The position numbers and the translations under genes are program-made. Shown in pieces: positions 1-35,007 of a stretch of 35,007 nt of DNA. The DNA comes from a virus, in the IMG/VR virus record IMGVR_UViG_3300043410_000711, positions 1-35,007 of that record, one strand, 5' to 3'. The first letter of the stretch is position 1, and every line of letters begins with the position of its first letter. Under the pieces are notes generated by a model, which had not been told where the DNA came from, did no database searches, and was given only the letters and a program-made list of their open reading frames with translations.

Positions 1-154
1 TAACATCACAAACAGGAGGTTTACAAAAATCTTTATCCCAATTTTGTGGATCTTGACAAGGGTATCGGAAACTTTCCCTACCACAAAATCCTAATGCCAG
101 CGGGAGTACCAGTAACATTGCTGCCCACTTAAATAGTTTTAAATCATTATGCAT
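1..154 (-). CDS. Small exported Cys-rich protein (3' end outside window)
   Basis: The frame opens with ATG at 154 and runs off the left edge, giving 51 visible residues. An N-terminal hydrophobic stretch (about residues 10-22, AAMLLVLPLALG) looks like a signal sequence or anchor and is followed by FCGRES. The cysteine sits where a lipobox cysteine would be, but Phe at -1 is non-canonical, so lipidation is uncertain. The mature part has the motif YPCQDPQNWD followed by CKPPVC, giving four cysteines after the hydrophobic stretch. From memory, CQDPxNWD...CxPPxC small proteins recur in cyanophage and pelagiphage genomes as hypothetical proteins. The start lies 2 nt after the stop of the preceding 49-aa gene, so translation is probably coupled. 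Function unknown. Confidence 0.7.
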   Translation of the reverse strand, partial: MHNDLKLFKWAAMLLVLPLALGFCGRESFRYPCQDPQNWDKDFCKPPVCDV

Positions 155-156
155 TA

Positions 157-306
157 TTATAAGCCCACTTTTCCTAATAGTAAATTAACGATTTTGTTTG
201 ATAAATCGTCTGGTAAAAACTTTAAAAAGCCTAAGAAATACATTGCAACCATACCATATACGCATATTTTTAAAGCTAAATCAAATGTTTTTTGGTATTC
301 GTTCAT
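157..306 (-). CDS. 49-aa single-span membrane protein
   Basis: A complete 49-codon frame starts with ATG at 306, which overlaps the stop of the upstream 165-aa gene as ATGA (4 nt), and ends with TAA at 157. The protein begins MNEYQKTFDLALK, then has one hydrophobic segment (about residues 14-31, containing VYGMVAMYFLGFLKF) and a short tail ending LLLGKVGL. The coupled start and the membrane segment support a real gene despite its size. It could be a small holin-like or accessory envelope protein, but nothing in the sequence proves that. No family recognised. Confidence 0.68.
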   Translation of the reverse strand: MNEYQKTFDLALKICVYGMVAMYFLGFLKFLPDDLSNKIVNLLLGKVGL

Positions 307-800
307 CTTCCGCACCTATGAGTAGTCTGACAAAAATCTGCCATTTCATTCACACCAACAAATAGTAAGAATAGTACAAAGAATAAAGCTCCAACTCCCA
401 TAGCAATATCATTAACAAACTGTTCTTTTTCTTTTTCTCGTTTTTCTGCGTCACGCAATTTACGCATTTCAATAGCATCATCGCGATCCATTTCTGCTTG
501 ACGAGCTTTTATTTTCTGCCAAACATCGATTTTTCCTGTTTGCATAAAAAGCATTTTAAGCTCTTCCTCAAATGCTCTAGCTTGTTCTAATGCCATTTCA
601 ATTTGAAGGGCAGTACCCATGTTTGAGCCTTTTTTGGACTTTTTTGCTTCAATTAAAGCTTTAGTAGCCACGCTTTTAGCATCAAACATTTTGCCAATCA
701 TTGGAGCAAGGGATCCTAAATCATTTGCAACTTTACTGGCTTTTTTAACCATAGAAATAGCAGACTGTATACCTGCTAGTGCTGTCATCGGATCGATCAT
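303..800 (-). CDS. Membrane-tail protein of unknown function, 165 aa
   Basis: The start is placed at 800 (MIDPMTALAGIQ) rather than the in-frame ATG at 824. A GGAGGAAG Shine-Dalgarno lies just upstream of 800, and the 800 ATG overlaps the stop of a short upstream gene. The N-terminal third (residues 1-60) is a small amphipathic region. The middle (about 60-130) is highly charged and predicted helical (KARQAEMDRDDAIEMRKLRD). The C-terminus carries one strong transmembrane span (about 136-154, GVGALFFVLFLLFVGV) and ends with two cysteines. From memory, proteins beginning MIDPxTA with a C-terminal anchor are common hypotheticals in marine T4-like and related phages near lysis genes. Role unknown. 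Confidence 0.85.
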   Translation of the reverse strand: MIDPMTALAGIQSAISMVKKASKVANDLGSLAPMIGKMFDAKSVATKALIEAKKSKKGSNMGTALQIEMALEQARAFEEELKMLFMQTGKIDVWQKIKARQAEMDRDDAIEMRKLRDAEKREKEKEQFVNDIAMGVGALFFVLFLLFVGVNEMADFCQTTHRCGR

Positions 801-925
801 CTTTTCTTCCTCCACTCCAGACAAATTACTTTTCTATTATATACATCTCCTGACCAAGTCCATCTTACACATTCGTATTCTGGTTTACTGTACCCTAACA
901 CTAATGTCAGTATTAGGGTGTACAT
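797..925 (-). CDS. 42-aa small protein, Cys/Trp-rich, overlapping both neighbours
   Basis: A short frame fills the only gap between two well-supported genes. Its ATG at 925 shares one base with the stop of the upstream 174-aa gene (TAATG), and its TGA overlaps the next start by 4 nt (ATGA at 797-800). The protein begins MYTLILTLVLGYSKPEYE, a hydrophobic leader of about ten residues, then CVRWTWSGDVYNRKVICL and a basic tail WRKKR. The two cysteines are 15 residues apart. From memory, CxxWTWxGDVxNRxVxCLxW peptides occur in other marine phages in the same neighbourhood. The double overlap plus a conserved-looking motif supports a genuine gene. Probably membrane or periplasmic; function unknown. 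Confidence 0.75.
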   Translation of the reverse strand: MYTLILTLVLGYSKPEYECVRWTWSGDVYNRKVICLEWRKKR

Positions 926-1449
926 TATTTATTAGCTAAAGGATTATCAATAGCTTTTTGTATTTTTGAGTCTACTTCTTTGCGTAGTTTTTCCAATTCG
1001 GCACGAGTACGGTCTTGATCTGCACGCATCTCTCGCTGAACAGTTTTTACATCTTGTTCAATTTCACGTTGTGATTGTTTTACACTTCGCTCAATTTGCT
1101 CAGTAACAGATTCATTCCGACGTAAGTCATTTTTTAAATCATTTTTAATGTCACGAGTATAGTCACTAGTTTTTGCCGAATTTTGCTCAATAACTGCTAA
1201 ACGCTTGTCAAACTCTGATAAGTCAGGAGCTATATAGTCAGCAATCTTTTTCTTCATGCCCATGTAGTCTTTATAGATTTCAAAAGTACCATATAAACCA
1301 CCTAAACTAGAGCTTACAATGGTAAAAGCAACCATTAGTTTAGCAGGAGTAAACTCATATCCACCAATGCTAATAACTGTATCTTTACTAGCATATTTTT
1401 TAGCTGCAGCCTCTAGCTCATCAACTTTTTTATTTAAATCTTCTGCCAT
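925..1449 (-). CDS. Membrane-anchored coiled-coil protein, 174 aa
   Basis: Starts MAEDLNKKVDELEAAAKK behind a TAGGAG Shine-Dalgarno and ends in a 1-nt TAATG overlap with the following 42-aa gene. An N-terminal short coiled coil (1-20) leads to a hydrophobic segment (about 33-57, containing AKLMVAFTIVSSSLGGLYG), then KDYMGMKKKIADYIAPDLSEF and a long charged helix with heptad character (about 75-170). The layout is that of a membrane-tethered rod. From memory, proteins with IGGxxFTPxxLxxAF and GLYGxFExYxDYM appear near lysis genes in cyanophages. They are annotated only as hypothetical. A lysis-accessory role is inference from position. Confidence 0.88.
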   Translation of the reverse strand: MAEDLNKKVDELEAAAKKYASKDTVISIGGYEFTPAKLMVAFTIVSSSLGGLYGTFEIYKDYMGMKKKIADYIAPDLSEFDKRLAVIEQNSAKTSDYTRDIKNDLKNDLRRNESVTEQIERSVKQSQREIEQDVKTVQREMRADQDRTRAELEKLRKEVDSKIQKAIDNPLANK

Positions 1450-1457
1450 ACTGACTC

Positions 1458-3194
1458 CTATTTATATTGCAGGTTTACTAAGTCTTGATGTTTCTGATCC
1501 GACCCTAAACCGCGTAAAACTCGTACATTGTCTACAACCGTCTGGTTCTTGTAAACTTCCTTTGGTTCATAAAAACTTGCGTCACGTAGTACAAAATTTG
1601 TATAACTAGCATAATTAACTGGAACTACAGCTATTTTTGTTAAATCTACTCCAGCTGCCAATTCATTTGGTTGTATCACACGGTTACGATTATCTTGACG
1701 TTGCTCTGTGAAATCAGTCATCAAAATAGGTGCTGCTTCTAAAATTTCTCGTAATGGACTTGTGCGGTCTAATAAGAAATTTGTTTGCAGTTGTGGTACT
1801 TCAGGTTCTGCTTGCTTTTGTTCTTGTGTAAGAAAAACAGGTGCAACTATTGCTGGCTGAAATGTTTCTTGTGCGATGGGTGCAAGTAACTGCAGTTGAG
1901 GTGCTTGAAATAGTGTATAATTTGCCAATACTTCTGCGGCAGGCAGAGCCTGTTGTTGAGATTGATATTGTTGAGTAGTTTGTTGTACTGTTACAGTTTG
2001 CTGCGAGTTTGCGGCTGTTGGTAGTTGTAGTCCAGTACCTGTACTCTGTGTTTGTGCAATTTTTGCAGAACTGCTAGTTTGCGAGGTTTGTGAACTTTGC
2101 TGTGCTTGACCCGCCAGTGCTACGCCAACTTCAACACTTGTAGCACTCATTGCGTTTAATGCAGTAACCGCTTGTGCAGTTTCTTGCTCCAATTTAGCAA
2201 CTGCTGATTGCGATTCTGCAAGTGCACTAGCTACTGCTTGTTGCTGTGTAGCCTTGTCACGATCAGAGTTCTTGGCAATTAAATTAAGAGCAAAACTTAA
2301 ATTAGCAGGACTACTAGAAGTTTTTTCTTGAGTAGTTGCTGAAACGCTAACTGTTGGGGTTGTATTAACCACAGAAGTAGAACTAGTTGGTTGTGTTGTT
2401 GTAATAGCAGCAACTGTTGTTGTTAATATTGGTTGTTCTACCGCAGGCTGCGATTGAACTACAACTGTTGTTTCTTGAACAGGTGCAGGAGGTAATAATT
2501 TTTGCATTGCTGCTAAGTAACCAGAACAAGTAGGTGAGTACAGTGGATTAGCTATACAAGGATCTACAGAATATTTTAAACTAAAATTAACATTCATAAC
2601 TTCAGGACCATAAGGTCCTGCCCAACCATTGTTGTCACGACCAATAAATCCATATTGTACAGTACCAATTGAACTAGCAGCTAATGGCGTTGTAAATGTT
2701 TCATTATAATTAAACGTAGTCCAGTTATACTTGTAACTTAAATTCCAACTGTTTCCATACAGCAGGTTGTTAGCACCACGACCACCAGTTGTGTCCCAAA
2801 ATCGTACTAATGCAGTTAATTGGTCTACGCGACCATCATCCCAACCATTGCCGTTTTTAGCAGTAAAACCAAAATTATATCCATTTACTTGCAAACCTGC
2901 TAGCGGAGGCAATACTGCTGATGCTTGTGGTTGCTGATATATATAACTGCTACCATAGCTAAAATTAATATTACCACCAGGACGTACAATTGGTTGTGGG
3001 CCGCAGTATCCTGGGTCTCCCCATGCCCAACAAGTTAAACTTTGTTGATATACTGCTCCAACCCACGCCGAGTTATTGGTAATATCGGGTGTAGTATATA
3101 TCTGCCCAGGTACTAAGTCTTGGGCATTAGAAGAGTTTGTGAACAAGAACACCAAGCAGAGCACCAATGCCAATTTTCTTAGTAGTATCATCAT
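1458..3194 (-). CDS. Secreted Gln/Thr/Ala-rich protein, 578 aa
   Basis: Begins with a clear Sec signal peptide: basic MMILLRK, hydrophobic core LALVLCLVFLF, and a cleavage site of type S-x-A after residue 24 (SNA|QD). The frame is closed by TAG just upstream, so no earlier start is possible. A GAGGAAG motif lies 10-16 nt before the tandem ATG. The N-terminal domain (about 25-235) is rich in aromatic residues and glycine, with paired cysteines (CWAWGDPGYCG; CIANPLYSPTC), and looks beta-rich. Residues about 236-420 are low-complexity Thr/Ser/Gln/Ala. The C-terminal domain (about 430-578) ends RGLGSDQKHQDLVNLQYK. The first 68 nt lie inside the preceding gene. Likely exported to the periplasm or envelope; function unknown. 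Confidence 0.88.
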   Translation of the reverse strand: MMILLRKLALVLCLVFLFTNSSNAQDLVPGQIYTTPDITNNSAWVGAVYQQSLTCWAWGDPGYCGPQPIVRPGGNINFSYGSSYIYQQPQASAVLPPLAGLQVNGYNFGFTAKNGNGWDDGRVDQLTALVRFWDTTGGRGANNLLYGNSWNLSYKYNWTTFNYNETFTTPLAASSIGTVQYGFIGRDNNGWAGPYGPEVMNVNFSLKYSVDPCIANPLYSPTCSGYLAAMQKLLPPAPVQETTVVVQSQPAVEQPILTTTVAAITTTQPTSSTSVVNTTPTVSVSATTQEKTSSSPANLSFALNLIAKNSDRDKATQQQAVASALAESQSAVAKLEQETAQAVTALNAMSATSVEVGVALAGQAQQSSQTSQTSSSAKIAQTQSTGTGLQLPTAANSQQTVTVQQTTQQYQSQQQALPAAEVLANYTLFQAPQLQLLAPIAQETFQPAIVAPVFLTQEQKQAEPEVPQLQTNFLLDRTSPLREILEAAPILMTDFTEQRQDNRNRVIQPNELAAGVDLTKIAVVPVNYASYTNFVLRDASFYEPKEVYKNQTVVDNVRVLRGLGSDQKHQDLVNLQYK

Positions 3195-4296
3195 ACTTGT
3201 CTACTTCCTCTAATTTAGGTAACTTGTCTGGATTTGCTTCCCATGCAGCTTTAGCTTGAGCACCTATTTGGCCCTCATAAGGGCAAGGTGTGCCAGCGGC
3301 TAACATGGCATCAAATACGCGACGATCTTGACACATTGTGGCAACTGCTGCTACCTTCATGCCCATATCAAAAAGTGTTTTTGATAGTTTTAATCGCTCA
3401 CAATTTAAATCACGAGTTGTTCCGCCACCACTTACACCAAATATTTGAGTTTGTACGCTTCCTGATGTGCCTGTTGAGCAAAGATCAGCATTTCCACCAC
3501 TCATCATTGCTGGAGCAACTGCTGTTGGAGGCGGTTGAATTACTTTTTGGGTAATAGTGGACTCATTGATATTTCTATTGGTCATTTCACCACTTTGAAT
3601 GTTTTGGTTAACATTAGTAGCAGTTGATGTATTTTGATTTACATTTGTGTTGGCAGTGGTTGCAGTTGACGTATTTTGATTAATATTAGTCATCGAACCT
3701 GATTGTACATTATTGTTAGTATTAACATTTGTAGCAGTTGAGGTTGATGTATTAATATTTCTATTAGTCATATCACCAGTATTAACATTGTTATTAGTAT
3801 TGGTGTTAGCACTAGTACTAGTACTTGAATTATTGTTGTTATAGGTCATTGTGCCACTATTAATATTGTTATTAGTGGCTGTAGTAACATTATTGTTATT
3901 ATTGGTAATTGTACCAGTATTAACATTATTGTTATTGTAAGTAACTGTACCTGAGTTAACATTATTGTTATTGTTGTTATAGGTCATTGTACCACTATTA
4001 ACATTATTGTTATTGTTAGTAACTGTACCTGACTGAACATTATTGTTTGTATTAACACTAGTAGATGTACTGGTATTAACATTATTGTTTGTATTAGTAC
4101 TAGTTGAATTAACTGAACTAGTACTAGTAGAAGTATTCGTTGAATTGGTAGTATTTGTAGTGTTTACGGTACTTGTAGAAGTACTGGTAGAGTTTGTATC
4201 TACTAACGATTTTGAATCATAGCCGCCTTGATTAATTAGGGTTTGAGCACCCACACTATTTACTATTAATAAACCTGCTAAAACCTTTTTAATCAT
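3127..4296 (-). CDS. Secreted Asn/Thr/Ser-repeat protein with conserved C-terminal domain, 389 aa
   Basis: An N-terminal Sec signal (MIKKVLAGLLIVNSVGA, V-x-A cleavage after residue 17) is followed by a low-complexity region (about 33-250) made of STST, TNTNNN and S/T-G-x-M/V-T-x-N-N-N blocks, about half Asn and Thr. The C-terminal domain (about 250-389) is compositionally normal, with four cysteines (ADLCST, LNCERLKLSK, TMCQDRR, GTPCPYEG) and a terminal glycine-zipper hydrophobic segment GIGALLGVLVHKLF. From memory, this LNCERLKLSK...MGMKVAAV...MCQD...GTPCP domain recurs in marine phages as a hypothetical protein. The start is 1 nt after the endolysin stop, with an SD (TTAGGAGCG) overlapping the endolysin end. 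The gene overlaps the next by 68 nt. It may be an envelope-crossing filament or lysis-linked protein; unproven. Confidence 0.88.
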   Translation of the reverse strand: MIKKVLAGLLIVNSVGAQTLINQGGYDSKSLVDTNSTSTSTSTVNTTNTTNSTNTSTSTSSVNSTSTNTNNNVNTSTSTSVNTNNNVQSGTVTNNNNNVNSGTMTYNNNNNNVNSGTVTYNNNNVNTGTITNNNNNVTTATNNNINSGTMTYNNNNSSTSTSANTNTNNNVNTGDMTNRNINTSTSTATNVNTNNNVQSGSMTNINQNTSTATTANTNVNQNTSTATNVNQNIQSGEMTNRNINESTITQKVIQPPPTAVAPAMMSGGNADLCSTGTSGSVQTQIFGVSGGGTTRDLNCERLKLSKTLFDMGMKVAAVATMCQDRRVFDAMLAAGTPCPYEGQIGAQAKAAWEANPDKLPKLEEVDKYDDTTKKIGIGALLGVLVHKLF

Positions 4297-4297
4297 A

Positions 4298-4912
4298 TTA
4301 CGCTCCTAATACATGCTTAGCATGTTCATAATGTTTTTTACGATCTTCTAATCCAATAGTACCACCATTGATACGTTTAGTTAGTGTAAGGATATCATCT
4401 TTATCCGCCCACTGATTTAAATTGTTCGTTTCCCAGAACCAACAAGCTGATTGAGCTGCCCCTTCAAAAGTCTCCATATATTGCGAAGCTTCTTCAGGTG
4501 AGATGTTTAAGCTAGCGGCAAACCAAAAATAATTATCTTTGCCAGTTAGTTGAATAAGACCACGACCGCAATAACGATAACCATCGCCTGTTTCAGGACC
4601 ACCATTACCCATACGGTTAGCATAAACTAAGTTGGCAATTGCTTCTGGTTTATTTGCATATTGTGCTGCCATTTCGTCTGTGGGAAAATATTTGCCAAAA
4701 ATCTTGCGTAGTGTAACTGCACGATAATTTAAATTTTCCTTGATTGCTCGAAATCCGCCTGATTCATGAGCGCATTGAGCTAAAAAAGCTGCCATACGCT
4801 GTGGTGTATTGATTTCATAGTCTGGTAATAGCTGAACAAGTGCATGATGCCAATGCTCAATATAAGGATTTTTATCAACAATTTGTTTTAACTGGTTAAG
4901 TGTTAATTCCAT
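4298..4912 (-). CDS. Endolysin, glycoside hydrolase family 19 type
   Basis: Predicted to cleave glycosidic bonds in host peptidoglycan at lysis. The 204-aa protein has the phage GH19 layout: an AHESGGF motif with Glu50, a second acidic residue Glu59 nine positions later (AIKENLNY), then VYANRMGNG, GDGYRYCGRG and LIQLTGKDNY. From memory, phage SPN1S endolysin uses Glu49, Glu58 and a threonine in the equivalent arrangement; Thr123 here is the likely counterpart. There is no signal peptide or membrane anchor, so release to the periplasm would need a holin. The gene overlaps the outer spanin gene by 1 nt (TAATG), forming a lysis cassette. The length is typical for single-domain phage GH19 enzymes. 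Confidence 0.95.
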   Translation of the reverse strand: MELTLNQLKQIVDKNPYIEHWHHALVQLLPDYEINTPQRMAAFLAQCAHESGGFRAIKENLNYRAVTLRKIFGKYFPTDEMAAQYANKPEAIANLVYANRMGNGGPETGDGYRYCGRGLIQLTGKDNYFWFAASLNISPEEASQYMETFEGAAQSACWFWETNNLNQWADKDDILTLTKRINGGTIGLEDRKKHYEHAKHVLGA

Positions 4913-5178
4913 TACTTCAATCCTTCATAGATAACTTTTTGTTCTTTGTACCATCGTTGCCAGGCTTCTAGTTTAATAGCACATATATAGTATTCAGAAT
5001 AATTAACTGTTACAATTTTTGCTACATCAGATAGTTTAGCTTCATCTTGTAACTTTTTAAGGTCTGGACAAGGCTCTTGTACTAATGTACCTGGCGCTTG
5101 CGGAAATTTTGCAGTAACTGGAACAGTTGTGGAGCACGCACTTAACATTAGTGCTAAAGAGATTACTAATGCTTTCAT
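4912..5178 (-). CDS. Outer-membrane spanin subunit (Rz1-like lipoprotein)
   Basis: This 88-aa protein starts MKALVISLALMLSACSTT, a lipoprotein signal with lipobox L-S-A-C and predicted lipidation at Cys15, so the mature protein of 74 aa should sit in the outer membrane. Two further cysteines (EPCPDL and YICAIKL) may form disulfides. It lies directly after a membrane protein with inner-spanin features, with a 4-nt ATGA overlap, and directly before the endolysin. That is the classic position for a spanin pair, which fuses inner and outer membranes after peptidoglycan is degraded. It is less proline-rich than lambda Rz1. The call rests on lipobox plus context. Confidence 0.82.
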   Translation of the reverse strand: MKALVISLALMLSACSTTVPVTAKFPQAPGTLVQEPCPDLKKLQDEAKLSDVAKIVTVNYSEYYICAIKLEAWQRWYKEQKVIYEGLK

Positions 5179-5594
5179 TTCTTTGGTGCCTCCGCGGCTT
5201 TATTATGAACTGTTACAAATTCTTTGGGAATTATGCAATTAGTATCAAACTTAATAACTTCACGATCTACATATCTGACAATGTCCTGACCACGTTCACG
5301 AACTACTTGGGTTTTTATGATTGTTTTCTGAACAATATCTGTATTAGCATTAGCACTTTTGGCTTCTGCTTCCGCTACTTTAATTTCTAACTCTTTTACA
5401 CGAGCTAACCAAGCATCGTTATTTGAAATAGCACCTATCATAAAAGCACTGAATAAAACTACTATAATACTAGCAATTTGAATTAGTTGTGCTTGAGGTA
5501 GCACTTTAACAAATTTAGTAACTAAAAACGCTATTACTCCTGCAAATAATAGCGCATAAAATATCCAGTTTGGTAAAAATTGTAATATCCACAT
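5175..5594 (-). CDS. Inner-membrane spanin subunit (Rz-like), with two membrane spans
   Basis: The 139-aa protein has two hydrophobic segments (about 8-25, PNWIFYALLFAGVIAFLV; and about 36-55, QLIQIASIIVVLFSAFMIG). A charged coiled-coil stretch follows (about 60-85, ARVKELEIKVAEAEAK), then a C-terminal region with one cysteine (FDTNCIIPKEF). A membrane anchor followed by a periplasmic coiled coil and coupling to a short lipoprotein gene is the signature of an i-spanin. Most i-spanins have one span, so the second span is unusual and could mean a different topology or a holin-like contribution. Starts by 1-nt TAATG overlap with the glycosyltransferase stop. Confidence 0.78.
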   Translation of the reverse strand: MWILQFLPNWIFYALLFAGVIAFLVTKFVKVLPQAQLIQIASIIVVLFSAFMIGAISNNDAWLARVKELEIKVAEAEAKSANANTDIVQKTIIKTQVVRERGQDIVRYVDREVIKFDTNCIIPKEFVTVHNKAAEAPKK

Positions 5595-6640
5595 TATGAC
5601 ATAAGTTTCAAGTTATTAAGCAATCTTGGATTATCGGGAGCATATCTCAATGCTTCTTTTAATAGATCAAGTGCTTCTTGTTTAAGACTTAGATTCCATG
5701 CTGCAATAGAGCATAAATCATACGGCAACTCTGTCCACACGTTTGGGTCCATAGTGTAAACCAAAGCTTTATCTTTAATTGCTAGTGCAGATTTGCATGC
5801 AGAATAACAATCTAACCACATTCCCGCTCTATAGAATATTTCTGCAAGTCCAACCCAAGGTTCACGAGTATTTGGCGCTTCTGCAACAGCCAATCGGAAC
5901 ATTTTTATAGACTGCTCCCAATTGCCTAATTCTGAGTAACATTTTCCTAATAATCTATAAGCATAGCATCGTTCATTTTGCCAAGTAGCTTCTGGCATTA
6001 ATAAATATTTGTGCAAGTATTCAATGGCTTCTTTCCATCGACTATAAAACGTAAGTTCACGAGCGTGATAAAAAGCATTGCGTGGGCAGTGTGGGTCTTC
6101 TGCAATTGCCAATTCTAGTAGTGGCATATACTGGCCACGAGACTTTGAATTGTCAGGATGGTGGCTTACTAAAAGCATATCTGTATGTGCGTATATTTCT
6201 TGAGTACGATTATCAGGTCTGGGATACTCGTGCACTGGGTGATGCCAGTGATATCCAGTACGGTGATGTATCTTTTCGTAGTAGAAACTAATACCGCTAC
6301 CCCAATCAAATTTGTAACGCAATCTGGTAGTTTCAGGCTTCCAAACTCGTTCAATCTCTTCACGCCAGCCTGGTTCTAAGACTTCGTCCAGGTCAAGTGA
6401 GATACAGACGTCAAAGTCACCTGGAATCAAGTTTAGTGCTGTGTCACGAGCTTTGTCAAACCGCCAAGGCTTTACTGCGATTGAGTAGACCTCAGCACCA
6501 TATTTTTTAGCTTCGGCTACAGTATTATCTGTAGAGCCTGTATCTGCAATTAAAATAAGATCAGCGTCTATGGCGCTTTTACAGAATCGTTCAACGAATT
6601 GTTCTTCATTTTTGCTTATAGCGTATACTGCTATTTTCAT
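5594..6640 (-). CDS. GT2-family glycosyltransferase with C-terminal TPR-like repeats
   Basis: The N-terminal half (about 1-180) is a GT-A fold glycosyltransferase: start strand KIAVYAISKNEEQFV, nucleotide-binding motif DTGSTDNT at 33-40, and a metal-binding LDLDE motif (Asp83-x-Asp85). The segment HHPVHEYP resembles the acceptor-side region of this family. The C-terminal half (about 190-348) has paired helices of TPR type, for example CYSELGNWEQSIKMFRLAVA and LSLKQEALDLLKEALRYAPD. A soluble cytoplasmic enzyme that transfers a sugar from a nucleotide donor is expected; the acceptor could be a fibre protein or host glycan. No Shine-Dalgarno is visible in the 20 nt upstream, unlike its neighbours. 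Confidence 0.9.
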   Translation of the reverse strand: MKIAVYAISKNEEQFVERFCKSAIDADLILIADTGSTDNTVAEAKKYGAEVYSIAVKPWRFDKARDTALNLIPGDFDVCISLDLDEVLEPGWREEIERVWKPETTRLRYKFDWGSGISFYYEKIHHRTGYHWHHPVHEYPRPDNRTQEIYAHTDMLLVSHHPDNSKSRGQYMPLLELAIAEDPHCPRNAFYHARELTFYSRWKEAIEYLHKYLLMPEATWQNERCYAYRLLGKCYSELGNWEQSIKMFRLAVAEAPNTREPWVGLAEIFYRAGMWLDCYSACKSALAIKDKALVYTMDPNVWTELPYDLCSIAAWNLSLKQEALDLLKEALRYAPDNPRLLNNLKLMS

Positions 6641-6660
6641 TTTGTTATAGTTTTAGTTAG

Positions 6661-8349
6661 TTAAAAATTGCCTACATTTGTACTTGGGAATTGTCTTGTA
6701 TCCCCCGGCCAAATAATACGTACTGCACCGTGTCCACCAGCTCTGATAGTTCCAGCAGGAGATGAAAAAATACATCCAGCACCACCGCCGTATGTTTGGC
6801 CTGTGCCTCCTGAACCAGCTCCGCCTGCACCTGATGTGCCACCAGCAGCCCCGTTAGTGCCTTGTCCAAACAGTCCTACACCTCCGCCGTTAGCATTTGC
6901 TCCGCCTCCGCCTCCTGCACCTGCAGTTCCTGCAGTAGCAGTTTTACTACTAGTATTGCCCGGTGCAGCACCTTGTCCGCCACCGCTAACATTACCACCG
7001 GCATATCCGCCAGCACCGCCACCACCCGATCCACCAGCAGTAGTTGTACCTCGGCCTCCCATACCACCTCGACCGCCTGTTCCAGAAATAACAGCACCTG
7101 CATAGTTATTGCCAGAAGAGTCCATACTATCATCTCCGCCTTGTGCTTCACACACGCCTGTTAAAAACCTCGAAGTTCTTGCTTGATTTATGTTAGCTCC
7201 TAGCCCATTACCTACCGCAATAGTATAAACATCTCCTGGAAACACTGATATGTTATTGGCATATGCTAAAGCACCACCACCTCCAGACATTCTACTGCCG
7301 CCAAAACTACGGCCGCCTGCACCTACGCACACAACACTTACGCGGGTAACACCTTCTGGTACTGTCCAAGTATAATTGTTATAGTATACTGTGCCAGTTA
7401 AATTAGTCCCACCAGCTGCATTTCCTGCATAAATAGCTTGACCTGTTACAACTATAGGTGTTATACTACTGCTAGGTGCACTTGCTGCACTTTGCCCAAC
7501 GCTATTAATAGCTTTTGCTGTAAATGTATATGCTTGACCAGTAGTTAAACCAGTAATATCAGCATATCTCACAGTACTTGCAACTGTAGCACTAATATTA
7601 CCAGGGCTGCTTGTTACTATATATCCAGTAACTGTAGCCCCGCCATTATTAGTAGGTGCAACAAAAGTAACTCTTACTGAGCTCTTACTAATCATAGTAA
7701 GTTTGCTAATAGTTGGTGCTTCTGGTACAGTTGCTGCTATATTTGTGGTTGCATTAGAAATTGCTGCAGTAGATCCACCACCATTGGTAGCAGTAACTAC
7801 ACAACGTACAGTGGCATTAAAATCTGCTGGTGTAAGAGTATAGGTACTATTTGTAGCCCCTGTTATATTAACTCCAGTTCTTTGCCATTGATAAGTGTAA
7901 GTAGAAGAATAGCCTGCCCATGTACCTGAGGTACATGATAAGGTTTGCCTAACAACTGCATTGCCAGTTAATACTGGCAGTAATGTATTAGTAGGAGGGG
8001 CTATTGGTGTTATAACACTAGCACTTGGCTGACTAGTTGCACTAGTGCCCACACTGTTAGTAGCACTTATTGTAAAAGTATATGTAGTATTCTCAGTTAG
8101 TCCAGTTACCGTAACAGTACCTCCATTAGATTGATTTACTGTTGTTACAATATTTCCTGGACTACTGGTTATTGTATAATTAGTAATAGCCGAAGATCCG
8201 TGATTACTAGGTGCTGTAAAAGTTACTGCTACAGAAGAAAAACTAACGGCAGATACACCAGTAATTACAGGAACATTTGGAAGAAACTCTGGATATTTTC
8301 CTGCAAAGCCAAATAACTTTGTAACACCTGATGAAATGGACAATGGCAT
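6661..8349 (-). CDS. Tail adhesin: FnIII and Ig-like domains plus glycine-rich tip
   Basis: This 562-aa protein starts MPLSISSGVTKLFGFAGK behind AAGGAATC. A first fibronectin III-like domain (about 25-115) is followed by an Ig-like domain (about 118-205, with YQWQRTGVNITGATNSTYTL), a second FnIII-like domain (about 208-298), and a beta segment ending WTVPEGVTRVSVVCVGAG. The C-terminal glycine-rich region (about 345-562) is made of GGSGGGGAGG-type runs and ends GGHGAVRIIWPGDTRQFPST. From memory, this ending is widespread in cyanophage and other phage fibre tips, and glycine-rich sandwiches of this type act as receptor-binding adhesins in T4-like phages such as S16 (gp38). Probably the distal receptor binder or one of several. 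Confidence 0.88.
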   Translation of the reverse strand: MPLSISSGVTKLFGFAGKYPEFLPNVPVITGVSAVSFSSVAVTFTAPSNHGSSAITNYTITSSPGNIVTTVNQSNGGTVTVTGLTENTTYTFTISATNSVGTSATSQPSASVITPIAPPTNTLLPVLTGNAVVRQTLSCTSGTWAGYSSTYTYQWQRTGVNITGATNSTYTLTPADFNATVRCVVTATNGGGSTAAISNATTNIAATVPEAPTISKLTMISKSSVRVTFVAPTNNGGATVTGYIVTSSPGNISATVASTVRYADITGLTTGQAYTFTAKAINSVGQSAASAPSSSITPIVVTGQAIYAGNAAGGTNLTGTVYYNNYTWTVPEGVTRVSVVCVGAGGRSFGGSRMSGGGGALAYANNISVFPGDVYTIAVGNGLGANINQARTSRFLTGVCEAQGGDDSMDSSGNNYAGAVISGTGGRGGMGGRGTTTAGGSGGGGAGGYAGGNVSGGGQGAAPGNTSSKTATAGTAGAGGGGGANANGGGVGLFGQGTNGAAGGTSGAGGAGSGGTGQTYGGGAGCIFSSPAGTIRAGGHGAVRIIWPGDTRQFPSTNVGNF

Positions 8350-8358
8350 TTAGATTCC

Positions 8359-8835
8359 TTATGCAAACTTAGTTTGTGAGATGTACGCACTCCAACTATT
8401 ATCAGCTAATTTAATTATAAACATTACGTATACGTCAGTACAGTTAGCATTACCACTATTAAATATAGTACCGCCCTGGTATTTAGGAGTTATACTAGTA
8501 CCATCAATTTGGTAAGCAGTTGGATAGTATGCAGTATTTCCGTTTGGTACAAATAAACTAACTGTAATAGACTCGCCTACGGCTAATAGCGAGTTCAGTG
8601 TAGTGCTCGCATCCCCACGAACATTGAGTGTAAAATTGGTTATAGCTGTATTATACACCACAATGGGCTGTGTGACAACATCAAAATTAGTTGTGCTTGC
8701 GGGAGCAGCCCCTGCCGAAACTACTGTTTCTTTTGTGGATTTAATGGTTTTGTTACTTAAAGTTTGGCTACCTGTAAGGGTAGCCAAAGTATTTAAGAAG
8801 TTTGTATCAACTGTGTTTTTTACGACTAGGGTCAT
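8359..8835 (-). CDS. Virion structural protein, 158 aa, fibre-associated
   Basis: Starts MTLVVKNTVDTNFLNTLATL after an AAGGAAT Shine-Dalgarno and contains TGSQTLSNKTIKS, a short repeat-like phrase common in phage fibre proteins. A beta-rich C-terminal domain (about 45-158) follows, with ITNFTLNVRGDASTTLNSLL, ESITVSLFVPNGNTAYYP and IDGTSITPKYQGG, ending SAYISQTKFA. From memory, this domain recurs at the end of marine phage structural proteins. Here it stands nearly alone, so it may be a trimeric cap or small fibre. It sits between the giant repeat protein and the glycine-rich adhesin. Precise virion position unknown. Confidence 0.82.
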   Translation of the reverse strand: MTLVVKNTVDTNFLNTLATLTGSQTLSNKTIKSTKETVVSAGAAPASTTNFDVVTQPIVVYNTAITNFTLNVRGDASTTLNSLLAVGESITVSLFVPNGNTAYYPTAYQIDGTSITPKYQGGTIFNSGNANCTDVYVMFIIKLADNSWSAYISQTKFA

Positions 8836-8869
8836 ATTATTCCTTAATTATCCCTAAAAGGTACTATTG

Positions 8870-8891
8870 GGAAATAAGTAACTATATTTCC
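8870..8891. other. Intergenic hairpin between the 2579-aa and 158-aa genes
   Basis: Seven-base arms (GGAAATA and TATTTCC) enclose an 8-nt loop. It begins 2 nt after the stop of the giant repeat gene on the minus strand. The surrounding minus-strand sequence, TTTCCC then CCTTTTAGGG, resembles that around the hairpin at 21039-21060. It has no proper U tract, so a terminator role is doubtful. Confidence 0.45.
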
Positions 8892-8893
8892 TG

Positions 8894-11800
8894 TTAAAAG
8901 AAAGAAGCAAAATTGCTTTGAACTGTAGCTGGTTCGCCAAAGTTCCAGCCTTTATTATTGCCTAAATTAGTAAACCCTAACTTGGCAAAAAAGGCTGCTA
9001 AGGCATTGCTATCTTGAATAGTTAGATAATTGCCTTTTGCAGTTCCTGTTGGTTTACGTAAATAAAATTGCGTTCCTGGAGAGCTACTATTTAAGGTTAC
9101 CTTACTAGAAGAATTAGCACCAGTTACACTAAATTTATCTAATGTAGTTGTGGAGCCAGCTTCAAAAGTAAGCGTTGTTGGGCTTGCAGTAATACTACTA
9201 CTTATTTGCATATCTGCAAACGTATTAGAGCCAGTAATAGTCAAAGTACTGGGTGTTTTCTGTATAATAGTACCATAAGCACCTCCACCGCCTGCAAAAG
9301 TTTTTGCAGCTGAATTTGCCATATAAATAGTATAATCAGAACCAGTAAATCCCGATCCACTAGATACTGTCCAGTTATTACTAATTGTAATAGAACCGCC
9401 ACCTGTTATAGACCTAGTCCCTGTACCAGTAGAAACAAAATTAGCAAATGTTTGTGCAGTTGAATTTAAATTTAGTGTGCCAGCGTTAACATATAGCGTA
9501 GAGTTTGCTGCATAAGTTTGCGTTGCTTCTAAAGTTAATGTAACTTCTGGTGCATTAACACCTATGCCTGCCAGTTGTTTTGAAAATTGTGGTGTCCAGG
9601 TCTGAGTACGTGTAAAAAGTGGAGTTAATCCTGTATACGTACCGCCTGTGGCTAAGGTAAGAGTGTCTACGTTAACAATGGCAGTTGGAATAGTACTTGT
9701 TGTACCTGTAAAGTTTAGGGCTTTAAACCAACTACCACTAGTAATAGTGGGTACACTTGCTCCGCTTGTTAATGCTAAATTAGGAGCACTGTTAATAGAG
9801 CCGCCTGTAGTACCAACTGTAAAAGTTCTGGTAACGGACATTGCGGAAGTAAATCCGCCTGTCCCAGTACAAGTAAAGTTAGTAGCATCTGGTATATTTA
9901 AAACTGTTGTAGCAGCTGTTGTATGAGCTAGTGCAATATTATTTGAACCAAAAGCAATTGAACGAGTATTGGTATTATTAGAATTTAATATACCAAATGT
10001 TTGATTAGTGCCTCCCAAACTTAGAGTACCTTGCATTACATAACAAGTTGAAGTAGCTGTATAAGTTTGAGTTGAATCTAAGGTTAATGTTCCAGCAGGA
10101 ATATTAACTCCTATACCATTTAATTGTTTTGCGAATTGAGCTGTCCAAGTTTGTGTTCTGGTAAAAATTGGTGTTACGCTGCTGTATGTTCCGCCGGTTG
10201 CTAGTATAAGTGTATCAACATATATTGTGGTAGTTCCAGGTGTACAAGTACTGCCGGTAAAATCTAATTTTTTAAACCAACTGTTTGCAGTAAACGTTGG
10301 GACACTTGCCCCGCTAGTTAATGCTAGATTAGGTGCATTACTTGCAGAACCGCCGGCAGTACTACCAAAATAGAATGTTCTTGTTACTGACATTCCTGTA
10401 GTAAACCCACCAATACCTGTATAAGTAAAACCAGTTGCATCCGGTACATTTATAACTGTTGATCCTGCAGTAGTTGTTGCTAATACTATACTTCCAGTAC
10501 CAAAACTAATGCTACGTGTGTTTGTATTATTTGAAGTAAATGTGCCTGTTGTTAGTGTATAACCAGCCAAATCCAATGTACCAGTAGTTAATGTTGTTGT
10601 TCCAGTAGCTACTAAAGATAATGCTCCTGCCAACGTAGTAGTGGGAGTAGCACTGATTGTGACGTTAATGGTTAACGCTGCGATAGTTTTACCATTAGGG
10701 GTAATAGTACCCTGTCTAAACATAGTTGCTGATAATCCAGTAAATGTACCTCCAGTTGACAATGTTAAACTGTTTAGATTTAATGCAGTTGTACCTGGGT
10801 TGAATGCAGTAGTACCAAAATCTAATGTTTTGAACCAACTACTAGTGGTTAATGTTTGTATTGCGGTGCCAGAACCAGTAAATGTTAAGTTTGGCTCCCA
10901 ACCACCGGCTGTAGTTGAACCAAACTGATATGTTCTGGCTACATCCGCAGCCGCAGTAAAACCACCGGTTCCCGTCCACGTAAATCCAGTAGTGATTGCC
11001 ATAGCTAATACGGTTGTGGCTGCTGTAGTATGTATTAATACAATATTATTTGTACCGAAACTGATTGATCGCGTGTTGGCGTTACTTGAGCTGAATATTC
11101 CAGTTGTTAATGTATATCCACCTAAATCTAATGTTCCTGCAGTTAGTGTATATGTACCGGTGGCCGTTAGTGCATACGATTTACCCAATGTCACAGTGCC
11201 TGAGGTATGTGTAAATGTAGGTACTGCACTCAATGTACCTCCATTATAGTTAAACCCACCTGTTACTACAAAACTAGTACTTGGAGTAATAGTTCCTTGT
11301 GTAAGCGTAAAAGTTCCAGCACAGGTCCAGGTAGTGCAAGTAATAGTACCAATATTATTTAGTGTACCTGCAGTATATGTAGCAGTTCCACTACAAGTTA
11401 AATTAAACGTAGCAAAATTAATTGTACCGGCTGTTTGTGTATAAGTAGTACAACTTAAAGCAGCTGCTAGTGTTGTAGTTCCTGTGCTATTAATAGTAAA
11501 CGCTGCGATTGTTTTACCATTTGGTGTAATTGTGCCTGTTCCAGAACCAGTAACTGCTAAACCAGTATAAGAGCCATTAGGAGATAAAGTTAAAGTATTA
11601 ACGTTTACTCCACCAGTACCTGTAGCGCTACCATCTGTACCAAAATTTAATATATTAAACCAACTGCCAGCAGTAAATGTAAGAGTATAACCACCTGCAA
11701 AAGTACCACTTGCTAATGTTAAATTTGGAGCATTAGTTGATGTGCCACCTGTGGTACCGTACACAAAGGTTCTATTGTTTAGTGCGTCTGAATAGAAATT

Positions 11801-14800
11801 TTGTGTACCAGTATAAGAATAGCCAGTAATTATTGCCATATTTAGCACAGTTGTGCCAGTGGTACCGTGACTTAATGTTATGCCACCAGTACCCCATGCA
11901 ATAGACCTAGTATTAGTATTTGAAGAACTAAATGCTCCAACAGACAGCATATACCCATTTAGGTTTATCGTACCACCATTAAAGTTATATGTTGTTCCTG
12001 ATAAACCACTGGTACTAGAACCTAATGTTACTGTACCATTTGTATGCGTAAATGTGGTGGTATTAACAAAATACCCCCCATTAAGGTTTAATGTGCCTGT
12101 AGTTAAAGTAGCACTGTTACAAGTAATTGAACTACCGTTAGCTGTAACTGTAGCGCCATTAATTGTAAATGTAGTAGAACTTAATGTAGAATATGAAGAT
12201 GAGTCATAAAACCCTAACGTACCACCATTAATTGTAGCGGCGCCAGTGCAAGTAATTCCATAAAGAAGTGAATTACCGGCAGTTTGCGTATACGTAGTAC
12301 AAGTAAATCCTCCTAAAAGTATATTACTAGATGAAGTAGTATTCAATGTAACCGCAGCGACGGTTAGAGTAGTGTTTAAACCATTCCAGCTAATTCCTCC
12401 ACTGCCTACCAAGTTAATAGACATATTAGCTAGGGGTGTTCCGGTATTATTTTGACCAATAGATAGACTACCTAAATTTAATGTCGTGGTAGGAACAGTT
12501 GCCGCACCAGCAATTGAAAGATTATTAAACCAACTACCTGAGGTATATGTAATAGTACTAGTATTGGTGCCGGTAATAGTAACATTTGGTGCATTAGTGC
12601 TACTACCGCCTGTAGTACCAAATGTAAATGTTCTTGTAACCGGTGCCTCTGTTGTAAATCCACCGGTACCAGTCCAGGTAAACCCAGTGGCATTTGCCAT
12701 TGATAGTACAGTTTGTGCAGCTGTGGCAGTATTTAAAACAATACTGGCACTACCAAAAGCTATCGCTCGTGTATTGGTATTACTAGAACTAAAAATATTA
12801 TTTGTTGTTAGATTAAAATTATTTAATGCTAGTGTACCTGTAGTAAGAGTTATAGCTCCATTACTGATTAATGCACTAGCTAATGTTGTAGTTCCACCAG
12901 GACAGTTAATGGTTAATGCAGCTAAGTTTCCTTGGCTGGCAGATGTGTTTGCATTACTAATAGTACCTGTGCCAACCATTGTTGCAGTTAATGCAGTAAA
13001 TGTGCCGGTGCTATTTAAAGCTAAACTATTTAAGTTTAAGTTAGTACTAGGAACCGCAAATTGTGTAGTACCAAAATCAAGTTTATTAAACCAACTACCA
13101 CTTGAAAGTGTTTGTGCGGCAGTGTCAGATCCAATAAAAGTTAAATTGGGTGCATTAATAGAAGTACCACCTGTAGTACCAAAAGTAAAAGTTCTTGTGA
13201 TATCTGCAGCTGCTCTAAATCCACCTGTACCAGTCCAGGTAAAGTTAGTGGTATTAGCCATAGACAGATTGGTTGCGCCCACTGTAGTAGTTGCTAATAT
13301 AATATTATTACTGCCAAATGCGATTGAGCGAGTTGTGGAAAAAGATGAAACAAATGTGCCAATAGTTAAATCAAATCCACCCAAATTTAAGGTGCCTTCG
13401 GTTAAAGTAAATATTGAGGTTGCTGTATATGTTTGTGTGCCGTCTAGTGTTAGTGTTACTCCGGAGCCATTAACACCTATACCACCCAATTGCTTTGAAA
13501 ATTGTGGCGTCCAGGTTTGTGTGCGAGTAAAGCTTGGGCGTAATCCAGTAAATGTTCCTCCACTGGATAATGTCAGTGTACTAACGTTTAATACTGTTGA
13601 TCCTACGTCAAATGCTGTAGTGCCAAAATCAAGTGTATTAAACCAACTACTAGTGGTTAATGTTTGTATTGCGGTGCCAGAACCAGTAAAGGTTAAACTA
13701 AGAGCATTTGCAGATGTACCACCTTGTGTGCTACCAAAAGTAAATACTCTGGCTGGTGTTGCCGGTGCTCTTAGGCCGCCTGTTCCTGTACGAGTAAACC
13801 CAAGTGCTTGTGGAAAGTTTAATGCATTACTTCCTGCAATAGCACTTTGTAATGTAATATTATTAGATCCAAAAGCTATAGCGCGATCAGTAGTACCTGA
13901 TGATTGAAGCGAACTGGCAGTAATATCGTAGCCGTTTAAGTCTAATGTTCCTGTTATTAACAAAAGAGTGCTGCCCACGTTCAAAGCGGAAGACAGCGAA
14001 CAAGTATTTCCTACACCAACATCAATAGTTACACCACCAATAAGTGCACCGTTACCAGTAATACTGCCTGTACCTACCATTGTAGCAGTATATCCTGTAT
14101 ATGTACAGCCACTAGATAAAACTATAGTGTTAACATATGACCCGACTAGTCCGACACTAAAAGCAGTTGTGCCAAAATCTAATTTATTAAACCAACTATT
14201 GTTGGTTAATGTCTGTACAGCTGTTCCAGATCCAGTAAAAGTTAAATTGGGTGCATTAGTAGAAGTACCGCCAGCGGTGCTACCAAAACTAAAAGTTCTT
14301 GTGATATTTGCAGCTGCTCGAAATCCGCCTGTACCAGTACAAGTAAACCCAGTGGCATTTGCTATTGACAAATTAGTTCTACCAGCCGTCAGGTTGTTTA
14401 AAATAATATTATTGGATCCAAATGCCACCGCCCGAGTGTTAGAATTACTTGAATTAAATGTTTCAATTGTTAGATCGTAACCGCCTAGATTTAAAGTACC
14501 CGCAGTTAAGAAAAAATCAGATCCGGCGACATAGGTTTGTGTGCCATCTAAAGTTAGGGTTATACCTGCATAACCAACGCCTAAACCACGGAATTGTTTG
14601 CTGTATTGTGCTGTCCAAGTTTGTGTACGAGTGAACATTGGCACCAAGTTGGTATATGTACCAGTACTGGATAACACTAATGTGCTTACATAAAATCCAT
14701 CTACTGCAGTACTCATAGTAGGAGTATTTGTACTGTTTGTAAAATCCAGTGTGTTAAACCAAGAACCAGGTTCTATGTTTAAAGTGGCAGTTTCAGTACT

Positions 14801-16633
14801 ACTGATAAAAGATACATTTGGTGCATTGGATAGGGTGGCTCCGCTACTGGTACCAATATTAAGAGTTCTAACTCCGCCACCTGACATGGCTAAAACAAAT
14901 TTACCTGTACCAGTCCAAGTAAAATTGGTGATATTCGCCATATCCAGCATGTTAGCTGAATATGTTCCAGAACTTTGTACAATAATATTACTAGAGCCAA
15001 ATATTATCGAACGAACTTGACTGGTAGTGGAACTAAATTGAGCAGTGGTTAAAGTGAACCCATTTAAGTCGAGCGTACCATTAGTTAGTGTGGTAGTAGC
15101 AGCACTAACACCAGAAACAGTAAGATCGTCTAACAGTGTTATTACATCTGTATTGGCAGCATTAATAGTAAGTCCTCTGATACTTTTTCCTCTGCTTAGA
15201 ATAGTACCTGCTGAGTTCATTATAGGCAGTAAACCAGTATAAGTACCAGAACTACTTAAAATTATATTTTTAACGTAAATACTAGTTGTTCCTGGATCAA
15301 ATGCAGTAGTACCAAAATCTACTGTGCGAAAATAGCTAGTATCTGTAATAGTTTGTACTGCGGAACCAGTTCCAGTAAAAGTTAAATTAGGTGCATTGTC
15401 TACACTTGGCCAAGTTGCGGTAGCAAATGAAAAGGTTCTGGTTATATCGGCTGTTGCGGTAAATCCACCAGTACCAGTACAAGTAAAGTTAGCGGCACTT
15501 CCCATTGATAAGTTAGTTTGGCCAGCTGTGGTAGTAGCCAACTTAATATTATTTGAGCCAAAAGTTATTGAACGAGCAGCACTACTGGGTGCAGTAAAAA
15601 CACCTGTTGTTAAATCGAATCCATTTAAATTTAATGTACCGCTTGTAAAAGTAAATGTGCCTGTGGGTGTTAAAGAAAATGCACCTGTTAAAGTAGTAGT
15701 ATTAGCAACACTATTGATTGTTATTGCAGGAAGGGTAGTATTACCTCTGCCATTAAGAATACCTGTACCTGTTATTGTAGGTGTTAAATTGGTAAACGTA
15801 CCACCAGCAGAAAGTGCCAAGCCTCGTAGCGTTAAACTAGTTGTGCCTGGATTAAATGCTGTTGTGCCAAAATCAAGGTTACCAAAAGTACCAGAAAGAG
15901 TTTGCGCAGCAGTTCCAGTTCCAGTAAATGTTAAGTTAGGTGCACCTGCAACCAAAGTACTACATGCAAAAGTTCCTGATAGATTTGCTGGGGCAGTAAA
16001 TCCGCCAGTACCCGTACAAGAAAATGTTGTACCAGTTGTTACATTTAATGAACCACCACTAGTACCATTTGTATTATTGGCTATTACAATATTGCTTGAG
16101 CCAAAAGCTATACTGCGTGTATTTGCAGTAGTAGAGTCAAAAAAAGTAGTTGTTAGTGTAAATCCATTTAGATCAAGTGTGCCAGAGTTTAAGTTAAAAC
16201 TTCGATTTGAGCCTATGGTTAAGGCACTACCTAGTGCAAGTGTTCCAGCGTTACCATTAGTTACATTTGCGTTTAAAACTGTTCCATTTGTAGTAATTGT
16301 TTTTATAGTAGCCGCAGTTGGATTAAAAGTAATACTATTTATAGCTGTCCAAACAGTTCCAGCTATTAGGGACATATTACCCGCTATAGTAAAACTAGGA
16401 CTACTGCCACCGGTATCAAATGTTACTGTACCAGCAGATACTGTAATATCTAAACAGTTTAGTCCAACAGTGCCGCCTAGCGAAACAGTATAAGTACCGG
16501 GTTGGTCAAAAAATACTGAATCAGCTGCAGTAGGTACGCTGGCTCCGCCAGCTCCGCCCGAAGTTGCACTCCAATATGCAGTAGAAGTTGAATTCCATTG
16601 ATTTGTTCCACCAACCCAATATCTATTTGCCAT
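8894..16633 (-). CDS. Giant repetitive fibre/adhesin-like protein, 2579 aa
   Basis: One uninterrupted frame of 7.7 kb. The N-terminus RYWVGGTNQWNSTSTAYW...GASVPTAADSVFFDQPG is a motif seen, from memory, at the start of phage surface proteins. The body is about eleven diverged copies of a module of roughly 150-250 aa with ordered signatures: GTLDLNGYTLTTGxFSSSNTNTRSIAFGSNNI, TGFTWTGTGGF, TRTFTFGTTGG, NAPNLTFTGSGTA, then WF(N/K)xLDFGTT. Composition is Thr/Ser/Gly/Asn with few charges, which fits a stacked parallel beta structure. The C-terminal cap (about 2430-2579) has YLTIQDSNALAAFF and GNNKGWNFGEP. There is no signal peptide, so it is probably a virion fibre or spike. One of the longest reading frames one would expect in such a phage. 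Confidence 0.87.
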   Translation of the reverse strand: MANRYWVGGTNQWNSTSTAYWSATSGGAGGASVPTAADSVFFDQPGTYTVSLGGTVGLNCLDITVSAGTVTFDTGGSSPSFTIAGNMSLIAGTVWTAINSITFNPTAATIKTITTNGTVLNANVTNGNAGTLALGSALTIGSNRSFNLNSGTLDLNGFTLTTTFFDSTTANTRSIAFGSSNIVIANNTNGTSGGSLNVTTGTTFSCTGTGGFTAPANLSGTFACSTLVAGAPNLTFTGTGTAAQTLSGTFGNLDFGTTAFNPGTTSLTLRGLALSAGGTFTNLTPTITGTGILNGRGNTTLPAITINSVANTTTLTGAFSLTPTGTFTFTSGTLNLNGFDLTTGVFTAPSSAARSITFGSNNIKLATTTAGQTNLSMGSAANFTCTGTGGFTATADITRTFSFATATWPSVDNAPNLTFTGTGSAVQTITDTSYFRTVDFGTTAFDPGTTSIYVKNIILSSSGTYTGLLPIMNSAGTILSRGKSIRGLTINAANTDVITLLDDLTVSGVSAATTTLTNGTLDLNGFTLTTAQFSSTTSQVRSIIFGSSNIIVQSSGTYSANMLDMANITNFTWTGTGKFVLAMSGGGVRTLNIGTSSGATLSNAPNVSFISSTETATLNIEPGSWFNTLDFTNSTNTPTMSTAVDGFYVSTLVLSSTGTYTNLVPMFTRTQTWTAQYSKQFRGLGVGYAGITLTLDGTQTYVAGSDFFLTAGTLNLGGYDLTIETFNSSNSNTRAVAFGSNNIILNNLTAGRTNLSIANATGFTCTGTGGFRAAANITRTFSFGSTAGGTSTNAPNLTFTGSGTAVQTLTNNSWFNKLDFGTTAFSVGLVGSYVNTIVLSSGCTYTGYTATMVGTGSITGNGALIGGVTIDVGVGNTCSLSSALNVGSTLLLITGTLDLNGYDITASSLQSSGTTDRAIAFGSNNITLQSAIAGSNALNFPQALGFTRTGTGGLRAPATPARVFTFGSTQGGTSANALSLTFTGSGTAIQTLTTSSWFNTLDFGTTAFDVGSTVLNVSTLTLSSGGTFTGLRPSFTRTQTWTPQFSKQLGGIGVNGSGVTLTLDGTQTYTATSIFTLTEGTLNLGGFDLTIGTFVSSFSTTRSIAFGSNNIILATTTVGATNLSMANTTNFTWTGTGGFRAAADITRTFTFGTTGGTSINAPNLTFIGSDTAAQTLSSGSWFNKLDFGTTQFAVPSTNLNLNSLALNSTGTFTALTATMVGTGTISNANTSASQGNLAALTINCPGGTTTLASALISNGAITLTTGTLALNNFNLTTNNIFSSSNTNTRAIAFGSASIVLNTATAAQTVLSMANATGFTWTGTGGFTTEAPVTRTFTFGTTGGSSTNAPNVTITGTNTSTITYTSGSWFNNLSIAGAATVPTTTLNLGSLSIGQNNTGTPLANMSINLVGSGGISWNGLNTTLTVAAVTLNTTSSSNILLGGFTCTTYTQTAGNSLLYGITCTGAATINGGTLGFYDSSSYSTLSSTTFTINGATVTANGSSITCNSATLTTGTLNLNGGYFVNTTTFTHTNGTVTLGSSTSGLSGTTYNFNGGTINLNGYMLSVGAFSSSNTNTRSIAWGTGGITLSHGTTGTTVLNMAIITGYSYTGTQNFYSDALNNRTFVYGTTGGTSTNAPNLTLASGTFAGGYTLTFTAGSWFNILNFGTDGSATGTGGVNVNTLTLSPNGSYTGLAVTGSGTGTITPNGKTIAAFTINSTGTTTLAAALSCTTYTQTAGTINFATFNLTCSGTATYTAGTLNNIGTITCTTWTCAGTFTLTQGTITPSTSFVVTGGFNYNGGTLSAVPTFTHTSGTVTLGKSYALTATGTYTLTAGTLDLGGYTLTTGIFSSSNANTRSISFGTNNIVLIHTTAATTVLAMAITTGFTWTGTGGFTAAADVARTYQFGSTTAGGWEPNLTFTGSGTAIQTLTTSSWFKTLDFGTTAFNPGTTALNLNSLTLSTGGTFTGLSATMFRQGTITPNGKTIAALTINVTISATPTTTLAGALSLVATGTTTLTTGTLDLAGYTLTTGTFTSNNTNTRSISFGTGSIVLATTTAGSTVINVPDATGFTYTGIGGFTTGMSVTRTFYFGSTAGGSASNAPNLALTSGASVPTFTANSWFKKLDFTGSTCTPGTTTIYVDTLILATGGTYSSVTPIFTRTQTWTAQFAKQLNGIGVNIPAGTLTLDSTQTYTATSTCYVMQGTLSLGGTNQTFGILNSNNTNTRSIAFGSNNIALAHTTAATTVLNIPDATNFTCTGTGGFTSAMSVTRTFTVGTTGGSINSAPNLALTSGASVPTITSGSWFKALNFTGTTSTIPTAIVNVDTLTLATGGTYTGLTPLFTRTQTWTPQFSKQLAGIGVNAPEVTLTLEATQTYAANSTLYVNAGTLNLNSTAQTFANFVSTGTGTRSITGGGSITISNNWTVSSGSGFTGSDYTIYMANSAAKTFAGGGGAYGTIIQKTPSTLTITGSNTFADMQISSSITASPTTLTFEAGSTTTLDKFSVTGANSSSKVTLNSSSPGTQFYLRKPTGTAKGNYLTIQDSNALAAFFAKLGFTNLGNNKGWNFGEPATVQSNFASFF
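10833..10882 (-). repeat. 50-bp exact repeat inside the 2579-aa gene, copy 1
   Basis: Fifty bases are identical to 13641-13690, although the sequence just outside differs. Encodes the TFTGSGTAIQTLTTSSWF segment of one protein module. Exact nucleotide identity in an otherwise diverged module suggests recent gene conversion. Confidence 0.93.
13641..13690 (-). repeat. 50-bp exact repeat inside the 2579-aa gene, copy 2
   Basis: Identical to 10833-10882 and 2.8 kb away, in the same reading frame, at the matching place in another module of the giant repeat protein. Confidence 0.93.
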
Positions 16634-16652
16634 ATAACTACCCTTATACTAT

Positions 16653-16853
16653 TTATTCACTAACCACTGGAGGAGATACTACCATCAACCAGTCTTGGTA
16701 TCTTTGTTCTTTGATTGCTTCAATAGACTCTGGAGATGCAGCAACATATTCTGCTTGTTGCATCCAGATCGCGTCACGAAAAGTCCCATATTCTCCGCTT
16801 TTTTCAAAAATAATTTGGACTTTTTCGTCTATTTGATTAATAATGTCTTCCAT
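16653..16853 (-). CDS. 66-aa acidic protein between two giant fibre genes
   Basis: Starts MEDIINQIDEKVQIIFEK behind AGGAAA and ends SPPVVSE. It is acidic, helical in character, and lacks hydrophobic segments. It lies 12 nt after the collagen-like fibre gene and 19 nt before the 2579-aa gene. The phrase FRDAIWMQQAEYVAAS and the central QDWL resemble small phage chaperone-type proteins only loosely. A role as fibre folding or assembly factor is inference from position. Size, clean RBS and spacing support a real gene. No family recognised. Confidence 0.75.
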   Translation of the reverse strand: MEDIINQIDEKVQIIFEKSGEYGTFRDAIWMQQAEYVAASPESIEAIKEQRYQDWLMVVSPPVVSE

Positions 16854-16865
16854 TAATATTTCCTA

Positions 16866-19800
16866 TTAAAATCCAAAGTTCTTGGAAATTATATGCCACT
16901 TAGATGCAGCAGAGCTATACATAAAGCCAAGGTAATCAGTTTTATTTGAGCCTGTTGAGGTTAGTGGTAGTGTTAAGTCGTCGGAACCTGCAAACACCGC
17001 ATTCCAGCTAAATGTTTGTATATTAGCAGAGGTTAAACGCAACATTATTTTTTGACCATCCGTAGGGGTTCCACTAATAGCAGCTAAGGTAAGTGTACCA
17101 GTAGCTTGCGTATTTGCCTGAGTACCTAAGTCTGTGGTATTTGCATTTAATGTTACTGTTGTACCATCAGTAATAACAACAACTCTATATGCTGTTCCAC
17201 CGCCACCACTACCTGCAGGACCTGTTGGTCCGGTTGGTCCGGCTACTGTTGATGCAGCACCTGTAGGACCTGTTGGACCCTGAGTACCTTGAGCACCTGT
17301 AGGACCTGCTACTGTTGAGTCAGCTCCTGTAGGACCTGTGGGACCTTGAATACCTGTACTACCTGTGGGACCTGCTACTGTTGATGCAGCACCTGTAGGG
17401 CCTGTTGGTCCCTGAATACCAGTACTGCCTGTTGGACCTGTAGCACCTATTGTTCCAGTAGAACCTGTTGGTCCTTTTGGACCTTGTCCACCTTGTAGTG
17501 AGTCTACTAAAGCGATATAATCTAAGTTAGTAGTATGACCTGAATTACCAGCATTTGAATGATATAATCTTAAAGATACTGATCCACTACTAATATACGG
17601 AGCAGAAGAAATAACTGCCAACTCAAATTGATAGAATCCTGCTAATCCGTTATATGATCCAATATTATCCCATGTAGAAGTACTGTTATTATATAACTGA
17701 ATATAAATTATATGACCGGAAGCAGTAGTGTATTGAACATTTACTTGTACTAAATTAAATTTAGTTACACTTGTAAATCCTACATTAAATATCCATGCAG
17801 GTCCAGTTAATGTACCGTCAGTCCAATTATAAGTATTACCATCATTAAATGTTTGTATACTAGCAATATTTCCACTAACATATACTCCATCAGTTAAACT
17901 TGCTGATGCAGGAATATAAGTGGTTGAAACTGGTGCAGCACCTGTTGGTCCTGTTGCACCTACGGCACCTGTTGGGCCAGTAGGACCTGTGTCTCCAATA
18001 TCGCCTGTACGAGCAAATGTTACAATAACATGAGTTTGGTCGGTAAGGGATAAAGAGCCAGATAAATATGATATAGGTACATGGAAGTGATTAGGAGTAG
18101 GACTACCATCAGTATAGTGACTACCAGTTATAGCAAACATAGCAAAATTTGCTGGATTTGCTTTATCTACAACAGTAAAGTGACCTTTAATACTAGAAGT
18201 GGAGTCATCTATAGTTTGTAAATAACTATAAATACTTGTTCCAAGTGCATCACTATAATTAATATATAATATTGTTGCTGCAGAAAAAGTTAAAGTATTA
18301 AACTCTATTTCTCCACTAAGTGGATCTGTAGTTGTAATATCATTACTATACTTAAACTCAAATGCTTCTCCACCAAAATTTCCTTGTGGTCCTGTGGGAC
18401 CTTGTGCACCTGTCGGACCTACAGAACCTGTCGGACCTTGAATACCTTGAGCACCTACAGCACCTGTTGGGCCTGTTGCACCTGTTGGTCCGGCTACGGT
18501 TGATGCAGCTCCTGTAGGACCTGTAACACCTGCGTCACCTTGGGCACCTGTTGGGCCTGTTGGACCTGTATTACCCTGTACACCTTGAATACCTTGAACA
18601 CCTTGTGAACCTGTAGGGCCAGGTATTGTAGAATCAGCACCTGTAGGACCGGCGATACCCATATCACCTTGAATACCTTGTGGACCTGTAGGTCCGGTAT
18701 CGCCTTGAGCTCCTGTAGGACCGGCGATACCCATATCACCTTGAATACCTTGTGGACCTGTAGGTCCGGTATCGCCTTGAGCTCCTGTAGGACCGGCGAT
18801 ACCCATATCACCTTGAATACCTTGTGGACCTGTAGGTCCGGTATCGCCTTGAGCTCCTGTAGGTCCAGCTACTGTAGAATCAGCACCTGTAGGACCTGTT
18901 GGGCCCATATCCCCTTGAATACCTTGTGAACCGGTTGAGCCTGTAGCACCTTGAGCACCAGTAGGGCCTGTAACACCTTGAATACCTTGTACGCCTTGGA
19001 TTCCTTGTGAGCCTGTTGGTCCTTGTGGACCCATATCTCCTTGAGCACCTGTAGGGCCTTGAGAACCTGCAGTACCAGTAGAACCTGTCGGTCCTTGAAT
19101 ACCTTGTGTACCTTGAGTACCTGTTGGGCCTGTAGCACCTGTCGGTCCTTGAATACCTTGTGTACCTTGAGTACCTGTTGGGCCCTGAACGCCTTGCGTT
19201 CCTTGAGCACCAGTAGGACCCGCGTTACCTTGTGAGCCTTGAGCACCTGTTGGACCTGTTGGTCCTTGGATACCTTGGATACCTTGGATACCTTGGATAC
19301 CTTGGATACCTTGGATACCCTGAGCACCTGTTGGGCCTATACTACCTTGAGCACCAGTAGATCCTGTTGGGCCTGTTATACCTTGTGTGCCTTGCGCACC
19401 TGTAGGACCAGTAATACCCTGTGTTCCTTGAGGGCCTGTGGCACCTGTTGGACCTTGAGCACCTGTATTACCTTGCGGACCTTGAATACCACTTGCACCG
19501 CTAAGATCTGTTATATATGTATAAGCAGCACCATTCCACAAGTACAATCTAGAATCTTCTGGATTATTTACGTCTCCAGTATCAATAACGGCAAATTGGC
19601 CAGTAATAATACTTGTTGGTGCAGTGTCTGCTGTTAGTGCTGCTACACTAGAATATATTTTTGCAATATAAAAACCAAGTCCAGTAGCACCTGTGGGTCC
19701 TGTAGCACCTTGGATACCTTGAGAACCTTGTGCACCTATTGGGCCTTGTATGCCTTGAGAACCTTGTGCACCTGTAGGGCCTTGTATACCTTGCGTGCCT

Positions 19801-21017
19801 TGTGCACCTGTAGGGCCCTGAACGCCTTGCGTTCCTTGAATACCCTGAATGCCTTGAGCACCTGTTGGGCCCATATCTCCTTGAGCACCTGTTGGTCCAG
19901 TAATACCTTGTATACCTTGCGGACCTGTTGGTCCTGATACTGTTGAATCAGCTCCGGTAGGTCCTGTTGGTCCTATATCGCCTTGTATACCTTGGATACC
20001 CTGAGCACCTGTTGGGCCTTGGATACCTTGAGCACCTGTTGGGCCTGTATCGCCTTGACTACCTGTGGGGCCTGTATCGCCTTGAGCACCTGTTGGTCCT
20101 GTAGGACCCATTTCGCCTGGAATACCTTCTGCACCGGCAGAACCTTGAGATCCTTGTGGACCAGCATCGCCTTGTGGACCTGTAGGACCTATATCACCTT
20201 GTGGGCCTGTTGGTCCTTGTTCGCCTTGTGCACCTGTTGGGCCTGTTGTTCCTGTGGGACCTGTTACATTCGAAGCCTCACCTTGAATACCTTGTGGGCC
20301 TGTTGGTCCTGTTGGTCCGGTGGCTCCATATCCAATACTTTGTCCGTCAACAATCAGGAAACCGCCTTCTGCGGAAATAGGTGTTCCACCTAAGTCAATT
20401 GTATTAGCCGCAAAGTAACCAGTTTTCCAACGACGTGTAGGAGAGCCAATATTATAAGTTTGGTCTGCGGCCGGTAATAGATCGCTGGCAATATTTGTTA
20501 AATCTTGACTAGGACCTGTTGGGCCCGTAATGCCAGTGCTAATTAAATGCCCTGTTAATTCTTTGATAACTACTTTCAGACCACTAGGGGGTGCTGAAGT
20601 AAATGTTAAAGTTGTACCTGTTATTGTGTAGTCGCTACTTGGATCTTGTGCGATACCGCCAACAAATACTAAAATACTTTCGACAGTTAATCCGCTGCCG
20701 ATTGTGAAGCTACTAGTAGCTCCGTTACCTGTATAGTATCTAGTATACGCATTAAAAGGCGTACCAGGAGCTGCATTTGTCCACTGTGAGCCATCCCACA
20801 ATAATGCTTGACCATTTACAGGGTTTGAAATTGTTACATCTGTTAATTCATCTAAGGTTAGTAGATTTTTGAAATATTTAACAGAATTGTCCGATGCTTT
20901 AAAATAAATCTTACCATCAGTATAATTAATGGCTAACTCGCCATACTCGAGATCTGTTGATAATGGGGTCTTCCCCGTTACCGAAGATTTCTTAAGAATA
21001 ATCTTATTTGTTGTCAT
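16866..21017 (-). CDS. Collagen-like tail fibre, 1383 aa
   Basis: The N-terminus (1-90) contains [35 protein letters not shown], a virion-attachment type start common in phage fibres, then [20 protein letters not shown]. From about residue 165 the body is Gly-X-Y collagen-like ([20 protein letters not shown]), interrupted by globular domains at about 446-506 ([15 protein letters not shown] to YITDLSG), 881-1002 ([14 protein letters not shown] to [10 protein letters not shown]) and 1026-1174 ([16 protein letters not shown] to [11 protein letters not shown]). A C-terminal globular tip spans about 1274-1383 ([17 protein letters not shown] to [10 protein letters not shown]). Expected to form a trimeric rod with beads, the tip binding the cell surface. 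Exact tandem repeats in the collagen coding region suggest length change by recombination. Confidence 0.9.
18651..18866 (-). repeat. Three tandem 72-bp units in the collagen-like fibre gene
   Basis: Units begin at 18651, 18723 and 18795. They are identical apart from one base near the end of the third. Each encodes 24 residues, eight Gly-X-Y triplets ([20 protein letters not shown] and GDMGIA segments). Gain or loss of a unit would keep the frame and change rod length. Confidence 0.95.
19264..19317 (-). repeat. Six perfect 9-bp units encoding IQG
   Basis: The plus-strand unit CCTTGGATA is repeated six times without a mismatch, encoding a run of Ile-Gln-Gly in the collagen-like fibre. It is a candidate for replication slippage with in-frame change. 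Confidence 0.95.
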
Positions 21018-21038
21018 AGTTAGCCCTAAAAAGGAATA

Positions 21039-21060
21039 GGGAAACTTATAGAAGTTTCCC
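21039..21060. other. Intergenic hairpin between the 548-aa and 1383-aa fibre genes
   Basis: Nine-base arms (GGGAAACTT and AAGTTTCCC) flank a 4-nt loop at 21048-21051. On the minus strand it lies 5 nt after the stop of the 548-aa gene and about 20 nt before the next start, and is followed by UAUUCCUUUUU rather than a clean U run, so termination would be weak. On the plus strand it is followed by TTTTATT. It may stabilise or process the mRNA. Confidence 0.6.
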
Positions 21061-21065
21061 TTTTA

Positions 21066-22712
21066 TTAATATGATCCGCCGTCAATTTGAGCGATAGATA
21101 CTGCTCCGCTGGTAATAGAGAATTGTGTTGAGTCAAAACTTGCCAAACCTTTAGTAGATGTTCCGGCATAAGGAATTGCTGTAGATCCTGCAGCAGTAAT
21201 TAAACCCTTAGCGTTAACAGTAAAATTAGGAACTGTAACGGAATCTCCGTAACTTCCAACATTTGTATTAACCGTTGCTAAAGTAAGTGCTGCTGATACG
21301 TTTGCGGAACCGTCAACACTTAATAAACTTGCTGACGCATCGCCTGTTAAACTAAGGTTGCGACCAGTAGCCCAGGCTGTAGCTGTTGAAGCATTACCAC
21401 TCAAAGCACCGTAAACTGTGCTAACATTTAAGTCTTTGTTCATATTCCAACGATTATCGATCGCAGAATATGTAATTGTTGCAGCAACTGTAGGTCCGTT
21501 AATTGTGATACCAGCGCCATCGGAACCAATAGCAGTTGTAGAATCTTTGGCTAACTCAATATTTTTGTCACCAATTGCAACAGTTGTTGAGTTAACTGTA
21601 GTCGTTGTACCTTGAACTGTTAAATTACCAGTAATAACTGCATTACCATTAACGCTAATATTTGCTGTGGTAGTATCACCAGCTTCTAAAATACCAGAAA
21701 CTGTAATACTGCCTGTATCAATTGCTCCAATAGTTAAGTCATTGATGTTGATAGAACCAGATAATCCAATTGTAACTTTATTATTGGTAACTGTTGTTAT
21801 AATTCCAGTACCGCCTTCAAAAGTTAATGTATCTGTTAATAAACTAACTTGATCGGTTCCAGTATCTCCGGCAACTCCTAAGTTTGTTGCAATATTAGCA
21901 GTTGTTACACCAGTAACTAAACCTTTTGCATTAACTGTTACAACTGGAATTGCTGTTGCGGAGCCATATGTATTTGCTGTAACTCCAGAATTTGCAAGAG
22001 TAATTGCAGTGCTAATATTAGCAGATCCATCAAAGTTTGATATTGTAGCAGTTGCATCGCCTGTTAAACTCAAACTACGTGGAGTTAAAAGTCTACTAGC
22101 TGTATCTGCGTTGCCAATTAAATTGCCAGTTACATTACCAGTTACATTACCAGTTACGTTACCTGTTAAGTTGCCGGTTACATCACCAGTTACATTGCCA
22201 GTTAAATTACCAATAAATCCTGTTGTAGCCGTAACTGTAGTACCACGAACAGTACTAGCAGTAGTTGCTCCAATAGCTGTACCATTAATCGATCCGCCAG
22301 TAACAGTAACATTAGTAAAAGAGCTTGATCCTGTACTAGTTACATTACCTGTTAAGTTGCCTGTAACATTGCCTGTTACGTCACCAGTAATACTACCAGT
22401 AATGTTACCACTAATATCGCCAGTTACATTACCAATAATATCTAAGTAAGCAGCACCTTGTGCGTTACGTTTAACTAAAGTATTGGCGGTATTTGCAGCA
22501 GTAGCTGCATCAATTGTATCAGTAAAGTATTTACCACCGATTACAACGTGATTTACAGCGTTTCCGCCACTTTCAGTACCTGTACCAATATAAAGGCGAT
22601 CTCCGCCATTTGAACCGTTATTTGCTAAAGCTGAATAAGCTAATTCGCCGGCACCTAGTACCGCAGGATTACCACTTAGTTCACTGCGTTTAATTCTTAA
22701 AATAGAAGCCAT
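21066..22712 (-). CDS. Tail fibre with GN(V/L)T repeats, 548 aa
   Basis: Starts MASILRIKRSELSGNPAVLGAGELAYSALANNG, a fibre N-terminal phrase similar in kind to that of the next gene, and has RLYIGTGTESGGNAVNHVVIGGKYFTD typical of phage fibre proximal regions. Two blocks of a four-residue repeat (GNVT/GNLT/GDVT/GSIT) lie at about residues 95-120 and 169-196. The distal part has ATISNFDGSANISTAITLAN-type beta repeats in two copies (around 215 and 455) and a middle domain with IAIGDKNIELAKDS-type strands. It ends TSTKGLASFDSTQFSITSGAVSIAQIDGGSY. Probably a trimeric fibre or fibre-linking rod. RBS AAAGGA precedes the start. Confidence 0.87.
   Translation of the reverse strand: MASILRIKRSELSGNPAVLGAGELAYSALANNGSNGGDRLYIGTGTESGGNAVNHVVIGGKYFTDTIDAATAANTANTLVKRNAQGAAYLDIIGNVTGDISGNITGSITGDVTGNVTGNLTGNVTSTGSSSFTNVTVTGGSINGTAIGATTASTVRGTTVTATTGFIGNLTGNVTGDVTGNLTGNVTGNVTGNVTGNLIGNADTASRLLTPRSLSLTGDATATISNFDGSANISTAITLANSGVTANTYGSATAIPVVTVNAKGLVTGVTTANIATNLGVAGDTGTDQVSLLTDTLTFEGGTGIITTVTNNKVTIGLSGSININDLTIGAIDTGSITVSGILEAGDTTTANISVNGNAVITGNLTVQGTTTTVNSTTVAIGDKNIELAKDSTTAIGSDGAGITINGPTVAATITYSAIDNRWNMNKDLNVSTVYGALSGNASTATAWATGRNLSLTGDASASLLSVDGSANVSAALTLATVNTNVGSYGDSVTVPNFTVNAKGLITAAGSTAIPYAGTSTKGLASFDSTQFSITSGAVSIAQIDGGSY
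22126..22209 (-). repeat. Seven 12-bp units encoding GN(V/L)T-type repeats
   Basis: Seven successive 12-bp units of the form CCAGTTACATTA (plus strand, with variants) encode the second GNVT/GNLT/GDVT block of the 548-aa fibre. Units 1 and 2 are identical and the others carry one to five changes. Confidence 0.9.
22348..22431 (-). repeat. Second block of seven 12-bp units in the 548-aa fibre
   Basis: Seven 12-bp units related to those at 22126-22209 encode GNVTGDISGNITGSITGDVT-like sequence. They are more diverged than the other block, so this block is probably older or under less conversion. Confidence 0.88.
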
Positions 22713-22722
22713 TTTTTATCCT

Positions 22723-22986
22723 TTAAAACTGACCGGACTCAAAAACTTGCTGATCTAGCATAGTTGTTGCGTGCCATTTTTCTGTTCCGGCATTATAAAC
22801 TAATAAGCTTCCTGCCGATAATTGGGTTAGGTCTAAATCCTGTAACCCTTTTATTGTAGTAGGTGTAGGACCAATCATTCCTCCTACAACTACTTGTGTT
22901 TGCGATTGTGAAGAAACAACAACAGGTTCCTTTCGCTCAATAATAACTGCATTATTAATCTCGGTTACGATAATTTCTGTTGTCAT
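22723..22986 (-). CDS. Small fibre/connector protein, 87 aa
   Basis: The ATG overlaps the stop of the BppU-like gene (ATGA). The N-terminal half is beta-like (TEIIVTEINNAVIIERKEPVVV). The second half has GLQDLDLTQLSAGSLLVYN and EKWHATTMLDQQVFESGQF. The phrase DLDLTQLSAGSLLVYNAGTEKW parallels [25 protein letters not shown] in the collagen-like fibre, a short domain often found in phage fibres just before a rod. The absence of any rod here suggests a small connector or the remnant of a longer fibre. Structural role inferred. Confidence 0.8.
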   Translation of the reverse strand: MTTEIIVTEINNAVIIERKEPVVVSSQSQTQVVVGGMIGPTPTTIKGLQDLDLTQLSAGSLLVYNAGTEKWHATTMLDQQVFESGQF

Positions 22987-23579
22987 CGTGTAACCTCTTT
23001 CACTAAACTAATGCTACCATTTAAAAATTGGAAAACATTGTTTTGATTGTCTGTTAATTCCATTGAATATACGGCCACATCAAAATCGAATGTTGATGTA
23101 AGTGCAGCAGATAAATTCATTGTAATTGTATAATTTACTGAATCTATAACAATGCCACCATTAGCAGTAGTTAATTCAGCAATAACTGTAGGAGATTCTA
23201 GGGTTTCGCGAATCTGCATTTGTGCTGAATATCCTGTTAGCGGAACTGGCATATTCCACGATAAAATGCCGCCACTAGTATAAGCTCCATAACCAGCGGA
23301 ATTTACTTGGTTTAAGGTTACTGTAGTGCCTGTTTTACCAGTAACTAAATAGTAATCTGTGTCAGCAATGGTATTAATATCTTTCATTCCACTAACACCA
23401 CTTACTCGAACTCTCCAATTTAATGGAATTGTGTGTGTAGCACTAGTAGTAATTACACAAGGTGCTGCTTGTGTAATTCCAGAAATTGGAGCATATTGTT
23501 TTGTTTCCGACTCCCAGCGAAGAGTCTCTTGGAAAGTACTACCTTGATAAATTTTATAACTAATCTTTGCTGGTTCCAT
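22983..23579 (-). CDS. BppU-like baseplate/tail protein with inserted FCCH-like domain, 198 aa
   Basis: The start (KISYKIYQGSTFQETLRW) and the second half (LTGYSAQMQIRETLESPTVIAEL, TANGGIVIDS, FDFDVAVYSMELTD, GSISLVKEVTR) match the general pattern of BppU N-terminal type phage proteins that attach receptor-binding parts to the tail. Between them (about 35-105) sits a separate small beta unit with CVITTSATHTIPLNWRVRVSG, GMKDINTIADTDYYLVTG and TTVTLNQVNSAGYGAYTSGG. This resembles FCCH-like domains often seen inserted in phage structural proteins. It follows the TM/coiled-coil gene by 4 nt and overlaps the next gene by 4 nt. Virion attachment role likely. Confidence 0.83.
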   Translation of the reverse strand: MEPAKISYKIYQGSTFQETLRWESETKQYAPISGITQAAPCVITTSATHTIPLNWRVRVSGVSGMKDINTIADTDYYLVTGKTGTTVTLNQVNSAGYGAYTSGGILSWNMPVPLTGYSAQMQIRETLESPTVIAELTTANGGIVIDSVNYTITMNLSAALTSTFDFDVAVYSMELTDNQNNVFQFLNGSISLVKEVTR

Positions 23580-23583
23580 TATT

Positions 23584-23934
23584 TTACCTTACTTTCTTTG
23601 CTGCTGCAAGTGTAGCCGACACTCTAAATTTATTTACTTCTTCTGTTAGAGCTATAACTTCAGTTTGCAGCTGCTGATTCTCAATGCATAACTGTGATAG
23701 TTGTGTATTCAGTAGAATCATTTCTTGCTGCAAGCGGTTTAATTCTTTTGCGAGCAGGCCGTTTTGTTCGCTCATGCGCTCTAGTTCGGTGTGCATTAAA
23801 GTAATAATGCTAGTTTCCGCATTAGTACTTTTCCAGTCTTTTAGCAATTTCTGAATTCCAACTGAGAAAGCAACTACTGCTAATGCAACTAGTGAAACTG
23901 TCTGAATTAGACTTTGATTTTCAATCTCCACCAT
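23584..23934 (-). CDS. Membrane-anchored coiled-coil protein, 116 aa, first gene after the internal promoter
   Basis: Begins MVEIENQSLIQTVSLVALAVV with one transmembrane segment (about 10-28), then a heptad-rich helix (about 38-100; MHTELERMSEQNGLLAKELN, LQQEMILLNTQLSQLCIE) and a basic end AAAKKVR. The Shine-Dalgarno AAGGAG at 23945-23950 is the strongest in the window, so high expression is likely. The gene is first in the transcript made from the consensus promoter at 24058-24086. It may be a virion-associated or membrane protein involved in entry or lysis. From memory, similar TM plus coiled-coil small proteins accompany tail fibre genes in marine phages with no known function. Confidence 0.83.
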   Translation of the reverse strand: MVEIENQSLIQTVSLVALAVVAFSVGIQKLLKDWKSTNAETSIITLMHTELERMSEQNGLLAKELNRLQQEMILLNTQLSQLCIENQQLQTEVIALTEEVNKFRVSATLAAAKKVR

Positions 23935-23944
23935 AATCAGATCT

Positions 23945-23950
23945 CCTTAT
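23945..23950 (-). promoter_or_regulatory. Strong Shine-Dalgarno AAGGAG
   Basis: The minus-strand AAGGAG lies about 10 nt before the ATG at 23934 and is the best match to the anti-SD consensus seen in this window. Combined with the perfect promoter it predicts high expression of the 116-aa membrane coiled-coil protein. Confidence 0.8.
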
Positions 23951-24052
23951 TAGCAGTGGTTATATATTTAATTATACTCTAAACGGGAAGTCTGCCCTTT
24001 AGATTGGGATAAAAGCTTGTCAAGAAAAAATATTGAAACGTTCTGACATTTT

Positions 24053-24065
24053 GGTATATTATACC
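24053..24065. promoter_or_regulatory. 13-bp palindrome over the -10 box (possible operator)
   Basis: Six-base arms GGTATA and TATACC flank one central base, so the -10 hexamer is embedded in a perfect inverted repeat. It could be an operator for a small dimeric regulator, or only a by-product of a symmetrical A/T-rich -10 region that also offers a -10 on the other strand. No regulator gene is visible in the window. Confidence 0.4.
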
Positions 24066-24086
24066 ACAAGGGCGAGTGATTGTCAA
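24058..24086 (-). promoter_or_regulatory. Consensus sigma70-type promoter
   Basis: Read on the minus strand, a perfect -35 box TTGACA (24081-24086) is separated by 17 nt from a perfect -10 box TATAAT (24058-24063). It lies directly downstream of the intrinsic terminator and about 120 nt upstream of the 116-aa gene. The expected transcription start is near 24051, leaving a leader of roughly 117 nt. It should be read by the host housekeeping RNA polymerase and drive the fibre and lysis genes to its left. Confidence 0.88.
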
Positions 24087-24089
24087 TGC

Positions 24090-24125
24090 AAAAAAATACC
24101 CTGCCCAAAGATTGGACAGGGTATT
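24090..24125 (-). terminator. Rho-independent terminator after the Calx-beta-type gene
   Basis: On the minus strand a 12-bp stem (arms at 24114-24125 and 24095-24106, one G-U pair) closes a 7-nt loop (24107-24113) and is followed by a run of U from 24096 to 24090. It begins 21 nt after the stop codon at 24146 and separates the tail-tip operon from the promoter immediately downstream. Confidence 0.93.
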
Positions 24126-24145
24126 ATGGCTATGAAAGTTTAGGG

Positions 24146-27100
24146 TTATCTTGGGATAGTACCGGTTTTCCATAATGTAACTAAAGGACCTGCAACGTAG
24201 TTTTGTTGAATTGTACCTGCAGAGTTCTCAGTTCTAGCATCTATATATGCGGATACATTTTGAATACCTGGATTAGCATTACTAATATAGTAACCGCTTG
24301 TTGCCCCTATGGGAAAACTAGCATTAGAATACGAGGCTCCAGCTTGAAAAACATTATTACCAGTGCCATATACACCAGCTCTTACTTGTACTCTAATGTA
24401 TGTAGCCGCAGTTATAGGACCATCGAAATTAATATTAGCAGTAACAGAATTGCCACTATAACAGTCAGAACCATCAGCATACCATATACTAGTGACTAGT
24501 GGTATAGCACTTACGGTAAAGGCTTGAACTGTAAAAGTAAAAGACTGTCCTGCTACGCTAACGGTTACAGACTGAGCAGTGACTGTTGAGGTCGGCAATG
24601 TACTAGAGATAGTAAAATATGTATAATTTGTATCGTTTGAACTAATAGTACTACTGGTAGGGCTAACACTTACTCGACTAGCTCCTGCACCACTAATACT
24701 AGGGGTTAGGGTAACTCCTGAAGTAGTACCTGTACTAGTAACATAAAAAGTTCCGCTTGAATTGTTAGCTAAACTAGTAAAAGTATTACCTAACGAATAA
24801 CCGGGTGTTATATATCCGCAAGTTGCACTATTAGTTGCTACAGTAGTTTGGTAAGTTCCACCGCTACCATCATTTTTATCTTGATAGAGAGTATACTGGT
24901 TTGCACCAGTACCACAATACGTACTACCACTATTAGTACCTGCTGCTGGATACACAGAAGTATCATTAATTGTTACTGTAGTACTGGCTAGTCCGTTATC
25001 TAGAGATATTGAAAAGGTTTCTGTTCCTTCTGTTACTGAGTCTGCTTTTGCAGTATAAGTAAGTACATCACCATTCGATACTGTACCAGTTAAACTTGCC
25101 CCATTAAGATCAGTAGAAGTAACTCCTGATATAGTATATGCAAAGGATCCGCTTTGATTTGTACTAAAAGTTATAGTAAAACTGCTTCCTTCATTAACAC
25201 TGGCTACGCTACGGGTTAGTGAATAAGTTGGTGCTACATATCCGCAAGTTGCACTATTAGTTGCTACAGTAGTTTGGTAAGTTCCACCGCTACCATCATT
25301 TTTATCTTGATAGAGAGTATACTGGTTTGCACCAGTACCACAATATGCGCTACCACTATTAGTACCTGCTGCTGGATTTGAAATTACTACACTTACACTC
25401 TTAGAGGTAGAATCGCCAGTAGTTGCAGTGGCACTTATAGTAAAGTTATAAGTACCTGCTGTAGTTGGTGTACCACTTAAAGTATAAACTTGATAATAAG
25501 TTCCTGTAGTATTGCCACTTTTTGTAAGCGAAGTTCCAGAAGGCAATGTACCACTAGAGCTCCATTGTGCAGGATATTGGGTTCCATTAACAGTCATTAC
25601 AAAATAAGTGGAAAAACTGCTACTTACAGTACCACTAGTATTTCCACTTTGATTAATGCTTGTAGCTGCCACAGAAGTATCGCTAATAGTAACAGATACT
25701 GAAGCTAATCCATTATCTAAGGTCATTACAAAGGTTTCTGTACCTTCGGTCAGTGTATCTGCGCTTACACTAAAAATTCTGCTGCCTCCATTGGATAAAG
25801 TACCTGTTAAACTGGTACTACCAATGTCAGCTGAACTAATTCCAGTAATTGTATATCCAAAACTACCGCTTTGGTTTGTACTTAAAGTAACAGTAAAACT
25901 ATTGCCTTCACTGGTGGTATTTGGTGCAGCAGTTAAAGTATAGGTTGGGGTAACACTAGTATCATTTATAGTAATGTTATCACTGTAATACGTTGTACCA
26001 TCTACGGTAGCTGCAATTCTAAAATATTCGGTGCTTTCTGTTAAGGAGTCGTTTGCTGCAGAATAATTTACAGTAGTAGATCCCGAACTATTAGTATTAC
26101 CAACTGTTAAGCTAGTGGTATTCAGCGTAATATCTGCGGTTCCGGAACCATCTGCTCCTGAAGTAGGTGCAGCAGTAGCAAATGTTACAGATTTATTTGC
26201 CGCATAACTATAGTTAAACTGCACCGATCCACTAGTTCCTTCATTTAAAGCTGCTACAGTCCCAAAACTATAAGTAGGGGCAACATTTAGTACAGTAATA
26301 GATTTAGTTGCTACGATTGTTCCTGCTGCACTACCTGTTCGTAATTGTAAAACAACAGCGGTATCTGTAGTAACTATTCCAGCACTATAGTTTACATTAG
26401 TGCTAAAAGAATCTGAATTTACTAAAACGGAACTGGATGCGGGTGTAACTAAAGAATTATTTGTAGTTAAGTAAAGCGTAGTACCATTAACATTATTAGC
26501 TGTAATTGTTACTGCATAAGTATTAGATTCATTCCAACTATCTGCTGCAGATATTCCATACCCTATAGTTTTACTAGTATCATTTACAGTAATATCATTA
26601 CTAAAATATGCTACTCCATCTACTACTGCTCTAATACGGAATGTTTCAGGGCCTTCAGTGGTTGAATCATCAACTGCTGAATATTGTACATTAATAGATG
26701 TTGCTGCATTACCACTAACTGTCCAACTAGTGGTAATTAGGGCACCGTCACTTGCTCCGGAAATACTAGTACCTGCTGATGGTGCCCATGGTTCAAAGGT
26801 TACTGTTTTACCATTTGCATTAGTAGCATTAAATGTAGTATAGCCAGTAGCACCTTCATTTACACTATTAGGTGTAGACCAGCTATAGCTGGGGGTCATG
26901 CTGGTATCTAGTACTGATACATCTACATATTGTGTTAAACCATCTAAAGATAATCTAAATACTTCTGTACCTTCAGTTAAATAATCATTGGCAAAAGTAA
27001 AAGAGGCAGTAGCTGTATTATTATATACGTTAAAAACACCTGTAATGCCCCCAACACTTAAATCTGCTGCTGCAATTCCTGTTACAGTGTATCCAACAGC

Positions 27101-28030
27101 AGTACCATCATTAACTAGTGTGGTTGTTAAAGTTATAGTGATACTGGTGCCTTCATTAGTACTAGTTGCTGTCGAATTTAATACATAAGTAGGATTAGTT
27201 CCACCACCTGTGCCGCCGCTAGGTGCCTGATAAAAGTCTGCATCTGCGCATAAAATACTTAGATTTGATAAATTTCCAGCAATAAAATAAGCGTAATCTA
27301 CACTAATAGCAGCATCTTCGAAACCTTGAAATGTCCATAGAGGTTTACAGTCTATGTATTGTCCTCTACGTCTAAATACGTAGTCCGAGACACCATACCT
27401 TGTTAATAAGGTCTGATTAGTCTGAGTTGCGAAACCAATTAAACATTTGGGCAATAAATATATGGGATTTGTAGGCGTAGGTAAATAAAGTGAAGTAAGA
27501 TCGCTACCAGCCTGTCCTACTGAAAAAGAATCACTAATACTATAGGGTACTAACTGCGTCAATAAACTATCAAAAGTTTTTTGTCCTGTAGCATTATACA
27601 TTCTAAGTGCTAGCCCACTAGTTGTTAGCGCATTAACTCCATTAGCATCTACTGCAAAAATATATGCTGTAGGCAATGAATACGTAATTGGGCTGCCCCG
27701 AGAATTTGCAAAAACTGAGCAGTCAAAACTTAAGTTACCAGAGGCTTCTGAAGTTGAAAATAAATACCAAACATCTTTATCTGGCTGTCCTGCCGTCATA
27801 GAATCAGGTATTGCCCATAATACAATATACTGCCCAGTACCAATCATTACCATACTAGTACTATAGTCTCGTCTTACATAGCCAACATGTAAATTTAAAA
27901 CACTGCTTGCTGCTTCTGTATAGGTAGCAGTTGAATTAAACTCTAATTTTTGTATAAAAGTAGGGTTTACAAATTGACTATCTATTAGTAATTCTGAGCT
28001 ATCATTAATAACTCTAAGTCCTATTGTCAT
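24146..28030 (-). CDS. Tail protein with Calx-beta-like repeats and duplicated Cys motif, 1294 aa
   Basis: The N-terminal domain (about 1-268; MTIGLRVINDSSELLIDSQF) looks related to the 121-aa product just upstream and probably anchors it to the tail. After a Gly-rich linker (about 268-280) come about six Calx-beta-like repeats, each with NEGT/SEGN early, D-x-LTEGTE(T/Y)FR late, and a closing DTS (for example SVNEGSSFTITFSTNQSGSF and KADSVTEGTETFSISLDNG). A putative-Ig domain (about 770-880) is followed by two copies of a motif YCGTGANQYTLYQDKNDG...TNSATCGY, flanking one Calx-beta-like repeat. The C-terminal domain (about 1085-1294) is beta-rich. Calx-beta modules bind calcium in other proteins; here they may be stiff spacers. 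Ends just before the terminator. Confidence 0.86.
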   Translation of the reverse strand: MTIGLRVINDSSELLIDSQFVNPTFIQKLEFNSTATYTEAASSVLNLHVGYVRRDYSTSMVMIGTGQYIVLWAIPDSMTAGQPDKDVWYLFSTSEASGNLSFDCSVFANSRGSPITYSLPTAYIFAVDANGVNALTTSGLALRMYNATGQKTFDSLLTQLVPYSISDSFSVGQAGSDLTSLYLPTPTNPIYLLPKCLIGFATQTNQTLLTRYGVSDYVFRRRGQYIDCKPLWTFQGFEDAAISVDYAYFIAGNLSNLSILCADADFYQAPSGGTGGGTNPTYVLNSTATSTNEGTSITITLTTTLVNDGTAVGYTVTGIAAADLSVGGITGVFNVYNNTATASFTFANDYLTEGTEVFRLSLDGLTQYVDVSVLDTSMTPSYSWSTPNSVNEGATGYTTFNATNANGKTVTFEPWAPSAGTSISGASDGALITTSWTVSGNAATSINVQYSAVDDSTTEGPETFRIRAVVDGVAYFSNDITVNDTSKTIGYGISAADSWNESNTYAVTITANNVNGTTLYLTTNNSLVTPASSSVLVNSDSFSTNVNYSAGIVTTDTAVVLQLRTGSAAGTIVATKSITVLNVAPTYSFGTVAALNEGTSGSVQFNYSYAANKSVTFATAAPTSGADGSGTADITLNTTSLTVGNTNSSGSTTVNYSAANDSLTESTEYFRIAATVDGTTYYSDNITINDTSVTPTYTLTAAPNTTSEGNSFTVTLSTNQSGSFGYTITGISSADIGSTSLTGTLSNGGSRIFSVSADTLTEGTETFVMTLDNGLASVSVTISDTSVAATSINQSGNTSGTVSSSFSTYFVMTVNGTQYPAQWSSSGTLPSGTSLTKSGNTTGTYYQVYTLSGTPTTAGTYNFTISATATTGDSTSKSVSVVISNPAAGTNSGSAYCGTGANQYTLYQDKNDGSGGTYQTTVATNSATCGYVAPTYSLTRSVASVNEGSSFTITFSTNQSGSFAYTISGVTSTDLNGASLTGTVSNGDVLTYTAKADSVTEGTETFSISLDNGLASTTVTINDTSVYPAAGTNSGSTYCGTGANQYTLYQDKNDGSGGTYQTTVATNSATCGYITPGYSLGNTFTSLANNSSGTFYVTSTGTTSGVTLTPSISGAGASRVSVSPTSSTISSNDTNYTYFTISSTLPTSTVTAQSVTVSVAGQSFTFTVQAFTVSAIPLVTSIWYADGSDCYSGNSVTANINFDGPITAATYIRVQVRAGVYGTGNNVFQAGASYSNASFPIGATSGYYISNANPGIQNVSAYIDARTENSAGTIQQNYVAGPLVTLWKTGTIPR
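24812..24951 (-). repeat. 140-bp direct repeat, copy 2 (in the Calx-beta-type gene)
   Basis: This block encodes the Cys motif unit around YCGTGANQYTLYQDKNDG and its lead-in. It matches the block at 25238-25377 at 137 of 140 positions, with the three mismatches clustered around the codons for S-T-Y versus S-A-Y. The two copies are 426 bp apart and flank one Calx-beta-like repeat. Confidence 0.93.
25238..25377 (-). repeat. 140-bp direct repeat, copy 1 (in the Calx-beta-type gene)
   Basis: Partner of the block at 24812-24951. Identity at synonymous positions shows a recent duplication or gene conversion. Recombination between the copies would delete exactly 142 codons in frame (426 bp), removing one Calx-beta-like repeat. 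Confidence 0.93.
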
Positions 28031-28038
28031 GTAGTACC

Positions 28039-28404
28039 TTATTTAACAAAAATATATAAAACTGTATTATCATAATAAAATTCTGCCATACTAAGCCCAT
28101 AAGAACCTGGGTTATAAGCAGCTGCAGCCCATCTGACATAAGGTACATTATTTAGTATACCGGTTGTCCATTCATGTAGTCCAGGACGTAATTGAAAAGG
28201 TCTAATAGTTCTACCAGTATATTCTGAGAAATCTTTGTAATAAGCATAGATACCGGGTCTACTAGGCAAAGATTCCTGCCTAGTAGCTCCGGTACCTAAG
28301 TCAGTTAATGCAAACGTCTGACCATATACTGCACTTGGTGTAGAATTCTGTAAAACTATAGTGCTTCCATCAGATTTATATGTTTTTAGTCCATATGTGG
28401 CCAT
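28039..28404 (-). CDS. Small virion protein, 121 aa, likely tail-fibre attachment
   Basis: Starts by a 1-nt TAATG overlap with the end of the 749-aa gene. The sequence begins MATYGLKTYKSDGSTIVLQN, and this GLK/GLR...S..L pattern recurs at the N-terminus of the next gene (TIGLRVINDSSELLID), suggesting paralogous domains. The remainder (DFSEYTGRTIRPFQLRPGLH, YVRWAAAAYNPGSYGLSM) is aromatic and beta-like and ends TVLYIFVK. From memory, short phage proteins of this type have been grouped as a domain of unknown function (possibly DUF6453); that name is uncertain. Probably a tail-tip accessory protein. Confidence 0.8.
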   Translation of the reverse strand: MATYGLKTYKSDGSTIVLQNSTPSAVYGQTFALTDLGTGATRQESLPSRPGIYAYYKDFSEYTGRTIRPFQLRPGLHEWTTGILNNVPYVRWAAAAYNPGSYGLSMAEFYYDNTVLYIFVK

Positions 28405-30653
28405 TAAATACTTCCTAGCTTAACACGTAGCACACCTGCATTATAAATAGATATGCCTGAAGTTGTAATTAAAACGCCGTCAGTACCATTTCCGGTTACA
28501 GTAATATTATCTGTAACTGTTAGTGCACCTGTATTAGCTGAAATAGCTTGTAAATTACCTACTTTAAGTGAACTTAAATAAGGTATACCGATCCAGTTTG
28601 TTTGATTAGTTGCAGGATTATATAGTCCATCTACTTGATATAAGTACTGGCCTGCTGTAAGTGAAGCAGTGGAGTTAGTTTGCCAAGTTATGCCTGTAAA
28701 CCAAGTCCCTGTTGTTGGTACTACATCTCCAGTAACAGTTAAATTTGCAGGAGTACTTGATGGAGTTCCAGTTGTAATGGCATAAGCAACCCTCGCACTT
28801 ACTCCTTGCGCACCACTGGTTCCATTAGTTCCATTAGTTCCATTCGTACCATTTGTACCATTAGTAGCATAATAACTTTGAGCAACAATAGCTGCAGTTG
28901 TCCAATTAATAGTAGTTGTGGCATTAGTTGCCGAATCTGTTATAGTAACTGTGGCTGCCCATAGTGTCTGCCCTGCTAGCCCACTAGTAGATGTTGGTGG
29001 GGCTAATGTCCAACCACTTGGTGCGGCAAAGCTTGCTGTAGACCAAGTATATGTTGACGTACCTGAAGGGCCTGCAGGAATAGTTATTCCTGTTTGGTAT
29101 ACTCGTACAGTTACAGCATTAACACCATTAGCCCCATTAGAACCATTAGTTCCATTTGTACCATTAGTTCCATTTATACCAAAAGCGCCATTTTGACTTA
29201 ATGCAGATACAGATGCTCCAGTGGTCCAATCTACTGTAGTAGTTGTAGCAGTAGCTACATCATTAATAGACTTTGTTGCAGTCCATAATTTAATTAGTGC
29301 AGTACCAGGATTAGAGGGTATAGTAGTAGACCATCCATCAGAACCAGCATAGGAAGAGTTAACTCCGCTAGCCCAAGTATATATACTAGTACTAGTAGGT
29401 GTACTAGCAGTTGTAGCCCATTGATATAGATATGTTGTAGCATATTTAGGAGGACTTACACCATTAGTACCATTAGTACCATTAGTACCGTTAGTACCGT
29501 TAGTACCTGCAGCTCCTACTACAACGGCAGCACTAAATTCAGAAGCTGCTATTGTATCTGTTGTATCTATAGAATAAGCAGTTGCTTGTTTTTCCCATAA
29601 ATATTCTCCTGCAGACAATGTAGGAGCTGTTTGGGACCAGCCGTTTAAATTACCATCAGTAAGCGCGGCAGTAGCAAATGTATATGTAAATGTACCGCTA
29701 GGTGCTGTAGGCGCTGTAGTTGTGCTTGTATTTTTATTATATACTGATACAATAGCTGTTTTAGCACCATCAATACCACTTCTACTAATTATTTGTGGCG
29801 TTGAAAATTCCGTATAAGGAATAGTATCGGTAGCAGATATGCTTGAAGCTGTTGCTAAAGATATAAATAAGTACTCTCCTGCCGCAACACTCGGTGGAGT
29901 CTGTGACCAGCCATTTAAAGTACCATCACTAAGTACTCCTGTTGCAAAAGTATACGTAAACGTACCGCTAAATAATGCTGGAACAGTTGTAGTTGTATTT
30001 TTATTGTATAAGTAAATGGTAGCGCTATTAACGCCGTTGGTTCCGTTTAAACCATTATTAACTATACCCATGCCTATTGTTTTTGTAATAGGCGTAGTTA
30101 TTCCTGTACCTGTTACACTTAAAGTAACGGATACAGAAGTTGCATTAGCTGCAGGAGTTACTACTACTGATGCAGTATCTGTTGCTGATAAAGTGCCGCC
30201 AGTGATTGTCCAAGCATAGACAGGATTAGTAATACCATTAAGTACAGCTGTTAGCGTAGCATTAGCTGGAGTATAAGTTCCTGTAATACTTTTTGTAAAG
30301 GCACTATAACCAGAAATATCTACTGTTTGTGCACTTGCTACTATAGGTGTAGCAGTTAGTTGTGTAGAAACTGTATATACGGCTTCATCAATGTCACTAA
30401 TAAAAGCATATTTAACGTAATAAGGCGTACCGGCAACTAGCGAACTTCCGTCCGCTAGTTTCGATATCACAATAGATAAACTTAGTGCGTCAAATACCTT
30501 ATTGGCATCTGAAGGAGTAAACCCTGAAGTAGTAGAACACCATACTCTTACTTTGATTAGGTCATCACGTACATCAGCTGTACGAATAGTATCGTACGGA
30601 GTATCTAACTTTAAAATTACTGAATTTACGCCTGCGGATAAGGTTGCTGACAT
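28404..30653 (-). CDS. Tail fibre protein with GTN collagen-like hinges, 749 aa
   Basis: RBS AAAGGA precedes MSATLSAGVNSVILKLDTPY. Residues about 1-105 form a FnIII-like unit (VKYAFISDIDEAVYTVSTQL). An Ig-like unit follows (about 110-200, VYAWTITGGTLSATDTASVV). Then four repeats of about 80-100 aa share YLYNKNTTTT...GTFTYTFAT...LNGWSQT(P/A)P...AGEYL or their relatives YLYQWATTAS and VRVYQTGITIP. They are separated by GTNGTNGTNG hinges at about 380-395, 490-505 and 595-612. The C-terminus (AISANTGALTVTDNITVTGN...GVLRVKLGSI) resembles the end of gpJ-type host-specificity proteins. Together with the gene upstream it looks like a split hub/fibre arrangement. Confidence 0.86.
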   Translation of the reverse strand: MSATLSAGVNSVILKLDTPYDTIRTADVRDDLIKVRVWCSTTSGFTPSDANKVFDALSLSIVISKLADGSSLVAGTPYYVKYAFISDIDEAVYTVSTQLTATPIVASAQTVDISGYSAFTKSITGTYTPANATLTAVLNGITNPVYAWTITGGTLSATDTASVVVTPAANATSVSVTLSVTGTGITTPITKTIGMGIVNNGLNGTNGVNSATIYLYNKNTTTTVPALFSGTFTYTFATGVLSDGTLNGWSQTPPSVAAGEYLFISLATASSISATDTIPYTEFSTPQIISRSGIDGAKTAIVSVYNKNTSTTTAPTAPSGTFTYTFATAALTDGNLNGWSQTAPTLSAGEYLWEKQATAYSIDTTDTIAASEFSAAVVVGAAGTNGTNGTNGTNGTNGVSPPKYATTYLYQWATTASTPTSTSIYTWASGVNSSYAGSDGWSTTIPSNPGTALIKLWTATKSINDVATATTTTVDWTTGASVSALSQNGAFGINGTNGTNGTNGSNGANGVNAVTVRVYQTGITIPAGPSGTSTYTWSTASFAAPSGWTLAPPTSTSGLAGQTLWAATVTITDSATNATTTINWTTAAIVAQSYYATNGTNGTNGTNGTNGTSGAQGVSARVAYAITTGTPSSTPANLTVTGDVVPTTGTWFTGITWQTNSTASLTAGQYLYQVDGLYNPATNQTNWIGIPYLSSLKVGNLQAISANTGALTVTDNITVTGNGTDGVLITTSGISIYNAGVLRVKLGSI
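29461..29505 (-). repeat. Five 9-bp units encoding GTN hinge
   Basis: Three exact CCATTAGTA units and two with a single change encode a GTNGTNGTNGTNG hinge in the 749-aa fibre. Similar but less perfect 9-bp arrays lie at about 28812-28865 and 29130-29183 in the same gene. Confidence 0.9.
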
Positions 30654-30662
30654 ATTTATCCT

Positions 30663-33600
30663 TTAAACAATTGTTTTAATTTTTATAGTAGCGTACGAAC
30701 TAGTAGTACCATAATTATTAGTTTTATCCACTAATCTACAAGCAACACGATAATCTACACCTGCTTCTGATATCCTGGGCAATACTATATTCTCTACTTT
30801 TACTAAATCTAGTTTGCCTTGACCAGTAGTCTGTATTTCTGGAATTACAGGGGTAGTATCCCATAAATCTGCAGTTCCGCTATCCCTATAGAGTCTATAA
30901 GCGTACGATTTAAAATCCGCAGGTTGAGATACTATAATAGGATTTACAGTAATATAGTGATCTTCTAGATCAAGCACTAATTGTGGAGGATCATTAGGAT
31001 TAGTATTTTTACCAATATTAGTAAAAGCAAATGTATCTGACCAAGGGCCAGCAATATTACCAGTACTATCTAAATATCTAGCCCGTACTTTATACATTAA
31101 TCCAGTTGTTAAACCGGTAAATGTATAGCCACTAGCCTCTTTATTTACAATATTGGTAGTTCCAATACTGCCAGTAGAAAATTGTGAATTACCTAGCACA
31201 CACTCAAACTGCACGCGAGTTGCAACTTGCGGTAGATTGGCAGGATTTGAGAACGATACGATAGCAACGTTCTGATAGTTACCATTTGATACTTGTTCAC
31301 TTAACGGACTATTACTAATCACGCTATTAATAATAGGTGCTTGAGTAATCGAGTTTTTAATTAGTGGAGTATTAACTGTAGTCATATTAGCATTAAATAC
31401 TAATAAGCCACTTAAATCTGATGTATAAATATCAGGAGAATAATCAACTAAAGTTAATCTAGCACTATAATTATTACTTGGCTCTACTGCAATAACAATA
31501 CATTGCTGTATTTCTTTGGTTATTTCGCCAATCATAAATAAGTTATCAGATAGTACTCCATCACCGCTAACTAAAGCTGTGGTTAAGGTTATTGTATCCG
31601 TATATCCAGTAGTAGTAATAGTAGCTAAACGCTTTGTTATACTACCACTACCAATAGTGGTAGACAGGTTATTAGTGCGGATTAAAATATCGTAAGTTTT
31701 GCCTACTTCTAAGTACACTTCTTCAGTTAATTTTAAAGTAGTGCCAGTTATAACATCACCTACACCTGGGCCAATACGTCCACTCCCAGTTCCCCAATCA
31801 GGAACATCATGAGTTAATTTAATTAAATCGCCGCGAGTACACACTAACTGTTCAAAATCAACATTTAAAGTATACGTTTCTGGACGTAGCTTAATCTGTG
31901 CAAAATGCCAACGAGCAAGTCGAACTGCTTGATCTGCATTAGTTACTCCAGGTAAACTAAGTTGTTCGAATAGTTCTGCTGCTTTTTTACCGTTACCTGC
32001 TTCTTTTGCATAGCCATAATTATAAACAATTAGTTCATTGGCTTGAAATGCTAATGACTCATCTGCAATATTAATACGGAATGCATGCGGTAATATAGGT
32101 AAATTCTTTGTAGATTCAAATCCCCAGCTATTATGCGGAGTAAAATGTTGTACAGTATGAGTTCTAGGAGTATCTACGATAACACTCCATTTACCATCTA
32201 CGTAAGTAGGGCTAGCCATACCTGCTGCACAGATATCACGCAAAGTATCCATTACGCTTTGAGTACTTGTTAATACACTATTATAAGTATACTTTGGACA
32301 ATACTCTACTGTTCCAGTTCCAGAACCAGTACCTGTAGCATAAAAACTTTCGCCAATATTATTCGACCCTGCGCCAACAAGAGTCCAGTCAGTAGTGCCA
32401 GTAGATTTTACAGTATACCACTTACCTACGGTCAAACTACCGGCAGTAATTGTTTGTGGGATAGGATTACAATAATTATGCCATGCAATAATTGCTGCTT
32501 CGTCAAAACTATTCTTACTAGTAACACGGAAAGCATTAGCAGGATGCATTAATACATGTACAAACAAACTAGCCGGATTATTAGTAGCGCGGAAAACCCA
32601 TTGACCAGTATTACGATCCCAATCCCAGGTACGAGTCTGTACCATAGCATTGATGCCGTCAATTTGACCATTTACTTTGTTACTACTTTGAACACGAACA
32701 GCAGTTTTTGCTAAGTAACATCCAGGAGGGTTTACCATTGGCTTTTCTTGGCTATCATATCCAGTTACACTAGTAAGTACTACTTTATGATACTTATGAT
32801 AATCTGCTTCGTTTTCTGTCTCGTCGCTGTTTAATCTACGGGCACGAATTTGCCAACGACCACGAGTTAAGTTTTCAAGTGAATGTACCCAATTAAAAGC
32901 ATCTTTACGCTTATCAAAAAAACCAGCTGTACCAAAAGTAAGAATAGTATTAGCCGCAGGCACAATATTCAAACCACTATTAGCAGTATAAGTAATTAAA
33001 CAACCAATACCAGTATCATTGGGCTTAGTATTATTACCAGTTAGTATTACTTCATAACTTCCAGCTTTTAACTTAATTGGATTTTTAATAGTGTCTTTCA
33101 TACCTGGATCAGGTATTTCTACAACACGAACGCCATTAATACTTACAGTTCCACCATCATCGGCAGAAGCTTCAACCATGTAGTATCCGTCATAAGGGAA
33201 GGTAACTGTTTTTGTAATTGTATAAGTACCAAGACCACTAAAGCTACTTGGGACAACTCCGAAACTATTAAGAAAATTACCCCACATACCACGATTAATA
33301 GAACTAACATCAGTTCCAACAGCTTGGCGACTATTCCAAATCATTTGTTCGGTAGCATCTGTTACAGCACCACTAGCTTGGGAGTATACTTTTCCTGCTT
33401 CAATACTAATTGTTTTGGTTGTAGAATCACTAGTAGTAGCATCCATACCACTACCAAATGTAATTGTTTCTGCAGTTAGAGCGTAGTCTAGTCCTGTATA
33501 TCCACTATAGCCAGTTAAATGGTTAGTAACTAAAGTAACAGTGCCACTGCTAGATTGATGAAATGTATATAGTTTAACATATCCTGTAGGTACGGCAGGT

Positions 33601-35007
33601 GTATATGCCCATGTCTTATCAATGCCCAATAATTCAGTATAGCTTGTAGAGCTGTATTTAGATTGTAGCCATGCGCTTGCATTAGTACCTACTGCATCAG
33701 TTACGGCTCCGTCAAAGCGAGCAACTCCGCCACTAGGACTTAAACAAAAAGTAGTATATCTATATAATACACTTTGTGCATCGGGATCACTAGGTGGAAT
33801 AAGAGTGCTAGTATATGCCTGTGCATCCAATGAAGCGGCATCTGGATTACCTAATTTATAGATGCCCTGACTTACGCTAGTATCTGAGTCACCCCAAGCT
33901 AGTGTACTATATGGACGTGCTTGAATCTCTACTTGAGCCGTAGTTGGATAAACTTTTCCATCTTTGGTATTAATCTTACGCATACCTTCAGGAAAAGATA
34001 GTACTATATCTAGTGCGTCACAATCTTGCTCAGTTGTAACTGGAACTGTCCACGGATTTCCGCTTGTTGTATTATTAACTAACTCTAAGTTTTTATACTG
34101 TTGTTCTACATCACGTCCATACAATTTATCAAATTGAGCAGTTGATTCACTTGCCAATCCTGTTAATGTAACTGGACGAGGTACAGTAGCAGGCTCATCT
34201 TTATAGTAATTTTCTATTGGATTAGCACCAATACAAATGTCGGAGACATCTAAGGGTCCGAATCCCCAAATAATTGCTGTATTTAAAATACTAGTATCTG
34301 TTAGTGATTCTACATATGGAGTAGCTCCTAACATACCAGTAAAGCGTACCTTACCTAATACAACAGGAATAGAACCAAATTTATTAGATTGGTTAGCTGC
34401 TCCTGTAAATAAATTCATTGCGGCTGCAGTGCCTGGATCATTTGTTGTGGGTGGGCGAATTGGAGCAATAACATTGGCCAAAGCCATGCCTGCCATATTA
34501 ATAGCTATTGTTCCTGCTACTTTTGCGTAAGCAGCATTTTCAAAACCCATGAACTTACCAATTTCTCCTGCAAGTTCAGGCTGAGTTACAGCGATAGCAA
34601 CTGCAGCTAAAGTAATCAATAATCGGCGCGTAGATGTGCCTTCAGCAACACTGCGGTAGGCAATCTGCTGTCCAGCCTTTAGTTTGGTGTTATCCCATGA
34701 ACTTTCTGGAACTACGACACCATCAATCATTACAACAATTTTTGAAACTAGTTCAGTTGTAAGAGCATACTTATTTCGTACAAAATTAACAAAATCACTA
34801 ACGGTAGTACCTTCAGCAGTCCAATCACGATATACACTTAAACGTAATGGATGTGGAGCACCTACTGTTTCTACTTGAGTTTGTGGAGTGTACTTATAGA
34901 ATCCTTCAAAACGATTCTTCCAACGTAAGTTATCAAGTGACTCAATTACAGCATCTTGGTTTTGTCTGCAGTGTATAAACTTGTTTTCACCAATGTATAC
35001 GCCTACA
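30663..35007 (-). CDS. Tail-tip protein combining NlpC/P60-like, gpI-like and gpJ-like parts (N-terminus outside window)
   Basis: An ATG occurs at 34730, but the same frame stays open to the right edge (first codon at 35006), so the gene starts outside and shows 1447 residues here. Residues 1-45 (VGVYIGENKFIHC...GFYKYTP) look like the end of a phage NlpC/P60 peptidase (gpK-like). Residues 54-123 (LRLSVYRDWTAEGTTVSDFV to KAGQQIAYRS) resemble the ubiquitin-like gpI start. Residues 126-185 are hydrophobic with small residues, and FTGAANQSNKFGSIPVVLGKVRF leads into the gpJ-like hub. A PA14-like insertion lies at about 590-668 (FPYDGYYMVEASADDGGTVS) and another at 848-905 (TTDWTLVGAGSNNIGESFYA). 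The hub hallmark GDLIKLTHDVPDWGTGSG is near 1058, FnIII-like at about 1235-1325. It should plug the tail tip, breach peptidoglycan and contact the host. Confidence 0.88.
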   Translation of the reverse strand, partial: VGVYIGENKFIHCRQNQDAVIESLDNLRWKNRFEGFYKYTPQTQVETVGAPHPLRLSVYRDWTAEGTTVSDFVNFVRNKYALTTELVSKIVVMIDGVVVPESSWDNTKLKAGQQIAYRSVAEGTSTRRLLITLAAVAIAVTQPELAGEIGKFMGFENAAYAKVAGTIAINMAGMALANVIAPIRPPTTNDPGTAAAMNLFTGAANQSNKFGSIPVVLGKVRFTGMLGATPYVESLTDTSILNTAIIWGFGPLDVSDICIGANPIENYYKDEPATVPRPVTLTGLASESTAQFDKLYGRDVEQQYKNLELVNNTTSGNPWTVPVTTEQDCDALDIVLSFPEGMRKINTKDGKVYPTTAQVEIQARPYSTLAWGDSDTSVSQGIYKLGNPDAASLDAQAYTSTLIPPSDPDAQSVLYRYTTFCLSPSGGVARFDGAVTDAVGTNASAWLQSKYSSTSYTELLGIDKTWAYTPAVPTGYVKLYTFHQSSSGTVTLVTNHLTGYSGYTGLDYALTAETITFGSGMDATTSDSTTKTISIEAGKVYSQASGAVTDATEQMIWNSRQAVGTDVSSINRGMWGNFLNSFGVVPSSFSGLGTYTITKTVTFPYDGYYMVEASADDGGTVSINGVRVVEIPDPGMKDTIKNPIKLKAGSYEVILTGNNTKPNDTGIGCLITYTANSGLNIVPAANTILTFGTAGFFDKRKDAFNWVHSLENLTRGRWQIRARRLNSDETENEADYHKYHKVVLTSVTGYDSQEKPMVNPPGCYLAKTAVRVQSSNKVNGQIDGINAMVQTRTWDWDRNTGQWVFRATNNPASLFVHVLMHPANAFRVTSKNSFDEAAIIAWHNYCNPIPQTITAGSLTVGKWYTVKSTGTTDWTLVGAGSNNIGESFYATGTGSGTGTVEYCPKYTYNSVLTSTQSVMDTLRDICAAGMASPTYVDGKWSVIVDTPRTHTVQHFTPHNSWGFESTKNLPILPHAFRINIADESLAFQANELIVYNYGYAKEAGNGKKAAELFEQLSLPGVTNADQAVRLARWHFAQIKLRPETYTLNVDFEQLVCTRGDLIKLTHDVPDWGTGSGRIGPGVGDVITGTTLKLTEEVYLEVGKTYDILIRTNNLSTTIGSGSITKRLATITTTGYTDTITLTTALVSGDGVLSDNLFMIGEITKEIQQCIVIAVEPSNNYSARLTLVDYSPDIYTSDLSGLLVFNANMTTVNTPLIKNSITQAPIINSVISNSPLSEQVSNGNYQNVAIVSFSNPANLPQVATRVQFECVLGNSQFSTGSIGTTNIVNKEASGYTFTGLTTGLMYKVRARYLDSTGNIAGPWSDTFAFTNIGKNTNPNDPPQLVLDLEDHYITVNPIIVSQPADFKSYAYRLYRDSGTADLWDTTPVIPEIQTTGQGKLDLVKVENIVLPRISEAGVDYRVACRLVDKTNNYGTTSSYATIKIKTIV

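Follow-up and report, generated by a model that had tools for sequence, protein, structure and literature searches.

A co-inherited three-gene module of predicted envelope proteins in phages of aquatic bacteria, with a possible late role at the host envelope

Two-component spanins such as lambda Rz/Rz1 pair an inner-membrane subunit of i-spanin layout with a lipobox-bearing partner (PMC6139136). In addition, curli/type VIII secretion clusters are known to occur in pelagiphages (PMC7029224, PMC9599517, PMC9004378). The locus described here bears some likeness to both. As in lambda Rz/Rz1, its core consists of predicted envelope proteins encoded by overlapping genes, and one of them (g5 below) combines a predicted TM segment with a periplasmic coiled coil. 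However, this core comprises three proteins, a jelly-roll protein being the extra one, its g6 and g7 proteins are essentially never lipoproteins, and the operon studied holds a canonical Rz/Rz1 pair besides the triad. Like phage curli, the triad is a multi-gene exported set found across phage families of streamlined marine bacteria, whereas neither CsgG, in 33 triad-bearing records, nor a curlin-repeat match was found for it, and it has a predicted inner-membrane coiled-coil subunit instead.

The DNA analysed, hereafter the window, is a 35-kb virus fragment (IMGVR_UViG_3300043410_000711, positions 1-35,007) that encodes a lambda J-type tail protein. On its minus strand, seven coupled ORFs, named g7, g6, g5, g4, g3, g2 and g1, run from 4296 to 1 and follow Rz, Rz1 and the endolysin, in that order:

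5175..5594, minus strand: Rz-like i-spanin with two hydrophobic segments (context gene)
4912..5178, minus strand: Rz1-like o-spanin with lipobox LSAC (context gene)
4298..4912, minus strand: endolysin (phrog_181, 3.4e-74; context gene)
3127..4296, minus strand: g7, exported protein of 389 aa
3127..3194, minus strand: g7/g6 dual-coding overlap, 68 nt, in which the g7 C-terminal tail and the g6 signal peptide are read in two frames
1458..3194, minus strand: g6, exported protein of 578 aa
925..1449, minus strand: g5, predicted inner-membrane protein of 174 aa
797..925, minus strand: g4, 42-aa peptide
303..800, minus strand: g3, 165 aa counted from the ATG at 800, phrog_32327 family
157..306, minus strand: g2, single-TM protein of 49 aa counted from its ATG
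2..154, minus strand: g1, 5' part of a ~94-aa protein cut by the contig end

A sequence-only reading had described seven tightly coupled genes at positions 1-4296, and every junction it gave was confirmed from the ORFs and the sequence, namely the 68-nt overlap of g7 and g6, an 8-nt gap between g6 and g5, TAATG at g5/g4, ATGA at both g4/g3 and g3/g2, and a 2-nt gap between g2 and g1. For g3, the ATG at 800 suffices and the listed TTG start is unnecessary; the full length of g1 is 94 aa in two relatives (L023 and L009). The dN/dS values against relatives were 0.02-0.37 for all seven genes, where computable, indicating purifying selection and hence that g1-g7 are real genes. Coupled co-directional genes by themselves are commonplace in phages; what goes beyond chance is the conservation of the gene set, not the coupling itself. 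Elsewhere in the window, a glycosyltransferase gene (5594-6640; phrog_13126, 4.6e-100) lies between the tail genes and the lysis cassette, and a 2579-aa repeat protein with LNLNGFTLTTG-type repeats (8894-16633) is accompanied by long antisense ORFs. In the relatives L005 and L023, two small two-TM proteins (possible holins) and then a PhoH-like gene are found 3' of g1, and the gene 5' of Rz reads like a heme oxygenase.

Conservation of the set was examined in two surveys. Among 80 viral loci selected on g6 alone, g7 was upstream in 78 and g5 downstream in 75, in the same order and on the same strand, as counted over loci many of which are related and are not independent events. In the same loci, g4 was present in 51, g3 in 53, g2 in 35 and g1 in 13; these genes come and go, and some lie upstream of g7 or are inverted. 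The survey seeded on the g7 domain alone gave at least 594 viral relatives. For 90 loci in which g7 was complete and a further 4 kb of downstream sequence was available, drawn from both surveys and from isolates, an ORF ending in NPL, as g5 does, was found in all 90 and a g6-type C-terminus in 82; the baseline for NPL endings was 148 of 3892 plus-strand ORFs overall, g5 genes counted in. Furthermore, an iterated profile of the g6 C-terminal region matched 156 of the 179 ORFs that immediately follow g7 but just 3 of 1059 other ORFs, the three being in loci (L003, L021 and L170) where no g6 had previously been paired with g7, two of them (L003 and L021) fetched by g6 itself. Of 136 non-redundant loci, 109 have the g6 start, as placed by its signal-like stretch, at a point over 20 nt into g7, mostly with an overlap of 65-74 nt, and one relative frame was used in 106 of these 109, so that the same DNA encodes the tail of g7 and the signal peptide of g6.

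It is close to certain that g7-g6-g5 exists as a co-inherited module. The earlier proposal that all seven genes form one system is partly supported: for this triad, the co-occurrence in distant phages that it had named as a test holds, and relatives in similar order were found in marine phages, as it had stated. As a single unit of seven genes it was rejected, given that g4-g3-g2 and g1 drop out, shift and invert, and the g3 family occurs in phages with no detected g7. A description of the triad was not found in the open-access literature, and no function is assigned to it in Pfam or PHROGs. Note that in L138, L143, L145, L146, L148, L158, L169 and other loci, a short g6 (~280-318 aa) precedes a further three small exported proteins, none of which belongs to a known family; tracing this three-gene insertion variant into Vibrio and Stenotrophomonas phages gave no result.

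The same three-gene order was found in the Pelagibacter phages HTVC115P, HTVC023P, HTVC033P, HTVC202P, Baldr and Mosig (Kyanoviridae), as well as in the T7-like Autographiviridae record AP013540. The g7 match was significant in all seven of these records and g6 was confirmed by profile in five, while g5 was clear only in HTVC115P, the other assignments being made by order, length and NPL tail. Both g7 and a protein with an NPL end are also present in the Roseobacter phages CRP-207 and CRP-810; in these phages, gp73 of CRP-207 (L091:3292-3873) and gp51 of CRP-810 (L088:7213-7635) are annotated as lysozyme, yet they have the NPL end and look g5-like. Many metagenomic loci are flanked by T4-like replication genes (DNA polymerase checked, others read by eye), and triad-type contigs reach 352 kb among the matches listed. 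In three loci (L098, L099 and L105), g7 and its neighbours lie on contigs of 300-352 kb, i.e., in very large phages. A bacterial origin was rejected, since the 23 loci in GTDB genomes, mostly titled metagenome-assembled contigs of mixed taxa, look like misbinned phage.

The envelope targeting proposed for these proteins is supported by their sequences. Specifically, g7 and g6 have cleavable Sec-type N-termini with AxA-type motifs, and hydropathy peaks are present in g5, g3, g2 and g1. Invariant or nearly invariant cysteines number four in mature g7, four in mature g6 and two in g4; the same holds for the C-terminal cysteine pair in g3 and for three of the g1 cysteines, and g5 has none. This pattern fits a location of g7, g6 and g4 outside the cytoplasm, with g5 probably anchored in the inner membrane. 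The predicted g5 protein has one TM segment at ~36-57, a long coiled-coil-like periplasmic part and the conserved C-terminal NPL tail. The g7 protein consists of its signal peptide, Asn/Ser/Thr-rich repeats (~20-255), a conserved four-cysteine domain with a TPCP motif (~256-360) and a short hydrophobic C-terminal tail (~371-389), and it matches phrog_20531, a family of unknown function, at 2e-12. Its AF2 model is poor (mean pLDDT 44), with residues 321-360 helical at 78-85, and when PDB sequences were searched using the g7 domain, a single match was obtained (E 1.1), which was taken as chance.

In g6, the signal peptide inside the g7 overlap is followed by a jelly roll (~30-215), a mostly disordered tether (246-513) that includes a helix at 299-352, and a conserved C-terminal region (~500-578). 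Residues ~30-215 were modelled as a confident beta-sandwich (AF2 pLDDT mostly 75-98), for which the best folds were the Fbs1 glycan-binding domain (Z 12.7), CBM16 (Z ~10) and CBM61 (Z ~9). Jelly rolls are a common fold. The g6 region ~30-210 shares this fold with the Fbs1-type (FBA) and CBM16/CBM61/CBM4_9 jelly rolls, but its identity to them is only ~13-15%, a long tether and a putative docking region are fused to it, and its ligand and binding residues are putative. Weak CBM_4_9 matches were obtained for two isolate g6 proteins. In addition, a short g6 motif, WAG-YGP-V-N, is similar to the equivalent loop in Fbs2/FBXO44, a weak match (E 0.67-1.4) that is suggestive only. In human Fbs1, Lys280 is a loop residue contacting the glycan (PMC5457524); as read by eye, the g6 residue at this position differs and Lys280 is not evidently present. 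A tblastn search of full-length g6 against isolated phages gave no match, and comparison of single-sequence profiles failed to connect the isolate g6 proteins before iteration, so that the isolated-phage relatives of g6 were reached solely through g7 and the C-terminal profile. In a BFVD search, the best matches were uncharacterised phage proteins.

As to timing, the T4-type late-promoter octamer NATAAAT[AGT] preceded g7 in 65 of 136 loci, compared with 6% of random stretches. In the first survey, NATAAATA stood upstream of g7 in 21 of 45 loci, whereas it preceded DNA polymerase in 1 of 13 cases and UvsX, helicase and PhoH in none. In these loci, g7 has the TATAAATA-like late promoter expected of T4-type late genes, the consensus being that of PMC1524935. 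These motifs argue for a late role, probably mainly in the T4-like members. In the window lineage, g7 has no such motif and directly follows the endolysin.

The sequence-only reading had also placed the set after the lysis cassette, but as a general rule this linkage was not borne out. Three cell-wall enzyme families were located in 22 long records, each of which contained one or more of them. Within 7.5 kb of the triad, GH19 endolysins were not enriched (3 of 12, 1.6 expected, P 0.2), and SleB enzymes (1 of 12) were not closer to it than expected. For S11 D-Ala-D-Ala peptidase genes, 7 of 8 long records had one within this distance, where 1.4 were expected (P 1e-4), but these are related phages and not 8 independent events; in G004, G005, G006, G008, G015, G021 and G029, these genes are 2-7 kb from the triad. 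A general linkage to lysis cassettes was therefore dropped, and the adjacency of triad and endolysin in the window is a trait of the window lineage.

The genes g4-g3-g2 form a second, separate module, usually beside lysis genes. The g4 peptide has a hydrophobic start and two invariant cysteines (C-x-RW-x-W-x-GDVY...C-x-x-W), and g3 is helical, with a C-terminal TM segment followed by two conserved cysteines. It belongs to phrog_32327 (match 1e-10; e.g., HMO-2011 gp60), a family without known function, and relatives were found in MW202879, HMO-2011, MW202710, CRP-171 and MW202701. The g7 profile had no match in these five phages, a negative that says little by itself because the search carried no positive control; in a separate search, the same profile matched 32 of 32 records. 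In four of the five phages without a g7 match, g3 is near annotated holin, lysozyme or M15 peptidase genes, while in CRP-171 it sits between the tail genes and the DNA maturase, and in MW202710 a small g2-like protein follows it (by eye). The g1 protein is cysteine-rich and anchored (RYPCQDPxNWDxxxC...), with a lipobox in some relatives.

Our preferred explanation, held tentatively and a little short of an even chance, is that the triad encodes a glycan-binding complex which is anchored in the inner membrane, acts late and conditions the envelope ahead of release. In such a complex, g5 would be seated in the inner membrane with its coiled coil reaching into the periplasm, and g7 would be exported by Sec, disulfide-bonded and held at the membrane through its hydrophobic tail. 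The exported g6 would carry its glycan-binding-type jelly roll on a flexible tether of ~250 residues, its conserved C-terminal region docking on g7, on g5 or on both. At a late stage of infection, it would bind a glycan of the envelope, either peptidoglycan or LPS, and condition the envelope for release. The explanation draws directly on co-inheritance, gene order and overlap, the late-type promoter motif, export signals, invariant cysteines and the jelly-roll prediction, and from these we infer the three-protein complex, its disulfides, its ligand and its effect on release. We counted in its favour the relatives found with g7 as seed, the co-occurrence of NPL-ending ORFs and g6, the gene order shared by the Pelagibacter phages and AP013540, the late promoters, the Fbs1/CBM16 folds and the proximity of S11 genes. 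Counted against it were the lack of GH19 enrichment, the Rz/Rz1 and endolysin that the window phage already has, the commonness of jelly rolls, the difference at the Fbs1 Lys280 position, the relatedness of the S11 records, and the length of g5 (~74 to 217 aa among relatives), owing to which a span of the whole periplasm would not be constant.

Superinfection exclusion or receptor masking, in which the exported jelly-roll protein would cover a surface glycan so that neither other phages nor the progeny of the same phage could adsorb to the cell under infection or to debris from it, appears unlikely. An exported, lectin-like protein and exported cysteine-rich proteins at the envelope would suit it. 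So would the make-up of g6, for of 102 triads that were not in the seed set, 55 matched the profile of the window-type head, and together with the conserved C-terminal region this makes the head appear swappable. However, classical exclusion normally acts early, to which late-type promoter motifs are a poor fit, and the anchors are predicted to sit in the inner membrane.

We regard as similarly unlikely that the triad is an outer-membrane-disrupting lysis device, i.e., a three-part alternative to spanins. The layout of g5, with its N-terminal TM segment, coiled coil and conserved tail, is that of an i-spanin as judged from sequence, and in the window lineage the triad is directly behind the endolysin and Rz/Rz1. 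On the other hand, a lipobox-like motif was found in 0 of 52 g7 and 1 of 55 g6 sequences, whereas an o-spanin requires a lipobox; moreover, the window phage encodes Rz/Rz1, and the triad has no general linkage to endolysins.

It is improbable that the triad proteins are virion-associated host-binding proteins, as late-type promoter motifs and the jelly-roll domains also found in phage tail proteins might suggest, because tailed virions assemble in the cytoplasm, which g7 and g6 would leave by way of their Sec signal peptides, and the triad is common to phages of different families. A curli-like filament or aggregation system, with g7 repeats forming an extracellular fibre, is very improbable and was rejected: although g7 has low-complexity Asn-rich repeats with some low-confidence strands in its AF2 model and pelagiphages are known to carry curli clusters, CsgG was found in none of 33 triad-bearing records (some of them fragments; the control matched in 4 genomes), no curlin repeat was matched in g7 by Pfam (E up to 1), and in some isolates, for example HTVC115P, the repeat region is no more than a short linker.

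Beyond the preferred explanation of a late, envelope-conditioning complex, it is conceivable, although we hold this with more reserve, that the triad is an unrecognised modular late envelope machine common to T4-like, T7-like, long-tailed and very large aquatic phages. In such a machine, a conserved tether and membrane base would carry a glycan-binding head that can be swapped, and the whole would act as something other than a spanin, a holin, curli or a classical exclusion protein. The conserved order, the dual-coded junction and the late-type promoters make the triad a defined, testable object rather than a list of hypothetical genes. Present on hundreds of viral contigs and in cultured SAR11 and Roseobacter phages, the triad is likely to be important to the way in which infections by phages of the most abundant aquatic bacteria come to an end.
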